Positions 1-64,000 of a stretch of DNA of 64,000 bases are shown here, one piece after another; positions within the stretch are counted from its first letter, which is position 1, and each line of letters starts with the position of its first letter. Under the pieces are notes generated by a model. It saw only the letters and a program-made list of their open reading frames with translations. It did no database searches and was not told the origin of the DNA. The DNA lies in the NCBI GenBank assembly GCA_021816885.1, contig JAKAWS010000004.1, positions 1 through 64,000 on the forward strand. Reading direction: 5' to 3'. The position numbers and the translations under genes are program-made. The DNA comes from Microcaldota archaeon. GTDB taxonomy: Archaea; Micrarchaeota; Micrarchaeia; Micrarchaeales; Micrarchaeaceae.

Positions 1-52
1 TGCCGCGATTAACCAACCGTGTATTATATATTTTCCAGTTTCTACTTTGTTT

Positions 53-106
53 CATACTAGTCGCCAAAACTAGTATGAACCTAGGGATTAAAACCCCTAG
101 GTTTTA
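53..106 (+). terminator. Two back-to-back perfect hairpins
   Basis: Positions 53-61 and 69-77 pair as a 9-bp stem (CATACTAGT with its complement) around a 7-nt loop. Immediately next, 78-86 and 95-103 pair as another 9-bp stem (AACCTAGGG with CCCTAGGTT), followed by TTTT at 102-105. The layout fits a terminator for a gene to the left of the window reading rightward, or a structured leader of the first secreted gene. Which of these it is cannot be decided from sequence. Confidence 0.45.
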
Positions 107-142
107 GTGGAATTATTGGACACAGTCACTTACCATTTACCA

Positions 143-150
143 TTATATAT
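143..150 (+). promoter_or_regulatory. TATA box of the first secreted paralog
   Basis: TTATATAT ends 21 nt before the ATG at 172, the normal archaeal spacing for a short or absent leader. The stretch after it (TCTGAAGCTACACAGG) is nearly repeated in front of the second paralog, so the promoter was duplicated with the gene. Confidence 0.5.
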
Positions 151-171
151 CTGAAGCTACACAGGTGGAGT

Positions 172-1149
172 ATGCAGAACTTGAAAAGGTATAATACCAA
201 CAGCATCATTGTCGCATCAGTGCTTTCATCCTCATTGGTGCTGAGTCCTTACTCTGCCTCGGCCATGCAAACAGGTAACATTGTGCCACCTAGGCTTGAA
301 AATGAGCATCATGTAACCTACAACGAGAACGGAAAGATACAAAAAGCGATTTTGCCGCGTGGACAAGGTTATGTATACAACAATTCTGTAAAGAAAAGCA
401 ACGGAATCGCCGGCCTCATAAGACTTGGGGGATTTGATGCCGTTGTCGGTCAGACTGAATGGAGTACAGATGCAAGTCCAATAATGGATATGAAAAGAAA
501 AAATGGAATAAGTCATTACACAGTACAACTCAACGCTGCTTTGGCAGCTAAGACCAATCTCGGAAAAACTGCCCATTTTTGGTTGCAGAATTTTGTTTCA
601 ACCAGCAGCGAAAGCGGCAAAGTTTATATAATTCCAGGATCGGAACTTTTCCAATACAATTCCCCGCCGCAGCGCGGCCCGGTAAAGATAACTTACACGA
701 TTAAAGGGAATGGCAAAGGCCAGAATACATACATGTATAACGATTTTAATGATGCATCGGGTCCCCATATCTCTCTTGAGATGCAACTAACGATGACAGA
801 GAAGATTGATAATGGGAAACTGCGGATCAACTTCTACTTCGATGGCAAAAGGTTCGACAAGGTAACAATCGGTAATAGGGGCAGTTTCCTCTCAGCAAAG
901 TTTTATGCACCCAAACAAATCCCTATAGAATTCGGAATTGTAGGATTCGACAACGGAGAGGCCGCCATATTTACCAAGCAGTATCAAAGAACTGAGCTAG
1001 AAATCAAGCAATTAAGTGGAAACAAATGGACACCGCTGGATATATCGACTAACGGCAAAAATGTTAGCGCAGAGACATCTAATTTAAGGTACAAGATAAG
1101 AAATGGCCACATGGCTGAAGCAATGATTCAGCCACAGAAAGCAAAATAA
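172..1149 (+). CDS. Secreted protein of unknown function, tandem paralog 1
   Basis: 325 residues. The N-terminus is a signal peptide: basic start (MQNLKRYN), hydrophobic core at about residues 12-26, and a likely cut after SASA near residue 31. The mature part is soluble, rich in beta-prone stretches, and has no motif I recognise. It is a close paralog of the next gene; the last ~90 residues are almost identical and share long exact DNA stretches. A GGTGGAG ribosome site precedes the ATG. The function is unknown; an exported or surface role is inferred only from the signal peptide. Confidence 0.75.
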   Translation: MQNLKRYNTNSIIVASVLSSSLVLSPYSASAMQTGNIVPPRLENEHHVTYNENGKIQKAILPRGQGYVYNNSVKKSNGIAGLIRLGGFDAVVGQTEWSTDASPIMDMKRKNGISHYTVQLNAALAAKTNLGKTAHFWLQNFVSTSSESGKVYIIPGSELFQYNSPPQRGPVKITYTIKGNGKGQNTYMYNDFNDASGPHISLEMQLTMTEKIDNGKLRINFYFDGKRFDKVTIGNRGSFLSAKFYAPKQIPIEFGIVGFDNGEAAIFTKQYQRTELEIKQLSGNKWTPLDISTNGKNVSAETSNLRYKIRNGHMAEAMIQPQKAK

Positions 1150-1175
1150 ACGGATGATGATATACTCTAATTACT

Positions 1176-1184
1176 ATTATATAT
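1176..1184 (+). promoter_or_regulatory. TATA box of the second secreted paralog
   Basis: ATTATATAT lies about 22-30 nt before the ATG at 1206 and is followed by a copy of the first paralog's leader (TCTAAAGCTGCGCAAG). Each paralog therefore seems to have its own promoter rather than sharing an operon. Confidence 0.45.
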
Positions 1185-1205
1185 CTAAAGCTGCGCAAGT
1201 AAAGC

Positions 1206-2195
1206 ATGTGGAGCAAGAAAAGGTTTAACGCAAACAACATCCTTGCCGTAGCTGCGCTTTCATCCGCATTTATGCTAAGTTCTTGTCAAGTTTTAGTTAG
1301 ACAAATTGATAATAACATACCAGCTCATCTTGAAAACAAACAATATGTAACCTACAAAGAGGGCGGAAAGATAAAAGAAACGATTTTGCCGCGTGGAGAA
1401 GGTTATGTATACAACAATTCTGTAAAGAAAAGCAACGGAATCGCCGGCCTTATACGACTTGGCAGGTTTGACACTAGAATTGGTCAGACAGAATGGAGCA
1501 CAGATGTAAGTCCGATCATAGACATGAAAAGAAAGAATGGAATAAGCCTTTATACTGTGCAATTCAACGCCGCTCTGGTAGCCAAAACTGATCTCGGAAA
1601 AACAGCCAATTTTTGGTTGCAGGATTTGGTTTCAATCGGTAGCAAAAATGAAAAAGTCTATATAGCTCCAGGATCAGAACTTTTTCAGTACAATTCTTCA
1701 CAGACAGATCCCATGAAGATAACTTATACTATTAAAGGGAACGGTAAAATTGCATCTATGCCCAATTATGACGCAAACTCGTACATATATAATGATTTTA
1801 AGGATGCATCAGGTCCTTATGCTTCTCTAGTCTTGCAACTAAGACTGACGGAAAAAATTGATATGGGCGAACTGCAGATTAACTTTTACTTCAATGGCAA
1901 AAAGTTCGACAAGGTAACAATCGGTAATAAGGGCAGTTTCCTCTCAGCAAAGTTTGATGCATCCAAGCGTACCCCTATAGAATTCGGAATTGTAGGCTTC
2001 AGAAACGGAGAGGCTGCCATATTTACCAAGCAGTATCAAAGAACTGAGCTAGAAATCAAGCAATTAAGCGGAAACAAATGGACACCGCTGGATATATCGA
2101 CTAATGGTAAAAATATTTGTGCAGAAACATCTAATTTGAGGTATATAATAAGAAATGGCCATACGGCAGAGGCTATGCTTAGGCCACAAAAATAA
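1206..2195 (+). CDS. Secreted, possibly lipid-anchored protein, tandem paralog 2
   Basis: 329 residues and homologous over its length to the preceding gene, with a short internal insertion near residue 180 (ASMPNYDANS). The N-terminus differs: the hydrophobic core ends in LSSC at about residues 24-27, which resembles a lipobox, so this copy may be a membrane-anchored lipoprotein while its neighbour is released. Its own TATA box lies upstream. I recognise no enzymatic motif. The near-identical 3' parts of the two genes suggest recent duplication or gene conversion. Confidence 0.73.
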   Translation: MWSKKRFNANNILAVAALSSAFMLSSCQVLVRQIDNNIPAHLENKQYVTYKEGGKIKETILPRGEGYVYNNSVKKSNGIAGLIRLGRFDTRIGQTEWSTDVSPIIDMKRKNGISLYTVQFNAALVAKTDLGKTANFWLQDLVSIGSKNEKVYIAPGSELFQYNSSQTDPMKITYTIKGNGKIASMPNYDANSYIYNDFKDASGPYASLVLQLRLTEKIDMGELQINFYFNGKKFDKVTIGNKGSFLSAKFDASKRTPIEFGIVGFRNGEAAIFTKQYQRTELEIKQLSGNKWTPLDISTNGKNICAETSNLRYIIRNGHTAEAMLRPQK

Positions 2196-2976
2196 ACTAA
2201 ACATTACAGCCTAATTTCTTTGTTAGACTACCTATGGCTGTCTGTGCTGAGCATCAAATTTCGAAATGCGCTCTTTCTATTACCAATACCATATTAGTTT
2301 TTCTAAATACTATTTAGTATATAGTTTATTTGCGTTCTTTTGCTTACTACAGCGCGTATTTTTGGGTTCTATGATTTATATGCAAGATATCTAAATTAGC
2401 GCAGGAAGGCCTATTTCTACAACGAATTTTTCTCTCAGAACTGTCCAAAATGGAACTATACTGGCAAAAAGCCGGAAAGCTAATTAATTTCATATATATG
2501 GTAATGGAACATTTAAATTCCATTTTTTTGATAAGAAAATGACCCTCTGAGAAAAACCAGATCTTTTTTATCTTGCTTTTCAAATAATGGGGATGGTCTA
2601 ACCAGAAAGCCACTTTTTCCATAATTCTGAAAATAAACTCTTTTCTGAACAAATATTTTATTTCAATGTTATGGAATTGGTAACTTACTGTACTTATACG
2701 CAAATATTTCCAATTATATGAAAAATAAATTATGGAAATTGACATATGTATAATAAATCTAAGATATACTTAGAGTTTCTAAGATAGTAATAGAAAATTT
2801 TAGTATTACCTTAAAATTGATTTTGCCGCTTGACTTTTCCCTTTTTTGCGGTTCTTAGGACATTCTAATCAGTTATGTTACCTCCACTCATCTTGATCAA
2901 AACTAAATCTTTCAGATAAACACTAAATTAGTATGAAAAAGGAACATTAATATACCGTGCAACTGCATCCCTACTA
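2196..2976. other. A+T-rich gap with no convincing gene
   Basis: About 780 bases, very A+T-rich. One 132-codon frame on the minus strand (2347-2745) has low-complexity composition, no ribosome site and no recognisable domain, so I do not call it. I see no tRNA, repeat array or insertion-sequence end. The right edge holds the promoter of the next gene. Confidence 0.5.
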
Positions 2977-2990
2977 ACGTTTATAAACGT
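2977..2990 (+). promoter_or_regulatory. Palindromic TATA-box promoter
   Basis: ACGTTTATAAACGT is a perfect 14-bp palindrome whose centre (TTTATAAA) is a good archaeal TATA box. Its centre is about 37 nt before the GTG start at 3021, predicting transcription start near 3010. The symmetry could let a dimeric repressor cover the TATA box; that is inference. Confidence 0.5.
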
Positions 2991-3020
2991 GTCAATTGAG
3001 AAATACAATCAGGTTTTACA

Positions 3021-4154
3021 GTGACCGATAAATCCAATAAATCTATTTTAGATTCTCAGATGATTACAGAGATTAACTCTAAAGGAGAGCATGTATTAGA
3101 CCTTGTTAAATCCAAAGGATTTTACAAAAAGCTCACTAATTACGAGCCAGAGCTTTCTGATGGGAAGGTTACATACGGAGAAGGTTACCCGATAACTGCC
3201 TTCGAGAAATTCTTAGGCTATTATGATAAGGTGATGAACATAGCGCATGCACCATCTATATCTATGACTACCGATTTCAGTTTGGCAAAATGTGTTTGTA
3301 AATATAGTAAAAAAGGAAGAGATGTTTTTTTCCTTGATGGCGAAACTAACGAGACTTATACAAAAAGAATGGAAAAGGCACTAACTGCATTTAAATCTAT
3401 TACAGGTATTGGCGGTTCGTTTGAGTTAAGTATTAACCGCATCAAAAAATATAAAAAGGCAAAAGGGCTTGGCGAATCCGCAGCAGTTGCAAGCGCAGCA
3501 TCAAGAGCGATCATATCCAATGTTTTCGGCAGCGAGGCGAGCAAAGATAACTCATTTGTTTCTAGATTTGCAAGACTTGCTTCTGGATCAGGAACAAGGT
3601 CCGCTATAAATGGAATATCGGTCTGGGTTTCTTATCCAAAAATAAAAGAGGAAGATTGTAGAGGCTATGGCCCCATATTGAAAGGAGACTTATATTTTGC
3701 CACATTTCCAGATTTCCATAACATAAAGACTATGGACGCGCATGGAGTAGCCTCTTCCTCACCCTTCTATCCAATTTGGATTAAAGATAAATTTGATAGA
3801 ATAGCAAAGATCCTTAATTCAGATACCAATATTGAAAATTTGATTAAACAAGGACAAGAAGACACTTTTTATCTTCGTTCTTTGCTTATCTCTGGTGGGA
3901 TTATTGTAGATACCGAAAAAAGTGTAAAGTTAATCAATAACGTAAAAGAATTCCAAAGAGATGGGAGATCCGTGTATCTGACCGCCGACACTGGTCCTTC
4001 TATAACAGTACTCTCGCCAAGCAAAAAAGAACTGAACAACTTTGTATCTCAGCAGAGTTATATTGCAATCCACGGCAAGCGGCCACCTGATGTAAATTAT
4101 TCTATGGGAAAATCTGAACTAAAGAAGGCTGAAGAACTCTTCAAGCAATCCTAG
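3021..4154 (+). CDS. Mevalonate 3,5-bisphosphate decarboxylase (GHMP/MDD family)
   Basis: 377 residues, GTG start. Diphosphomevalonate-decarboxylase fold of the GHMP superfamily, predicted to decarboxylate mevalonate 3,5-bisphosphate to isopentenyl phosphate as in Thermoplasma. The ATP-binding loop is GLGESAA at 149-155, a second conserved segment is ASGSGTRSA at 187-195, and the catalytic Asp is kept at about 323 (ADTGPS). Lys63 (EKFLGYYD) aligns with the active-site Lys of classical MDD. An N-terminal extension of about 50 residues is unusual for MDD. The next two genes look like the two kinases that would make its substrate. It converges with them, overlapping 3' ends by 14 nt. A classical diphosphomevalonate decarboxylase is the main alternative. 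Confidence 0.75.
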   Translation: MTDKSNKSILDSQMITEINSKGEHVLDLVKSKGFYKKLTNYEPELSDGKVTYGEGYPITAFEKFLGYYDKVMNIAHAPSISMTTDFSLAKCVCKYSKKGRDVFFLDGETNETYTKRMEKALTAFKSITGIGGSFELSINRIKKYKKAKGLGESAAVASAASRAIISNVFGSEASKDNSFVSRFARLASGSGTRSAINGISVWVSYPKIKEEDCRGYGPILKGDLYFATFPDFHNIKTMDAHGVASSSPFYPIWIKDKFDRIAKILNSDTNIENLIKQGQEDTFYLRSLLISGGIIVDTEKSVKLINNVKEFQRDGRSVYLTADTGPSITVLSPSKKELNNFVSQQSYIAIHGKRPPDVNYSMGKSELKKAEELFKQS

Positions 4155-4755
4155 TTGCAATGAACTCTGTTATCTCTGTTTTTGTTTTTTGATAATTAAG
4201 ATTGTCAAAAACCGTAATCCCGGCTTTTCTGCATGCAAAAAGCGCATCTTTCGCCATTATCCTATAATCACTAATGTGTTCTGCAAGCCTATCACCGGAT
4301 TGGCCAGGATGTGTATATTGGTCTCTTTCAAGGAGCATTCTCTTATGCACCTCTTGATCTGAAACTTGGATATAAAGAGAAATAACTTCATCATTACTCA
4401 ATGTGGTTAGTTGTTCCGGTATGAAGTATAAAGTTTCAAACACAAGGCTTTCCTTATTCTTAATGGCTCTTTCTATTACTGCATTTGTTCCTTTTGAGAG
4501 TATAGCTCCCTGTTCTTTGTAGCCCCTGAGTATGTTTTCCGGCGTTTTTTCACCAAATCTTTGCCATGCATCATACACGCTTGTATTAAGCACACCCTCC
4601 TTGTCCATTCCTGTTCCTCTAACAAATTCTCTGACATAATCCATTGAAAGCATTATATCCATATTGAATGTCCTTAGAAGATGACCGGATATACTGGTCT
4701 TTCCGACTCCTGGAATTCCTCCTACAACCATTATCTTGTGTGTCACTTTTATCAC
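4141..4755 (-). CDS. Mevalonate-3-phosphate 5-kinase (P-loop kinase)
   Basis: 204 residues, GTG start. P-loop GGIPGVGKTS at residues 12-21, followed by a kinase pattern like the 2-phosphoglycerate-kinase family, with an acidic DYVREF stretch near 39 and a lid-like basic region (KRMLLERDQ) near 137. In Thermoplasma acidophilum the mevalonate-3-phosphate 5-kinase belongs to this family, and placement between a 3-kinase and a bisphosphate decarboxylase supports that assignment. Its GTG overlaps the TAG of the upstream 3-kinase gene by one base, so the two are probably translationally coupled. Alone, the sequence would only justify 'P-loop kinase'. Confidence 0.68.
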   Translation of the reverse strand: MIKVTHKIMVVGGIPGVGKTSISGHLLRTFNMDIMLSMDYVREFVRGTGMDKEGVLNTSVYDAWQRFGEKTPENILRGYKEQGAILSKGTNAVIERAIKNKESLVFETLYFIPEQLTTLSNDEVISLYIQVSDQEVHKRMLLERDQYTHPGQSGDRLAEHISDYRIMAKDALFACRKAGITVFDNLNYQKTKTEITEFIATRIA

Positions 4756-5720
4756 TATTCAATACTGATTACCTGAGCTCCAGACGCAACCTTGTATTCT
4801 ACAGGGTTTTGCCCTTTTCCTCTAAGCAATTCCAGAACCTTTTCCGCTTCCGGATCCCAGCTAAATGCATTAATGACCTTACCTCCGCCTGCAGTCCAGT
4901 AAACAGAAAGGTTGTCTTCCCTGCGTATATCTTCTATGGCTATTACTGCTTCCATCATCTCTTTTCTTCTTGGGCGTAAACCGCCATTCTCTATTAAGTA
5001 ATGGGCATTTGCGCAATTCTCTTCTGCATTTGCAAATACACGTTTCCAATCTTTTTGCGTTAGTCCTTCTTCTACTTCTCTTCTCCAGTAAGGTATTTTA
5101 TCAACACGCATCTGCCAAAAGGGGCTAACCTTGCATACGTCAAAAATCTGTTGTGCCGAAACTCTTGATTCATAATCAAATCCCATTGCGAATATTCTAA
5201 TGCCAGCAAGTTCTTGCTCCGAAGCGATCTGTCTTCCGAACGGTTCTCCCTCACTTACAATATACTGGTTCATTCCGCCAAAAACAGACCTACCAGCGCT
5301 TTCGGAGATTTGATTACCTAGCTGAGCCAACCTACCTAATGAAAAATTGGTGCCAAAAAGTCTATTAAGTCCGACAACGAGAGCTGCTGCGCCAGAATCG
5401 CTAGATCCTGAATAAATATTCGTATTAATCGACTCTATCCTAAGTGCTATTCCGCTTTTTCCACTTTCGTTAGCAAATACTTCAACTACTCTATTAATAT
5501 CCAATTCTCTCCTTGCATCTACACGCTGTCCTTCAAGCAAGAAAATTGTTTTATCTCGGCTACTATCGACAATGATTGTGGTTTGGCTTTTTGTTTCTCC
5601 TTTGAGGTCAGTTACAGCGAGCCCTGCAGTATCATGCAGTGGTATTCTCTTATCGTTCACGGACGCAACAAAAATAATCGGTATTGTGGGATATGCTACC
5701 GATACAACCTTGCTTTTCAT
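4755..5720 (-). CDS. Mevalonate 3-kinase (decarboxylase-like GHMP kinase)
   Basis: 321 residues from the ATG at 5720; an in-frame extension to 5768 is rejected because a TATA box lies inside it. It has the GHMP/MDD fold with ATP loop GSSDSGAA (105-112) and SESAGR with Glu140 and Arg144. Two residues needed for decarboxylation are replaced: the active-site Lys by Phe17, and the catalytic Asp by Thr276 (WTAGGG). Thermoplasma mevalonate 3-kinase has Leu and Thr at these places, so phosphorylation of the mevalonate 3-OH without decarboxylation is predicted. First gene of a two-gene operon with the 5-kinase. Confidence 0.8.
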   Translation of the reverse strand: MKSKVVSVAYPTIPIIFVASVNDKRIPLHDTAGLAVTDLKGETKSQTTIIVDSSRDKTIFLLEGQRVDARRELDINRVVEVFANESGKSGIALRIESINTNIYSGSSDSGAAALVVGLNRLFGTNFSLGRLAQLGNQISESAGRSVFGGMNQYIVSEGEPFGRQIASEQELAGIRIFAMGFDYESRVSAQQIFDVCKVSPFWQMRVDKIPYWRREVEEGLTQKDWKRVFANAEENCANAHYLIENGGLRPRRKEMMEAVIAIEDIRREDNLSVYWTAGGGKVINAFSWDPEAEKVLELLRGKGQNPVEYKVASGAQVISIE

Positions 5721-5746
5721 ACAACCATAGGTAGTGACGCTCTTTG

Positions 5747-5758
5747 AAATATATAAAC
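5747..5758 (-). promoter_or_regulatory. TATA box of the mevalonate 3-kinase operon
   Basis: Read on the minus strand this is GTTTATATATTT, centred about 33 nt before the ATG at 5720. It implies a leader of only a few bases and fixes the start codon at 5720 rather than 5768. Confidence 0.6.
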
Positions 5759-5759
5759 T

Positions 5760-6500
5760 TTGTCCCAAGCAATTTTGCAGTGTAGAAAATCTAATATCTT
5801 ACTTCTAAAATCTGCACCTAAACTATAGTATCTAAAGTTGATTTTTAGATGTCCCTTCATGCATCTATCTCGTTAAGAGACCCCCAAATTTCCGATTATT
5901 AACTTCCTTTCCTATAATTTATGATTTGATTTCATTCTGTTGTGTTAGCTACGTCATCTATATACGTATGTTTCGGCAGAATTGCAGTGCAAAATTTTAT
6001 GCGCTATGCTGCCGTTGATGAAATAGTAAGGATAGGGTATTATTTTCTACATCAGGATAAAATTTATCTACGTTCTGAAGGGTGGTCAGGTTTCTTTTAC
6101 CCCCGAATCGCCCACTACTCTAAAATGTAATGCAACTTCCACTACTAAAAACTTTCCGTAAGATTATAAATCTATTTTTTCCAACACAAAACGGCGATCA
6201 TGTTAGAACAAGTTGGAAAACGACCCAGACATTTTGGACAATCTGCGCAAAACTGCAAAATGAAAAGAGAAGATACGATAAGCAGCATATAAGCAGCATT
6301 ATACCTATTAAGTAGAGAAAAAGTGCCAAAACTGTACGGAAATAATCGATGTCGGGATCCGTAATTTACAGCTGGATTCACAGATTGGAGGAGGAGAGGA
6401 TATTTTAGATAAACTAGTGAGCAGCAGCTCGCAAAAATTACAAAAACCACGAAAAAGAAATTCACCATCATGTTGATGAAAACAATCTAAAGGCGATAGA
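5760..6500. other. A+T-rich gap with no convincing gene
   Basis: About 740 bases. Short frames occur on both strands (5942-6130, 6130-6315, 6172-6471), but they overlap one another, lack ribosome sites and encode unstructured low-complexity peptides. I see no RNA gene or repeat. With the small genes that follow it looks like decayed or acquired DNA. Confidence 0.45.
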
Positions 6501-6725
6501 ATGGACAACACCAGAATAATGATGAAATACGAACTTGGGGACAACAGAGAGTTAAATAGAGACGTTAATAACGCTCTTAATGAAGCTCGTCAGGATGAGC
6601 ACAAAAAGGATATGATAAAAATAATAAGAATGGAAAACCCATATTCAGATAACGACATAACAGAGAATTTATTGCGAAAAGCGTATACACATGCGCTTGA
6701 GGATGTTTTACGGACGATAGAATAA
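6501..6725 (+). CDS. Small orphan protein, 74 residues
   Basis: A charged, probably all-helical protein (MDNTRIMMKYELGD start; ends VLRTIE) with no motif I recognise. An AAAGGCGATAG stretch before the ATG could serve as ribosome site. It lies alone in an A+T-rich zone beside another small orphan gene, with no functional context. It is called on coding-like composition and ribosome site only, so it could be spurious. Confidence 0.42.
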   Translation: MDNTRIMMKYELGDNRELNRDVNNALNEARQDEHKKDMIKIIRMENPYSDNDITENLLRKAYTHALEDVLRTIE

Positions 6726-6832
6726 ACAACAACTCAAAACATTTAGAAAAAGTTTTATCAAAAAAAGTTTGGGATTTTTTAGATAATACCACCGCCAAAA
6801 ACCCTTTTATATGAAAACAGCCGTAATATAAT

Positions 6833-7060
6833 TTGATGATAATGAAGAATTATATACATGGAACTGTGAGCGCTTCGCAAGGCCGTGACATTGAAAAAAA
6901 ACACCGTGATGATATTGGTACTTGTTTAATCAGGAGACACGAGCGTTGGCTACGAACTGGCACTCATGAACAAAAATCGTACGCTGCCGAGTGGCTTGAA
7001 GTGCACCAGGCAAACGAAGCCAAGAAAGCAATGATAATGAATAAACTTCTAAGAATGTAA
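6833..7060 (+). CDS. Small orphan protein, 75 residues
   Basis: A basic, helical protein with HERWLRTGTHEQKSYAAEWLEVH in the middle and a Lys-rich end. A TATA-like CTTTTATATG sits 20-30 nt upstream of the ATG, so the message may be leaderless. The start could instead be the ATG at 6842. I do not recognise a family. The helical charged pattern would suit a small nucleic-acid-binding or antitoxin-like protein, but nothing specific supports that. Confidence 0.42.
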   Translation: MMIMKNYIHGTVSASQGRDIEKKHRDDIGTCLIRRHERWLRTGTHEQKSYAAEWLEVHQANEAKKAMIMNKLLRM

Positions 7061-7149
7061 TGTCTATAATAACAATGACAACGCCAAGATTCGGAAGCTC
7101 AAACAAACCATTGGCCACAGCACAAACTTCATATCTGGTTTGGAGGAGA

Positions 7150-7488
7150 TCATTTATCGTCAAACAGGCTGTGCACATCCATCCCTCTTGCGCGGTTTGT
7201 CGCGTTTTCAGTCATGGCTCTAAGCCTAAGGACCTTACCTAACGTATTAAGAGGGCTATATCTAGATTCCTTTTTGGATATAATCACTTTATCTTCCTTT
7301 CTGCTAAGCATGGTGTGGAAATCCTCAAAGCCAGGCGTGTTTGCAATCTCGTTGCTAACAATCTCCAAAAGAATCTTTCCGTTGATATCGTCCGGCACTC
7401 TTAACCTTACAAAAGCCATGTGTTTACCGTCGACCGTTGATATACGTTCCTCCACTTTTTCGTTTTCTACTATATGGTATACTCTCAT
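7150..7488 (-). CDS. Conserved-looking hypothetical protein, 112 residues
   Basis: Start at 7488 (MRVYHIVENEKVEER) is preferred over the longer frame from 7566 because AAGGTGT precedes it and a TATA-like TTTAAATA lies about 40 nt upstream, inside the longer version. The sequence alternates strands and helices (KHMAFVRLRVPDDINGKIL), is charged and soluble, and ends in a basic helix (RLRAMTENATNRAR). No family recognised. It lies downstream of the tRNA-binding protein on the same strand but with its own promoter. Confidence 0.6.
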   Translation of the reverse strand: MRVYHIVENEKVEERISTVDGKHMAFVRLRVPDDINGKILLEIVSNEIANTPGFEDFHTMLSRKEDKVIISKKESRYSPLNTLGKVLRLRAMTENATNRARGMDVHSLFDDK

Positions 7489-7567
7489 ATTGACACCTTG
7501 ACAAAGAAAGGTTCTAACAGTGTGATATTTAAACATGTTGAGGACATAGGTCATAAAGCCAAACACG

Positions 7568-8053
7568 TTAATGTACTCTGCTTCCTTCCTTTATCTCCTT
7601 ATCTGGTGTGAGAACGGCAATCTGATTTCCGCTTTCCGCCGCAAGCAACATTCCATTTGATTCTATTCCTGCTATGTTTCTAGGCTTTAGATTTGCGACT
7701 ATGACTATCTCCTTTCCGACGAGCTCTTCCTTAGTGTAATAGTCCCCAATCCCTGCGACTATACTTCTGTGTCCGAGTTCTCCGACGTCTAGTTTTATAT
7801 GGTACATGTGTTTTCTTGATCCTTTATGATCTTCTATGGATATTATACGAGCTATCCTCAGATCCACCTTTTCGAATGTGTCAAAATCTAGATACTCTCT
7901 ATCCGCCTCTGAACCCACATCGTCGTATTTTATGCCGTCAGACTGATTCGGGATTATATCATTTTCCGCAGAATGTGTTAGTCTCTCATCCTTGCTCATT
8001 CTCTCGGCTTCCTCTGAGTCCATTTGCTCTATTAAATTGTCTATGTTCTCCAC
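7568..8053 (-). CDS. tRNA-binding OB-fold protein, MetRS beta-subunit-like
   Basis: 161 residues, probable GTG start. The last ~105 residues (from YLDFDTFEKVDLRIARI, about 54) are the EMAP/Arc1p/CsaA-type OB fold that binds the elbow of tRNA: DLRIARI, GHRSIVAGIGDYY, the NLKPRNIAGIESNGMLLAA core. In archaea such a domain is often a free beta subunit of methionyl-tRNA synthetase rather than fused to MetRS, which is the likeliest role. The first ~50 residues are acidic and probably disordered, so the true start may lie further in. No MetRS catalytic gene is in the window. Confidence 0.78.
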   Translation of the reverse strand: MENIDNLIEQMDSEEAERMSKDERLTHSAENDIIPNQSDGIKYDDVGSEADREYLDFDTFEKVDLRIARIISIEDHKGSRKHMYHIKLDVGELGHRSIVAGIGDYYTKEELVGKEIVIVANLKPRNIAGIESNGMLLAAESGNQIAVLTPDKEIKEGSRVH

Positions 8054-8234
8054 AAAATCAACGCTTATCCTGTTCTAGTAACAGAGGATCTTAAAAATCT
8101 TTAAATCTTCGCACCCCTATAACGCAGAAATCCATTCTTTTTTTCATTTGATAAAAGCAATTGTGGCGGAAACTGTTGACGATCGGATTGTGCGTGTATA
8201 GAGGAGATATCACCTAGAGGGAAATAGCGCACGT

Positions 8235-8786
8235 TTATTTCTTGAGCTGCCTCGACCATTGGGAGAGTGCATTTACCAGTTCAGTTATCTTCTCCGCTGT
8301 CATTTGATCGATAAGCCTCCCGTTTGCGTCCAGTTTCTCATGCACTGCAGGTATTAGCACCTCGGGCTTGTTTATCATATACATATTTAAGTATGCAAAT
8401 GACTGCCTCAGATGTTCCTGTGCCCTTACCCCTCCCATTACTCCGGTAGATGAGCTCATTAGTGCAACGGGTTTTTTCTCGAATGCATTGTCTCCATAAG
8501 GCCTTGATACCCAGTCTATGACATTCTTCAGATATCCTGGAATCGAGTGATTATATTCCGGGGTGGATATGAGAATTGCATCGGCTGCCCTTATCTTCTC
8601 CTTAAACATGCGCACGGATTCTGGAGGAGCAGTCTCAAGATCCTGATTGAATAAAGGTATATCTTTTATGTCGAAAATCTCTAAAATGACATCCTTAGGT
8701 GCAAGCTCTTTCGCGGCGTTGAGCATCGCTTTGCTGTATGAGCCCTCCCTAAGGCTGCCGCCAAATCCCAATATATTTATCTGCAT
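8235..8786 (-). CDS. NAD(P)H-dependent FMN/quinone reductase
   Basis: 183 residues of flavodoxin-like fold. The N-terminal phosphate-binding loop is GFGGSLREGSYSKAML (about 7-22); TPEYNHSIPGYLKNVIDWVSRP is the flavin-contacting signature of the NADPH-dependent FMN reductase/ArsH/chromate reductase group, followed by the strand and loop LMSSSTGVMGGVRAQEHLR. It probably reduces quinones or other electrophiles with FMN bound. Monocistronic, and transcribed on the same strand as its neighbours. Confidence 0.85.
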   Translation of the reverse strand: MQINILGFGGSLREGSYSKAMLNAAKELAPKDVILEIFDIKDIPLFNQDLETAPPESVRMFKEKIRAADAILISTPEYNHSIPGYLKNVIDWVSRPYGDNAFEKKPVALMSSSTGVMGGVRAQEHLRQSFAYLNMYMINKPEVLIPAVHEKLDANGRLIDQMTAEKITELVNALSQWSRQLKK

Positions 8787-8910
8787 GACAATCAGCTCTT
8801 TGTACTTACTTTTTAGTAGTTCTATAAATACTGCGCTTTGGCATTTTTTTATCGCAGTAAATCTTCGCGCAGAGAAGTTCTGACCGAACTGCTGTGCCTT
8901 TCCACACCCA

Positions 8911-9654
8911 TTACTTTTTGAGATATTTCTTCAGGCTTCCGATTTTCAGACCATCTTCCTTTACAACCCGCAACAATCCGTTAAAAGCTCCGTACAATCC
9001 AGGATCCCAATGCATAAGTATTATCTCGCCTGGTTTAAGTTCCTTCGCATCAAATGTTTCTATCCTAAATGGTTCTCTTACATATCCATCCTTTCCGATC
9101 GGAACTTCCGCTGACCACAATACCACATACTTTATGCCTGACAACGAAGCATCATAGGTTACATTCTTATTATATGCACCGTACGGCGGCCGCATCATGT
9201 AAGGCACACGCTCAGTAATCGAGCTTATCAGTTTTTGGTCGGCAGTTATCTCGTATCTTGCCTCACTATTCTTGATCTCTGTGAGAAACGGATGGGAGAG
9301 CGTATGGTTCTGTATACTACCATACTTAGAATACTCTCTCCAGAACTTTTTATGTTCCTGCAAGGCATCTCCTATCAAAAACGTAGTTGTTGGTATCTTC
9401 TCTTTTTCGATGAGGTTAAGCACTTTCCTGTCTGGGAACCACCCGTCGTCTATCGTTATAAAGACGTCCTTGGACTTTACTATGGACACAATTTCTATAT
9501 TATATCCTTGCCTCGCGGCATCTTTGGATGGTGTACCGTATGCGGAGATTACAGATATTGCGCCAAGCATAACTGCACCAACACTGTTTCTCATGACGCG
9601 CAACAATTGCTTGTCTGCACCATTCAGCATTTTCCGCGATCTTTTCCTACCCAT
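8911..9654 (-). CDS. Polysaccharide deacetylase (NodB domain), membrane-anchored
   Basis: 247 residues. One hydrophobic segment at about 22-42 anchors it after a strongly basic start (MGRKRSRK), leaving the NodB domain outside. The catalytic pattern is DVFITIDDGWFP (metal and base Asp pair), NHTLSHPFL (two metal His), and RPPYGAYN. This family removes N- or O-acetyl groups from cell-surface glycans. It ends with HWDPGLYGAFNGLLRVVKE, the usual C-terminal His motif region. It probably acts on envelope glycans. Confidence 0.83.
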   Translation of the reverse strand: MGRKRSRKMLNGADKQLLRVMRNSVGAVMLGAISVISAYGTPSKDAARQGYNIEIVSIVKSKDVFITIDDGWFPDRKVLNLIEKEKIPTTTFLIGDALQEHKKFWREYSKYGSIQNHTLSHPFLTEIKNSEARYEITADQKLISSITERVPYMMRPPYGAYNKNVTYDASLSGIKYVVLWSAEVPIGKDGYVREPFRIETFDAKELKPGEIILMHWDPGLYGAFNGLLRVVKEDGLKIGSLKKYLKK

Positions 9655-9714
9655 AAGTCAAATAGCAATCATCTAGTTAAAAATTCTTCTATCAGATTTG
9701 ACAAGCAGTCAACA

Positions 9715-10353
9715 TTACATAAATCCCAACCAAAGGAGGAGTATGCCAAAAAACTCGGAGTAGTAGAGAAAAGCTGGGAACTGCACAATGTACAGAGTAC
9801 CGGCTACGCTGACCACTATGACCCCCGCTATTATCGATAGCAACTTATACGACCTCCTTTTAATGTAACTATACGCCGCGACGGTTAGTATTATGATTGC
9901 TGCCGGGAATGTAGATGTCATCGAAACAAGGACTACCTGCAAAGGCAGAACTCCGAATACGACGCCGTTTACCAGGATGTTACCAATGTTGTTGTAACCT
10001 AACGAGAGAATAAGCGCCAGTGCAGCCAATACAGCATAGCTGGCGTAAATCTTAAACACCAATCTGTTATCTATGAGCTTAAGCGATCCTAAGGCAAGCA
10101 TCTCCACTAGGATAACCACATCAAAAAGGTAGATGTCTCCCAAAGCGACATTATATATTCCGAAAGCGAAAAATACCTCTAAGAGGACTCCTATCGCAAA
10201 AAACCAGAGACCAGCGCTCCAGAACATGAACTGGCACCTCTTTGATAATATGTATCTTCTGGTAATCAATACTGCTAAGGGGACCGTAAGCAACAGTATC
10301 GCTATGGTAGATAACTGTAGTATCACGCTTCCCGAGAGAGATAAATACTGCAT
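9715..10353 (-). CDS. Multi-pass membrane protein, about seven segments
   Basis: 212 residues, almost entirely hydrophobic, with roughly seven membrane segments (about 8-28, 42-62, 70-88, 98-118, 130-152, 163-185, 190-210) separated by short polar loops such as RRYILSKR and KRRSYKL. Cytoplasmic loops are positive. I see no transport or enzymatic motif and do not recognise a family. A TATA-like CTTAAAATACC lies upstream of the ATG. Confidence 0.65.
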   Translation of the reverse strand: MQYLSLSGSVILQLSTIAILLLTVPLAVLITRRYILSKRCQFMFWSAGLWFFAIGVLLEVFFAFGIYNVALGDIYLFDVVILVEMLALGSLKLIDNRLVFKIYASYAVLAALALILSLGYNNIGNILVNGVVFGVLPLQVVLVSMTSTFPAAIIILTVAAYSYIKRRSYKLLSIIAGVIVVSVAGTLYIVQFPAFLYYSEFFGILLLWLGFM

Positions 10354-10396
10354 GCTGTCAATTAGATTATGGTATGGTATTTTAAGTTCTTTTCTA

Positions 10397-10663
10397 TTAC
10401 CACAATGTTACCAACAGTCTTTTGGTTCTCTTTTTGCTGCGTTTGCGCTTCCCTTTTTTGTTAATGTGGCGTTCGTATCTGCGATGGAATCTGCCCGCGC
10501 CATACAGGAAAAGAACAGTAAGTATAACCGCAATTACTCCTGCCGCACCGAAGAACTTCCCTATTAATGCAGCAGGCGTGCCTATATAGAAAAGAAATGA
10601 AGTTCTATCCCAGCCGAGATGCATAGTATTGTATATCTCGTAGAGCTTAAGGTGCTTTGACAT
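10397..10663 (-). CDS. Small membrane protein with basic tail
   Basis: 88 residues. One strong membrane segment, possibly two, at about 25-54 (FYIGTPAALIGKFFGAAGVIAVILTVLFL), then a very basic C-terminal tail (RFHRRYERHINKKGKRKRSKKR). A strong ribosome site GAGGGATAG precedes the ATG. It diverges from the permease gene, with which it shares the upstream region. The function is unknown; the tail might bind nucleic acid or lipid headgroups. Confidence 0.6.
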   Translation of the reverse strand: MSKHLKLYEIYNTMHLGWDRTSFLFYIGTPAALIGKFFGAAGVIAVILTVLFLYGAGRFHRRYERHINKKGKRKRSKKRTKRLLVTLW

Positions 10664-10803
10664 ATTCTATCCCTCTTTTATCTTGTGGAATGGTTAGGCA
10701 GGTTTGTCTGCCTCTTTACTGGTCGCACTCATCTATCCTTGCTCTGTATTTAATACTTTTGTATAATTATCTGATATGTGGAAGAAAACGCTGGTTTGCT
10801 AGT

Positions 10804-12132
10804 ATGCCGAAAAGAGGGATAAGCCCCATTGCTGCGACTGCAGTCGGCCTTGGTGCGATAATAGGGGCAGGTATATTCGTGCTGAGTGGCACAGCCATAG
10901 CGATAGCTGGTGCGGATTCGCTTGTCGCCTTTGCAATAGTGGGTTTTGTGGCCCTCTCCCTAGCGCTTCAGCTTGGCGAACTTGGTTCGATGATGCCGAA
11001 AGAGACAGGAGCGTCCTATTCTTTCGTCTATCAGGCGTTCGGGAGCGAACTCGGGTTCATCACCGGCATCCTTCTCTATTTTAGTTTCTCTACCGCAATA
11101 TCTGCTGTTGCATTGGGATTCGGGTCATATGCTGCCGCACTTTTCGGAATAAGTGCACATTATGCATCAGCCTATGCGCTATATATAGCCATAGCGGCCA
11201 TAACCGCGCTTGCGCTTGTGAACCTTCAGGGCATAAAGAAAGCGGCAAACATAGACTTGGGCCTCGTACTTGTAAAACTTGGCATACTCAGCATCTTCAT
11301 CGCCTCAGTTGCAATGATAACAATCGGAGCAGGGCATATATCCGCATCAAATTTCTCTGTTTCAGCCAAACAGTCCGGTCTTGGCGGGATATTCGCCGCT
11401 AGCATTGCTATATTCTTTGCGTATTCAGGTTTTTCATCAATATCTACGTTTACCTCGAAGATAAAGGGTGGTGCGTCCAGCGCCGCCAAAGCGATATTCT
11501 TCTCGGTACTGATAAGCATAATCTTCTACGTGCTTATAGTGCTTGTCATGATAATAGCGGTTCCTGCATCGTCATATGGGGTAACTGCAGACCCGCTTAG
11601 CTTTGTTCTTAACCAGATACATGCACCTGCCTCTTTGAAGGTGATTGTTGAGATAGGCGCACTGGTAGCTACTGCTTCTGCAACCCTTGCACTGATTCTT
11701 ACCTCTTCTAGGCTAATAAGGCAGATAAGTAAGGACGGTCTTCTCCCAAAGAAATTCGCAAACTACAATAGGGTAAGGGACACTGCCCCATTCGGGATCT
11801 TTGCCTCTTCTATTATTGGAGTGGTAATGCTTTTCTCCGGAAACATCTACATGATAGCGGCGATAAGCAATTTTGGACTTCTCTTCTCATACCTGCTTAC
11901 GACCCTGGCACTTATACATTTCAGGCGAAGAGGACAATCTGGCAGCTTCAGATCGCCATTTTACCCGTATCTCCACATATCGACAATAGTGTTGCTTCTG
12001 GCGTTTATCTTTGGGATGCCGAAAGCAGTACTGGAAATAGGGATAATAGCGATACTCATACTTATTGTATCGTACTATACGCTCAACGAGTTCAAATCAG
12101 GCAAGGCTGCAAAGACTAGACTCTTTAGATAG
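10804..12132 (+). CDS. APC-family amino-acid permease
   Basis: 442 residues from the ATG at 10804; the frame is open upstream to 10657, but the family start is the short cytoplasmic MPKRGISPIAATA. Twelve hydrophobic segments. The helix-1 substrate loop GLGAIIGAGIFVLSG (about 12-26) is the hallmark of amino acid/polyamine/organocation transporters, and ETGASYSFVYQAFG is the conserved helix-3 region. It is predicted to import amino acids by proton or cation symport. The convergent neighbour is an agmatinase-family gene, so a basic amino acid or polyamine substrate is possible but unproven. Confidence 0.85.
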   Translation: MPKRGISPIAATAVGLGAIIGAGIFVLSGTAIAIAGADSLVAFAIVGFVALSLALQLGELGSMMPKETGASYSFVYQAFGSELGFITGILLYFSFSTAISAVALGFGSYAAALFGISAHYASAYALYIAIAAITALALVNLQGIKKAANIDLGLVLVKLGILSIFIASVAMITIGAGHISASNFSVSAKQSGLGGIFAASIAIFFAYSGFSSISTFTSKIKGGASSAAKAIFFSVLISIIFYVLIVLVMIIAVPASSYGVTADPLSFVLNQIHAPASLKVIVEIGALVATASATLALILTSSRLIRQISKDGLLPKKFANYNRVRDTAPFGIFASSIIGVVMLFSGNIYMIAAISNFGLLFSYLLTTLALIHFRRRGQSGSFRSPFYPYLHISTIVLLLAFIFGMPKAVLEIGIIAILILIVSYYTLNEFKSGKAAKTRLFR

Positions 12133-13018
12133 ATTGCCGCCTTTTTGCTGTATCTATCGCACTTATGGAATAAAGAATCAGCCTATAAGCCATGTGCATA
12201 GTCATGCCTTCTTTGTCGAATTTTGGAACCACTTCGGTTATGTCAACCCCAAAGGTCCGTTCTGAGGCAATCTTATCGATGAGATATATCAATTGTGTCG
12301 AAGAGATGCCTCCCGGCTCAGGCTCTGTGACTCCTGGCGCATAAGCCGGATCCAGCACGTCCATATCGATTGATATATAGGTGTCCGCTGTCAGTATGTG
12401 CCGCAGGGATTCTGCGACAGCTCTTGCGCCTCTCTCTTCTATATCCTGCGGAGTCACTACTTCGATGCCCAACTTTTTTATGTTATCTATCTCCTCCTCT
12501 TCGGGAGTCCTTATCCCTATAAGGGCGCTCGCTTCTGGATCAAAACCTTCCAGCTTCGATATATCATTTACCACAGAGCCGAAATACCTCCCTCTTGAAT
12601 TCACAATGTCTGGATGTGCATCAAAATAAGCGATTCCCCATTTATGCCCAGGCTTTGCCGCTCTGAGTATATCTGCGGTGATTGAATGGTCGCCGCCTAG
12701 GCCTATGGAGACCTTCCTGTTTCGGATGGACTTCCCCACCAATCCCAGTTCCTTTCTGGAAAGGTTTCCGGCATCATGCACCTTTGATGAGAACTTCTTC
12801 ATCCCTGGCCCAAACATGGAAAAGCGGCCGCCGGTTATAACGCCTCCTATCTCATTTTTGTTTACGAAGCTACGTATCATATCAGGAGCATATCGGCTGC
12901 CCTTTCTGTAAGCGCTGCCGGAATCGTCCGGCACGCCGAAAACAACAAATTCAGATTCTGCGTATGTAGAAGACGCGAAAGCGAACCTCTTCCTCTCGAC
13001 CTTCTTATTTTTCGGCAT
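12125..13018 (-). CDS. Ureohydrolase (agmatinase/arginase family), paralog 1
   Basis: 297 residues. All binuclear manganese motifs are present: GGDHS (about 108-112), AYFDAHPD, and SIDMDVLDPAYAPG. EPGGIS follows as in agmatinases. It hydrolyses a guanidino substrate (agmatine is likeliest) to an amine plus urea. It directly follows the kelch-like gene on the minus strand with no spacer, so the two may be co-transcribed, and it overlaps the permease stop by 8 nt. A second family member lies at 19841-20710. The substrate cannot be read from the sequence. Confidence 0.82.
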   Translation of the reverse strand: MPKNKKVERKRFAFASSTYAESEFVVFGVPDDSGSAYRKGSRYAPDMIRSFVNKNEIGGVITGGRFSMFGPGMKKFSSKVHDAGNLSRKELGLVGKSIRNRKVSIGLGGDHSITADILRAAKPGHKWGIAYFDAHPDIVNSRGRYFGSVVNDISKLEGFDPEASALIGIRTPEEEEIDNIKKLGIEVVTPQDIEERGARAVAESLRHILTADTYISIDMDVLDPAYAPGVTEPEPGGISSTQLIYLIDKIASERTFGVDITEVVPKFDKEGMTMHMAYRLILYSISAIDTAKRRQSI

Positions 13019-14425
13019 TCATCCATTCCTCTTCTTTGCGAAGAACCAGACTACTACGGCTGCGATTATTATCGCAATCAGCGCAACCAAAATTGCGATT
13101 GGTCCTTCTAAGTTGTGCTTCGCAGGGACTGAAGAATTGGTGGTATTGGACACCGATATGTTTATCGAGCCGTTATATGGAGGCGTCACATTCGTGAAAT
13201 TCGTCCTGTTCATGGCTGTTGTGTTACCGGACTTGTTCTTTGAAGCATTTATTGCCTTCTGCGGTATAGTCGTGCTTTGTGTGCTCTTAACCGTAAAATT
13301 GTTATTTGGTATGGTACTTCCAGGAAATGCTGTTCCTACTGTCGTTGGAATAGTTGTGGTTGTGGTAGAGGATACAGTTAATGATGAAGGCAAAGACGAT
13401 AAATGCAACATTTCGGCATAATATGCAGACCGCGAGGCAGATCCTGTGGAACTACCGGATAGGGTATCTCCACCCACACAATAAAGTGTGTTGGTGTAGT
13501 TGAAACATTGTGGCGAATATATCGGCACAGGATAAGATTCATTTGATTTATACCATCCGAGCACCCCATCTGAGTAGGAATATCCAAAGTAGACGGAATT
13601 TGTAATCCCGAATACAGAATTTCCACTTGTCGTGTTGACTCCAAGGCCTCCGACACAGTATGCATCGCTGTTGTTTTCTAGGCAGGAAGTCCCAGTTATA
13701 AGATAAGAATAGTTTGCGGATGTTTGCCATCCTACAATGCCGTTAGGACCTACAAACGAGTAATAACTTGAGTTCACGAATCCGCCTAGGCAATAGATAA
13801 ATCCAAACTCTCCAAAGCAACTGAGTTGTCCCGATACATTTATTGGGTAAGTCGCAGTCTGCTGCCATGCGCCTATGCCGTCTTTTGTTAGGTTAGCATA
13901 GTATGTAAGATTAGATGGCGCGTTAGTGTTCGGCGATGCAGACTGACCACCCATACAGAAAATGTAGCCCAATTGCGCAACGCACGATATCCCTGTGGTA
14001 TTTGCCAATGGGTAGTTTGATGTGCTCCTCCAATCTTCTATTCCGTTTGCCGTAAGGTTCGCAAAGTAAGTGTCTTGAGCATTACTTAGGTCGCCAATGC
14101 AATAGATGTATCCTTCGTTTGAGACACATGTATTGCCGAGGAAGTTGCCAGGGTAACTGGCCGTAGTCTTCCAGCCGCTTATGCCATTTGCCGATAGTGT
14201 CGAATAATATGAATTGGGAAAATTGATGGTACCTCCATTGGAATAGTACCCACCAACACAGTATACATAACTTGAATTAGTGGCGCAGCTGAATCCGCTT
14301 GCGTTCACAGGGTATTCGGCTGTAGATTGAAATTGTGAGAGCCCGTACTGTCCTTGGGCACCTGCAAATCCTATCAGCATGACCGATATAGCAATCAGTA
14401 TAAAAAATACAGAGCGATTAGCCAA
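13019..14425 (-). CDS. Kelch-like cell-surface protein with C-terminal anchor
   Basis: 468 residues. A signal peptide (hydrophobic 6-22, cut near AGAQG) is followed by six repeats of about 50 residues built around a GI..W....YP core and a Y.YCVGG strand, which should fold as a kelch-type beta-propeller. Most repeats also hold a pair of Cys about ten residues apart, suggesting a disulfide in each blade. Then come a Ser/Thr/Asn-rich stalk with many N-glycosylation sequons (about 350-430) and one membrane helix (443-462) ending KKRNG. An adhesion or S-layer-associated role is inferred. Confidence 0.75.
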   Translation of the reverse strand: MANRSVFFILIAISVMLIGFAGAQGQYGLSQFQSTAEYPVNASGFSCATNSSYVYCVGGYYSNGGTINFPNSYYSTLSANGISGWKTTASYPGNFLGNTCVSNEGYIYCIGDLSNAQDTYFANLTANGIEDWRSTSNYPLANTTGISCVAQLGYIFCMGGQSASPNTNAPSNLTYYANLTKDGIGAWQQTATYPINVSGQLSCFGEFGFIYCLGGFVNSSYYSFVGPNGIVGWQTSANYSYLITGTSCLENNSDAYCVGGLGVNTTSGNSVFGITNSVYFGYSYSDGVLGWYKSNESYPVPIYSPQCFNYTNTLYCVGGDTLSGSSTGSASRSAYYAEMLHLSSLPSSLTVSSTTTTTIPTTVGTAFPGSTIPNNNFTVKSTQSTTIPQKAINASKNKSGNTTAMNRTNFTNVTPPYNGSINISVSNTTNSSVPAKHNLEGPIAILVALIAIIIAAVVVWFFAKKRNG

Positions 14426-14465
14426 CCTATCTACCGATATTCATTATGCTATAAGTTATTTATAT

Positions 14466-14506
14466 GTGTTGATGCAAGAAATCCGCGACTTTTAAGTCGT
14501 GGATAA
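14466..14506 (+). mobile_element. Solo left end of an IS200/IS605-type element
   Basis: The segment ATGCAAGAAATCCGCGACTT and the following TTAAGTCGTGGAT match, with two or three differences, the sequence upstream of the tnpB gene (minus strand, 46750 to 46706). It keeps the same hairpin (CGACTT/AAGTCG). No transposase gene lies next to it. It is therefore a relic or a minimal non-autonomous end sitting in the promoter region between the kelch-like and UbiA genes. Confidence 0.6.
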
Positions 14507-14513
14507 ATCGTAT

Positions 14514-15464
14514 ATGATTATATGGTGGCAAGGTATAAAAACATGCAATCCCCTGCTCCGATATGTGTATTGGAACGGTAGTCCGATGAATGGTTATCTA
14601 GAAGAGGTGCTTGAACCCTCCTTGCTGTTTGGCCTCTTTGCCTCGCTTCTTGGAATAGCGATGGCATACTCCTATAACAGAGTCTTCCTTGCATATGCGG
14701 CGTTAGCTCTCCTGGGGGTGGTTGCCGCGCAGATATCAGCTAACGTCCTAGACGATTATGTGGATTACAGGAACGGGATAGATGCGATTGCGATAAAGAG
14801 AGGGATGAGCGGAGGAAGCCGTGTAATCATAGAGAAAAGAGCAAAGCCAGAGTATGTCCTTATCATGGGACTGTCGTTTTTCTTTGCCGCACTACTGATA
14901 GGGGCCTATCTTACATTTGTATATCCTCCGATACTTCCTTTCCTAATCATAGGGGCAACATCTATCGCACTATACGCCAAGTATCTAGTCAAAGTGCCCT
15001 TCCTCTCTGAATTTTCTATAGGGGTAAGCTTCTTTTCGATATCCGTAGGGACATTCTTGGTATCTGGATTATCATATTCGCACCTTGTAGGCGCCGGCAT
15101 CGCCTCCATACTGCCAGGGATGATGGTTGGTCTTGCAGGATTCGTCAACAGCATACCCGACAAGAAGGCCGACAAGATAGGCGGGAGAAGGACATGTGCA
15201 ACATTTATGGGCAGGTGTGCCGGCTCTTATTACTATCTGACAACCCTCGCGATAGGCTATATTGCGCTGTTTGCTGGGATACGCCTTGAATATGTTCCTG
15301 ACACGACAGCTATGGCTCTGGTCCTTATTCCTGCGCTGTTATACATCTTTTTCGGAATAAAAAGATACAAGAGCTCTAAGAGGTTCGAACCGCGGATGAA
15401 GTTGCACTTCCTCATGTTCATTTCTATGACCGCTCTACTGATATTGTCTTATGTGGTTGTATGA
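14514..15464 (+). CDS. UbiA-family prenyltransferase (MenA-like)
   Basis: About 316 residues with eight to nine membrane segments. The first Asp-rich motif NVLDDYVDYRNGID (about 79-92) binds the prenyl-diphosphate magnesium; a second is NSIPDKKADKIGGRRT. It transfers a prenyl chain to an aromatic or other acceptor. The UbiE methyltransferase gene three genes on suggests menaquinone-type synthesis. The start is uncertain: the GTG at 14499 lies inside an insertion-sequence end and is rejected; ATG 14514 or ATG 14586 are possible. The stop overlaps the next ATG by 4 nt. Digeranylgeranylglyceryl phosphate synthase is the main alternative in archaea. Confidence 0.75.
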   Translation: MIIWWQGIKTCNPLLRYVYWNGSPMNGYLEEVLEPSLLFGLFASLLGIAMAYSYNRVFLAYAALALLGVVAAQISANVLDDYVDYRNGIDAIAIKRGMSGGSRVIIEKRAKPEYVLIMGLSFFFAALLIGAYLTFVYPPILPFLIIGATSIALYAKYLVKVPFLSEFSIGVSFFSISVGTFLVSGLSYSHLVGAGIASILPGMMVGLAGFVNSIPDKKADKIGGRRTCATFMGRCAGSYYYLTTLAIGYIALFAGIRLEYVPDTTAMALVLIPALLYIFFGIKRYKSSKRFEPRMKLHFLMFISMTALLILSYVVV

Positions 15465-16480
15465 TCGCTGTTGGATTCAAGAGTTTTGGCGGACCTGATG
15501 TGCTTGAAGAACTAGAGATTGAAGAGCCAAAGCCGGAAGATGGATATGCCATAGTAAGAATCTCGCATACATCTGTCAATAGGCTTGATACTCTTGTGAG
15601 GAAGGGATACAGCCCAGGCATTGCCCTGCCGCATATTCCGGGCAGCGATGTATACGGCATAATTGATAGGATAGATGGAGGCAAAAACGTTTTTGCGGAA
15701 GGCGACAAGGTTATAGTGCATCCCCTTATCAGTTGCGGTATCTGCGCGGAATGCGTCTCTGGAAAGGAGGATATATGTAGGAAATGGGGAGCCATTGGCC
15801 GGGAGAAGAACGGCTCCTACGCAGAGCTTGTCAAGATAAAGGTAGACCAGCTGTTCCGGCCGCCGGCACACCTCTCTGGTATGGAGCTTGCTTGCCTCCC
15901 CTTGTCTCTTACGGCCGCATGGAGAGGACTTGTCTTGTCCGAACCGGCTCCAGAAAAGACTGTGGTCATAAGAGGCGCATCTGGGAATGTGGGGATAATC
16001 GCTTTGATGCTCTCAAAGGCGCTCGGCATGAGGACTATTGCCATAACAAGAAACAGCATAAAGGCAACGGAGCTTGTAAGAATAGGCGCTGATTCGGTCA
16101 TTGATTCTTCAGAACCCGAATATTTGCAAAGGCTTGATGATGAGGTAGGCGCTGGCGGAGCCGACTCAGTGCTCGACTGCACAGGGGAGATAAATGAATC
16201 GATAAAAATAGTAAAGATTGGAGGCAAGGTCATCTCGTACGGTGTTCTGAAGAACCAAAAAAGTGAAATTGATATCAGTAATCTTTACCTGAAGTCTGTG
16301 CACGTTATCGGGACACGTCTCTCCACTCGCAAGGAGTTTGGCGATGCGATAAGATTCGTCGGAGAAAATAGAATCTGTCCAATAATAGGCCGCGAGCTTA
16401 GCATAACGGACGCCGCTGAAGCGCATATGCTACTTGAAGGTTCTAAGGTCTTCGGAAAGATACTCCTCAAGTTAAACTAG
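15461..16480 (+). CDS. Zinc-type MDR alcohol dehydrogenase/quinone reductase-like
   Basis: 339 residues. GroES-like N-terminal domain with GSDVYG and VHPLISCGICAECVSGKEDIC, whose four Cys make the structural zinc lobe, then a Rossmann domain (VIRGASGNVGIIALML). The usual catalytic zinc Cys near residue 40 is replaced (SHTSVNRLDT resembles quinone oxidoreductases), so it may reduce quinones or enones rather than oxidise alcohols. Coupled to the upstream UbiA gene by an ATGA overlap, so it is in the same operon; the substrate is unknown. Confidence 0.78.
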   Translation: MIAVGFKSFGGPDVLEELEIEEPKPEDGYAIVRISHTSVNRLDTLVRKGYSPGIALPHIPGSDVYGIIDRIDGGKNVFAEGDKVIVHPLISCGICAECVSGKEDICRKWGAIGREKNGSYAELVKIKVDQLFRPPAHLSGMELACLPLSLTAAWRGLVLSEPAPEKTVVIRGASGNVGIIALMLSKALGMRTIAITRNSIKATELVRIGADSVIDSSEPEYLQRLDDEVGAGGADSVLDCTGEINESIKIVKIGGKVISYGVLKNQKSEIDISNLYLKSVHVIGTRLSTRKEFGDAIRFVGENRICPIIGRELSITDAAEAHMLLEGSKVFGKILLKLN

Positions 16481-16488
16481 GCGGTACT

Positions 16489-17100
16489 ATGGATAAGAGA
16501 GATGCCCTATTCTTGTTTCTGCCGATCCTCCTATGGCCAATAACCTTCATAGTTCTAAAGCGCGTCTTCATATACTCTATGCTCGTCTCCACTTTCATCC
16601 TTGCAATAATCTCGTTAAGATGGTATAGGAAGAGAATAAAATGGGCGGGAAAGCGCATCTACGTTTCAATTATCGCAGGCGTAATCGGCGCTTTCCTGCT
16701 ATATTTAGTGTTTTATATTGGATGGTATGCAACTCTCTACTTGGGAATGAACAGCCTTGTAGGAAACGTATACTCGATGATATATGCAGGCGTAGCGAAG
16801 ATGCCGCTTATATTTATCCTCGCACTTATCGGGATATTCGAAGAAATTTATTGGAGAGGGGCGTTGCAGGGCTACATCAAGAAGTCGCTTATGCCTTTGA
16901 TTGGTGCTTTTCCGTGGATAGGTTCGACGCTGTACTATTCGGCAGTTCACATATCGACTCTTAATCCGATTTTGGTCCTTTCAGCGTTCTTTGTCGGTTT
17001 AGTAACAAGCGTAATCGCAGATAGATACGGAATAATATCATCAATGCTAACGCATATAATATGGATAGAGCTTATAGTTGTGTTCATCCCATTGCTTTAG
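16489..17100 (+). CDS. CPBP (Abi) intramembrane metalloprotease
   Basis: 203 residues with about six membrane segments. The family motifs are seen: EEIYWRG (about 121-127, the Glu-Glu...Arg motif), H..TLNP in the next helix, and a final HIIWIE. These glutamates and histidines bind zinc inside the membrane. In eukaryotes the family cleaves prenylated CaaX proteins; in prokaryotes roles include peptide self-immunity. Here it sits inside a quinone-like operon with GGCGGT as ribosome site, and its substrate is unknown. Confidence 0.78.
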   Translation: MDKRDALFLFLPILLWPITFIVLKRVFIYSMLVSTFILAIISLRWYRKRIKWAGKRIYVSIIAGVIGAFLLYLVFYIGWYATLYLGMNSLVGNVYSMIYAGVAKMPLIFILALIGIFEEIYWRGALQGYIKKSLMPLIGAFPWIGSTLYYSAVHISTLNPILVLSAFFVGLVTSVIADRYGIISSMLTHIIWIELIVVFIPLL

Positions 17101-17108
17101 GTTATGAT

Positions 17109-17795
17109 ATGAGCAAGAAAGTAGATAGGATATTCTCAAGCATACATAATAGATATGACTTGATGAACAGTGTCATGAGCATGGGTTTTGATAGAGTATG
17201 GAGAAAGAGAGCATCCGCCGAGGTATTATCCCACAAAAAAGTTGAGAAAGTGCTGGATGTGGCGTGTGGTACTGGCGAATTTTCTATAATGCTGGCCAAA
17301 CAGATGAAAAAAGCTGGACGCCGCATATCTATAGAGGGGATTGATATGAACGCAAAGATGCTCTCTGCGGGACGTGTAAAGATAAAGGGGAGATACGAAA
17401 ACATACATTTAGAGGTGGGGGACGCAACCAATATCAATCGCAAAAGCTCGTCGTTTGATGCTCTTACCACTGCCTTTGCAATGAGGGATTTTGACAGCCT
17501 TGAGAGGTTTGCCGCAGAATCGTACAGAGTGCTGAAGAAGGGCGGCAAGATAGTTGCGCTCGATATGGCAGAACCCGATTCACGGATGCAGCGCTTATTC
17601 TTCCGCTGCTATTCCACCGTGATGAAAATGGAGGGTATGTTTGTCGATAAAACAGCATACGATTTCTTGATTGAGAGCATACATGGTTTTGATAAGAGAA
17701 AGCTTGCTGGAATCCTAAAAGCGGCTGGTTTCAGAAACGTCAAGATCAAAAACCTCGAGACAGGAATTGCCTTTGTTGCAACAGGAACAAAGTAA
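17109..17795 (+). CDS. UbiE/MenG-type quinone methyltransferase
   Basis: 228 residues from ATG 17109; the longer frame from 17061 overlaps the preceding gene. Class I SAM methyltransferase: VDRIFSSIHNRYDLMNSVMS is the conserved UbiE N-terminus, DVACGTGEFSIMLA is SAM motif I, and ALTTAFAMRDFDS and EPDS...FRCY follow the UbiE pattern. It methylates demethylmenaquinone or a similar ring in its family. Last gene of the UbiA-MDR-CPBP-UbiE run. No upstream Men or futalosine genes are visible, so where the ring comes from is open. Confidence 0.8.
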   Translation: MSKKVDRIFSSIHNRYDLMNSVMSMGFDRVWRKRASAEVLSHKKVEKVLDVACGTGEFSIMLAKQMKKAGRRISIEGIDMNAKMLSAGRVKIKGRYENIHLEVGDATNINRKSSSFDALTTAFAMRDFDSLERFAAESYRVLKKGGKIVALDMAEPDSRMQRLFFRCYSTVMKMEGMFVDKTAYDFLIESIHGFDKRKLAGILKAAGFRNVKIKNLETGIAFVATGTK

Positions 17796-17895
17796 AGCCG
17801 CTCGGCAGCATACGTTTTTATCTTTTGGGTAGCAAAATATGTAAACTACCCGCCAATAAATAGTGCGGGCTTACTTGTCGAGATTAGGTGATAAT

Positions 17896-18552
17896 ATGGA
17901 GATTACGTGGTTAGGGCATGCGGCATGGCTGATAGAATCTGACGGCAAGCGCGTCCTTATCGACCCGTTTATAACCGGGAATCCCTCTGCGCCTGTCGGC
18001 TCCGAGGAGCTTGATAGAATCGACCTTATAATGGTGACCCATAATCACTCTGATCACCTTGGCGATGCCGTAAAGATATCTAATCGGACTGGAGCTAAAG
18101 TTGTGTCTATGTTCGAGAATGTGAATATGATGCATTCTGACGGACTAAAACAAGAGAACGGCTTCGGAATGAACAAAGGTGGAGAGCTTATCGACATTGG
18201 TGGGTTAAAAGTCGCACTTGTCCAAGCCGTGCATTCAGGAAACGAATGCGGGGTCATACTCGGCATCGGGAATAAAACATTATATCATGCTGGAGATACT
18301 GCTTTCTTCAGCGATATGGAACTTATAGGCGAACAGTTCAGCATTGACGTGGCATTCCTTCCGATAGGTGGATACTTTACAATGGGTCCAAAGCAGGCAG
18401 CCAAGGCAGCGAAGGCGGTCAAGGCAAAGGTTGTGATGCCGATGCATTATAATACCTTTCCACAGATAAAGCAGGATCCGGAGATGTTTATTCAAATGCT
18501 GTCGGGACAAAGGGGCATAGTCGCTCTGCCAGGGAAAACAATAAAACTTTGA
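17896..18552 (+). CDS. Metallo-beta-lactamase-fold hydrolase (UPF0173)
   Basis: 218 residues from ATG 17896, preceded by the ribosome site AGGTGAT; the longer frame from 17863 is rejected. Metal site: THNHSDHLGD (about 46-55), HSGNECG, HAGDTAFFSD, and a late MPMHYNTFPQ. This matches the UPF0173/UlaG-like metal-dependent hydrolases, whose substrate is not established. It is closely followed by the HAD phosphatase gene (4 nt), so the two may act on related phosphorylated or cyclic compounds. Confidence 0.82.
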   Translation: MEITWLGHAAWLIESDGKRVLIDPFITGNPSAPVGSEELDRIDLIMVTHNHSDHLGDAVKISNRTGAKVVSMFENVNMMHSDGLKQENGFGMNKGGELIDIGGLKVALVQAVHSGNECGVILGIGNKTLYHAGDTAFFSDMELIGEQFSIDVAFLPIGGYFTMGPKQAAKAAKAVKAKVVMPMHYNTFPQIKQDPEMFIQMLSGQRGIVALPGKTIKL

Positions 18553-18556
18553 TAGG

Positions 18557-19234
18557 ATGGCGGCGCGAATAAAGAAAAAGCTCTCAGATTTCGATACAAT
18601 CATATTCGACTGGGACGGGACCCTCAATAAACTTAGCATACTTTACATGTTGAACAGAGTCGCCAATCCGGTAATGCTATACCGAAAATATTCGAGTTTT
18701 ACAAGCCCGAAGACGGACAAGCTCGACCATAAAAAATTGGATTTCTACATGCACGGGAAAAGATTTAGGAAAAGTGAAGACAGGTTTCTTGTAAGCATAA
18801 TAGACTTTTTGCACAAGTTCTCAAAACCAAAGGCAAGCGATGGGGCCGTTGAGACCCTGACGAAGTTGCATAACCTCGGAAAATATATCGCCGTGTTCAC
18901 GGATGGTAATTTCGAGAGGGTTATCAAGGAGGCAAGGGTGCTGGGCCTTTTAAAATACATAGACCTTATAATAAGTGCTCAATCGTTAGGAAGGTTGAAA
19001 CCCGACCCGGCAGGAATTGAGGCGATAATAAGGATATCTAAATCCAAACCGGAGGCATGCCTGATGGTCGGCGATATGTATGACGACATATTGGCAGCAA
19101 AGCGGGCAGGGATATCGGTGTGCGCCGTAGGAGGAGGATTTTCTAGCATGAATTATCTAAGAAACAAAGCACCGGACTTCTTATTAGACGGAGTAAGCGA
19201 CATGCCAGGTCTTATGTTTCACACTAAACGGTGA
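18557..19234 (+). CDS. HAD-superfamily hydrolase
   Basis: 225 residues. HAD motif I FDWDGTLN (about 17-24) with nucleophile and acid Asp; motif II AVFTDGNF; a Lys in RLKPDPAG; motif IV VGDMYDDILAAK. A helical cap of about 80 residues lies between motifs I and II, as in phosphoglycolate phosphatase-like members. Predicted small-molecule phosphatase. It follows the beta-lactamase-fold gene by 4 nt and is probably in its operon. Confidence 0.8.
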   Translation: MAARIKKKLSDFDTIIFDWDGTLNKLSILYMLNRVANPVMLYRKYSSFTSPKTDKLDHKKLDFYMHGKRFRKSEDRFLVSIIDFLHKFSKPKASDGAVETLTKLHNLGKYIAVFTDGNFERVIKEARVLGLLKYIDLIISAQSLGRLKPDPAGIEAIIRISKSKPEACLMVGDMYDDILAAKRAGISVCAVGGGFSSMNYLRNKAPDFLLDGVSDMPGLMFHTKR

Positions 19235-19263
19235 AACAAGAAAAAGAAACAGAAAGAAAAATT

Positions 19264-19279
19264 AGGCCGGAAGTCCGGC
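19264..19279. terminator. Inverted repeat between convergent genes
   Basis: GGCCGGA and TCCGGCC form a 7-bp stem around AG in the 63-nt gap between the stops of the HAD gene and the membrane-protein gene. An A-rich run lies to its left, reading as T-rich after the stem on the minus strand. It may terminate transcription from either side. Confidence 0.4.
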
Positions 19280-19297
19280 CTACATCCATGGAGTTGT

Positions 19298-19669
19298 TTA
19301 CTTTGTGCCGGATACGGCTACCCCGAGTATTGATAGAACAAACCCTAGTACCGTTACCCAGAACCAGCCCGTCCCTGCGGTGAATGCCACCAAGGCGAAG
19401 CCGGCCAGCCATGCAGGCGCAAATGCCACCTTCCGCATTCCTACCCCACCACCAAACAGGTTGGTGAAGCTTGCTAAGAAGAGCAGTATCGAGCCTATCA
19501 CTGCGGCTGAGTAGAGAATCGGTAGCCAGAGCGCGCCTGCGCCGCTGAGCACAGGGTTCCCTACACCGTATCCCTCACTACTTACAACGTATACCACTAC
19601 GAGGTATATTAAACTCCCAATTATCTCCAGGCCGAACGCGGCTGGATTTGTATGCGATTTGCTTGCCAT
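19298..19669 (-). CDS. Small four-helix membrane protein
   Basis: 123 residues from ATG 19669 (MASKSHTNPAAFG), with GTGGTAAG just upstream; the frame continues to 19765 but that part looks non-coding. Four hydrophobic segments (about 11-29, 43-66, 72-96, 101-119) with glycine-rich short loops (FGGGVGMRK). I see no functional motif. It converges with the HAD gene; a G+C-rich GGCCGGAAGTCCGGCC inverted repeat at 19264-19279 lies between the stops and could terminate both. Confidence 0.6.
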   Translation of the reverse strand: MASKSHTNPAAFGLEIIGSLIYLVVVYVVSSEGYGVGNPVLSGAGALWLPILYSAAVIGSILLFLASFTNLFGGGVGMRKVAFAPAWLAGFALVAFTAGTGWFWVTVLGFVLSILGVAVSGTK

Positions 19670-19840
19670 TCTTACCACTAATAGAGAATTCGATAGAAAA
19701 GCTTTTATACTGTACATCAAAATTTCTATATAGTTCGTCAATCGACATAATTCGTCAATAATCAAATTTTATTGTTTTCTCTATACAGGTAATGTCCTAA
19801 GAAAGAAAAATGTTAAAAGACAAATGGTAGATTATAGTGT

Positions 19841-20710
19841 ATGGCTGTGCTAAACCAAGGGGCGCCGTTCAATCTTTTCGGCCTGGAGAGCAAATATGGG
19901 GAAGCAAGGATAGCCGTGCTTCCTGTACCTTATGAAGGTACTGTAAGCTATATGCCAGGTACGCGGTTCGGCCCTAGGGCGATAATAGACGCGAGCCGAA
20001 ACATAGAGCTGTATAGCGACGAACTCAAGAAGGATATAAGCAAGATTGGGATATTCACATTGGAAGAGATGTTGCCAAATGTCTCATCGCCGGAAAACAT
20101 GTCAAATGATGTTGGGAGAGAGGTAGAGGTAATACTTGATGATAAGAAAATACCGTTGCTGCTTGGCGGAGAACACAGCATAAGCATAGGCGCGATATCC
20201 GCAATGGCAAAACGTGATAAGGATTTCTCGGTGCTGCATTTTGACGCGCATTCAGATTCCAGAGAGACTTTCATGGGCAGCAGGTATTCACACGCGTGCG
20301 TCATGAAGAGAATATTGGAGATGCGGTTGGACTATTGCAGCGTAGGGGTCAGGAGCATTGATGAAGGGACTGATAAGGAAAGCTCTAGTATACTCTTTAT
20401 GAAGGATATGCATAAGATGAAGATAGAAGAGATAACGGATACTATCTCAAGGAGGTTGAAAGAGAGGGTATACCTGACAGTAGATTTCGACGTTATCGAT
20501 CCGAGCGAGATGCCGAGCGTCGGCACGCCCGAGCCGGACGGTATGAGATTTTACGAGATATCGCAGATACTGAAGAACGTTCTTAAATCAAAAAAGTTGA
20601 TTGGGATGGACTTTGTTGAACTTTCGCCGATACCTGGTTTTGTGGCTCCGGATTTCTTGGCAGCAAAGCTTATCTACAACACCATAGGATACGCTTTCTA
20701 CCAGACGTAA
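19841..20710 (+). CDS. speB: Agmatinase-family ureohydrolase, paralog 2
   Basis: 289 residues. Manganese motifs: GGEHSIS (about 107-113), LHFDAHSDSRETF, TVDFDVIDPSEMPSVGTPEPDG. The whole pattern fits archaeal agmatinase (SpeB), which splits agmatine to putrescine and urea in polyamine synthesis. It differs from paralog 1 at 12125 in the first motif (GGEHS compared with GGDHS) and around the substrate loop, so the two probably use different guanidino substrates. Monocistronic. Confidence 0.83.
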   Translation: MAVLNQGAPFNLFGLESKYGEARIAVLPVPYEGTVSYMPGTRFGPRAIIDASRNIELYSDELKKDISKIGIFTLEEMLPNVSSPENMSNDVGREVEVILDDKKIPLLLGGEHSISIGAISAMAKRDKDFSVLHFDAHSDSRETFMGSRYSHACVMKRILEMRLDYCSVGVRSIDEGTDKESSSILFMKDMHKMKIEEITDTISRRLKERVYLTVDFDVIDPSEMPSVGTPEPDGMRFYEISQILKNVLKSKKLIGMDFVELSPIPGFVAPDFLAAKLIYNTIGYAFYQT

Positions 20711-20740
20711 TACAAGGCGGAAACGCCATGTTTCCAACTT

Positions 20741-21238
20741 TTAACGTGGAGGGATATCTTTAGTGTTATCAACAACAATCCTAAGCGATCTCCGCATTCG
20801 CAGTGCATATTCATCTACGATGTCAGATTTTGCCATCAGTAAGGAAAGCCGTGATTCTATAAGCCGCGCGAACTTGTCGTTCTCCTTTCTGGTACGCATA
20901 TATTGCAATATGTATGGCTTTCTTGCAGCCACTATTACACTATGTCTCACAGTATCATCTTTATCATCCGTGAGCAGAAAGATTGTACGGTCTCTGGTGT
21001 TCCTATGCCTCGCCACCTCTTTCCTGACACTTGGGTACTTGCTGTGCGCAAACAATTCTAGTTCGGCTGTGGATGTGTTATAACTCATTACTGACGTCAA
21101 TTGGGTAAGCTCTTCTATGTCAGCCCTTAATTTAATCTTAGACTCATGATTAACGCTGTTGCTGTCGATTGCATTATCTGCATCTGGCGCTGAGCGTATG
21201 CTGATATGCGTATTGTCAACTACGAGCTTTAGTACCAT
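20741..21238 (-). CDS. HEAT/LRV-like repeat protein, 165 residues
   Basis: The centre (about 60-110: LFAHSKYPSVRKEVARHRNT, then LLTDDKDDTVRHSVIVAAR) has the VR..VA.H.NT...L..L..D.D..VR pattern of leucine-rich-variant or HEAT-type helical repeats, at least two units. The ends are basic helices. Such proteins are scaffolds; no partner is indicated. It converges with the agmatinase gene and stands alone. Confidence 0.6.
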   Translation of the reverse strand: MVLKLVVDNTHISIRSAPDADNAIDSNSVNHESKIKLRADIEELTQLTSVMSYNTSTAELELFAHSKYPSVRKEVARHRNTRDRTIFLLTDDKDDTVRHSVIVAARKPYILQYMRTRKENDKFARLIESRLSLLMAKSDIVDEYALRMRRSLRIVVDNTKDIPPR

Positions 21239-21287
21239 ATTATAAAGCCGGTATTCTTCATATAAAAAGGTTGTGTTTTGGGTTCCG

Positions 21288-21605
21288 CTAGGAAATCAGC
21301 ATCGCCATCATAAGCTCCCTGTTATCATCATCTGCGGCTTTTACCCTCCATCGCGTTCCACATTTGGCGCATTTATAATATATTATAAAGCAGTCTCGGG
21401 CATATGTGGTGTGAATCGGCAGCATTGTACCTTTGCATTTTGATGATCTGTCTCCTGGATTTATGTCGACGTGTTTGCCAACAAGACATTTTGGACAGTG
21501 ATCTGTAAACCCATTGCCGCATATTCTGCGCTTACAGTTTTCGCACTCGAAATCTTCTCTGAGCCTCCTAAATCTTTGCCCTTGCGGTTTGTCCATGTAC
21601 TTCAT
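21288..21605 (-). CDS. RNHCP-like zinc protein
   Basis: 105 residues. FECENCKRRI, then DHCPKCLVGKHVDINPGDR and CKGTMLPIH match the RNHCP domain (normally RNHCP-CL-S-HVD--PGDR---C-G-M-PI), although the name motif reads TDHCP here. A second zinc ribbon follows (YKCAKCGTRW). The start could be ATG 21596. Function is unknown for the family; the two zinc sites suggest RNA or DNA binding. Confidence 0.68.
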   Translation of the reverse strand: MKYMDKPQGQRFRRLREDFECENCKRRICGNGFTDHCPKCLVGKHVDINPGDRSSKCKGTMLPIHTTYARDCFIIYYKCAKCGTRWRVKAADDDNRELMMAMLIS

Positions 21606-21815
21606 CCTGAATTTGTGTAACAGATATTTATTGTTTTTTAGCAGTTATATGCCGATGGGGTATTTTTAACTGGATAAGGCGCGGCCTTCCTTTATACTCG
21701 AAGGCAGGAGCTCCCTTATCACGCATTTTTAACGATCTAGGAAACAAGCATACCACAGTAAGTCCGACAGTGAATCTTAGAAAATGCTGATTATGCTGGA
21801 ACGCAGAAAAGCTGA

Positions 21816-22328
21816 TCACACAATCCGCATAGTGGCGTTTGTATCAGTACCTAGTCCGGAGGTAGTCACGTTAATTGATTCATTTACTAAAAGTATATAC
21901 ATAGGGCATATCTCCCCGCCGACGCAGTAGGGGCGTGAGCTGCCCTTCGCAGTTATCCTATAAATGGTGTTCGGATATAAACCCGCGTATATGACGCTTT
22001 TAGATTCGGATAAACCAAACGGTATGAGCGTAGAGACACTGATCGGAACCAGAGCGTTCTGAGCAGCTACCGAGGAATTTAGACCGGCAGCATAAATATT
22101 TGGAGAGAATTCAACTGGAATAGAGATATCCACCCCCCTGCCAACCATGGTTATGTTGATATCGCTTATCAACCCGGTTCCAACGAGATTAAGGGTTATA
22201 TATGCGCTTCTTGGGGCGCCAGCCGAACCGAGATTTCTATAGAGAAGGTGCGGGTAAGACAATAGGACCGCATAGATAAGGATAAACAGCGCAGCGCATA
22301 GTACGGCAACGGTCTGTTTTGCATCCAT
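21816..22328 (-). CDS. Membrane-anchored extracellular protein
   Basis: 170 residues from ATG 22328 (MDAKQTVAVL); the frame extends to 22433 but that overlaps the next gene. One N-terminal hydrophobic helix (about 7-28), then a beta-rich outside domain with several N-glycosylation sequons near the C-terminus and one pair of Cys (YCVGGEICPMY). No known domain recognised. It lies 23 nt downstream of the DUF192 gene on the same strand and is probably co-transcribed with it. Confidence 0.62.
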   Translation of the reverse strand: MDAKQTVAVLCAALFILIYAVLLSYPHLLYRNLGSAGAPRSAYITLNLVGTGLISDINITMVGRGVDISIPVEFSPNIYAAGLNSSVAAQNALVPISVSTLIPFGLSESKSVIYAGLYPNTIYRITAKGSSRPYCVGGEICPMYILLVNESINVTTSGLGTDTNATMRIV

Positions 22329-22351
22329 CTTGTATATAGCTAATCTTAGAT

Positions 22352-22795
22352 TTATATAACCTCGTTCATCGTTTGGTTTACATGTATTTTTATACCGGGC
22401 ATAAGCTCGATTACGCTGGTTCCGTTGGCGCATACGCTGTTTGTATTGTATGGGATTGCATTATATGTGTAGACAACTATACCATTATCTATCCATGACT
22501 GCGTTATTGGTTCTGGGGTATTCTTCATCCAAAAGCAAGCATGATTAGGTATATTTATGAAGAGTTCGCCGGCTATCCCGTTCTTGCTCAGATTGGTGTA
22601 ATTCATAAGCCCTTGTTTCTGCTCTGAGAGATTTTCGGCGATGAATACCTTGTAGGACTGGTTTCCTATTGACACAATCCCAGTATGTAGCATATTGGAT
22701 TTTGACGTCCTAGGAGCTGTGTGATTGAAAAGGGCGATTGCCACAAATGACAAGACCAGAATAAGTATAATTATATATAAAAACTTGACATTCAT
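22352..22795 (-). CDS. DUF192 family protein, secreted or anchored
   Basis: 147 residues. N-terminal hydrophobic helix (5-24), then the DUF192 core: the family pattern GLM....L....G.LF.....CFWMKNT appears as GLMNYTNLSKNGIAGELFI and HACFWMKNTPEPI. Members are small beta-barrel proteins often outside the membrane, and their function is not settled. First gene of a probable two-gene unit. Confidence 0.72.
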   Translation of the reverse strand: MNVKFLYIIILILVLSFVAIALFNHTAPRTSKSNMLHTGIVSIGNQSYKVFIAENLSEQKQGLMNYTNLSKNGIAGELFINIPNHACFWMKNTPEPITQSWIDNGIVVYTYNAIPYNTNSVCANGTSVIELMPGIKIHVNQTMNEVI

Positions 22796-22842
22796 TGCCT
22801 ATGCCTCTTAATGTTAATGCTTCATACGATAGTTATAAACAT

Positions 22843-22900
22843 AAGCCCGCAGAGAATCAGACTCCGGTCTCTGCTATATTGGGGTAGCGTCTTCGGGCTT
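22843..22900 (-). tRNA. D-arm-less tRNA-like element related to tRNA-Val
   Basis: On the minus strand, AAGCCCG (22900-22894) and CGGGCTT (22849-22843) form a perfect 7-bp acceptor-like stem. Inside are AAGACGC, a weak anticodon-like hairpin (GCTA/TAGC with loop CCCCAATA) and a T arm (CGGAG-TCTGATT-CTCTG). It aligns with the tRNA-Val at 24598-24668 from AAGACGC to the 3' end, but the D arm (about 12 nt) is missing. It could be an attachment-site remnant of the adjacent restriction island, a pseudogene, or a truncated tRNA-like RNA. It is not a standard tRNA. Confidence 0.5.
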
Positions 22901-23037
22901 TTGTCGTCGTATTTTAGTCCCATAAGTTCATCTCAAGCAAAAAATCCGAAGTAATCTCTCCCGCACGTTCGAACCCAAAATTAGGTTAAATCAATCTCCT
23001 GTTTTCGATTAAGTCTTTCCCAAAAAAGTTTACGCGT

Positions 23038-23634
23038 TTATTTCTTCCATTCTATATGGCCGTTAACGCCATTCTTTTCGTAAACTTCGAGAACTTGAGC
23101 GCAGAAGCTCTCCATTTCTTTATCGTTATTGGCTTTTGCTGCATCGTATAATCGTATGAAAAACTTCTTTCCGGATTCTGTTTGTTTATAGTTCTTTTTC
23201 TGATAGTTATGTTGTCCACAAAGTGTCTCTCCGTTATCTATACTGTTAGTACCTCCAAGGTCTTTCGGTTTTATATGGTCTACTTGTAATTCTACTCCGT
23301 CTTTAACTCCTCTACCACAAATAACACAACGATAACCATCTCTTTCCATTATCACTTTCTTCTGCGCTTCTGTAAAATCCTTCAATATGCGTTTCTTTGA
23401 AGCTTTAGGATCATACTTGTAAATCCCCTTTGCTACCTTTATTAGATTCCCTTCTTGCGCTAGTTTTCTTACAGCGCGGTCCGGATCTCTAAAGACCTTC
23501 CCTGTCCTCTTCTTATAAGTTGCAACTGCCCAGTCAACGACTTCGGGATGTTTTATGTTGCGTTTTGGATGTTTCTTGAAAAACTCCATTATTAGTTCGG
23601 ATTGACTTTCTTCTTCGTCTTTCATAGCATTCAC
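23038..23634 (-). CDS. HNH restriction endonuclease with winged-helix N-terminus
   Basis: 198 residues. The N-terminal ~70 residues look like a winged helix (HPEVVDWAVATYKKRTG...AVRKLAQEGNLIKVAKGIYKY). The HNH nuclease follows: CVICGRGV (about 101-108), LQVDHIKPKDLGGTN with the catalytic His, and TLCGQHNYQKKN. The partner methyltransferase gene overlaps it by 4 nt upstream, making a compact type II restriction-modification pair. The recognition site cannot be inferred. Composition is A+T-rich compared with flanking genes, suggesting transfer. Confidence 0.85.
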   Translation of the reverse strand: MNAMKDEEESQSELIMEFFKKHPKRNIKHPEVVDWAVATYKKRTGKVFRDPDRAVRKLAQEGNLIKVAKGIYKYDPKASKKRILKDFTEAQKKVIMERDGYRCVICGRGVKDGVELQVDHIKPKDLGGTNSIDNGETLCGQHNYQKKNYKQTESGKKFFIRLYDAAKANNDKEMESFCAQVLEVYEKNGVNGHIEWKK

Positions 23635-24428
23635 TCGATATCAGTTACAAGCTTCTTTTCAAATATATGTGCCTCCTCTGACAATCTCTTCTTTGCTAGC
23701 TTACAATATTCAGTATCAACATCTATTCCGATTGCTTTTCTATAATTCTTATATGCGGCTATTAATGTAGAACCACTGCCCATAAATGGATCTAAAATAG
23801 TGTCACCTACATAACTGAATAATTTTATACACCTTGAAGGTAATTCCAGTGGAAATGGTGCAGGATGTCCTATCTTCTTCTTACTTTCTCCATTGAATAC
23901 CCATACTCCATTAGTCCATGCCATAAACTCCTCTGGTGTTATACTGTTCTTCTTACTTCCACTTACTTTTTTCCAATCTTTCTTATATAGAATTACAATA
24001 AGCTCAACAGGTGCTATCACATATGGTGCAGAAGCACTAGCATAAGAGCCCCATGCTGTTCTTCGTGATATATTGCCTTCATTCCATATTATTGTTGAAT
24101 GATACTTGAATCCTGCCTGTTTGGCTATAACAGTTAGATCGGCTCCCACACTCTGCTGGCCGTCCTTGTTCTTGTCTAATGGTATATTTAAACACAGTCG
24201 TCCATCCTCCTTTAGCCATTCAAAACAGCGACTTAGCCATTTCTTACTGAATTCTAGGTATTGCTCATAGGTTAAATTGTCATTATGAGAATTGTACTTT
24301 ATGTCAAGGTTATAAGGAGGTGAGGTTACTATCAAGTCCACACTATTTGGTTTAAGCTCATTTGTCTTTAAAACATCGTCATTGACTATCTTCAATTTAT
24401 CAGTAATAAGAAATAAGTCACCAGCCAT
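23631..24428 (-). CDS. DNA methyltransferase of a type II R-M system
   Basis: 265 residues, beta-class order: catalytic TSPPYNLD (about 34-41) near the N-terminus and the SAM-binding DPFMGSGSTLIAAYK (about 213-227) near the C-terminus. TSPPY fits N4-cytosine or N6-adenine methylation. The target-recognition part between them is short. It is co-transcribed with the HNH endonuclease. The pair sits between a tRNA-Val gene and a related tRNA-like copy, a typical integration layout, but no integrase is present. Confidence 0.88.
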   Translation of the reverse strand: MAGDLFLITDKLKIVNDDVLKTNELKPNSVDLIVTSPPYNLDIKYNSHNDNLTYEQYLEFSKKWLSRCFEWLKEDGRLCLNIPLDKNKDGQQSVGADLTVIAKQAGFKYHSTIIWNEGNISRRTAWGSYASASAPYVIAPVELIVILYKKDWKKVSGSKKNSITPEEFMAWTNGVWVFNGESKKKIGHPAPFPLELPSRCIKLFSYVGDTILDPFMGSGSTLIAAYKNYRKAIGIDVDTEYCKLAKKRLSEEAHIFEKKLVTDIE

Positions 24429-24597
24429 TCGCTCACATTCAAGGTATTAGGCAAATATAATTTATAACACTTTCCTCACCACAAGCTGGGTATTTAGCGT
24501 ATAAAAGAGCACCAAACCCGACTTTTACTTACCTTTTAAAACTAAAAGTTCTATAAAACTCTTTGCATTGCCTACTCACTCAAACTTACTCCATAAT

Positions 24598-24668
24598 GGG
24601 CCCGCGGAGAATCGGACTCCGGCTCTCCTCCATGTCAAGGAGGCGTCTTACCATTCGACTACGAGCCC
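24598..24668 (-). tRNA. tRNA-Val(GAC)
   Basis: 71 nt cloverleaf: acceptor GGGCTCG/CGGGCCC with one G-T pair, D stem GTC/GAC, anticodon stem CCTCC/GGAGG with loop TTGACAT (anticodon GAC), five-base variable loop, T stem CGGAG/CTCCG. A73 follows; CCA is not encoded. The T loop reads TCCGATT, so position 55 is C instead of the near-universal T, which is odd. The 5' end starts directly after the RNase Z stop codon, with no spacer, implying co-transcription. Confidence 0.88.
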
Positions 24669-25562
24669 CTAAAGCGATACCTTCATCCCGTCTTCTGCAA
24701 CATCACAGTTCCTGAATATCTCTCTCGCCTCTTTCAGATTATCCTTCGTATCTTTATACCTTGTGCTTATGTGCGTGAGAATTAGCCTTTTTGCTCCTGC
24801 CTTTTTTGCTATCTTTGCGGCTTCTGCCGCAGTGGAATGCATGCGTTCCCTTGCCAGCTTCTTGTCCTCCTCTGTGTACGATGCGTCATGTATTATCAGG
24901 TCTGCACCTTTTCCTGCCCGTACAGTTGCTTCTACCGGCCTTGTGTCAGTAGCGTATACCACCTTTCTACCTTCGACCAGCTCTGTTACATCCCTTATTT
25001 TGATGTTCTTTCCGTTTAACATTATGCTGCCCTTTTTTTGTATCTCGGAGAATTCCCTGCCTTTTATTCCCAACCTCTTTGCCTTTTCGGTAAACCTGTA
25101 CCTCCACCTCTCTTCAAACGAATAGCCGCATGTCTGTACCGAATGCTTGAGCGCGAACGCCTTCACTGACACCTCCTCATCTGAGTATATGGTTCCTCTC
25201 CCCACCTCTATTATCTCTATCTCGTACTTCAACACAGGATTATCGAAATGGAGAAGCATTGAGAGTGCTTTGGAATAGCCCTTCGGTATGTAAATCCTAA
25301 GCTTTCCGGTCCTACCATAAAGGGAAAGCGTCCTTGTGAGCCCTGCTATCCCTATCACATGGTCTCCATGTATATGGGTCAAGAATATCGCTTCTATCTT
25401 GTAGATGTTAAGCCCGTACTTGAGCATCTGCCTTTGAGTACCCTCGCCGCAGTCCAAAAGAAACGTCTTTCCATTATACCTTATCGCTATCCCAGAAAGA
25501 TTTCTCTCTTTTGTAGGTGCTGCTGCACTTGTTCCGAGCATAAACACCTCTATCTCTATCAA
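24669..25562 (-). CDS. rnz: Ribonuclease Z (tRNA 3' processing)
   Basis: 297 residues, metallo-beta-lactamase fold. FLLDCGEGTQRQML and the zinc motif THIHGDHVIG (about 61-70) are the RNase Z signature; later metal ligands are HSVQTCGY, YATDTRPVE, HDASYTEED and a final LTHISTRYKD. A flexible-arm-like basic region is near 140-170. It cuts tRNA precursors after the discriminator base, needed here because the neighbouring tRNA has no encoded CCA. The stop codon touches the tRNA 5' end, and it overlaps the NEMF gene upstream by 4 nt. Confidence 0.92.
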   Translation of the reverse strand: MIEIEVFMLGTSAAAPTKERNLSGIAIRYNGKTFLLDCGEGTQRQMLKYGLNIYKIEAIFLTHIHGDHVIGIAGLTRTLSLYGRTGKLRIYIPKGYSKALSMLLHFDNPVLKYEIEIIEVGRGTIYSDEEVSVKAFALKHSVQTCGYSFEERWRYRFTEKAKRLGIKGREFSEIQKKGSIMLNGKNIKIRDVTELVEGRKVVYATDTRPVEATVRAGKGADLIIHDASYTEEDKKLARERMHSTAAEAAKIAKKAGAKRLILTHISTRYKDTKDNLKEAREIFRNCDVAEDGMKVSL

Positions 25563-26686
25563 TCAGGCACCGTGCTAAACCGTATCCTCTTCCTTTTTAG
25601 GTCCACTTCGATTATCCTTATATCCGGGAAGAGTTTTTGGAGTTGTTCCTTTGTGATGTGACGGTCGTTCCTCGCCGTTTCTATCATCTCGTTTATTGTA
25701 TGCATATTGCTAAATATTAGTTCGCCGGCCTTCTTATTCTGCTCTATCTCATCATTTATTCTTGTGAGCGCCTCTTTCTGCCTATCCATGCTTATCTCAA
25801 GCTCTTTCGCTTTTGGATTCTCTCTTTTCTCCACCTCTTCCGGCTCATTTTTAGAGTAGAAATCTAACGCCTCGTTCAGAGTCGAGAAGCCATGTTCTTC
25901 CTCTTTTCGTTTTATCAGCCTCGTTATCGCATATTCGACCGGCTTCTCTCCATCCATGTATACCATCGGCGCCGGCTCTTCTATCATCTTCTCGATTGCG
26001 GATAACTTATCTGCAATCTCCCCCATTTCAACATTGTCCAGCGAGCCCAATTCTCTTTTCGGGTCGATTTTCGCTGCCGTTATTGCATTATCTACGTATA
26101 CAGAGCCGATGTTCGCTGCCTTGACAAGCCCCTTTATCACGCTCTCCTGACTAGAATCCGCCGTGGCACGCATCACCGCTTCTTTTGCACCGGCCAACAT
26201 CGATATGTTTAGACCATCATTCTTTGGGGCATCGTATTTTTCCTTTGGGAAGACGACTCTGTCTTTGAACCGGTGGTTTGTGTATGCCAGCTTTATTGTC
26301 CTAGAGCCGTCTACGACTATGATGTTCCCTTTTCCGAACATCTCTATTATTATTTCTGCCTTCTCCACCCCCTTGGATACTGCCATGGATATTATCCTGT
26401 CATTATTTACTTGAGATATTGACTCTATTCCAAAAGAGCCGATTCTCTTTCTCATCGCCAGTACAAAGTTTGTGGGCTTTTCGGCCGCCTCTACAGTGTC
26501 GGTCGTGTTGATTCTTTTGCATAAAACGCATACTAGGTCTACCTTCCTGCGCTCCTTGCTGAGTCTGAACCTGAATCTTCCCTGCCCAGTCTCATAGAAC
26601 TTGTCTATCTTATACCCTTTGAGCCCCTTATCAAGCTCCCTAGCGAGCACACAGACTTCGACAGTACATATCTGCCTCACCTGCAT
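25559..26686 (-). CDS. Short NEMF/Rqc2-like (NFACT-N) protein
   Basis: 375 residues. NFACT-N domain (LARELDKGLKGYKIDKFYETGQGRFRFRLS, NFVLAMRKRI), a helix-hairpin-helix-like middle, and a coiled coil at about 290-345. Full-length archaeal NEMF homologs are near 650 residues and end with the NFACT-R domain; this one stops after the coiled coil. NEMF/Rqc2/RqcH proteins bind obstructed large subunits and direct tRNA to extend the stalled chain. Downstream in the operon are RNase Z and tRNA-Val. No NFACT-R frame is seen nearby, so the truncation looks genuine. Confidence 0.78.
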   Translation of the reverse strand: MQVRQICTVEVCVLARELDKGLKGYKIDKFYETGQGRFRFRLSKERRKVDLVCVLCKRINTTDTVEAAEKPTNFVLAMRKRIGSFGIESISQVNNDRIISMAVSKGVEKAEIIIEMFGKGNIIVVDGSRTIKLAYTNHRFKDRVVFPKEKYDAPKNDGLNISMLAGAKEAVMRATADSSQESVIKGLVKAANIGSVYVDNAITAAKIDPKRELGSLDNVEMGEIADKLSAIEKMIEEPAPMVYMDGEKPVEYAITRLIKRKEEEHGFSTLNEALDFYSKNEPEEVEKRENPKAKELEISMDRQKEALTRINDEIEQNKKAGELIFSNMHTINEMIETARNDRHITKEQLQKLFPDIRIIEVDLKRKRIRFSTVPD

Positions 26687-27483
26687 TACCTTTTTAGCTT
26701 CTTCCTGCCTTCCGCCTTGGCTGTTTCTGACATCACGTGCACTTTCCTGTATGTATCTCTGCTATTCTCGAAGGCTGTTCCTATCTGTATAACGTCAGCG
26801 CCACTCTTGTATATTGACCTGAGCTCATTTATCGTAGACACTCCCCCAGCGACTATGTACGGGCAAGATATGGCGGACTTTACCTCCTTCACGAACGATG
26901 GAGGCAACGGTCCGAAATTCATGAGTTTTGGATTCGAACCTGAGTCTGTTATTATTATCCTATGTCCGAGATACTCTCCTGCGAGGGCGAGTGCTGCAGC
27001 TATTTTTGGTTTCTCTCTGGGAACTATGTTTGCATCCCCTACCCAACCAACTGTGCCACCAGGCTGCGTTACTATGTATCCGACTGGCAATGGTTCCACT
27101 CCCATCCCTTTTATAAGCGGCGCCGACAGTGTCTGCGCCTGCGTTATCCAATAAGGATTTCTCGCATTAAGCAGGGACATGAAGTAAATTGCATCAGCAT
27201 ACCTTGTTATAGTTGCGATATTTCCTGGGAACAGTATAAGAGGGACGCTTATCTGCTCTTTTATCTCCTTTGATACATAATCAAGAAGCTCGCCTTGTGC
27301 GCCAATGCTACCGCCCACCACTACCGCGTCTGCACCACCTTCGGCCAGCGCTATCCCGTTTTTTACCGCGGATTCCTTAGACTTATAATCCACAGGATCA
27401 ATCACAGTAAATAGGAGGGCTCCTTTTGTCTCCAAACACTCGTTTATATACCTCTCTGTCTTTCCAATCTTTATCGCAATCAC
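26686..27483 (-). CDS. Geranylgeranylglyceryl phosphate synthase
   Basis: 265 residues, TIM barrel. TVIDPVD near the start, ALAEGGADAVVVGGS, LILFPGN, YFMSLLNARNPYWI, VGYIVTQPGGTVGWVGDA and the phosphate-binding VAGGVST...GADVIQIGTAFE are typical. It joins geranylgeranyl diphosphate to glycerol-1-phosphate, the first committed step of archaeal ether lipids. It overlaps both neighbours by a few bases, so it is in a tight minus-strand operon with the epimerase and NEMF genes. It depends on isoprenoid supply such as the mevalonate branch at 3-6 kb. Confidence 0.93.
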   Translation of the reverse strand: MIAIKIGKTERYINECLETKGALLFTVIDPVDYKSKESAVKNGIALAEGGADAVVVGGSIGAQGELLDYVSKEIKEQISVPLILFPGNIATITRYADAIYFMSLLNARNPYWITQAQTLSAPLIKGMGVEPLPVGYIVTQPGGTVGWVGDANIVPREKPKIAAALALAGEYLGHRIIITDSGSNPKLMNFGPLPPSFVKEVKSAISCPYIVAGGVSTINELRSIYKSGADVIQIGTAFENSRDTYRKVHVMSETAKAEGRKKLKR

Positions 27484-28508
27484 CTTCTCTTATCTGCCGT
27501 TTTTTCCTTTTCCAAAAACTCCTTTATCATCGCCTTTCCATCTTTTAATATGTTGTGCGATAGCCTGAACCCCAATCCTTTCTCGATCTTCGTGCTGCTC
27601 ACTATCCTGTCGCTTGTTACAAACTCAAACTCATCTATGTTGATATTGACAATCCTTCTCGTCATTCTGCCCAGCACATATGGGATTCTGGTTTTTGGAC
27701 TTTCCACATTGAGCTCTCTTGCCGCGTACTCGAAAAGCTGCTTGACCATGACGGGCTTCTCCACAACATTATAAATGTTAGATTGCGTGTCTTGTGTGGT
27801 TTGTATCATCGCACTCGCCGCATCCTCCACATTGGTAAGGGTGAGGTAATTATCTCCTTTTCCTATATACACCATCTTTTTGGCCTTGAGTATACTGAAC
27901 ACTTTGAAGAACGAACTTTTGTATTTGCCCCCATATAAGACCCCAAATCTCAGCACAGAGCAAATCAACTCTTTGTTGACCGTAGCGAAAGAGCGCGCGA
28001 CCTGCTCGGCAAGCACTTTGCTCTCTGAATATTTGCTGGCAGGCCTTATCTCTGAATCCTCAGCCAACTTCTCGCCTTTCCTTCTATAGCCGTATACTGT
28101 AACGCTGCTCGCCAGCACGAAATGGATGCATTTTCCAGGATTTGTCTTTACATATGCATCAAGTACGTTCTCAGTACCTATCACATTTATGCCTATTATT
28201 TCGTTATACCGGTTTTTGTGGTTATAAGATGTGCCGGCAATGTGAAAAAGGTTGTCTACGCCCTTGCATGCGAGAAGTAGCTCATTTCGATCATGCTCAG
28301 TCGGAAGGCGTATATCGACTTTGTATGGCTGGACGTCTGGTAGAAGCTCGGTCCAGCTTCTGCTCTGTGAAGGATGTTCTCTTATAAGCACCCTTACCTC
28401 ATGCCCCATCTCAAGAAGTCTCTTTGTCAGTTCGATTCCTAGACCGCTTGTCGGTCCTGTTACCAAATCCACGATCTTTCGTGCCTTTTTCTGCTGTTTT
28501 GCCTGCAT
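27480..28508 (-). CDS. Extended SDR / NAD-dependent epimerase
   Basis: 342 residues. The Rossmann loop VTGPTSGLGIELTKRLLE (about 16-33) is a variant of TGxxGxxG. The catalytic set is SSVTVYGYRRKGEK...YSESKVLAEQ (Ser, Tyr and Lys of the extended SDR type), and NVIGTENVLDA is typical. Substrates of this group include nucleotide sugars, sterol-like compounds and dihydroflavonols. Operon position just before GGGP synthase hints at lipid or headgroup chemistry, but this is inference. Confidence 0.8.
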   Translation of the reverse strand: MQAKQQKKARKIVDLVTGPTSGLGIELTKRLLEMGHEVRVLIREHPSQSRSWTELLPDVQPYKVDIRLPTEHDRNELLLACKGVDNLFHIAGTSYNHKNRYNEIIGINVIGTENVLDAYVKTNPGKCIHFVLASSVTVYGYRRKGEKLAEDSEIRPASKYSESKVLAEQVARSFATVNKELICSVLRFGVLYGGKYKSSFFKVFSILKAKKMVYIGKGDNYLTLTNVEDAASAMIQTTQDTQSNIYNVVEKPVMVKQLFEYAARELNVESPKTRIPYVLGRMTRRIVNINIDEFEFVTSDRIVSSTKIEKGLGFRLSHNILKDGKAMIKEFLEKEKTADKRR

Positions 28509-28517
28509 CTTACCATC

Positions 28518-29387
28518 TTATTCGGGATGCCTTCCTTCAAGTATTAGCTTTGCTATCTTATGCCGTTTTCCTTCGGTCAACCTGTTTACCGCGTAAGGCA
28601 CCCAATCTTTCCCGTACGGTGTGTATATGTTCACATTGATCTTTTCCTTTGAGATCTTGGCGAGTTTTTTCTTGCTGTAACCGAAGGGCAGCTCAAGTAT
28701 TAAACCTTTTCTATGCTTGCTCTTCGCTATTACCTTCATTGCAAACTTGTCGTCGTGCACGAATAGGCTGAGACTGGCGCCAGTGTTGTATACCGTGTCC
28801 AGGCATTCTACGTACTCTGTTATCGTAGCCTCTTTGCGCCTTTTGTCTTTGCGGTTTCCCGGATTATTGTAATCCTCCCCGTTCTCAATGTCTGGCACCA
28901 CCTTTATCAGTTTCCTGTGCGGGCTACCGCTCTCCCATTTAAGTGCAACAGAATATGGAATCTCTACCCCGAGCGCATCAGATGCTCCGTCGTTATTCCG
29001 AATTAGGTGGTCTGCATATGGCAGTTTTTTCTCGTACTCGAGCCATACTGTTATCCCATTCTTCTCTGCGTAGCCGAGGATGTTAAAGAGGTATTTGTCT
29101 GCCATCTTCTCATCTATGGCATAGCCCAACTGTGACGGCCTTATCGATATGGCGGCTCTTATGCTAAGCCTGGATATCTGGTGTAAAAGCTGCATGTATG
29201 CGCTCTCGTTGTATTTGGCCTTTGCCTGGCTGTCTACATGGTCGTTCAGGAACGTTATAGTCGCTCCCATCCCTTCCTTGTTTAGCACCATAGCCTTCTT
29301 AAGGACTGTTGCCACTGTAGTCCCGGCTATATGCTTACGCACGAGCCTGAATGCGATGTTCGCAAAAAAGCTATTCTCCTCTACCAA
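28518..29387 (-). CDS. Proline dehydrogenase-like protein
   Basis: 289 residues. ISIRPSQLGY (about 95-104) matches the PRODH strand that follows the hinge, and the C-terminal IYTPYGKDWVPYAVNRLTEGK matches the substrate and flavin-contacting YVPYG..W..Y..RR..E motif. The R-R of that motif is N-R here, and a basic insertion occurs near 175-185. Predicted FAD-dependent barrel oxidising proline or a relative; divergence leaves the substrate uncertain. It lies 9 nt upstream of the epimerase gene on the same strand. Confidence 0.72.
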   Translation of the reverse strand: MVEENSFFANIAFRLVRKHIAGTTVATVLKKAMVLNKEGMGATITFLNDHVDSQAKAKYNESAYMQLLHQISRLSIRAAISIRPSQLGYAIDEKMADKYLFNILGYAEKNGITVWLEYEKKLPYADHLIRNNDGASDALGVEIPYSVALKWESGSPHRKLIKVVPDIENGEDYNNPGNRKDKRRKEATITEYVECLDTVYNTGASLSLFVHDDKFAMKVIAKSKHRKGLILELPFGYSKKKLAKISKEKINVNIYTPYGKDWVPYAVNRLTEGKRHKIAKLILEGRHPE

Positions 29388-29448
29388 ATAACCACTAGCA
29401 AAAGCAGATTAATTTTGATATAAGGATATAAAAGGTTATCTGGTTTTG

Positions 29449-30111
29449 TCATCGTCTATTTTTCTGGTAATCGCACATCTTCGATATGGGGCACTCTACG
29501 CACTTCGGATTGTTTTTTGTGCAATACTTCTTTCCCAGCTCCACGAACTGTGCGTGCATGTTTCTGTATAGCCTTACACTGCGCCTTGTCTTCTCCTCTA
29601 GTTCGCTCTTTAAAGCCGAATAATCATACCGGACTTTGCTTCCATACAGTCTAGAGACGATTCTCCATGTGTAATTATCTACGACAAGAGCTGGCTTGCC
29701 GGCGCCATACAGTATTATCGAATCTGCAGTCTCTCTGCCTATCCCATTTATGCTTATAAGCAGTTGATACAGCCTACGCTCCGAAAGGGAAAAGACCTCA
29801 TCGAGGCCGCCGTTGCTTTCTATCGCAGTACACGCACCCTTAAGCCTTGCCGCTTTCTGATGGTAGAATCCAGAAGGCCTAATTTTCTGCTCTATCATAT
29901 CCAAGTCTGCGGACGCCAGTCTTTTGACCGATAGGAAACCTACCTCTTTCAGATTGCGCATCGAAATCTGGACGTTATGCCATTGTGTCTGCTGGGTCAA
30001 TATAGCGCTTATAAATACCTCGTCCTTGGTCTCTGCGGGCCACCAGCTACCGGTTCCAAACTCCTTACAGAGCCTGAGATAGATGCACCTAAGCCGAGGT
30101 TCAGTTATCAG
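29449..30111 (-). CDS. Endonuclease III-family DNA glycosylase, monofunctional type
   Basis: About 220 residues. HhH-GPD fold: INGIGRETAD (hairpin), VVDNYTWR with the catalytic Asp, and an iron-sulfur loop C-x6-C-x2-C-x5-C at the end. The lyase Lys of EndoIII (GRKTA) is Glu (GRETA), so base removal without strand cleavage is predicted, as in Mig-type mismatch glycosylases. The start is odd: ATG 30192 and TTG 30171 overlap the L11 gene by 85 and 64 nt, while a CTG at 30111 forms a CTGA overlap with the L11 stop and has a GGAGAG site at good spacing. I favour the CTG. Confidence 0.8.
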   Translation of the reverse strand: MITEPRLRCIYLRLCKEFGTGSWWPAETKDEVFISAILTQQTQWHNVQISMRNLKEVGFLSVKRLASADLDMIEQKIRPSGFYHQKAARLKGACTAIESNGGLDEVFSLSERRLYQLLISINGIGRETADSIILYGAGKPALVVDNYTWRIVSRLYGSKVRYDYSALKSELEEKTRRSVRLYRNMHAQFVELGKKYCTKNNPKCVECPISKMCDYQKNRR

Positions 30112-30575
30112 AGCTTTATCTCTCCGGAGTCTATCTTTTTTGTGAACTCCTTTGCGCTCATGTTTTCGCAAGTTATCCCCATGCTTACACAAGTCCCAAG
30201 TACCTGTTTTACCTTTTCCTTAAGGCCTGCTCCGTAGAGCGAATCAGACTTAGCCTCTATTACTTTTTTGATCTGCTCTAGGGTCACATTTCCTATAACC
30301 TCGCCCTTTGCTTTTGCGCCCTTCTGCACGTTTATCTCTTTAAGCAGTAGCGCACTTGTCGGAGGCATTCCCACCTCGACCCTAAATCTCTTTGTGGCAG
30401 TGTCTACAATGACTTTTACAGGCACCTTTATCCCGGCAAACGCAGCAGTTTTCTGGTTTATCTCGCCGATTACATCGTTTACGTTTATTCCCATTGGCCC
30501 TAGTGCAGGTCCAAGCGGCGGCCCTGCTGTCGCCTTTCCGCCTTCTATCAATCCTTCTATTGTACTCTCGCTCAT
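30108..30575 (-). CDS. rpl11: Ribosomal protein L11 (uL11)
   Basis: 155 residues. LIEGGKATAGPPLGPALGP is the classic N-terminal signature, and AKAKGEVIGNVTLEQIKKV leads to the rRNA-binding C-terminal domain (LGTCVSMGITCE). It binds the GTPase-associated centre of 23S rRNA. Preceded by Spt5 with a 14-nt gap, the usual archaeal spt5-rpl11 order. Confidence 0.95.
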   Translation of the reverse strand: MSESTIEGLIEGGKATAGPPLGPALGPMGINVNDVIGEINQKTAAFAGIKVPVKVIVDTATKRFRVEVGMPPTSALLLKEINVQKGAKAKGEVIGNVTLEQIKKVIEAKSDSLYGAGLKEKVKQVLGTCVSMGITCENMSAKEFTKKIDSGEIKL

Positions 30576-30589
30576 TTTCTCTACCTGTT

Positions 30590-31078
30590 TCAGCCTTCCT
30601 TGTTCTTCGATTTCTCTATTATCTTTGCAGTGTTCATTTTTGTGGTGACGGGTATTGGCACAACTACATCTATAAGCTCTACCGTTATCTCATCCTTCGA
30701 TTCATCCACTTTCAGCACCTTCGCCTTATATCCTTTGAACGGGCCTGATGTAAACTCGACTGTATCGTTCTTTGCTATTTCCTGCGCCGATACCCCTACC
30801 TTGGATATAAGCTGTTCTACCTCTGCCGGACTTATCGGTTTCGGAAGCACTCCACGGACGTTCCTTACCTTGCTGACAAAGTTCCTGCATGCTGATTCAT
30901 CCTCCGCCTCTATTATGAGATAACCGCGCATACCATCTACGAGTATTATTGAATATACAGAGCTGTCGCTCTTCTCCCGTTTGCTGTTAAGCATGTTTGC
31001 AGCTATCCTCTCCTGACCCGACGTTACTTTTACCACGAAATACAAATTATCACATTGATACAGGTTTAATGATGACAA
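30590..31078 (-). CDS. spt5: Transcription elongation factor Spt5
   Basis: 162 residues: an NGN domain (YFVVKVTSGQERIAANML...GYLIIEAED) then a KOW domain (VEFTSGPFKGYKAKVLKVD). With Spt4 it clamps RNA polymerase for processivity. The TTG start at 31078 gives a slightly long N-terminus; a TTG at 31042, starting at the conserved YFVVKV, is equally possible. It heads the spt5-rpl11-glycosylase run. Confidence 0.92.
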   Translation of the reverse strand: MSSLNLYQCDNLYFVVKVTSGQERIAANMLNSKREKSDSSVYSIILVDGMRGYLIIEAEDESACRNFVSKVRNVRGVLPKPISPAEVEQLISKVGVSAQEIAKNDTVEFTSGPFKGYKAKVLKVDESKDEITVELIDVVVPIPVTTKMNTAKIIEKSKNKEG

Positions 31079-31133
31079 AGGTTAATAATCCTTATATAGC
31101 AGAACATAAATCCCCTGCAGACCATCGATTTTC

Positions 31134-32135
31134 ATGTTATACATAAAAGTTCAGAAGGTGTGTGCCGAGATTCTCAGGGGAAATCTCATCAAGCGCGGAT
31201 TCCTCAGTACTGAAGATAAAATCATACGCGATGACTCTTACATCTACCTGCCCTTGAATGAGTATGCAAGGGAAAATATTAAAAGTCTTTCTGGAGAGGG
31301 TTTGGGGATGATCGAGCTTAACAAAACTGCGAGTTACAGAAAGCCCCTGCCGCTTGACATAGGCTATGACCTTTTCGGCAACATCGCAATAATAGACGCA
31401 AAAAGGAAGATGCTTAATACAGAAGCGACAAGATCGGCTGGTAGAAAGATAATCGCCCTTAATCCGAGAGTGACTACGGTGCTGGAGAAATCTGGACCTG
31501 TGCAAGGTCAATTTAGGATAAGAAAACTGGGTTTTGTATGCGGGAAGCGCAGGTTCATCGCAGAGTATAGTGAGAACGGCGCGCGATTCGTATTTGATGT
31601 CAGAAAAGTCTTCTTTTCTGCAAGGCTTGCATACGAACGTGCAAGGATTGCAGCACTTGTCAAGAATGGCGAAATCGTTGCTGTGCCATTTGCGGGCGTG
31701 GGGCCTTTTCCAATAGTGATTGCAAAGAGAGCCAAGCCATCCTCTATCATAGCCATAGAGTTGAACAAGGCGGCTTGGGCATACATGGAGAAGAACATAC
31801 GATTAAACAAGACCTCTTGCATACATGCAATCTGCGGCGACTTCAAGGCAGTAGCAGACAGGCACATCGGAATAGCTGACAGAGTAATAATGCAGATGCC
31901 GACCCAGAGCATGGACTTTATAGAGCCGATGCTTAAGATAGCGAAAGAAAAGGGCAAGGCACATGTATACCTTTTCTGCAACGCGAAGAAGGTCAAATGT
32001 GTCAAGGATGGGATACGCAAAGAGCTTGGTTCCTTTGGATATAGGACAAAGTTTATCTTCGAAAGGATCGTCAGGACGTACTCTAAGGCAGAAGTCGAGA
32101 TGGTGTTCGACATCTCGTTTTCGAAGGTAGGCTAG
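31134..32135 (+). CDS. tRNA (guanine37-N1)-methyltransferase Trm5-like
   Basis: 333 residues. An N-terminal D1-like domain, then an RFIAEYSENGARFVFDV stretch and the class I methyltransferase: VFFSARLAYERARIA, VAVPFAGVGPFPIVIA (SAM loop), AIELNKAAWAYMEKNIRLN. This is the Trm5/TYW2 layout. The catalytic NPP/NLP-type motif is replaced by QMPTQSMDFI, which is unusual. It would methylate G37 or form the aminocarboxypropyl step of wyosine. It converges with Hel308, overlapping its 3' end by 4 nt. Confidence 0.83.
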   Translation: MLYIKVQKVCAEILRGNLIKRGFLSTEDKIIRDDSYIYLPLNEYARENIKSLSGEGLGMIELNKTASYRKPLPLDIGYDLFGNIAIIDAKRKMLNTEATRSAGRKIIALNPRVTTVLEKSGPVQGQFRIRKLGFVCGKRRFIAEYSENGARFVFDVRKVFFSARLAYERARIAALVKNGEIVAVPFAGVGPFPIVIAKRAKPSSIIAIELNKAAWAYMEKNIRLNKTSCIHAICGDFKAVADRHIGIADRVIMQMPTQSMDFIEPMLKIAKEKGKAHVYLFCNAKKVKCVKDGIRKELGSFGYRTKFIFERIVRTYSKAEVEMVFDISFSKVG

Positions 32136-34255
32136 GCAAACTGCGCGAATATCCTGCCGATCACTTCCTTCCCAAGTATCAATTCTGCCTTCTCCCTGTT
32201 TTCCCTAAGCTCTACGACAGTCCTTATCCCATTGTCGTAAAGCCTTCTTGCCCTTACCCTTCCGACCTGCTCAAGCCGCACTAGATCTAACAGCTCAGCT
32301 CTTATCCCATATCTTATCCTTACCCTGACATCGACCAGCGACCTATACTGCCTTCCAATTATCTTGAGCAGTTCTATCCACGAATATAGCACCCAGTCAG
32401 CGTTAGATATCTTCGAGTATAATGCGCCAGGAGAAGCATTGTACTCTCTCATTATGCTCTCTTCGCTCTTTTCGTCAATCCATTCGTGCAGTATCTTTGC
32501 CGTGGAGTATGCGCCAATCTCGTCTTGGAATCCGTATGTTTTCTCGTAAGACGATGGATGTATCACTCCGCTTTCCATCATGCGCACGAATTCCTCCTCG
32601 ACCTCCTCGCGCTTCGCTCTGGAAGGTCTTATGTAAGGCCTCATCTCAATGGTGTTCGATATCACGTATAGCCCGGCCATCGCCTCTTTAATGCGGTCGT
32701 TGTCTATCATCCACTTGGCCGACAGCGGATCTATGTACAACTCGCTTATCCTCTTCCCTAGTTTGGTCGCTGTGAGCTTCCCGTTGGCGGGCTTTATGAA
32801 GTCCCAGAGCGCAAGCTCATCAACTGCATCGTCAACAACGACATCAACATGGGACTTTCTACCATATTGGTAGCCATAGAAACTGCTGTTTATGAAGCTC
32901 TTTATGGAATTTTTGTCTGTAAGGAAACCGGAAGATATGAAAGAGAGTATATGCGTACGCATCACAGGAGCCATTCCTAATGCTGAGTATATCGGCTCTG
33001 GATCTGCGTAAATATATCGTTCTGCCATTTCCTTTACAGTGCTGTTTGGGCCAATCTGAACGAATGCCCTGCCCTCCGTGTCATATTTAGGGCGGCCTGC
33101 TCTGCCAAACAGCTGCATTACCTCATTGACGCTTATCCTTTCTGAACCGAAACCGTTGTGCCTGACTATGTCCCTCACAAGGACTGTGTGTGCGGGCAGA
33201 TTTACTCCGAGCCCCAATGTGGTAGTGGAGCACACCACCTTCACTATGTTCTCCCTGAAACCATCCTCAATTGCCTTCCTTTGCTGGTTCAGCAGTCCTG
33301 AATGATGGAACGCTGCGGCGTTCCTAAGCAGCTCTGAAAGTTTCTCGCACTGCTTTGTCGGGTGGTCTAAGATGCCAGCCACAGAATCCGCCACCCTGAT
33401 TAGGTCGGGTGTGCCACCAATACCTAAACGCTTCATGTGCTCTGCCATCCTTGCCGCGCCCGCTTCGGCGTTCCTTTTGCTTGAGTAAAAGATGAGAAGC
33501 TGCTTCCCTTTTGATAGGGTATCGTCCAGCAAGGATATCTCCGGCATCTCTATCTTTTCTTTCTCTGACAAGCGGAATTTTGTCTCTTTGCCATCGTGGA
33601 ATGTGTATGCAGTGCCCCCTTTTATTATTCCCCTCACAAGCTTTACTGGACGGTAGTCGCTCTCTATGCACTTCGCGTTTAACCAGCTAGCCATATCTTT
33701 TGCGTTGCCTATCGTGGCACTAAGCGCTATTAGCTGCAGGTGCATAGACTTCATCCTTGTCATCATCAACTCCAGGGTAGGACCCCTGCTTGCGTCCCCT
33801 ATCATATGCACCTCGTCGAAGACGACGCATCCGACCCTGTCAAGCCACGAAATCCCGTGTCTTATGAGGCTGTCGAGTTTTTCTGTAGACACAAAGAGCA
33901 TATCGTAATCTGAGAGCCAAAGGTCATTAGAGTCAAGGTCCCCCATAGATATCGCACACCTTATGTACGGGTAATTTGCTGTGAACTCAGAATATTTCTC
34001 GCTCACAAGAGCCCTCATCGGTGCTATGTATATGCTTTTCCTCCCGGATAGGATGTTCCCCACACAGGCAATTTCGGCTATCAGCGTCTTTCCGCTTGCA
34101 GTAGGCGCAGAGACAACCATGCTGTTCCCGTCAGCAAGACCGCTCCTCATTGCCATTTCCTGGGGAGGCGTAAGGCGCTCTACCCCTCTTGCATACAACG
34201 ATTCGATTATCTCTCTGTGCACTTGTCCCTTGAGTTCTGATACAAACATCGGCAA
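32132..34255 (-). CDS. Hel308-type DNA helicase
   Basis: 707 residues. Superfamily 2 (Ski2-like) motifs in order: Q motif TPPQEMAMRSG, Walker A APTASGKTLIAE (about 50-61), DEVH (about 148), SATIGN, motif IV-V AFHHSGLL and TLGLGVNLPA, motif VI QLFGRAGRP. Then a winged helix, ratchet domain and a final helix-hairpin-helix (VRARRLYDNGIRTVVEL). It unwinds lagging strands at stalled forks. A TATA-like TTTAAATA lies in the divergent region upstream. Confidence 0.92.
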   Translation of the reverse strand: MPMFVSELKGQVHREIIESLYARGVERLTPPQEMAMRSGLADGNSMVVSAPTASGKTLIAEIACVGNILSGRKSIYIAPMRALVSEKYSEFTANYPYIRCAISMGDLDSNDLWLSDYDMLFVSTEKLDSLIRHGISWLDRVGCVVFDEVHMIGDASRGPTLELMMTRMKSMHLQLIALSATIGNAKDMASWLNAKCIESDYRPVKLVRGIIKGGTAYTFHDGKETKFRLSEKEKIEMPEISLLDDTLSKGKQLLIFYSSKRNAEAGAARMAEHMKRLGIGGTPDLIRVADSVAGILDHPTKQCEKLSELLRNAAAFHHSGLLNQQRKAIEDGFRENIVKVVCSTTTLGLGVNLPAHTVLVRDIVRHNGFGSERISVNEVMQLFGRAGRPKYDTEGRAFVQIGPNSTVKEMAERYIYADPEPIYSALGMAPVMRTHILSFISSGFLTDKNSIKSFINSSFYGYQYGRKSHVDVVVDDAVDELALWDFIKPANGKLTATKLGKRISELYIDPLSAKWMIDNDRIKEAMAGLYVISNTIEMRPYIRPSRAKREEVEEEFVRMMESGVIHPSSYEKTYGFQDEIGAYSTAKILHEWIDEKSEESIMREYNASPGALYSKISNADWVLYSWIELLKIIGRQYRSLVDVRVRIRYGIRAELLDLVRLEQVGRVRARRLYDNGIRTVVELRENREKAELILGKEVIGRIFAQFA

Positions 34256-34347
34256 ACGCCTCGCGCGCGATAAAACAACATTTAAATATGTTTATTCTTA
34301 TTAGTCTTTATCTTTTATGTGTTTTACAACGATAAGTAGGTGAACCT

Positions 34348-34770
34348 ATGATAACTAACTTTACTATGGATAAGATAGATGCGAAGATTGAGGAAGTTAA
34401 TCTTCTACCGAGCCAGAGATACCCGAAGCTTAATATATCAATAGACGGTGTCGAGGCCAAAAACGACAAAGTGGTCGTTTCTTACACGTTCCAGGCAGAA
34501 TACAAAGATGGAGATGGTGAAAAGTCGAAAGACATAGGCCACATAAAATTAAACGGGGTCGTAGAACTTACAGAAGAGAAAACCAAGCAGTCTAAGATTG
34601 TGGAGCAGTGGAAAGACAAAGGAAACCTGCCGCTTGACATAGCGGAAGAGGTCATAAACGGTCTAAATTTTAGGTGTAGCGCTACCGGAACCCTTGTGGC
34701 TTACTCACTTGGGCTTATACCTCCATTGGTAATAGGTCAGACAAAGATAAGCGAGCCCTCCAAAAAATGA
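34348..34770 (+). CDS. Possible SecB-like protein, 140 residues
   Basis: Soluble and beta-rich. VVVSYTFQAEYKDG and GHIKLNGVVELTEE look like the antiparallel sheet of SecB, and the C-terminal FRCSATGTLVAYSLGLIPPLVIGQTKI has the helix-plus-PP pattern that ends SecB proteins. This is a weak fold-level resemblance, not a clear family match. If right, it would be an export or toxin-antitoxin chaperone. GGTGA precedes the ATG. It diverges from Hel308 and precedes PolB. Confidence 0.45.
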   Translation: MITNFTMDKIDAKIEEVNLLPSQRYPKLNISIDGVEAKNDKVVVSYTFQAEYKDGDGEKSKDIGHIKLNGVVELTEEKTKQSKIVEQWKDKGNLPLDIAEEVINGLNFRCSATGTLVAYSLGLIPPLVIGQTKISEPSKK

Positions 34771-34773
34771 GCG

Positions 34774-34807
34774 CACCGAGTGGTGGCAGACGGCAATCTG
34801 ATGCCGT
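34774..34807 (+). other. Two hairpins in the PolB upstream gap
   Basis: CACC/GGTG (34774-34777, 34782-34785) with loop GAGT, then ACGGCA/TGCCGT (34790-34795, 34802-34807) with a 6-nt loop. They lie just after the stop of the SecB-like gene and before the PolB GTG. There is no T-run. They may be a terminator, a leader structure or a decayed tRNA. Confidence 0.3.
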
Positions 34808-34853
34808 TCTACCGTTCGATAAGGTTTAACTGTATTCTGTCTCCTGTTTAGTT

Positions 34854-37274
34854 GTGATACTCGTGGGCAGGACAATAAACGGTTATCTTCTTGATGTTGA
34901 TTACCTTATAAATGACGGCGTAGGTACGATACGTATCACGGTGAGAGGCGACGATAGGGCATATGAGGTATTCGACCCGTCGTTCTATCCATATTTCTAC
35001 CTGCAACCGGATCCCGGGACAAACGAAAAGATGATTTTAGATATAAATGGCATAAAAGTCAGGGATATCGTTAGCACAAAAAAGAGCATATTTGGCAAGG
35101 AATCGGAGCTTTTCAAGATAATCTTGTATAATCCAATGGATGTACCTAGTGCAAGCAGGAACCTAAGCAGATATGGAACAACATACGAATCAGATATTCC
35201 TTTCGCTAAGCGGTACCTTATCGATAAGGGGATATCACCCCTCGGGCGTTACAGCTTTGATGTTGAGGATAATGATGGACGCATCATTCTAAAAGAATTT
35301 GCAAAAAGTAGCGGAATCGAGATTGGTAGCGAGAAGATTAATGTCCTTTGCTTTGATATTGAGACATACAATCCGCTTGGCTGGTCGAGACCGACAAAGG
35401 ATCCGGTAGTGATGTTGAGTTATTCGTACAGATCGGTAGGAGGGGTTGGTAGCGGCGTTATAACATTTAAGCGGATAGATAGGGACTTTGTGACTTGCGT
35501 CGCCGACGAGAAAGAACTGTTCGCACACTTTACAAGGCTTTTGGACGAGCTGGATATCGATATCGTCTCCGGGTATAATTCCGCCAACTTTGACATAAGA
35601 TATATGATAGATAGGGCAAGCGCGCTTGGGATTGATTTCAACATAAGCAGGTTTAAGGGGGAAACCAAAATCGAGAGGCATGGACTTGTCGACAAGGTCA
35701 AGATTGCCGGACGCGTACATGTGGACATGTATGTAGCCGTAAAGTTCATATCTATTGTTGGAGCGGCGGAGAGCATACTAAAATTGAACAGTTATACATT
35801 GAAGAATGTCTACGAGGCTGTGAGCAGGGACAAGAAGCTCATGGTAGACAAGCCAGGCATATACAAACTTTGGGATGGGACAAAGGCAGAATTGGAGGTG
35901 CTTGCAGATTATAATCTTAATGATTCTCACGCGTTGCACACAGTATATGACGCGTTTATGCCGATAATGGTCGAAATAACAAAGATATCCGGAAACTCCC
36001 TTAGTGATATATGCGTCTCCACCTCGGGCCAGATAGTCGAATTTCTGCTTATGCGATATTCAGTGATGTTCGGCGAGCTGATACCAAATAAACCTTCGGA
36101 GGTGCAAATAAGGAAAAGGCTGTCGGAGCCGATAGAGGGGGCTTATGTGAAGACTCCGGAGCCCGGCATATATGAAAAACTTGCAATTTTTGACTTCAGA
36201 AGCCTTTACCCGTCCATAATAATATCGCACAACATAGATCCATCATCGTTGTGCACAGACTGCAAGGACTATTACGAGTCGCCGCTCGGCTACAAGTTCT
36301 CAAAGGACAGGAAGTCGATAACGCCTACGATACTGCGTATAATGTTGGATGCGAGGGCGGAGGTCAAGAAGATGTACAAGAAAGACAAGGACAATATAGC
36401 TTTGGGGGCAAGGTCCCAGGCATTGAAGATTATCGCAAACTCGTTCTATGGATATTTAGGATACGCTAGGTCAAGGTGGTACTCAAGAGAATGCGCATCG
36501 AGCACCACAGCATACGGCCGCCAATACATACAAGACACGATAAGCAGTACTGAACGAGCGGGCTTCAAAGTCATATACGGTGACACTGATTCGATCGTGA
36601 TGCTGCTCAACGAGAAGAGCCGAGAGGATGCTATCCGCTTTGTGGGGGAGTTCAATGAAGGATTACCAGAGTCTATGAATCTTGAACTGGAGGATTTCTA
36701 TAAGAGAGGGATATTCGTAGGCAAAAAGACGGAACAGAGCGTTACTGGCGCGAAGAAGAAATATGCCCTCATATCTTACGACGGGTACATAAAGATAAGG
36801 GGATTTGAGCTTGTGAGGAGGGATTGGTCCAGAGTCGCGCGCGAGACGCAGAAAAGAGTACTTGAGGCTATACTTATGGATGGCAACAAAGAGATGGCTG
36901 TTGGTATAGTCAAGGAGATGATTATGAAACTGAGATCTGGAGAGATGCCGATAGAAGATCTTTCCATTAGGACTCAACTTCGGAAAGGTATTGATAGCTA
37001 TGACACCAAATCCCCGGAGGTAATGGCTGTGAGGACGGCAATAGAGAAGGGTCTAAAAAGCAGGTCTGACCTAGAGAATTCGGTAATAAGCTATGTGATA
37101 ACAAAACATGGGAGCACGATATCAGAGAAAGCAATGCTGACAGAGTTTGCGAAAGATTACGATGCTGAATACTATATAAACAACCAGCTTATCCCCGCCA
37201 CTATGAGGATACTTAAAGAGATAGGATTTAATGAAGATGAGGTAAAAGGTTTAGGTAAACAGCAAAGATTATGA
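34854..37274 (+). CDS. polB: Family B replicative DNA polymerase
   Basis: 806 residues, GTG start, no intein. An N-terminal domain, then the 3'-5' exonuclease: Exo I CFDIETYN (about 167), Exo II GYNSANFDIRYM, Exo III YNLNDSHAL. Polymerase motif A is FDFRSLYPSI, motif B KIIANSFYGYLGY, motif C YGDTDSI, and the thumb is at the end. All catalytic acidic residues are kept. Typical length for archaeal PolB. The stop overlaps the MetAP start by 4 nt (ATGA), so the two are co-translated. Confidence 0.95.
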   Translation: MILVGRTINGYLLDVDYLINDGVGTIRITVRGDDRAYEVFDPSFYPYFYLQPDPGTNEKMILDINGIKVRDIVSTKKSIFGKESELFKIILYNPMDVPSASRNLSRYGTTYESDIPFAKRYLIDKGISPLGRYSFDVEDNDGRIILKEFAKSSGIEIGSEKINVLCFDIETYNPLGWSRPTKDPVVMLSYSYRSVGGVGSGVITFKRIDRDFVTCVADEKELFAHFTRLLDELDIDIVSGYNSANFDIRYMIDRASALGIDFNISRFKGETKIERHGLVDKVKIAGRVHVDMYVAVKFISIVGAAESILKLNSYTLKNVYEAVSRDKKLMVDKPGIYKLWDGTKAELEVLADYNLNDSHALHTVYDAFMPIMVEITKISGNSLSDICVSTSGQIVEFLLMRYSVMFGELIPNKPSEVQIRKRLSEPIEGAYVKTPEPGIYEKLAIFDFRSLYPSIIISHNIDPSSLCTDCKDYYESPLGYKFSKDRKSITPTILRIMLDARAEVKKMYKKDKDNIALGARSQALKIIANSFYGYLGYARSRWYSRECASSTTAYGRQYIQDTISSTERAGFKVIYGDTDSIVMLLNEKSREDAIRFVGEFNEGLPESMNLELEDFYKRGIFVGKKTEQSVTGAKKKYALISYDGYIKIRGFELVRRDWSRVARETQKRVLEAILMDGNKEMAVGIVKEMIMKLRSGEMPIEDLSIRTQLRKGIDSYDTKSPEVMAVRTAIEKGLKSRSDLENSVISYVITKHGSTISEKAMLTEFAKDYDAEYYINNQLIPATMRILKEIGFNEDEVKGLGKQQRL

Positions 37275-38260
37275 CAGTAGGTAATTCCATGGAAAACGAT
37301 AACATAGAAGATTTAGAGGAAGAAGATGGGGAGGATCATGAGCACGAACATGAGGAACTGGATGAGGAGGAAGAGAAAGGGCTCAGAGATGAGGTAGGAA
37401 TGTTCTCCTTCAAGGCCTTGCAGAAAGCAAGGGAAATGGTAAAAGAGGGAGTAAAGCTGATAGAAGTGGCTGATTCTATAGAGAATTATGCGAGAGAGAA
37501 CGGCTTTGACATCGCTTTCCCCTTAAATCTATCAGTAGGGAAGGAGGCAGCGCACTACACCCCAACTCTCTCAGACGAAAAGATCTTCCTTTCATCAGAT
37601 GTGGTAAAGGTAGATTTTGGTGTCGGCAAAAAAGGTGTGCTTGGAGATTGCGCTACTACAGTAGACTTGTCTGGCAATTACCAGAAGTTACTTGAGGCTA
37701 CAGAGAACGCACTGAACGCCGCTATATCTACAGTAAGGGCAGGCACGATGGTCAAGGACATAGGCAAAGTGATATCTAAAACGATATCAGACATGGGCCT
37801 CTTACCGATAAGGAACCTAGGAGGGCATGGAGTTAAAGTGCATGACCTTCATTCTGAACCATTCATACCTAATTTCGACAACGGAGATACAACTGTGCTT
37901 GAAGAAGGAGATGTGATAGCTATCGAGCCTTTCGCATCGCATAACGGAAGGGGATTCGTAGGCAACAGCGACATTGTAGAGATATACAGCATAAGATATC
38001 CAGTACAAACTAGGTCAAGCGGCTCACGCGCGATGCTTAACAAGATAATAGAGATGGGATGGACAGAGCCGTTCGCCTTGCGGTGGTTTGGTGATGCAAT
38101 TGGTTCAAAGTTCGAACTTTACGCGGCGGTAAGGGAGTTGGAGCGAGCTGGAGCTGTCGAGGGACACCCCATGCTCATAGAGCTTGGAGACGGAATAGTA
38201 TCACAGCATGAGGCCGAGGTTGAGGTAGAGAAAGGAGGATGCAAGGTCCTTACCAAATGA
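37271..38260 (+). CDS. map: Methionine aminopeptidase, type II-like
   Basis: 329 residues. After an acidic His/Glu-rich extension of about 40 residues (absent from most archaeal MetAPs) comes the pita-bread fold: HYTP, VDFGVGKKGVLGDCA with two metal Asp, GGHGVKVHDLH, AIEPFA, and SQHEAEVEVE with the last metal Glu. The ~65-residue insertion before the final motif (MLNKIIEMGWTEPFALRWF...) identifies type II. It removes the initiator Met from new proteins. The start may be internal, for example ATG 37289. Confidence 0.9.
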   Translation: MTVGNSMENDNIEDLEEEDGEDHEHEHEELDEEEEKGLRDEVGMFSFKALQKAREMVKEGVKLIEVADSIENYARENGFDIAFPLNLSVGKEAAHYTPTLSDEKIFLSSDVVKVDFGVGKKGVLGDCATTVDLSGNYQKLLEATENALNAAISTVRAGTMVKDIGKVISKTISDMGLLPIRNLGGHGVKVHDLHSEPFIPNFDNGDTTVLEEGDVIAIEPFASHNGRGFVGNSDIVEIYSIRYPVQTRSSGSRAMLNKIIEMGWTEPFALRWFGDAIGSKFELYAAVRELERAGAVEGHPMLIELGDGIVSQHEAEVEVEKGGCKVLTK

Positions 38261-38284
38261 TTTTAGCTCACGCGCGAAAATCAA

Positions 38285-40546
38285 CTATCCGCATTTGCTG
38301 TATCCGCAGGATGTGCAAGTGTAGCATCCTGACTCGGCTATCATTGCCGCAGAACACTCAGGACATCTGATCTCATTAGGCACTGAGAGCACATAGTTGC
38401 CTGCGTTCGTCCTTATCTCATCCACAGTCATGTTCTTCTCTTCCTTCTGGAAGTGCTGTGCCCTGGCCTCTGTTATCTTGCTTTGGCGTTCGACCGGCTG
38501 AAGCACCTGTACACTCTTGCTGCTGTCCCTGTATACCGTTATCCCTTTACAGCCAAGGTCGTATGCCGATGTGTATGCCTTCTCTATATCCTGCGGGGTC
38601 GCCCAGCTTGGGAAGTTTATCGTCTTTGAGACGGCATTGTCCGTGTACTTCTGGAACGCAGCCTGCATTTTAACATGCCATTCTGACGGTATATCGTATG
38701 CGGTAACAAACAGCTTTCTTGCCCTATCGGGTATCTCTTCCACATCCTGTATTGACGTCCTTCCCGCAAGCTTTTTCATAAGCTCCTCTGAATAGAATCC
38801 CATCTCTAACGCCATCTTCTCAAATTCGTTGTCCACTTCTATTAGATTGTATCCCAGGCTCGACTGCACGTTCCTCATATACACTACAGAGAATATCGGC
38901 TCGATTCCCTGTGAAGCTCCCCCTGATATGATGCTTATCGTGCCGGTCGGGGCTATTGTCGTCACAGTTGAGTTCCTGAGCGGTTTATATCCCAGTTTGT
39001 ACCATATACTGTTATTGAACTCTGGGAACGGTCCCCTCTCTACTGCAAGCTCTTCGCTCATCTTCCTGCCCTTCTTTGTTATGAACGACATCACTTGCTC
39101 TGCTAATAGGACCGCCTCGTTAGTATCGTACCTTATTCCAAGTTTTATGAGCATATCTGCCCATCCCATAACCCCTAGGCCTATCCTCCTTATTGATTTA
39201 CTTACCTTCTCTATTTCTGGAAGAGGGTACCTGTTCGCATCTATCACATTGTCAAGGAACCTTATTCCCATCTTTATCGTATCTTCAAGGCGTTCCCAGT
39301 TTATCTCTGCGTGTCCTCCTTTCTCATCCACCATCTGTGCCAGATTTATCGACCCTAAATTACAGGAGTCGTAGGGGTAGAGCGGCTGCTCCCCGCATGG
39401 GTTCGTTGATTCTATTGGACCGTATGAAGGCACAGGATTTGCGTAGCTCGAGTTTATCCTATCTATGAAAACTACGCCAGGGTCTCCAGTCTTCCATGCC
39501 ATAGTGACAATCAGGTTCCATACTGCCCTTGCATTGAGTTTTCCGGTATGTTTTTTCGTATGCGGATTTAGGAGATTGTAGTCCCCGTTCCTCTTGAGCG
39601 CATCCATGAATTCCTCTGTGACTGCCACAGAGATATTGAAGTTTTTCAATGTGCCCTCATGTTCTTTAAGCACGATAAAATCAAGTATGTCTGGGTGGTC
39701 AATCCGAAGTATGGCCATATTCGCGCCGCGCCTTTTGCCGCCTTGTTTTATCTGCTCTGTGGCAGAGTCAAACACCTTCATGAAGGAGACTGGACCCGAT
39801 GCCACTCCCCCCGTACTCCTTACAACATCCATCGAAGGTCTGAGCCTTGAAAACGCGAAGCCTGTGCCGCCGCCGGTCTGATGCACTATGGCGGCGTTCT
39901 TCACCGAATCAAATATTTCCGGGATTGAGTCTCCAACCGGCAACACAAAACATGCACTGAGCTGGCCGAGCGGACCACCCGCATTCATCAAAGTCGGCGA
40001 GTTTGGCATAAACCTAAAATTTATCATCGAGTCGTAGAACTGCTGCTCTATTTCACGGATTTGTTCCTCGCTCTTGCCGTAATTCCGCTCTACTTCTGCA
40101 AGCGTACGCGATACCCTTGTGAATAGTTCGTTCGGACCTTCTATTATCTTGCCATTTTGGTCCTTGAGAAGGTATCTCGCTGCTAGCACCATCAGTGAAT
40201 TTATAGGCATCTTAAGCCCGTCAGTCTTTATGCCTAGTGATGCTCTGAAGTTCCTTATCTCTGCGCGTTTCTGCCTGTAAAGAATGTAGGTCTTTGCGAC
40301 ATTCGGGTCTATCCCCATTAGTGCCTTCTCCACCATGTCCTGTATCTGCTCTACATGCATCTCTTCCTGGCCAGTGCCAAGTATCTCTACAACCTTATCT
40401 GCAGCCAGCGCTGCCTCCTTCATATTTAGCTCTTCCTGCCTATGCATATAGACGCTAGAATAAGCCTTGAATATCGCCTCCCGTATCTTGCCTTCCTCGA
40501 AAGGCACGACCTTTCCATCTCGTTTCACAACCATAATAGCAGCCAT
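38285..40546 (-). CDS. nrdJ: B12-dependent (class II) ribonucleotide reductase
   Basis: 753 residues. An N-terminal ATP cone (VVKRDGKVVPFEEGKIREAI), the barrel with SACFVLPVGDSIPEI and QTGGGTGFAFSRLRP, the active-site NPCGEQPLYPYDSCNLGS, and the phosphate-binding TIAPTGTISIISG. A C-terminal zinc ribbon with four Cys (CPECSAAM...CTSCGYSKCG) is typical of NrdJ. It makes deoxyribonucleotides using adenosylcobalamin, so it works with or without oxygen. Transcribed alone on the minus strand. Confidence 0.94.
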   Translation of the reverse strand: MAAIMVVKRDGKVVPFEEGKIREAIFKAYSSVYMHRQEELNMKEAALAADKVVEILGTGQEEMHVEQIQDMVEKALMGIDPNVAKTYILYRQKRAEIRNFRASLGIKTDGLKMPINSLMVLAARYLLKDQNGKIIEGPNELFTRVSRTLAEVERNYGKSEEQIREIEQQFYDSMINFRFMPNSPTLMNAGGPLGQLSACFVLPVGDSIPEIFDSVKNAAIVHQTGGGTGFAFSRLRPSMDVVRSTGGVASGPVSFMKVFDSATEQIKQGGKRRGANMAILRIDHPDILDFIVLKEHEGTLKNFNISVAVTEEFMDALKRNGDYNLLNPHTKKHTGKLNARAVWNLIVTMAWKTGDPGVVFIDRINSSYANPVPSYGPIESTNPCGEQPLYPYDSCNLGSINLAQMVDEKGGHAEINWERLEDTIKMGIRFLDNVIDANRYPLPEIEKVSKSIRRIGLGVMGWADMLIKLGIRYDTNEAVLLAEQVMSFITKKGRKMSEELAVERGPFPEFNNSIWYKLGYKPLRNSTVTTIAPTGTISIISGGASQGIEPIFSVVYMRNVQSSLGYNLIEVDNEFEKMALEMGFYSEELMKKLAGRTSIQDVEEIPDRARKLFVTAYDIPSEWHVKMQAAFQKYTDNAVSKTINFPSWATPQDIEKAYTSAYDLGCKGITVYRDSSKSVQVLQPVERQSKITEARAQHFQKEEKNMTVDEIRTNAGNYVLSVPNEIRCPECSAAMIAESGCYTCTSCGYSKCG

Positions 40547-40626
40547 TTGATCCCCTTGGCTACTATTTGATAGTTATATTTTATAAATACTTCAAGCGGT
40601 AAATTTTACAAAAAGGAAGCGCCCAG

Positions 40627-40697
40627 TTCCGCTAATATAAAAACCTTTCCTAGACGTAAAAATACAGTGTTGGGTATACTCTCGTAGATTAGCGGAA
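40627..40697. repeat. 10-bp inverted repeat, 51 nt apart
   Basis: TTCCGCTAAT at 40627-40636 and ATTAGCGGAA at 40688-40697 are exact complements. The span of 71 nt and a 7-bp terminal pairing look like a tRNA acceptor, but there is no D or T arm. It lies between the end of the gene at 40701 and the start of nrdJ. It may be an operator pair or a terminator; role unknown. Confidence 0.35.
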
Positions 40698-40700
40698 GTA

Positions 40701-41183
40701 TCATGTCTTTTCCGTATAGTCCTTGGGCATCTCCATTTCCTTTTTCAGGGAGAGCCATGCGCGCTTATAGGCGTTGTGTTCTGTCCAGGGTACATTAAAA
40801 AAGAGCCATCTGTGGAATACAGAATCACTTATGTTCAGGTTTGCCAGCTCGTTAATATCCGATGGAGTAACCTGCTTCCACCTCTCCTTTACGGCTTCGT
40901 TATATTCCTCCTTTACGTTTGCCGAGTTAAGTTCGTCGGACTGTTTGGATATGCTCTTGTATGTCTGCCATGAATGGGACGAGGTCATAGATGAAACTAT
41001 GATTGCTATCTTTCTGATTGTTTCTGCGTCTGCCACGCTGCCTTTCTCTTGCATCCCAAATATTCTCTCCTTGTTGTCGTGCAAAGATAGTTTATGTATT
41101 TTATCTGCAAGAACATCAAACCTAGTAAGATTGTATTTTATCGGCAAACGCCTCACTTTAAAGTAGTTGGGTGCTGTTTGCAT
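40701..41183 (-). CDS. Hypothetical protein, 160 residues
   Basis: Soluble, mostly helical, highly charged. The first ~50 residues are basic (MQTAPNYFKVRRLPIKYN); a Trp-rich part near the C-terminus (RWLFFNVPWTEHNAYKRAWL) is distinctive. No family recognised. It diverges from the following small beta-rich gene, sharing a region with TATA-like elements. Confidence 0.6.
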   Translation of the reverse strand: MQTAPNYFKVRRLPIKYNLTRFDVLADKIHKLSLHDNKERIFGMQEKGSVADAETIRKIAIIVSSMTSSHSWQTYKSISKQSDELNSANVKEEYNEAVKERWKQVTPSDINELANLNISDSVFHRWLFFNVPWTEHNAYKRAWLSLKKEMEMPKDYTEKT

Positions 41184-41243
41184 CCGCCTATTATACTCAA
41201 GATAAATATAAAAGTATTTGTTAAGAAGTATAAAGGTGATAAT

Positions 41244-41654
41244 ATGGTCAAGTTTAGTGTTTTTGGAAGAGGGAAGAATGTGATGGGAAATGGACGACTC
41301 CCATATCTGCTATCATTTGAGGTCGTGCCATATAAACTCTTCGCCGGAAGGAAAAGCTCTGCGACTCTTTTCTTGAAGGTAAAGAACGCGAGCAAGGAGG
41401 AGCTAATGACCTCTTTGTCTGTAGAACTGCCGCAAAAACTGAGCTTCGAAAACGTCGGGTTAAGCAGAGTAAAGGAGATCAGGCTCGGAAGCTTAAAACC
41501 AGGCGAGGAAAGGGAGCAGAAGGTACAGGTAATGAACGCTTTAGACGCGGACAAGGGAGATTACACTTTGACTATAACTACCACCGCACACTTCAATGAC
41601 TATGATCACATAATGAACTCTATAAAGAAGAGAGTCAGCATCAGTGTAGTGTAA
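41244..41654 (+). CDS. Ig-fold (CARDB/arrestin-like) intracellular protein
   Basis: 136 residues from ATG 41244, with the ribosome site AAGGTGAT 6 nt upstream; the longer frame from 41094 is rejected. The pattern YKLFAGRKSSATLFLKVKNASKEELMTSL...LGSLKPGEEREQKVQV...GDYTLTITTTAHFNDYD is that of an Ig-like bonding domain as in CARDB or arrestin-type folds. There is no signal peptide, so it acts inside the cell, which is unusual for CARDB-type domains. The partner is unknown. Confidence 0.65.
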   Translation: MVKFSVFGRGKNVMGNGRLPYLLSFEVVPYKLFAGRKSSATLFLKVKNASKEELMTSLSVELPQKLSFENVGLSRVKEIRLGSLKPGEEREQKVQVMNALDADKGDYTLTITTTAHFNDYDHIMNSIKKRVSISVV

Positions 41655-41706
41655 GCGTGACAATTATGCTGTATAATATTGAAGTTCTGATTAGGGTTTG
41701 TTGATT

Positions 41707-42234
41707 ATGAAAACAGATAAGAAACGTGAAGTTCTCGACTTCGAATTTATTTTTAGGCTTATGAGAGAAGATTATTCTAAGAATGGCCTTGACGCAAAAT
41801 CCACTAAGTATGCGGCGAGGCGTGCACTCTCAGGAGACGAGTTCATTGAAGCCTTGCTTAGGAATAAATCAAAAGATTTCTCTGGGGTGTATATCTACAA
41901 CCTCAAGTGCGCAGGCATAGACCTAAGCTATGCGAACCTAAAAGGCGCATGGCTAAGCAATGTAGAAATACCTCGCTCTATGCTGAATGGCTCTGGGATT
42001 GATTGCGCCTATATAACAGGGAACCTCAAGGGCGTAGACTTTCGGGATTCGATTATCAGAAAATCAAGGATTGAGGGCGACCTTTCTGCCGCAGACTTCT
42101 CCCGTTCTATAATATACAGATCTGAGCTCACAGGAGTCTTCAACAAAACCATGATGGATGAGATACACATGATAGACACGACAATAACGGATAAGAAATC
42201 TTACGCGTACCTGAATGACACCAAACTCCATTGA
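41707..42234 (+). CDS. Pentapeptide-repeat-like protein
   Basis: 175 residues from ATG 41707; TTG starts at 41698 and 41701 are possible. Residues about 55-150 have repeated A(D/N)LXX-type fives (DFSGVYIYNLKCAGIDLSY, ANLKGAWLSN, DLSAADFSRS), expected to form a right-handed beta helix. The N-terminal 50 residues are helical and charged. Pentapeptide proteins often bind partner proteins; some mimic DNA and protect topoisomerases, which is of interest because Top6A is the next gene, convergent with it. That link is speculation. Confidence 0.65.
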   Translation: MKTDKKREVLDFEFIFRLMREDYSKNGLDAKSTKYAARRALSGDEFIEALLRNKSKDFSGVYIYNLKCAGIDLSYANLKGAWLSNVEIPRSMLNGSGIDCAYITGNLKGVDFRDSIIRKSRIEGDLSAADFSRSIIYRSELTGVFNKTMMDEIHMIDTTITDKKSYAYLNDTKLH

Positions 42235-42236
42235 CT

Positions 42237-43349
42237 TTACGGAAGGTAAAGTTTCCCATTTATCTTCTCTTTTATGTAATCGTCTACGAACGTGAGCCTT
42301 GGTCCCTGCAGCGAGTCCTGTTCAAGTTTGAGCTTGGTCTTTATGACCAGCTTCAGTTCATCCACCCACTCCTTGTGTTGGTTTATCCATGGGTAGTTTA
42401 GCATCTCCTGCGCCCTTTTCAGATCGAACTCTGTCGCCTTCATTGTCATGCTCTTCAGGAAGTCATACCTTTCCAGGTCTGATATGGTGACACCAAGGAA
42501 GCGCGCCTCTGGCGTAGCTATGTCTCTCCCTATGTACGCCAGGTTCATGCTTCCTGTCTTTATCGTCCAATATATGTACCATCCCCAAACATCCCCATCA
42601 TTGAAGACATATATTGGAAGACCCATGTCGGCGAACTTCCTTATCATGCGCCTGGCTCCCCTTGCAGCTTGCCCTATTGTTGACATAAGTATGCAGTTCT
42701 CCTTTTTCCAGAAACCGTCCTCGTTCAGCCTCACCCAAAGCGCATCCTTCTCCACCACCAGCACATACTTCGCTTTTATGTCTGTAAACTCAATATCGTT
42801 ATCGACATCGCTCGGTATCGACCATCCGCTCCTCCCCATCTTGCTCATGTCTATCTCTGCACCATCACCGAACTTGTCTATCACACGCATATTTCCGACC
42901 AGTACGCCCTTCCTGTTGGCATTGAGATTCAGCGATTCCCTGCGCGCACTAAGCGCTACTTCAAGGTCTTCTATCAGCGGATTCGACTCTGTCTGCTCGT
43001 TGAAAAGGTTCTCGTCTATCTCGTCTCCAAGGGAGTACTTTAGCTGATAGAAAAGACCCCTTATTGAGGTATGGAGGTTCTGCTCAAGGAAACTATGGCA
43101 TTTGGCTGCGATGGCAACGGTCTGCATGAACCTCTTCGATTGCGAGATGTTGATGAATGAGTGATCCTCGGTGTTGCCGCCCAGTCTTAGGAATCCTGCC
43201 TTCTTGTCGTATATGATGTTCGACCTTGTACGTGTCGTGACCTTGAAGCTCGGGTTCTTTACCGCTTTTATCTCGGTTGTTATTCCCTTCCCGAAATCCT
43301 CTAGTTTCACCTTTACCTTTTTTTGGTCAGGCTCCGGCTTCTTCTCCAT
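42237..43349 (-). CDS. top6A: DNA topoisomerase VI subunit A
   Basis: 370 residues. The catalytic Tyr101 lies in SIRGLFYQLK; the Toprim domain has Glu200 (VVEKDALW) and Asp251/Asp253 (NDGDVWGWY). Spo11-like winged helix N-terminal to it. Cuts both DNA strands when paired with subunit B. Top6B is normally adjacent but is not in this window: LonB lies upstream by 4 nt instead. Confidence 0.94.
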   Translation of the reverse strand: MEKKPEPDQKKVKVKLEDFGKGITTEIKAVKNPSFKVTTRTRSNIIYDKKAGFLRLGGNTEDHSFINISQSKRFMQTVAIAAKCHSFLEQNLHTSIRGLFYQLKYSLGDEIDENLFNEQTESNPLIEDLEVALSARRESLNLNANRKGVLVGNMRVIDKFGDGAEIDMSKMGRSGWSIPSDVDNDIEFTDIKAKYVLVVEKDALWVRLNEDGFWKKENCILMSTIGQAARGARRMIRKFADMGLPIYVFNDGDVWGWYIYWTIKTGSMNLAYIGRDIATPEARFLGVTISDLERYDFLKSMTMKATEFDLKRAQEMLNYPWINQHKEWVDELKLVIKTKLKLEQDSLQGPRLTFVDDYIKEKINGKLYLP

Positions 43350-43353
43350 ACGC

Positions 43354-45300
43354 TCACCTCTGACTGCTTATGAGCTCCTTTATTATCGCGTCTCTTTTCT
43401 TCGACTTCTTTATAGAAGCCCTTATCACGTCCGCGAAGCTCTTGGCCGGTATTATTTTTACCTTTTTTAGGGAGTCTTTGCTTAGGTAGACATCGCCTAC
43501 ATTCGATGCTGGTATCAATACCTTCCTTATTCCAGCGCTGACTGCAGCTTCTACCTTGCTTGTGACCCCCCCAACCGGAAGGACTTCACCCCTTATCGAT
43601 AGAGAGCCTGTCATAGCTATGTTCTGGTCTATGGGTAAGTTTTCCATGGCTGAGAGGATGCTTATCGCCACGGATATGCTTGCACTATCGCCTTCCACCC
43701 CTTGATATGTCTGTAGGAACTGTACATGCATGTCGAAGTTCGAGACATCCTTGCCCATATGTTTCTTTATTATTGCACTCACGTTCTTTACCGCCTCGCT
43801 CGCTATCTTTCCAAGCTTGCCGGTAGGTATGAACTTTCCTTCGTACTTCGAACTGGCAGGTGTGACTTCCGCCACTATCGGCAATATTATGCCTGAAGCA
43901 GTTATGCTTCCACCCAGTACGGCAAGTCCGTTGACTCTGCCCACTTTGTAGCCTCTGTTCACAAACACCTTGTAATCCTTTATGTTCTCAACAGTGCTGC
44001 GTACGACCTGCGTCTCGATGCTGTCTGCCAGTACTTTCGCTTTTACAACCTCGACTTTTGTGACCGTCTTTTTGCCTTCTTCTACAGCGATGTCTCCTGC
44101 TGCTCTCACAAGGCCGCCCAGGTCCCTTAAGACAAGGGAGAGCCTGCCCTTCCTGCCTGATCTTCTCTTAGCTTCTTCAATTATCTCTTCTATCGCGGAT
44201 CCGTCGAAATCGGGTATCTTCTTGTCCTTCTTTATCTCCTGCGCGACAAACTGCCCGAGGAGCTCCCTGTTGCGTTTTGTGTCGGGCATCGTCGACTCCA
44301 TATACACCTCATATCCGTAGCCTCTTATCCTAGACCTCAGAGCCGGATGCATCCGAGTTATATCTTGCAGGTTTCCTGCTGCGACGAGTATGAAATCGCA
44401 GGGCACTGGCTCTGTCCTGACGAGCGCGCCAGAACTCATCTCGCTCTGCCCCGTAATAGGGTATCTTTTCTCCTGCATAGCGGTAAGTATCTCCTGCTGC
44501 GATCTCGGATCCATGCTAGCTATCTCATCTATGAAAAGTACTCCGTGGTTCGCTTTGTGTATGCTGCCGCCCTCTACCCGGAGATGGGCAGGGGTGCCAA
44601 GCCCACCTGTTTGCAGAGGATCATGCCTCACATCACCGAAAAGGGAGCCGGCGCGCGCGCCGGTCGAGTCTATGAAAGGCGCGCTCTTCCTGTTCGAATT
44701 ATCCACTATCAACTTTGGCTCGTCCATGAGTCCAATTCCCGGGAATCCGCCCCTCCTTGTCATAGTGCCTACGAACAATGCCGCCGAGCCGAAAACCATT
44801 ATTCCGAGAAGTAGAGCTGAGAGCACAATAAGGTCATAACCTTTTATCAGGCCGCTGAACGATAATCCTATTATTATGATGACGATGGCTATTATTATAG
44901 GGGTCACTATAGAACCGGAGCTGCTGAACGGAATACGGTTGTTCATCCTTGCCTTCTGCACCTCGTGCCTACCCTGACCGTCCCCTCCTGCGTTGAATGC
45001 CTCTTGTGTTGGGTATGTCTTTACGCTCTTTATTACCGGCTGATTTTCGTCGTTCTGGTTTCTATAGACAAGTATGTCCTCAAGCTCTGTGGCAGGCAGA
45101 AGCTCTGCCATGGCCTGCGCCAGCATAGTTTTGCCGATTCCAGGATCGCCTATGAGCAGAACGTTCCTTCTCTGCTTCGCAGCCTTCTTGATAATCCTGA
45201 CGGCATTATCTTGGCCTATTACCTGATCGATAAGCTTATCAGGTATGCTTATCGCAGCCGAGGTCGTGCCTTTCTCTTGTTTCTTTGCCATAAAAACCAT
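43354..45300 (-). CDS. lonB: Membrane-anchored ATP-dependent protease LonB
   Basis: 648 residues; start at 45300 or ATG 45291. Walker [13 protein letters not shown] (about 56-67); two membrane helices inserted in the AAA domain at about 128-178; Walker [12 protein letters not shown]; sensor [16 protein letters not shown]-terminal protease with catalytic Ser in GDSASIS and Lys in [11 protein letters not shown]. Archaeal LonB is the main membrane protein-quality protease. Followed by Top6A after 4 nt. An inverted repeat lies just upstream of the start. Confidence 0.94.
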
Positions 45301-45318
45301 TAGGGCTTATTGTAATGA

Positions 45319-45332
45319 AGAACATATGTTCT
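45319..45332 (-). promoter_or_regulatory. Perfect palindrome at the lonB start
   Basis: AGAACATATGTTCT, a 14-bp perfect palindrome, lies 19 nt upstream of the lonB start codon where transcription should begin. It looks like an operator for a dimeric repressor, for example a stress regulator. No TATA box of good quality is obvious at the expected distance. Confidence 0.4.
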
Positions 45333-45374
45333 TGTTAGAAAGAGTTTTTAGCCCTTTATGTTTTCCTGTGAGAG

Positions 45375-45430
45375 CATAGTGACCTCCTCCCCTACCTAAA
45401 GGTAGGGGCTTCCTCCGTAGGTACTGCGGA
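45375..45430 (-). ncRNA. Probable omega (reRNA) scaffold end of TnpB
   Basis: In IS605 elements the guide RNA of TnpB overlaps the 3' end of tnpB and runs to the right end. Here a 9-bp hairpin (CCCCTACCT/AGGTAGGGG, loop AA, 45389-45408) sits exactly there, with the tnpB stop codon in its stem. The guide segment would be the bases past the right end, around 45355-45378. Transcription is not shown by sequence. Confidence 0.4.
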
Positions 45431-46654
45431 GTATGTTCTCAGTTCCTCGACACTGCTTGCCCTTCCTGTTGAATGGTAGAGGCAAATATCTCCCTGAGCG
45501 TTAGTTCGGGCAAGCCCTGCCCTACCTCTTTTGAGTATGTTCATCGATGCGTTTACATCCCGGTCCATCGTGAGACCGCATGCGCTGCAGTTGTAAATAC
45601 GGTCTTCGAGCGTGAGTTTATCTTTATCTTTCTTCACGCTGCCGCATCTGTTGCACTCCTGTGTAGTATCCTTTGCAGGTACTGTTACGAATCCCATACC
45701 GGCACTTTCAGCCTTGTATGAGAGCATGCTTATGAATCTGTTCCACGAAGCGTTCTGGATTGACTGTGCAAGCCTGTGGTTCTTCTCCATGTTCTGTATG
45801 TTCAGCGATTCTACTGCAAACGAAGTGTAACCCTCATTGACCAGCTTGTCAGACAGTTTGTGCATGAAGTCGTTTGACTGGTTTGTCACGTTGTTCCACT
45901 CCTTTTGGAGTTTCTCCTTTGCTGTCTGCCTTCTCTTCGAACCCTTTTTCCTTCTTGCAACTATTCTCTGCCATTTTGCAATCCTTTTCTCTTTCTGTTT
46001 GAAGAATTTGGGTTTCTGTATGGTTTTGCCGTCTGACAATGCAACGAAGTTGTTGAGTCCCATGTCGATGCCGACCGGGTTTATGTCATTTACTTCTGTG
46101 GGGTTATTCCCGTTTGTTGCAGTGAAGATTGCGTAGTACTTTCTGCATTCCTTCTTTATTGTAAGCGTCTTTACCGTACCTTCCATCTGCCTGTGCATAT
46201 CTATCTTCATCCTACCTATTCGTGAAACTCTGAGCAGGTCTGTCTTTCGTTCCTTCTCTATTGAGAATGAACCGTTGTCCTGCGGATAGACTATACTGTA
46301 ATACCTGTCAATCGATTTGAAGCGTGGAAAACCTACCTTGGTGTTCTTTCCATGTTTCTTCTCCTTTACCCTCCTGAAGAAGTTCGCATATGCTTTTATG
46401 AGCCTCATGAATACTTCCTGACGTGTCTGTGAGTACAGTTTCAGGAAATCTTTGTCCTCGTTTATTGACTCTTGCATGTATTTATTGAATGTTGCCATAT
46501 TCACTTTTGACTTTTCGCCCTTCCTGTATTCTTCCTTTACTCTCTCCAGAATCTTATTGTAAAGTCGCTGCGCAAGTATTATGCGCTGGTTTATCTCTTT
46601 CTGCCTCTTTGCATCAGGATAAATCCTGAACCTATAAGCCTTGAGAGAACCCAC
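45392..46654 (-). CDS. tnpB: TnpB RNA-guided nuclease (OrfB)
   Basis: 420 residues, intact. N-terminal helix-turn-helix-like domain (OrfB), then RuvC-like nuclease: Asp197 (GIDMGLNNFVAL), Glu282 (FAVESLNI), and Asp364/366 in MDRDVNASMNIL; zinc finger with Cys334, 337, 356, 359. All catalytic residues are present, so it should be active. TnpB cuts DNA matched by its guide RNA and helps its element persist. ATG start; no partner transposase in the window. Confidence 0.93.
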   Translation of the reverse strand: MGSLKAYRFRIYPDAKRQKEINQRIILAQRLYNKILERVKEEYRKGEKSKVNMATFNKYMQESINEDKDFLKLYSQTRQEVFMRLIKAYANFFRRVKEKKHGKNTKVGFPRFKSIDRYYSIVYPQDNGSFSIEKERKTDLLRVSRIGRMKIDMHRQMEGTVKTLTIKKECRKYYAIFTATNGNNPTEVNDINPVGIDMGLNNFVALSDGKTIQKPKFFKQKEKRIAKWQRIVARRKKGSKRRQTAKEKLQKEWNNVTNQSNDFMHKLSDKLVNEGYTSFAVESLNIQNMEKNHRLAQSIQNASWNRFISMLSYKAESAGMGFVTVPAKDTTQECNRCGSVKKDKDKLTLEDRIYNCSACGLTMDRDVNASMNILKRGRAGLARTNAQGDICLYHSTGRASSVEELRTYSAVPTEEAPTFR

Positions 46655-46715
46655 ATAGGAGCAGGGGATTGCATATTTTTATACTTTGCTACAGTATACA
46701 CCTAGTGCAATTCAT

Positions 46716-46735
46716 CCACGACTTAAAAGTCGCGG
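46716..46735 (-). repeat. Left-end hairpin of the IS605-type element
   Basis: CCACGACTT-AA-AAGTCGCGG, 8 of 9 paired, upstream of tnpB. The same hairpin with flanks GCAAGAAA on one side and GTGGAT on the other recurs at 14471-14503. Confidence 0.65.
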
Positions 46736-46889
46736 TTTTCTTGCATTAACGTATATAAAGTTATGGTTATCGTCCTGCTCAAGATAAACCCTCCGTTACA
46801 CGTTTTTAGCCCTAAAGGCCCTTCTCTGGCCTCTTTCTTTTGGAATGCTCCGCACAGTAATATAACACTGCACAAATAAGGTAAGCTAA

Positions 46890-47600
46890 TCAATTTTTGG
46901 GAGAGGGATTCCTGAGAAGAGATCCGATACCGTTCGATGTGCTAGGAGTCATGCACAGATTGCCATTCCCGAGTTTTTCGACCTTTACGATCTCGCCGAC
47001 TTTGTATGGGCTATTGTAGTTTGCCGAAACGCTCGGGTTCCCTAATTGAAAGTAACGCCCATGTGTATAGACAGTGTACACAGGATTGTACTTTGTGTGG
47101 TAGCCGCTGCCCGACCCCCTCGGATAATTAATTGTGCCGCTGTTTTGCTGATGGCCGAGAAACATGCCGGCTAATGCGCCGACTCCTGCGCCCAGGACTC
47201 CGCCTCTGTATGAACCGCTTACCCCTCCGCCAAGCAATCCCCCTATTGCAGCACCGACTCCCGCGTTCTGATAACTCTGATACCTCGCTTGATTCTGGGT
47301 TTGCGCCTGTAATTGCGCCTGTTGGCGCTCTAAATAAAGCCTTCTACGCATCTGCTGTTGCTGCACATTCGGGTTTGTGCTCTGCGCTGCTGAAACTGGA
47401 ACCCAGTTAACTGATATTATCTTTCCTTCTACTGAGCTTACAGGTATGCCATTCGGACAAGAAAGGTATACATCTTGCGTATATGCATACGCTGGTACGC
47501 TGCTTATTGATATTGCCATGCCGGCAGCTAATGCAGTCGCTCCCACTGTCCTTAAAAATCCAGAACATTTTGTATTTTTATTTTCCTTTTGATTCTCCAT
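46890..47600 (-). CDS. Secreted glycine-zipper protein
   Basis: 236 residues. Signal peptide (hydrophobic about 17-37, cut near AYA), a Gln-rich helical linker (QQQQMRRRLYLERQQAQLQAQ), then a glycine zipper at about 112-150 (GVGAAIGGLLGGGVSG, LGAGVGALAGMFLG). This is the layout of bacterial 17-kDa antigen/SlyB-type proteins, in which the glycine hairpin inserts in a membrane. The C-terminal part has an SH3-like look (GEIVKVEKLGNGNLCM). Unusual in an archaeon; could come from bacteria. Confidence 0.65.
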   Translation of the reverse strand: MENQKENKNTKCSGFLRTVGATALAAGMAISISSVPAYAYTQDVYLSCPNGIPVSSVEGKIISVNWVPVSAAQSTNPNVQQQQMRRRLYLERQQAQLQAQTQNQARYQSYQNAGVGAAIGGLLGGGVSGSYRGGVLGAGVGALAGMFLGHQQNSGTINYPRGSGSGYHTKYNPVYTVYTHGRYFQLGNPSVSANYNSPYKVGEIVKVEKLGNGNLCMTPSTSNGIGSLLRNPSPKN

Positions 47601-47653
47601 CTTACCACCGATATGCCTATTGCAGTATTACATATATAAACATTTTTACGGCC

Positions 47654-50485
47654 CTATAATATCTCGATTGCCGGCCTTTCTGGCGTGGCCCTCTGCGCTC
47701 TCGGCGATGCCGAACTCGGCTCGTATTCAACGTGTACTGGTATGCCTACAATCCCGGTCATGTGCCTTTCTTCGTCTTTCAACAGGGCTGTGGTCTCTTC
47801 CTGATTCGCCTGCCGCATCGTTCTGAGCTGCTGTATGCCTTTTGTAAATTGGGAAAGAAACTTCGAGACCTCTTCTTTAGACACATCCCCATATCCCTTT
47901 TCTATCGCTTCTCTCATGTTCCTACCTTTTGCCAGGTTGTTATACGCTTCCAGCTTCCATTGTGCTGCAACTATGACCTTTGCCTCTTTCGGCATCGCCC
48001 CGCTCCTTGATTTCTCGGTAAGCCTTATCACATCATTTATATCCGATATTATCTTTTCAATCTTATCCTCTGTCTCCATTCTGGATTCATCTATCATTGA
48101 TTCATCGGCCACAGGCCAGCGCTCCGATTCTATAAGTCCTTCATGCCCTAATCTGGCCCACATTTCATCGGCAAAGTGAGGCATTGATGGGGAAAGCATT
48201 ATCGACACCTTCTCCAAGAACTCTTGCATGACCGCTTGGTTGTTGCCGCCCCTATTCAGATAGTGTCTGAGCTCGTTTATCGATTCGTAATATATCATGA
48301 TGTATGCATGTCTTAGAGACACCACATCCATCGCCTTTGTCGCCTCCTTTATTTTAAAGTTAAGTTTCGAATAGAGCCAATAATCGATGTGGGAAAGACC
48401 GCCTGTGCCCATAGTTTTAGTGTCTTCTACGGCAGATATCAACGCTTCGTTCTTTCCGATTATGCTGTCGGCAGCCGACATAGTAAACACTACCTCTGTA
48501 TCTAGGTCTCCGGTCGTTATCTCTATGAATCTTAGGACGTCGGCCCCTATTCTCTGTGCCCCTTCTTTTATCGGAATCACATTGCCCTCGCTTTTGCTCA
48601 TCTTCTTTCCCTCATAGTTGACAAGTCCATTCGTGACTATCTGGCTGGGCCATAGGCTTTTTGGCAGAAGTCCGACATGGTTAAACATGTACATGACAAG
48701 GTGGCTGTATATCAGGTCTGTACCGGAATGTCTAGATGTAAATGAGTACCAGTAGTCGAGCTGCTCTTTGCACTTTTTGATTGTTATCGTATCGATGCCT
48801 GTCGCTTCGCTTACTTTATCGATGTCGATGTTTCCTAGATATACGTAATCGAAAAACTCGTGCTTTAGTTGTTCCGCTTTTATGCCCGTGTTCTCTAGGA
48901 TGTGGATATATGTATAGAGCGTTGGATATATCGTGGAGTCAGAAAGCGACTCGATTATATGATTGGGGTTGAGGGGAAAACGTGTCCCCATCCCCTGCGC
49001 ACGTTCTGCCGGCCTAAGGTTAAGCCAACCTACCACATAATTGAAGGCGTTTAGTGTGGATGTTGGAACTATGTTCATCTTCTTCATGTGCTCTCTTACA
49101 GCCTCTTTCCACTTTTCATCGCCGTAATTTATGAACCATTGGTCCTCCACGAGCTTCGGCACCACCTTAGTGCCGCATCTGCAGTAGACATGCCCATAAT
49201 TCTTTACCATGCTTATTGTGTCAAGAAGACCCTTCTCTTTTATCTCTTGCGCTATTACCTCTCTCGCTTCTGATACCGGCATACCGTCATGCTCACCGTC
49301 AGCCATCAAACCGAATTTTTGCTCCTCAAGGTACTCTGCCTTTGTAGCTAATTCAAGCACATCACTATCTGCATTATAATCTGCATGCAGTGACTCAAGA
49401 TACGCAAGAGCCGGAATCTCGGCGGCCGACAGCAGCACCTTGGAACGGTCTGGCCCTAGTTTAAGATTTATTACCTTTTTGTATTCTATCTGGCCGATGG
49501 TCCCTTCAGCCCTCATCTTTTCAAGGGCGGCATAGTCAAATGGCGCGTGTGCTGGTACTGACATGACTACCCCCGTAGCAAAATCCGGTTTGACAAACAT
49601 GCCATGCAGCACCGGAACGCGCTCTGAATTGATCGGATTCACTGCAATGTGGTTTATTAATTCTCCGCCTTTAACGTCCGAGATCTCCGTTATCTTGGTC
49701 TGCAGTTTTAGTATTTCGGCTGATTTCTTTGCGAGGTACACCTTTTTGCCGTTAAGCTCTGCAACTACGTAATTTTCCTCTCTGTTAATGAATAGGTTGG
49801 TTACTCCTGAGACGGTCTCCGGCCTGTATGTTGCGCACGGGTAATAAATTCCCGTGGATTCATCCTTAAACTCTACGACCGCCATTTCTTCTATCTCCGG
49901 GCTCACATCCCCTTTTGTATCGTGCTGCCCGACGGCATTCACCTCATTTGTGCACCAGCCTATTATGTACTTGCCAGTGACTAGATATCCCTTCCTCTTT
50001 AACATGTCAAACTGCCATTCGACCATCTTGCTGAATTTATCGTCGGTGGAACTGAAGCTTCTCCTCCAATCTATGCTCAATCCGCCAAGTCTGAACGCTT
50101 CGGCAATCATCTTATGGAAATAGTCCGCTACTGCTTCTGGCGTGGTAAGTTTCGAAATGTCTTCTTCTGGGACACCATACGCCTTTAGCGTATCGAATAT
50201 CTCGCTGTCATTCGATTTTATCCTCTTTGCGATAGCCAATGTCGGAGTCCCTGTCTTGTGGAATCCCATTGAAAAAAGGACGTTTTTCCCCCGGAAGCGT
50301 AGATATCTTGCATATAAGTCAGCTGTCCCGTATGTCCTTAGGTGCCCTATGTGGAGAGGCATGTTAAGATATGGAAATGCGGCAGTCACAAGGCAGCCGG
50401 GCCTGCTATCAGGCTCTGCCTCGAATATCTTTGCGTCATCCCATCTTTTTCTCCACTTCGCCTCAATTTCTTTGTAGTCTATCAT
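47654..50485 (-). CDS. leuS: Leucyl-tRNA synthetase
   Basis: 943 residues, archaeal/eukaryotic type. HIGH motif as HIGHLRTYG (about 41-49), KMSKS as GKKMSKSEGNV (about 625), a large CP1 editing domain between them, and CP1-side GTG..SVPAH (VVMSVPAHAPFDYAAL). It charges tRNA-Leu. Transcribed alone, 53 nt downstream of nothing on its strand. Ends with a short Pro/Arg-rich tail. Confidence 0.95.
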   Translation of the reverse strand: MIDYKEIEAKWRKRWDDAKIFEAEPDSRPGCLVTAAFPYLNMPLHIGHLRTYGTADLYARYLRFRGKNVLFSMGFHKTGTPTLAIAKRIKSNDSEIFDTLKAYGVPEEDISKLTTPEAVADYFHKMIAEAFRLGGLSIDWRRSFSSTDDKFSKMVEWQFDMLKRKGYLVTGKYIIGWCTNEVNAVGQHDTKGDVSPEIEEMAVVEFKDESTGIYYPCATYRPETVSGVTNLFINREENYVVAELNGKKVYLAKKSAEILKLQTKITEISDVKGGELINHIAVNPINSERVPVLHGMFVKPDFATGVVMSVPAHAPFDYAALEKMRAEGTIGQIEYKKVINLKLGPDRSKVLLSAAEIPALAYLESLHADYNADSDVLELATKAEYLEEQKFGLMADGEHDGMPVSEAREVIAQEIKEKGLLDTISMVKNYGHVYCRCGTKVVPKLVEDQWFINYGDEKWKEAVREHMKKMNIVPTSTLNAFNYVVGWLNLRPAERAQGMGTRFPLNPNHIIESLSDSTIYPTLYTYIHILENTGIKAEQLKHEFFDYVYLGNIDIDKVSEATGIDTITIKKCKEQLDYWYSFTSRHSGTDLIYSHLVMYMFNHVGLLPKSLWPSQIVTNGLVNYEGKKMSKSEGNVIPIKEGAQRIGADVLRFIEITTGDLDTEVVFTMSAADSIIGKNEALISAVEDTKTMGTGGLSHIDYWLYSKLNFKIKEATKAMDVVSLRHAYIMIYYESINELRHYLNRGGNNQAVMQEFLEKVSIMLSPSMPHFADEMWARLGHEGLIESERWPVADESMIDESRMETEDKIEKIISDINDVIRLTEKSRSGAMPKEAKVIVAAQWKLEAYNNLAKGRNMREAIEKGYGDVSKEEVSKFLSQFTKGIQQLRTMRQANQEETTALLKDEERHMTGIVGIPVHVEYEPSSASPRAQRATPERPAIEIL

Positions 50486-50564
50486 TCGGATACCAGCTAA
50501 ATGTAAAGGTTATAAAGTATAAGTAATAAAAGGTTTTATAGATTTGTTTAGGCGTTGTGTGCTA

Positions 50565-51446
50565 ATGGAACTTGTTTATATAAGGTTAGGCAGCATCATA
50601 GCGATAGCGCTAATATACATGCTATTCGACGTATTCAATAATAGGGACATACCTACAGTGTTTGTTTATGCTACCCTCGCATATGGGGCTGTACTGACCA
50701 TCTTATACTTTAACCTCTACACTGCGCTCTTGAGCGCGGGAATCGCAATAGCCATACTTGCGGTAGGATATGTCGTATATAAGATCGGGCAGCTTGGCGC
50801 TGCAGATGTAATAGAGATTGCTGCTATATCACTGGTGCTCCCTATCCAGAACATAATACCGCTACAGGCACAGCTATTTCAAGGAATGCCTTTCGCAATC
50901 TCTGTAATAATCGATAGCGGCATCGTAGCACTTGTCATGGTTCCGCTCTATTATATACCGAAGTCGTATTCTATTCTCAGACATGACTTTCTTTCCAAGA
51001 TCGAGAAAAGAGATATACGCAGAAGCGTGGTCACGTTTGTTGCTTACTCGCTTTTCTTCCTCTTTCTCATATACTATGGAATAAGCACAATCGGATTCGC
51101 GATAATGACAGTAGCAATTGTGTGCGTAGCGCTTATTACATTGCTTGAAAGGCCAATGACGCTTTCCATGATATCCTACCAGAAACCCAACAAGATATAT
51201 CAGGAGGACATAATAGCGATAAACCTTATGGACAAGACGTCCGTATCGGCCATCAAAGAGAAAGTGCCGGAATTCGGCAGGCTTATGACCAATGGATTGC
51301 TTGACGATTTAAGGACCAAGGTCCCTGAGGTCAAGCTCCCGGTCTACCGGAATGCGATACCGTTCGCGGTCCCAATATTCGCGGGAGTGATACTCGCCTT
51401 GTTTGTCGGGAACCTTCTCGTTTTTATCATGCCTTTTGGGATGTGA
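50565..51446 (+). CDS. Prepilin/preflagellin peptidase (A24 family)
   Basis: 293 residues from ATG 50565, with a TATA-like TTTTATAG about 30 nt upstream. Eight or so hydrophobic segments. The two catalytic Asp are seen: one in FDVFNNRDIP (about 22-31) and one in LGAADVIE (about 86-93, the GxGD position, here GAAD). It cleaves class III signal peptides of archaellins and pilins before the hydrophobic helix. A pilin-like substrate is encoded 2.3 kb away at 53772. Confidence 0.82.
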   Translation: MELVYIRLGSIIAIALIYMLFDVFNNRDIPTVFVYATLAYGAVLTILYFNLYTALLSAGIAIAILAVGYVVYKIGQLGAADVIEIAAISLVLPIQNIIPLQAQLFQGMPFAISVIIDSGIVALVMVPLYYIPKSYSILRHDFLSKIEKRDIRRSVVTFVAYSLFFLFLIYYGISTIGFAIMTVAIVCVALITLLERPMTLSMISYQKPNKIYQEDIIAINLMDKTSVSAIKEKVPEFGRLMTNGLLDDLRTKVPEVKLPVYRNAIPFAVPIFAGVILALFVGNLLVFIMPFGM

Positions 51447-51448
51447 AT

Positions 51449-52351
51449 TTATTTGGCGTTCAGTATGGTGCCGTAGCAGAAGATTCTTGGCATCGCCGCG
51501 CGGGCCAGCATGATGTTATCTCCGGTTTGGACTGCAAGTGGCCTGTCCAGCTTTAAGGAGATGTGATCGTCCTCAAAAGAATCTACATAAGCAGTTGTAT
51601 AAGAGAAGTTGGATACAAATGTATACGCCTTTCCTTTGAGTATCTCTTCCTTATTTATCTTTATTGTATCGATCTTCGCCACTATCTCTCTGCATGGAAC
51701 CACCCTTTTCGCTGACAGTATGTCGCCTTTTTCGACCTGGTCTGCCTCTATTCCTTTTACGGCTATACCGACGCGGGTGTTTGCCTCAGCTCTTTCTATG
51801 TCAACATCATTTGACTGTATCGATCTTATCGTTACTTCCGTTCCTGATGAACTCGATATGAGTTTATCGTGAACAGACACTGTCCCAGATTTCACTATGC
51901 CGAGAAGCACGGTTCCAATTCCCTTTACCACAAACGCTTTGTCTATGTCTATCCTAGTCTCTGTTCCTTTGTTCATTCGTTGGCTTGATGTGATTATATA
52001 TGGCAGTGAATCTGGCTCTACGGCCTTGATGCCTGAGAGCGACGTGCCGCTTATTAAGTCCGATATATCATTATCATTCGTTATCACAATCTCCTTATCT
52101 GTAATAGAGCAGGCAAGCAGCGCTTCCGCCAGGTATTTATCAATCCTCTTGGTAGAAACAACGACCATATCTGATAGGATTATCGATTCGCACATTGCAT
52201 GTATCTTATCTTCTACCGACGCCGGCGAGAGCGCTGTTATGTGATTTCCTAAATAGCTGCCATTGTAGTAGATTATGCTGTTCTCGCTGCTTTTCTTCCC
52301 CACCGTTCTTCCGAGCTCCGGGTCCATGAGGATAGAGGCTATAAAATGCAT
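51449..52351 (-). CDS. EF-Tu/SelB-like protein with degenerate G domain
   Basis: 300 residues from ATG 52351, preceded by AGGTGG at 5 nt spacing (a GTG inside that site is rejected). The C-terminal two-thirds carry translation-GTPase domains 2 and 3 (AFVVKGIGTVLLGIVKSGTVSVHDKLI, VGIAVKGIEADQVEKGDILS). The N-terminal ~120 residues keep the outline of a G domain but have no P-loop and no NKXD, so no GTP binding is expected. Similar degenerate paralogs of SelB/EF-1A occur in archaea with unknown role. Confidence 0.72.
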   Translation of the reverse strand: MHFIASILMDPELGRTVGKKSSENSIIYYNGSYLGNHITALSPASVEDKIHAMCESIILSDMVVVSTKRIDKYLAEALLACSITDKEIVITNDNDISDLISGTSLSGIKAVEPDSLPYIITSSQRMNKGTETRIDIDKAFVVKGIGTVLLGIVKSGTVSVHDKLISSSSGTEVTIRSIQSNDVDIERAEANTRVGIAVKGIEADQVEKGDILSAKRVVPCREIVAKIDTIKINKEEILKGKAYTFVSNFSYTTAYVDSFEDDHISLKLDRPLAVQTGDNIMLARAAMPRIFCYGTILNAK

Positions 52352-52436
52352 GATTTCCACCTAGACGGACAATATAGATGGAATACCTAGCAAACTTTAT
52401 ATATTTGATATATCTCATGGTAGTCAGGCGCATTAA

Positions 52437-52766
52437 ATGAGGAACTCGGACATTGACGAAGTGGATTTTAAGGAAGCTGTAGAGATAAGCAAGAGAGAGA
52501 ATAAGTCCCTAATCTGGCTAGGGAGAGAACCGGTAAGCTATATCTCGGAACTGCTTGGACTTGATGCGGAATCTTTCTCCAAGAAGGACCCTGAGGAGAT
52601 AGTCTATATGGACAAGGAAGGGCTAAAGCAGCTGGATGGATGCGTATTGATATGCTACCATGGGAACACATCAGGTTTTATAAGCAAGTTCTTGAAGAAA
52701 CAGCATGCGATAAGAAGCCATAGCCTGAAGGGAGGCATAACTGCAGTGGTCGGAGAAGTATTCTGA
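52437..52766 (+). CDS. Rhodanese-like protein
   Basis: 109 residues. DEVDFKEAVEISKREN at the start; the active-site loop is VLICYHGNTSGFISKFLKK (Cys near residue 72), ending SHSLKGGITAVVG, the usual L.GG...W strand. A single-domain sulfurtransferase fold. It may carry sulfur as a persulfide for cofactor or tRNA thiolation. It diverges from the EF-Tu-like gene and precedes an unknown gene by 41 nt. Confidence 0.75.
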   Translation: MRNSDIDEVDFKEAVEISKRENKSLIWLGREPVSYISELLGLDAESFSKKDPEEIVYMDKEGLKQLDGCVLICYHGNTSGFISKFLKKQHAIRSHSLKGGITAVVGEVF

Positions 52767-52807
52767 ACGCATCCCGGCGGACAGAATGACAAACTTCATC
52801 AAATTGA

Positions 52808-53350
52808 ATGTATGTATACGATAACGGCGATCCGGTGGACAGAGTGGCATTCATCCCAAAACAACCAATTCCCAAGATAACGGAGTTGAAGCGTTTGCCG
52901 CAGCACAACCTTGGGAGAGAAAAGATTGAGAGGCTAAATATAGAGGAAGTTGTAAAGCTTGCACAACGGGTTAAAACTTGGCAGTATACTAAGGAGGGCA
53001 GTAGATTTCGCCAATTGGAGGAATATTGTGGGGAGGCAGGCAACGTAATTGTGACAGTAAGCTGTGAGAGAATTATATTTGGGGCAACGGTCACAGATGT
53101 TGCAGCTTACACAAAAGATGGATCTATGATATCCAAACGGTGTGAAGACCAAGTTGGTGCTGAAACGGTCGCCGAGAATATGTTTTACTTTCTGGAAGGA
53201 CAGAGGGATGGCACAGGTAGCTCTATCAGGTCCATTTTCCTCTCTCAGACCTCTGGCGCTGAAGCCGATAATCTGAAGATCAGAAATGCCGTTAGGGGAG
53301 TCAGGGAATTGCTTAGACGGGGAAATTCAGGTGACGAACTAAATCCTTAG
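52808..53350 (+). CDS. Hypothetical protein, 180 residues
   Basis: Soluble, mixed alpha/beta. Contains a central stretch ERIIFGATVTDVAAYTKDGSMIS and a Cys pair 29 and 44 residues apart from each other with no clear metal motif. I do not recognise a family. Same strand as the rhodanese-like gene; possibly co-transcribed. Confidence 0.5.
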   Translation: MYVYDNGDPVDRVAFIPKQPIPKITELKRLPQHNLGREKIERLNIEEVVKLAQRVKTWQYTKEGSRFRQLEEYCGEAGNVIVTVSCERIIFGATVTDVAAYTKDGSMISKRCEDQVGAETVAENMFYFLEGQRDGTGSSIRSIFLSQTSGAEADNLKIRNAVRGVRELLRRGNSGDELNP

Positions 53351-53603
53351 CTTTTCCGGATAAAAGCGCGGCGGATTCTTTCACATTGCTGCAGCACGAT
53401 TGGAACATTCTAAGATTTGTAAGGTAATGAGGAAACGCCCACGTGAGAATTTTGGGCGGTTTCGAGTATGATCTTTGCCCGCGGTTTCGATGACATGGAC
53501 GGAGCATTGCACTACATAACTTCCGTGTTTTCGATGCCGCTGGTTTGCTTATTTGTTCTCCTCTTTATTACCATCGGCCGGAGCGATTTTCAAAAACAAA
53601 CAG

Positions 53604-53612
53604 TTATTAAAC
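53604..53612 (+). promoter_or_regulatory. TATA-like box before the AC-repeat ORF
   Basis: TTATTAAAC is centred about 31 nt before the ATG at 53639, so a message would start close to that ATG. The rest of the gap 53351-53603 holds nothing I can name. Confidence 0.4.
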
Positions 53613-53638
53613 TCGTACTACATTAATGGTGTGAGAAC

Positions 53639-53755
53639 ATGTTTGAGATTGTGCTGGGACGGGTTTCAGAGGGTTCGCAGAACCCCGGCAGCGTGACACA
53701 CACACACACACACACACACACCAGAAAACCCACGCCGGAAGATAACTCATTCTAA
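53639..53755 (+). CDS. Short ORF carrying the AC repeat as (Thr-His)n
   Basis: 38 codons: MFEIVLGRVSEGSQNPGSV, then alternating Thr-His from the AC tract, then RKPTPEDNSF and TAA. GGTGTG precedes the ATG at a reasonable distance. In the present frame it stops 17 nt before the pilin leader. One more AC unit, or two fewer, would put it in frame with the pilin gene with no stop between them. It may therefore be the 5' part of a phase-variable pilin gene rather than a gene of its own. Confidence 0.4.
   Translation: MFEIVLGRVSEGSQNPGSVTHTHTHTHTRKPTPEDNSF
53671..53685 (+). other. GGGTTC-GCA-GAACCC hairpin
   Basis: Perfect 6-bp stem with 3-nt loop, inside the short ORF and 10 nt before the AC tract. 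It could stall polymerase and favour slippage at the repeat; this is speculative. Confidence 0.35.
53696..53721 (+). repeat. (AC)13 dinucleotide microsatellite
   Basis: 26 bases of uninterrupted AC. Long dinucleotide tracts are rare in archaeal genomes and mutate by slippage. It lies 51 nt before the pilin leader, inside an open frame on the same strand. Confidence 0.85.
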
Positions 53756-53771
53756 AGACGAAAAAGTAGGG

Positions 53772-54722
53772 CTGAAATCGCAATCTGCGATGGAATATCT
53801 GATGACATACGGATGGGCGATACTCATCATCGCAATAGTACTGGTAGCGTTCTTCTCCCTCAACCTCTTCAATCCATACACGTTCTCCCCGAAAGCAAGT
53901 CCGGGAAGCTGCCAGATACTAAGACCGAATGGACCGGGCAGCAACCTGTTCGTTTCTGCGGTGGGACCGACATGCACCACCGACGAGATACCACAGTATG
54001 TGGCATCGATCTCAAACACCCCCAATAGCAGGATTATAGTCAGTCCTTCTCAAAGTATTGATACCACATGGGGCGGCGGCCCGTGGACAATTACCGCGTG
54101 GTTTAAGGACACTAGTCTTCCGGGTTCCACTCTTACTACGATTATAGAAGCCAACGGTTGCATTAGCGGTTCAACCCTATCCGGCTCCGGCAGTACTTAT
54201 GCAGCAGGCTTGAACCAGTGGTATCAGCAGATTTCCGCCAGCGGGAGCTCCGCGTGCAACGCTGTTGGTGGTGTTGGAACCTATACGCCATATGTGCTCG
54301 TGCTTGATAAGTGGTATATGCTGACTGCGGAATCCCAGCTTTCAGGTACAAATCTTATTACAACCGCGTGCTACAATAACCAGTGCACAACAGCCAATAC
54401 GGTTCTTCCCAACGGTTACATGGTCGAGAACTACGTGCAATATGGAGGACCTGAATTAATATTCGGGGAATACTGCTGTGCTCTTCCTTATTACGCTGGA
54501 CAAATAACAAACATCCAAATCTACAACACTTCCCTATCTTCAAGTGCAATAAATACACTCTATGCCGAAGGAATAGGCGGTGCACCTGTAGACATTCAGA
54601 ACCTCGTTGGCTGGTGGCCCCTCAACGGGAACTCCAACGACTACAGCGGCAACGGCAACAACGGCGTTCCTACCAACGTGGTCTTCACTTCCAACTGGGA
54701 GAGTGGTTACAGCGCACCGTGA
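53772..54722 (+). CDS. Class III signal peptide pilin/adhesin with LamG-like domain
   Basis: Leader K-S then QSAMEYLMTYGWAIL and a hydrophobic helix: the class III (type IV pilin) signal with Glu at +5 after the predicted cut before Gln. The body (about 85-300) looks like a concanavalin/LamG fold (PWTITAWFKDTS...LVGWWPLNGNSNDYSGNGNNG), with several Cys. The leader begins upstream of the first ATG in frame (53790), and no ATG, GTG or TTG precedes it before a stop at 53694. Translation must start at the CTG at 53772 (giving M-K-S-Q) or by fusion with the AC-repeat ORF. Confidence 0.75.
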   Translation: MKSQSAMEYLMTYGWAILIIAIVLVAFFSLNLFNPYTFSPKASPGSCQILRPNGPGSNLFVSAVGPTCTTDEIPQYVASISNTPNSRIIVSPSQSIDTTWGGGPWTITAWFKDTSLPGSTLTTIIEANGCISGSTLSGSGSTYAAGLNQWYQQISASGSSACNAVGGVGTYTPYVLVLDKWYMLTAESQLSGTNLITTACYNNQCTTANTVLPNGYMVENYVQYGGPELIFGEYCCALPYYAGQITNIQIYNTSLSSSAINTLYAEGIGGAPVDIQNLVGWWPLNGNSNDYSGNGNNGVPTNVVFTSNWESGYSAP

Positions 54723-54851
54723 TAACGGTCTTACAAATATGTGCTTATATTATCCTTGTAGCAACAAATTTTGAACTCTTAGTCCGATTAGCAATGCTTA
54801 TATATCTTTTTATGTATTATAATGTAGTGACATTATAATATATGTGATACC

Positions 54852-55103
54852 TTGAGCATAAAAGCAGTAACTAAAAGGAGATATACTACCATAACCATCC
54901 CTTCTGCGCTTTTCGCCAGGATAAAAAAGAGGATAGATGGCACAGGATTCTCTTCCGTATCCGATTATGTGACATACGTGCTAAGAGAGACGGTGGCAGA
55001 TATGGAAATGTCTGGCAAGGGCAATAGAACCGGAAAGAGAAGGGAGGATAGCACGATAATCGAAAGGCTGAAGGCCCTTGGGTATATAGACAACGCGAAG
55101 TAG
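54852..55103 (+). CDS. Ribbon-helix-helix protein
   Basis: 83 residues, TTG start. RRYTTITIPSALFARIKKRIDGTGFSSVSDYVTYVLRETV is a CopG/MetJ-type ribbon-helix-helix, followed by a basic tail. It probably represses its own promoter and the four genes behind it, all on the same strand with short gaps. TATA-like boxes lie at about 54796-54806 and 54833-54840. Confidence 0.75.
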   Translation: MSIKAVTKRRYTTITIPSALFARIKKRIDGTGFSSVSDYVTYVLRETVADMEMSGKGNRTGKRREDSTIIERLKALGYIDNAK

Positions 55104-55109
55104 ATTCCT

Positions 55110-55409
55110 ATGAAAGAGAACAAAAGTTCCAATATGGATTTCGGAAAGATGCTCGCGAAGAGCCCGACTAGGGATAACTGGTCCAAAGTCCCTACCTTTT
55201 TGAAGATGGAGGGCGCAAAGTATTATGAGGTAATGTATTCAAAAGGAGGCATAAAGGACTCCAACGATCTTGCGAAGTCTTCTGTGAGAGTGTGGAACTC
55301 GAGGAACAGGCTTATCTGCGAGTTCCCGCTTTTTGTGAAAGATAAAGGAAACTTCGAAGGAGCCCTTCATTTCTTTAAGGACCTAGTTCAGAAACCGCGG
55401 AAAATTTAG
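55110..55409 (+). CDS. Hypothetical protein of the CysDN-like block
   Basis: 99 residues, basic, mixed structure (WSKVPTFLKMEGAKYYEVMYS...LICEFPLFVKDKG). No motif recognised. It begins 6 nt after the ribbon-helix-helix gene and ends 11 nt before the CysD-like gene, so it belongs to the same transcription unit and perhaps the same complex. Confidence 0.6.
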   Translation: MKENKSSNMDFGKMLAKSPTRDNWSKVPTFLKMEGAKYYEVMYSKGGIKDSNDLAKSSVRVWNSRNRLICEFPLFVKDKGNFEGALHFFKDLVQKPRKI

Positions 55410-55420
55410 TAGGTCTTATC

Positions 55421-56209
55421 ATGATAAAACAAAACATCAACGAGCTTGAAGAGAAGAGCATATATGTAATAAGGGAGGCCAAATCCCGCTTCAATAAGAT
55501 GGCGGCGATGTGGAGCATGGGAAAAGACTCTACAGCCATGCTTGCGATAGCAAGAAAGGCGTTTCTTGGAAAGATCCCGTTCCCTGTCATACACATAGAC
55601 AACGGAATCGATTTCCCCGAGAGCTACAAGTTCAGAAACGATCTCGCCGAGAAGTGGGGAATGGAAGTCATAGTCGCAAAAAGCAAGATAAAGCCGGAGA
55701 TATCAGGATACAGCTGCTGCGGCTCGAACAAGACCGTCGCTTTAAAAAAAGTCCTTAATGAATATGGGTTCGAGGCGCTCATCGTCTCTATACGCAGGGA
55801 CGAACATGCTGTACGCGCAAAAGAGAGATACATAAGCCCCAGAGACAGGAACTTCAAATGGAATTATAAGGATCAGCCGGCAGAGGTGTGGAACAGCTAC
55901 TCCTCCAAACTCGACAAGAAGGGGCATCTTAGGGTGCACCCCCTTCTTGACTGGAACGAAATAGACATCTGGTCTTACATAAAGAAGAACAATGTCCCGA
56001 TCAATCCATTGTATTACTCGAACAATGGATATAGGTATAGAAGTTTGGGATGCACGCACTGCACTGTGCCGATAAGGTCCAATGCCAAGAGCATAGACTC
56101 CATAATAAAGGAACTTGAATCAACCAAGGTAGAGGAGAGATCTGGCCGCGAGCAGGACAAGGAAAAGGCGTATATCATGGAGAAACTCAGATCTCTTGGT
56201 TACTTGTAA
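55421..56209 (+). CDS. CysD-like PP-loop ATPase with APS-reductase-type cysteines
   Basis: 262 residues. PP-loop SMGKDS (32-37); RRDEHAVRAKER (125-136), PRDRNFKW and a C-terminal ERSGREQDKEKA are CysD (sulfate adenylyltransferase small subunit) features. Unlike CysD it has Cys99-Cys100 before K..ALK and Cys211-x2-Cys214 in YRSLGCTHCTVP, the spacing style that binds a [4Fe-4S] cluster in APS reductases. It lacks the ECGLH tail of reductases. It may be an iron-sulfur CysD, or a new enzyme using adenylylated sulfur. Followed by a CysN-like GTPase after 11 nt. Confidence 0.78.
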   Translation: MIKQNINELEEKSIYVIREAKSRFNKMAAMWSMGKDSTAMLAIARKAFLGKIPFPVIHIDNGIDFPESYKFRNDLAEKWGMEVIVAKSKIKPEISGYSCCGSNKTVALKKVLNEYGFEALIVSIRRDEHAVRAKERYISPRDRNFKWNYKDQPAEVWNSYSSKLDKKGHLRVHPLLDWNEIDIWSYIKKNNVPINPLYYSNNGYRYRSLGCTHCTVPIRSNAKSIDSIIKELESTKVEERSGREQDKEKAYIMEKLRSLGYL

Positions 56210-56220
56210 AAGGCATTACG

Positions 56221-57435
56221 ATGATAATAAACGAGGTGACCCTTCTCGGGCACAAGGATCATGGAAAATCAACCTTGATAGGCAATATCCTCATACTTAC
56301 AAAGTCAGTAACAAAGGCCAGAATCGAAAGCGCGAAGGCGATGAGCAAAAGGCTTGGGAGGGCTTTCGAACCAGGATTCCTGCTCGATAGCTTCGAGGAG
56401 GAGCAAGAAGACGCGATGACAATAGATACTACACGTGCGCAGATAAAATATAAAGGGAAGGGTTTTGAGTTCATAGATGTCCCAGGTCACGAAGAACTGA
56501 TAAAGAACATGATAAGCGGAGCATCGCACGCCCGCTTCGCCATACTTGTAGTGTCTGCCAAATCAGGAGAAGGGATAAGTCCGCAGACAAAACGTCATCT
56601 CTTCATTGCAAAGATGATGGGGATAAGAAGCATTGCTGTCTGCGTGAATAAGATGGATACAGTAGATTACGATAGGGGCATATTTGATTCTATATCTACC
56701 GAACTTGGTTCTTTCTTGAAAGTAATAGGGTTCGGCGGAGATTCCATATTTTTTGTGCCGGTTTCAGCTTACACAGGCGAGAATATAGTTGCCTGTTCTA
56801 AAAAGATGCAATGGTATAAAGGCAGACCGCTCTTGGATATATTGGCAGAACTGTCAGTCAGCAGAAAGCTCGCACATGAGCCTGTGCGCTTTATCTTCCA
56901 AGGAAGCATAGATGCAGGAGGAAAGAGGGCTTACATAGGCAAGCTGGCAAGCGGCAATATACGAAGGGGCGAAAAGATAGCGGTTTCTCCTATCAGAAGG
57001 AGATTTTCCGTCGAGACCATATTCATAAAAGGGAGAATGGCTTTGGTGGCCAAGCGCGGCGAGAACGCTGCTTTCGTGCTTGCGCCTGAGCCAAAAACAA
57101 ACCTCAGGGGTATGGTCGGTTGCACTGCAGATAACGTGATAGACGGAAAAAGAGAGCTAAATGCGCTCATATTCAGCGTGGACAGGCTGCCAAAGAAAGG
57201 AAAGATAAGGGTAAACGGTGCAGACCATAACTGCGTGATAAATGTGCGCGCAGAGATAGACACATCAGACGGAAAACCAAAAAAGAGCTCTGTGATAAGA
57301 CCGCTTGAGGCCGGCGAAGCGGTAATCAGGCTCAAAGAACCAATTTGCGTAGAGCCTTTTTCCATATCGGAAGAGATAGGGAGATTCACGATTTATGATA
57401 AGGAGAGGTTTGTGGGCTTTGGCATAGTAAAGTGA
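56221..57435 (+). CDS. CysN-like translation-factor-type GTPase
   Basis: 404 residues. G1 GHKDHGKSTLIG (about 10-21), switch-like DTTRAQIKY, G3 DVPGHEELIKNM, G4 NKMD (about 142-145), G5 VPVSAYTGEN, then two beta-barrel domains. Its partner gene is CysD-like and the length fits CysN, which uses GTP hydrolysis to drive APS formation. Several barrel regions are diverged. SelB or EF-1A paralogs are alternatives, but the adjacent CysD-like gene favours CysN. Confidence 0.78.
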   Translation: MIINEVTLLGHKDHGKSTLIGNILILTKSVTKARIESAKAMSKRLGRAFEPGFLLDSFEEEQEDAMTIDTTRAQIKYKGKGFEFIDVPGHEELIKNMISGASHARFAILVVSAKSGEGISPQTKRHLFIAKMMGIRSIAVCVNKMDTVDYDRGIFDSISTELGSFLKVIGFGGDSIFFVPVSAYTGENIVACSKKMQWYKGRPLLDILAELSVSRKLAHEPVRFIFQGSIDAGGKRAYIGKLASGNIRRGEKIAVSPIRRRFSVETIFIKGRMALVAKRGENAAFVLAPEPKTNLRGMVGCTADNVIDGKRELNALIFSVDRLPKKGKIRVNGADHNCVINVRAEIDTSDGKPKKSSVIRPLEAGEAVIRLKEPICVEPFSISEEIGRFTIYDKERFVGFGIVK

Positions 57436-57436
57436 T

Positions 57437-58960
57437 ATGATGGACCGAAAAAAACTCTATCTTATAGGAATCGACGCTGCACCCCTTTGGATAATCAAGG
57501 ATAACTATGCAAAATATAAGATGAAGGGTTTTGCAAAGTTCTTCGAGACCGGTGTCCTTACGGAGCTAGAGTCTACACTCCCGCCAATGACCGGACCATC
57601 TTGGCCTAGCATGTATACTGGAGTAAGGCCAGGAGTGCATGGAATCCCTGACTTCTTTACGCTCAAGTCTAATTACACCAAAGAGGTTGCTTACTACGAC
57701 CCTGACCTTTGCGAGCCGTTCTGGGAGGTGATGGGGCGCAGTGATCTCAGATCTCTTCTGGTGACTCCCGCAATGGCAGTACGCCTTCCGAAAAGCAAGA
57801 ATGTGGACATGATGACAGGCTTCCCCCTGCCGCCGAAGTTCAGTTCTGATGAGATAAGGAAGACTGCAAAACGGTATGGATTCGATGGAGAGCCAAACAT
57901 AGAGAAGAAGATAAAGAGCAAGGAGATGAGCCTTGCAGAGGCATCGAAGGTTTACGTCGATAGCATAAGAAGGAGGGGCGAGTTCAGCAAACACTTGATA
58001 GATAAGAATAGATACGACTTCTCGTTTATATGCTTTACCGAGACAGACAGGATACAGCACTTCTCTTTGAATCTGCCTGAATGGAAGAACTACGTTTTGC
58101 CGCTTTACCAGGAAATCTCGAGGTTCTTGGAGTGGGTGGATGCCAGGGCGCAGAAGGAAGGCGCTTTGGTGCTGCTCGCATCTGACCATGGTGCCCAGCC
58201 GATAAAGAGCAAGTTCCTGATGAACGCATGGCTCATAAACAATAGGTATGCATCGTTAAAACCCGAGATAGAAGCGCAGAACAAAGAGACTGCGGGAAGC
58301 AGCGGCAGAGCCAAGTACATGATAAGGGAGCGTATTATAGGGAGCAAGTTAAGGAAGGTCTATGACAAGCTTCCAAATGTAGGCAAGAGCATAGCCAAGG
58401 GCACGCTCAGCAAGTTTCTGGCGGCGTCATCTGGCGAAGATTATACGCGCATCCATGATTTCGATTTTGATATGGATAGGACTTTGGCGTTCAGCAGCAT
58501 ATCCAACTGGACAGTGTGCGCGATTTACATAAACGACAGACGTTTCGACAACGGGATTGTAAGCGCAGAGAAGAAAAAGAGACTGAAAACAGAGTTAGTG
58601 AGGAAGTTCATGCAGATAAAGGACGAGAACGGAAATAGGCTTATGGTAAGAGCATTTGACGCTGACGAGTACTACGAGGGCACAAAGCTGTTTATAGCGC
58701 CAGACATAATGGTCGAGATAAAGAAAGGCTATTTCATAGATGTGTTCGGCTACCTCAAAAGCGGAGGCCTGTTCATGAAGCCAGAAATGGCAAAACGCGG
58801 AGACCACATGAACGAGGGAATCTTCGGCGCAATAGACTACACGTCTGGCCGCAAGCCAAAAAAGCGCCACGCACTCTATGTTTATCAGATAAATCCGACA
58901 GTGCTATCCTATTTCGGGTTTAAGCCTAGCAACGACAGGCGCTACAAGAGCGCATTATGA
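57437..58960 (+). CDS. Alkaline-phosphatase-superfamily phosphodiesterase/sulfatase-like enzyme
   Basis: 507 residues. GIDAAPLWI (metal Asp) near the start, the nucleophile Thr in PPMTGPSWPSMYTG (about 48-60), TETDRIQHF, ASDHGAQP and GDHMNEGIFGA give the two-metal site of nucleotide pyrophosphatase/phosphodiesterases. The start is ATG 57437 or 57440, 2-5 nt after the CysN-like stop. In this operon it may hydrolyse a sulfated or adenylylated product; substrate unknown. It converges with the membrane protein gene, overlapping by 6 nt. Confidence 0.8.
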   Translation: MMDRKKLYLIGIDAAPLWIIKDNYAKYKMKGFAKFFETGVLTELESTLPPMTGPSWPSMYTGVRPGVHGIPDFFTLKSNYTKEVAYYDPDLCEPFWEVMGRSDLRSLLVTPAMAVRLPKSKNVDMMTGFPLPPKFSSDEIRKTAKRYGFDGEPNIEKKIKSKEMSLAEASKVYVDSIRRRGEFSKHLIDKNRYDFSFICFTETDRIQHFSLNLPEWKNYVLPLYQEISRFLEWVDARAQKEGALVLLASDHGAQPIKSKFLMNAWLINNRYASLKPEIEAQNKETAGSSGRAKYMIRERIIGSKLRKVYDKLPNVGKSIAKGTLSKFLAASSGEDYTRIHDFDFDMDRTLAFSSISNWTVCAIYINDRRFDNGIVSAEKKKRLKTELVRKFMQIKDENGNRLMVRAFDADEYYEGTKLFIAPDIMVEIKKGYFIDVFGYLKSGGLFMKPEMAKRGDHMNEGIFGAIDYTSGRKPKKRHALYVYQINPTVLSYFGFKPSNDRRYKSAL

Positions 58961-60490
58961 TGATTGTGCGCTTTTGTTTGTCATGCTGGCATAGATGGAA
59001 TTCAGATATGAGACTCCGGATGGCAAGAACCATTCTTGCTTTATTATCCTTGAATCATTGTATGTCATTGCCTCTCTAGCCATCTCGACCTGTTTCTTGT
59101 AGGTTTCTGTCTCGTTGATAGATATGCTCGCGTTCCTTTGGGATACAAATGCAATCTCGGCGCATGTGTCGTTCAGGGTTGTTGAGAATCCGCCGCTGCT
59201 TGCATGCAGCATCTCTGAATCTGCGTACCTTGTGAACGTATCTGTGTAGTTCGCATAGCTGTTGGACAAATTCAGCATCGCTGCCTGCAGTTCGCTCTGG
59301 CGGTTGAACATAAACGCATTTATAGGCAGACTCGAATGGTAATCTAATCTTATATTGGCGTATGCAGTCGCGGCACAGAATGGTTCGGTCTGCAGGTATG
59401 GTATCATGCTGATGTTCTGGATTGATGTGTAAGTCGCGTTCTCCCCCACTGTATAGCTGATTTTTATGTCAGTAAATCCACTGCCTGTAAAATTGCCAAC
59501 CATTGCTTTCACGGCTTTGTAGTTCACAGTGCTATTCAGCTTCCCGGTTCCGTTCAGCTCCAAAAGGTTTGAGCCGTATGTCTGGTTTTCTGGCAGTATG
59601 TATAATCTTAGCGGAAGCCGGGTCTTCTTGCTTGCGTTTATGTATGAAAAGAGAATTATCTCATTTGAATAGAACACAGTTAAGCTTGATATGTAGGACT
59701 TTATCGCACTGTGGGCGTAAGAGGCTCCGCCATAACTTAGGCGTATGTTTGTGACGTTTGTGTTGAGATATTTAGAATACTTGGTAAGGTTCATCTGTAT
59801 CGAGTAGTTTCCTGGTCCCGAATAATTTGCGATTGTGAGGTTTATGTAAGGTAGGTTCGCTGATTCGACGTAGTGGGCAGGCCATATCGGCATGATAAGG
59901 ATCACTATGCCGCCAATTATTGCTGCGCCTGCCAGATACTTGAAGGCAGGGGCTGCGCCTTTCGCTACCTTAGAGCCAACCTTTCCGAGATAGCGACTGG
60001 TCTGCAGTATCATTCCGATCGTTCCGACTATCAATAGGTAATATCCTATTATCGCTATGTTCGTCGACAGCGTTTGACTTGACTGCACTCCTGCTGAATA
60101 GAGAATGGCAGGAAGGAACATGGCTATCGTGAGCATCGACCAGCCGGTGCCGTCTAACCACCTCTGCCTTGTCTGGACTAGCTCGATTATCAGGATTCCG
60201 ATTATGTATTCCGGAAATATTTTGCCGAGTATGTTCGTATATGCTACTGATCCAGCCGCTATCGTTATTATAGATAAGTATATTATGTATTTGAGGGATG
60301 CTCTGTAGACTATGATAATCGGGATGAGCGCAAAGAAGGCGAGTATCGAATAGAAGATGAAAGAGGTGCTGTTTAGGATTACAAAATAGGCCAGGAAAAG
60401 AACCGCGATTGCACCCCATATCGCTGCCGTAGTCCAATACAGAAGCAGCCTCCGCCATTTTGCGCCGTTCTTTTGTAGTAGTTCTTTCAT
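58955..60490 (-). CDS. Membrane protein with large glycosylated outer domain
   Basis: 511 residues. About seven to eight membrane helices in the first ~205 residues, then a ~300-residue extracytoplasmic domain with some 20 N-glycosylation sequons (NLT, NYS, NVT, NGT, NES-type). No enzymatic motif is seen in the loops. It could be an oligosaccharide-receiving surface protein. It lies 12 nt downstream of the aIF2-gamma gene on the same strand. Confidence 0.65.
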   Translation of the reverse strand: MKELLQKNGAKWRRLLLYWTTAAIWGAIAVLFLAYFVILNSTSFIFYSILAFFALIPIIIVYRASLKYIIYLSIITIAAGSVAYTNILGKIFPEYIIGILIIELVQTRQRWLDGTGWSMLTIAMFLPAILYSAGVQSSQTLSTNIAIIGYYLLIVGTIGMILQTSRYLGKVGSKVAKGAAPAFKYLAGAAIIGGIVILIMPIWPAHYVESANLPYINLTIANYSGPGNYSIQMNLTKYSKYLNTNVTNIRLSYGGASYAHSAIKSYISSLTVFYSNEIILFSYINASKKTRLPLRLYILPENQTYGSNLLELNGTGKLNSTVNYKAVKAMVGNFTGSGFTDIKISYTVGENATYTSIQNISMIPYLQTEPFCAATAYANIRLDYHSSLPINAFMFNRQSELQAAMLNLSNSYANYTDTFTRYADSEMLHASSGGFSTTLNDTCAEIAFVSQRNASISINETETYKKQVEMAREAMTYNDSRIIKQEWFLPSGVSYLNSIYASMTNKSAQSS

Positions 60491-60502
60491 CGTTGGCCAT
60501 CC

Positions 60503-61714
60503 TTACTCGATCACAGCGTATCCTGTAAGCCTTAGCCTGTGGTTTACCCTTCTCATCACAGCCATCTTCAACCCTTTCTCTACTGGCACAGGATGGCTGA
60601 ACCGTATTTTTACGCTGTTTCTCTTTGACGAAGAGACATAAGATAGGACGGTCGCCGTGCCTATGCTCAAGGCGATTGGTTCGTCTTTCGAGAAGCCGCT
60701 TACCTGTATGTCAGTACGCTCTAGAGGAATGTATGCTGCGTTTATCTCTTCTACCACCTTCGGCATCTTTCCCTTATGGCCCAACACCATCCCCACCAGC
60801 GAATCCGCCTTGGTCAGCGCCGGGTCCATCTGGGTGGCTATGCCTATAAGACCGCCGGGATGCGCTTCTTCTATGTCGTCTGTGCCGGTATTTATCCCTA
60901 CAATCAATGTCAATATCTCCGAGTATATGGTGTGCTTCCCTTTCTGCTTGCTCAGTCCGGGCAATATGCTTATAGTGTCCCCTACCTTAAGCTTGCCCCT
61001 TATTATAGTGCCTCCGATGACTCCGCCTCTCAATTTTTCTATGTCAGAGCCGGGCTTGTTCACATCGAAAGACCGTGCAATGTACATCAGTGGATCGGCA
61101 TCCAGGTTAAAATCCGGGAGATGCATCTTCGATATAAGCTCAAGTATGACGTCGATGTTTATATTCCTGTTCGGCACCGCAGGCACTATCGGAGCGTCCT
61201 CTATAGCGCTGCCTTTGATGAACTCCTTTATCTGCTTATAGTGCTCAAGCGCCTTTTCCTTTCCGACAAGATCTACTTTGGTCTGGACGATGATCGCATT
61301 CTTTATTCCAAGAAGGTTTATTATCATCAAGTGCTCGCGTGTCTGCTGCATCGGACACTGTTCATTTGCGGCTATTATGAATAGTATCCCGTTTATTATG
61401 TTTGCGCCGGATATCGCTGTCGCCATAAGGGTCTCGTGGCCTGGCGCATCCAGAATAGAGAACCGCAGCACTGGCTCGGCCGCCGAACCGCACTTCTTGC
61501 AGGTCTTTTCTATCGTGTAAGCTGATGGGCCCTTGCACTTCTCGCATTTCCGAATTACTGCATCAGCATACCCTAACTTTATCGTCATGTTTCTCTTTAT
61601 GCTCTCACTGTGCCTGTCCGTCCATATGTTAGTCAAGGATTGGACTACTGACGTCTTGCCATGGTCTATGTGCCCTAGCGTACCTATGTTTATCTGGCTC
61701 TGTTTTATATCCAT
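60503..61714 (-). CDS. Translation initiation factor aIF2 gamma subunit
   Basis: 403 residues from ATG 61714 (MDIKQSQINIG); upstream extension to 61810 runs into the S6e gene and is rejected. G1 GHIDHGKTSVVQ, switch II DAPGHETLM, G4 TKVD, a zinc knuckle CEKCKG...CKKCG, and KLGYADA are typical. It carries initiator Met-tRNA to the small subunit. It follows S6e, the common archaeal order. Confidence 0.94.
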   Translation of the reverse strand: MDIKQSQINIGTLGHIDHGKTSVVQSLTNIWTDRHSESIKRNMTIKLGYADAVIRKCEKCKGPSAYTIEKTCKKCGSAAEPVLRFSILDAPGHETLMATAISGANIINGILFIIAANEQCPMQQTREHLMIINLLGIKNAIIVQTKVDLVGKEKALEHYKQIKEFIKGSAIEDAPIVPAVPNRNINIDVILELISKMHLPDFNLDADPLMYIARSFDVNKPGSDIEKLRGGVIGGTIIRGKLKVGDTISILPGLSKQKGKHTIYSEILTLIVGINTGTDDIEEAHPGGLIGIATQMDPALTKADSLVGMVLGHKGKMPKVVEEINAAYIPLERTDIQVSGFSKDEPIALSIGTATVLSYVSSSKRNSVKIRFSHPVPVEKGLKMAVMRRVNHRLRLTGYAVIE

Positions 61715-61739
61715 TGATTCCAGCTCTGTTGCCTTTGGT

Positions 61740-62132
61740 TTAACTCTTCTCCTGCGCTTTTGCCTCTTTCTCCTTTTTTGGGAAGACCTCCTCGACCGGC
61801 CTTGATCCATACTCTACAACCACGGCATTTATCTGCGCCGTTGTGGCTCCAATCATTCCCCCTACGACCGTTTTCCTCCTTACGGACCTGCTTCCCTTCT
61901 TGGTCGAGTCTCTCAGCACACCTGTCTTAACGTATCCTTGAACATATTTATGCATGGGAAAACCACTGCTGTCCGAACCTCCTGTTATCTTTAGCTTATA
62001 CCCGCCGAGGTTTATCATATCCCCTTCTATCGTATCCCCTATCTTCTTCCCAAAGATCGCGGAGGCGTTCTCCGCGCTTATCTCTGCCTGTGCAGCTCTG
62101 CCTGTCTTTTTGTCTGAGTAAACAATCTTCAT
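61740..62132 (-). CDS. rps6e: Ribosomal protein S6e (eS6)
   Basis: 130 residues. MKIVYSDKKTGRAAQAEI, ISAENASAIFGKKIGDTI and the KITGGSDSSGFPMHKYVQG signature of eS6. Short, as in archaea, with no long eukaryotic tail but a Lys/Glu-rich end. Lies between CDC48 and aIF2-gamma in the same direction. Confidence 0.94.
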   Translation of the reverse strand: MKIVYSDKKTGRAAQAEISAENASAIFGKKIGDTIEGDMINLGGYKLKITGGSDSSGFPMHKYVQGYVKTGVLRDSTKKGSRSVRRKTVVGGMIGATTAQINAVVVEYGSRPVEEVFPKKEKEAKAQEKS

Positions 62133-62168
62133 AAAATTACCTAGCGTCCATTGTTATTCTTCGTCTCT

Positions 62169-64000
62169 TTACCTGTACATGTATTCCGGTTCTGCCTTAA
62201 ATCTTTTAATCCTATCCGCAAGCTCCTTTGGTATGGCGGGCCTTACTTCGCTCAGGGCGAAATCGAAGTCTGCCTTTCCGACAATCTTCTTCGAGCTCCG
62301 TATGGCGCTCATGCCTGCTTCCCTGCAAAGGTTCTCTAGTTCCGCTCCAGTATAGCTATCGGTCGCTTCCGCCAAGTCCTGAAGATTGACGTTCTTTGCG
62401 AGAGGCATGCGCTTTGTATGCACCTTCAATATCTCCAGGCGCGATGCCTTGTCCGGTATAGGGATCTCTATTATCTTGTCGAACCTGCCTGGTCGGAGCA
62501 TAGCAGGATCCACATTGTCAGGTCTGTTTGTTGCTGCAATGACAACTATATTCTTCATCGACATCAGACCATCCATCTCCGTAAGCAATGTATCTACGAC
62601 CCGCTCAGTGACTATCGAGTCTGCACTGTCGCCGCCACGGACCTGCGCTATGCTGTCAATCTCGTCTATGAAGATGATGCACGGAGAAGCCATCTTTGCC
62701 TTTCTGAAAAGCTCTCTTACGGCGCGTTCGCTCTCTCCTACATATTTGTTGAGAAGTTCGGGACCCTTTATAGATATGAAATTCGCCTCGCGCTCTGTTG
62801 CGACCGCCTTTGCTAGCATTGTCTTGCCGGTGCCGGGAGCTCCGATAAGTAAGACCCCTTTTACTGGCCTTATGCCTATCTCTTCGAAAAGCTCTGGTCT
62901 CCTCAACGGAAGTTCTACTGCTTCCTTGAGCTGCTCCTTTATCAGGTCAAGTCCGCCTACGTCATCCCATCTCACATTTGGCCTCTCCACGAAGACCTCT
63001 CTAAGCGCGCTAGGCTGGACGTTCCCTAAAGCGTCCTGGAAGTTCTCTTTTGACACCTCAAGTTTTGCGAGCAGTTCGTTAGGCACAGATTTCTTGTTTA
63101 TAACTTCCGGTATAATCTTCCTCACGCACGCCATCGCAGCCTCCCTTACAAGTGCGCTTATGTCTGCACCAGTGTAGCCGTGCGTTATGTTGGCCATCTC
63201 GTCTATATCTACATCTTTTGTCAATGGCATATTCCTTGAATGTATCAATAGTATCTCCTTTCTGGTATTCCTATCTGGCACGCCTATCTCTATCTCACGG
63301 TCGAATCTGCCTGGCCTTCTCAGCGCCGGGTCAATTGCATTAGGCCGGTTTGTGGCCCCTATCACTATGACCTGACCTCTCGAGCGTATGCCATCCATCA
63401 GGGTAAGCAACTGTGATACCATTCTTCTCTCTACCTCGTTCGTAGCCTCTTCCCTTTTAGGCGCGATCGCGTCTATCTCATCCATGAATATTATCGTGGG
63501 CGCTTGCTCGTTTGCCTCCGCGAATATCGACCTGAGCCTCTCTTCGCTTTCTCCTACGTATTTGCTGACCAGTTCTGGTCCGGATATGTTTATGAAGTGG
63601 GCTTCGCTCTCATTTGCGACTGCCTTCGCCAGCAGGGTTTTGCCTGTCCCGGGAGCTCCATACAATAGTACCCCTTTTGGAGGATCTATCCCTAGGCGTT
63701 CGAACAGTTCCGGGTATCTTATAGGCATCTCGACCATCTCCCTTATCTTCTGTATCTCGTTCTTAAGACCGCCTATGTCTTCGTAATGCACCTCCCCTAT
63801 CTTTATCTCGTGTTCGGATATCGGCTCTGATTTGACTATTATCTCTGTGTTGCGCGATACTCTGACTACTCCATGGGGAGTGGTCTGCGCCACTATGTAA
63901 TAAAAGACATAATTAAACATCGGCACTGGCACTAAATCCCCTCTTATTATCGGCTTATTTTCAAGCTTGGTCTTGACAAACTCGGTAAACTCGGGAGTGA
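62169..64000 (-). CDS. cdc48: CDC48/p97 AAA ATPase (5' end outside window)
   Basis: The frame stays open to the window edge, so the start and much of the N-terminal domain are missing; a GTG at 63932 is internal (the preceding codons read [12 protein letters not shown], a normal CDC48 N-domain end). Two AAA modules, D1 and D2, each with Walker A GAPGTGKT and Walker B ([16 protein letters not shown]), arginine fingers in RRPGRFD and RPGRFD. The ring uses ATP to pull substrates apart for protein quality control. The C-terminus ends PEYMYR, close to the HbYX-type tail used by proteasome partners (here MYR). Confidence 0.93.

Follow-up and report, generated by a model that had tools for sequence, protein, structure and literature searches.

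What does a sulfate-activating enzyme do in a micrarchaeal genome that contains no recognizable enzyme to use its product? The question is raised by five adjacent genes in a 64,000-nucleotide stretch of contig JAKAWS010000004.1 (the window), which belongs to an assembly of 0.8 Mb in 21 contigs. We confirmed all five open reading frames on the forward strand, as a sequence-only reading of the window had described them, with gaps of 1–11 nt (6, 11, 11, and 1 nt in gene order) and a convergent gene downstream. The genes and the elements ahead of them are as follows.

54798–54805, forward strand: TATA-box-like element TTATATAT of the operon promoter, recognized in the sequence
54815–54840, no strand assigned: putative operator at the RHH promoter, a perfect 11-bp inverted repeat, TATTATAATGT-AGTG-ACATTATAATA, with core TAATGTNNNNACATTA
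54852–55103, forward strand: RHH, a predicted ribbon-helix-helix regulator of 83 amino acids with a TTG start and a CysD-like tail (...IIERLKALGYIDNAK)
55110–55409, forward strand: UNK, a 99-amino-acid alpha + beta protein, a conserved partner assigned to no family
55421–56209, forward strand: CysD, the catalytic subunit of ATP sulfurylase, with SMGKDS, RRDE...RAKER, and CC...CxxC motifs and the tail MEKLRSLGYL
56221–57435, forward strand: CysN, the regulatory GTPase of ATP sulfurylase, with GHKDHGKST, DVPGHEE, and NKMD motifs
57437–58960, forward strand: PDE, an alkaline-phosphatase (AP)-superfamily phosphodiesterase (PF01663) with Thr52 as nucleophile

Multiple lines of evidence identify the two sulfate-activation subunits. 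First, CysD matched PF01507 (2.6e-39) and the NCBIfam CysD model NF003587 (295 bits; cut-off 195), and a 25-row tree placed it within the CysD clade with 98/98 support, apart from CysH and from a second type of PP-loop protein. Alignment with CysD from E. coli and other organisms showed intact active-site motifs (SMGKDS, RRDE...RAKER, and ERSGR...DKE...LGYL). The score against TIGR02039, which models E. coli-like CysD of ~300 residues, was 218 bits and thus below the 396.6 cut-off, and micrarchaeal CysD does not have an insert present in the longer form; it appears to be a short-subtype CysD that lies outside TIGR02039. The CC...CxxC cysteines are shared by micrarchaeal, Ilyobacter, and Gemmatirosa CysD and by [4Fe-4S] APS reductases but are absent from E. 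coli CysD, and they are candidate ligands for an Fe-S cluster that the micrarchaeal protein may carry.

Second, the GTPase matched GTP_EFTU (7.7e-41) as well as EF1A/CysN-type domains, and no translational-GTPase or CysN model scored above its cut-off. It scored 213 bits against the TIGR02034 CysN model (cut-off 336), and the NCBIfam EF-1A model outscored the CysN models (254 versus 226 bits, both below cut-off), as might be expected if the protein were an EF-1A or SelB paralog that adjoins cysD incidentally. However, in a tree that also included EF-Tu and aIF2g, the GTPase branched with bacterial CysN (99/98), apart from 17 micrarchaeal EF-1As, and its gene adjoins cysD in the sampled relatives. 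Moreover, an AF2 model of the CysD–CysN pair from a relative (L034), built as one frame with stops read through (pTM 0.79), matched P. syringae CysN (1zun_B) with a TM of 0.84, the highest among the matches listed, where EF1A entries reached at most 0.76; the modeled domain arrangement is CysN-like. Tree and fold together rule out the EF-1A/SelB identity on which the sequence-only reading might have foundered, and we regard the incidental-paralog explanation as hardly credible. The label "CysD/N-like" was correct in assigning the proteins to sulfate activation but too cautious, as clade and motifs indicate a true CysD and a true CysN. By sequence, then, CysDN is a genuine ATP sulfurylase and very probably makes APS.

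Is the block itself meaningful? Of 99 genomes from the same genus, family, and order, 80 encode CysD, at 61–93% identity, far higher than the values for CysN (~45%) or UNK (~30%). Across the phylum, CysD was present in 129 of 295 genomes, only eight of them outside the order. The order RHH-UNK-CysD-CysN was seen in the 20 neighborhoods that we read, although some of them had a divergent RHH and in one (L047) UNK was undetected. RHH and CysD occurred together in 73 of the 99 genomes, CysD alone in seven, RHH alone in four, and neither in 15 (Fisher p=2e-9); among the RHH-only genomes, two (G022 and G027) have RHH beside the second-type PP-loop protein, and in another (G077) the RHH gene is at the end of a contig. 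An independent scan with PDE found 69 Micrarchaeota loci; CysD lay within 8 kb of PDE in 31 of them, compared with ~2% expected, and the second-type PP-loop protein was nearby in three. Given this recurrence of gene order, the RHH/CysD co-occurrence, and the PDE–CysD proximity, the block does not recur by chance. RHH, UNK, CysD, and CysN form the operon core, which recurs in nearly all sampled relatives rather than in this genome only, and the ~500-residue PDE adjoins it in part of the order. The proposed combination, in which the two sulfate-activation enzymes are joined by a small regulator and an AP-superfamily hydrolase but by no reductive branch, is therefore a conserved neighborhood in Micrarchaeota, the phylum covered by our whole-set search. 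As a fixed set of five, it holds for the four-gene core but not for PDE, whose place is taken elsewhere by PF00884 proteins or by AP-superfamily enzymes of smaller size. The further suggestion that the set adds or strips a sulfate or adenylyl group is a hypothesis. The literature that we searched goes no further on micrarchaeal CysDN than summary mentions of sulfate adenylyltransferase.

The promoter region suggests how the operon may be controlled. The palindrome, for which none was expected in shuffled sequences, overlaps the predicted transcription start and is centered ~26 nt downstream of the TATA-like TTATATAT; the same layout, TTTATATAT followed by the palindrome, is common to the RHH promoters of most relatives. 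The 99 genomes contain 51 copies of the core TAATGTNNNNACATTA, compared with ~14 of a reversed control pattern, and ~41 of these copies belong to RHH promoters or to the RHH/cysDN locus. Of the approximately ten elsewhere, five lie immediately 5' of TauE/TSUP genes (G065, G067, G079, G082, and G095), which independently ties the putative regulon to a role in sulfate or sulfur-oxyanion metabolism. In G085, a second copy precedes cysN, and a TSUP gene is found 3' of the operon in G101 and beside it in G007. Copies within coding sequence in G071 and G029 were taken as chance. The operator, new here, thus appears to be nearly specific to the RHH-cysDN operon.

The regulator is recognized weakly by Pfam (RHH_1, 0.005, in the L036 ortholog), and it shares an unusual feature with CysD. 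A C-terminal (R/K)x(L)GY tail was present in 108 of 1772 open reading frames from ~100 loci, comprising 62 CysD, 41 RHH, three second-type PP-loop, and two unrelated proteins, and the fuller KL(R/K)xLGY form is almost exclusive to RHH and CysD. Bacterial CysD proteins also end in GYL, GYM, or GYF, which suggests that the tail is old in CysD and was gained by RHH. The L034 model revealed no docking site for the CysD tail, as tail and linker were disordered (pLDDT <50). UNK matched no Pfam or NCBIfam family, and its AF2 model (pLDDT 82) had no significant match in the PDB, the best being eL38 (E=0.29).

A small RHH gene followed by a small gene of no known family is also the typical layout of a toxin-antitoxin pair, which might merely sit beside cysDN. 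We consider this explanation very improbable, as RHH tracks CysD by genome, occurs without UNK in distant families, carries the CysD tail, and has its operator ahead of TSUP genes as well, and no PADLOC or toxin-family match was found. A defense system was likewise rejected; PADLOC matches were limited to the distant PP-loop domains BrxP and QueC.

If CysDN makes APS, what consumes it? No APS kinase was recognized in the 99 relatives or in eight CysDN genomes outside the order. PF01583, which was positive in 11 of 14 controls, gave just partial P-loop matches of 17–27 bits in 99 + 9 genomes. Neither CysH nor a sulfite reductase (NIR_SIR domain) turned up in 59 genomes, of which 40 have a completeness of at least 90%. 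Sulfotransferases, searched for as PF13469 and PF00685, were missing from 99 and 59 genomes, respectively. CysD is essentially the sole strong PF01507 protein in these genomes, and the second-type PP-loop protein, which does not have the Fe-S cysteines, is found in few, for example G022, G027, G035, and the L191 genome. Some of these metagenome bins are incomplete, but 46 of the 99 genomes are at least 90% complete, and incompleteness alone therefore cannot explain the absences. The absence of APS kinase, PAPS reductase, and sulfite reductase, first remarked for the block, thus extends genome-wide (APS kinase in 99 genomes; CysH and NIR_SIR in 59). Because our searches did not detect the enzymes that define these pathways, the micrarchaeal set appears to represent neither assimilatory sulfate reduction nor the standard PAPS sulfation pathway.

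Both pathways nevertheless deserve consideration in altered form. In other organisms, CysDN normally supplies the synthesis of cysteine, the CC...CxxC cysteines of CysD also occur in APS-reductase-type CysH, and in Ilyobacter AprA and CysC accompany a CysD with the same cysteine pattern, observations that fit assimilation with the missing steps supplied by novel enzymes or by a host cell. We judge this version improbable, given the CysH and NIR_SIR results above and the finding that aligned micrarchaeal CysD does not have the catalytic ECGLH cysteine of CysH. Alternatively, sulfation could be of the ordinary PAPS-based kind, with an APS kinase and a sulfotransferase from families that our models missed. 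Sulfated glycans normally require PAPS, and these genomes encode several P-loop kinases of unknown substrate, but the PF01583 matches that we read were other P-loop proteins, no kinase recurs in the operon, and neither sulfotransferase family was detected; PAPS-based sulfation is a minority prospect, although one to be taken seriously.

The best candidate for an enzyme that handles APS or its product is the AP-superfamily member. PDE matched PF01663 (5.9e-28). In nine aligned sequences, metal ligands D204, H208, D250, H251, and H457 were invariant and the nucleophile position was Thr or Ser, whereas D13 was present in all rows except one, whose predicted start omits that part. Because the AP-superfamily ligands are all kept together with a Thr52 nucleophile, PDE is assigned to the phosphodiesterase/pyrophosphatase type rather than to the formylglycine sulfatases; its PF00884 score was 0.22, and MTGPSW occupies the place expected for the CxPxR motif. 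Neighboring PF00884 relatives also have Thr at the formylglycine position of their sequences. PDE has no evident signal peptide and is predicted to be cytosolic. Its close relatives were confined to Micrarchaeota in the genome scan. Outside the order, a PF01663-type enzyme of 230–290 residues lies directly 3' of cysN (G101, G131, G137, G160, and G161), and some other genomes have PF00884-type relatives next to the operon. Action of the AP enzyme on APS itself is possible but doubtful.

The identity of these neighbors also bears on whether CysDN might adenylylate a substrate other than sulfate (a different oxyanion, a small molecule, or a macromolecule), from which either a HIT protein or the AP enzyme would remove AMP. 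No APS consumer is recognizable, and the NPP-like hydrolase and the HIT protein that sits between cysD and cysN in G101 belong to nucleotide-cleaving families. Against this proposal, which we consider rather improbable, the active-site motifs match those of true CysD, and a TSUP anion transporter, from a family that carries sulfur oxyanions, belongs to the regulon.

We favor an autoregulated operon that makes APS for non-reductive use, the most likely fate given the lack of recognizable APS-reducing or PAPS-making enzymes. Sulfate would be taken up, in some relatives through a co-regulated TSUP permease, and converted to APS by GTP-driven CysDN. RHH would repress its own promoter, and in relatives those of cysN and TSUP, by binding the palindrome that overlaps the transcription start, and its CysD-like tail may sense the state of CysDN. 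APS would then support sulfation of a surface glycan or lipid through linked glycosyltransferases, and the AP enzyme would act on APS, as a transferase or hydrolase, or on a sulfated or phosphorylated product. A surface glycan or lipid is favored as the target because of the gene context, which often includes GT4, Wzx-type Polysacc_synt, PS_pyruv_trans, an epimerase, and a sugar mutase (the last two named by eye). For the scheme as a whole, with surface sulfation as the probable use and the AP enzyme acting on APS or product, we hold belief and doubt in about equal measure; the use of APS for sulfation is plausible yet somewhat short of probable.

Several observations weigh against this scheme. 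Neither a sulfotransferase nor PAPS synthesis was found, which leaves the sulfation step without an identified enzyme; PDE is apart from CysDN in about half of the PDE loci; and glycan genes are common neighbors of many genes. To our knowledge, no phosphodiesterase-type AP enzyme with a Thr nucleophile transfers sulfate. A more specific form of the scheme, in which the AP enzyme encoded with cysDN uses APS as a sulfuryl or adenylyl donor in PAPS-independent sulfation of a surface glycan or lipid and RHH reads CysDN status through its CysD-like tail, is unlikely.

Importantly, reduced genomes of ~1 Mb retain a costly reaction, which consumes ATP and GTP for each sulfate, together with a dedicated regulator and without any of the product users searched for. 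This combination points to an APS-consuming enzyme that has gone unrecognized and, probably, to sulfated molecules on the cell surface of a DPANN lineage. The analysis also provides a concrete putative regulon (operator, RHH, and TSUP) together with a candidate enzyme family.

How does the micrarchaeal set compare with known systems? With the CysDN ATP sulfurylases of E. coli and P. syringae (1ZUN) and the archaeal CysDN of ANME (PMC6286981), it shares both subunits, the cysD-cysN order, active-site motifs, clades, and a CysN-like model, but it differs in having its own RHH, UNK, and CC...CxxC-subtype CysD, in genomes where CysC, CysH, and sulfite reductase were not found. PDE shares metal ligands and nucleophile position with PF01663 phosphodiesterases and nucleotide pyrophosphatases; its nearest solved sequences are PafA and phosphonoacetate hydrolase, from which it differs by its linkage to cysDN. 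An Ilyobacter polytropus plasmid carries a DASS symporter-cysC-aprA-ferredoxin-cysD-GTPase operon, whose CysD resembles the micrarchaeal protein in its CC...CxxC and RYRSLGCxxCT motifs and similar tail, although Ilyobacter has an APS kinase and an APS reductase and Micrarchaeota have neither. On a Skermanella plasmid, cysD-cysN/C lies near a sulfotransferase gene; as in Micrarchaeota, CysDN is near polysaccharide genes, a sulfation context, but Skermanella has a CysN–APS kinase fusion as well as a sulfotransferase gene, features not shared by the micrarchaeal set. Such bacterial cysDN/C genes near a sulfotransferase gene and the Ilyobacter operon are the closest described arrangements that we have seen.

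Sequence comparison showed that window positions 53413-54005 and 54510-54860 recur with 88-90% identity at the end of the same contig, immediately past the window.

Window 53790-54722: protein whose N-terminus is pilin-like, with a weak match to a LamG-type domain (domain search)
G000:C13:64418-65746 (L117): repeat of the operon-start region

The repeat takes in the end of the LamG-type gene together with a second operator, and is a second operon start, duplicated or strain-variant, broken off by the contig end. N-termini like that of the LamG-type protein (MEYLMTYGWAILIIAIVLVAFF) are also present in other relatives.

Three loci carry a second PP-loop PAPS_reduct protein, which lacks Fe-S cysteines, bears the LGY tail of CysD and RHH, and is encoded next to RHH and AP-superfamily genes. 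At L131, the UNK protein has such a tail as well, ending in LSALGYM.

L127 3478-4263; L131 35-829; L132 6849-7637: second PP-loop PAPS_reduct protein

Additional genes lie inside the operon in relatives.

L226 8462-8908 (G101, outside the order): HIT-family protein, between cysD and cysN
L130 3983-4672 (G085): 229-residue ORF, homing endonuclease-like by eye, an insertion separating UNK from cysD

Members of the HIT family are able to cleave APS, and on this basis the G101 protein may be an APS-handling enzyme.

Window 51449-52360: SelB-like protein, EF-Tu domain 2 (domain search)

Domain search recognised no GTPase domain in this protein, which resembles aSelBL, the archaeal SelB-like group named in PMC4342817.
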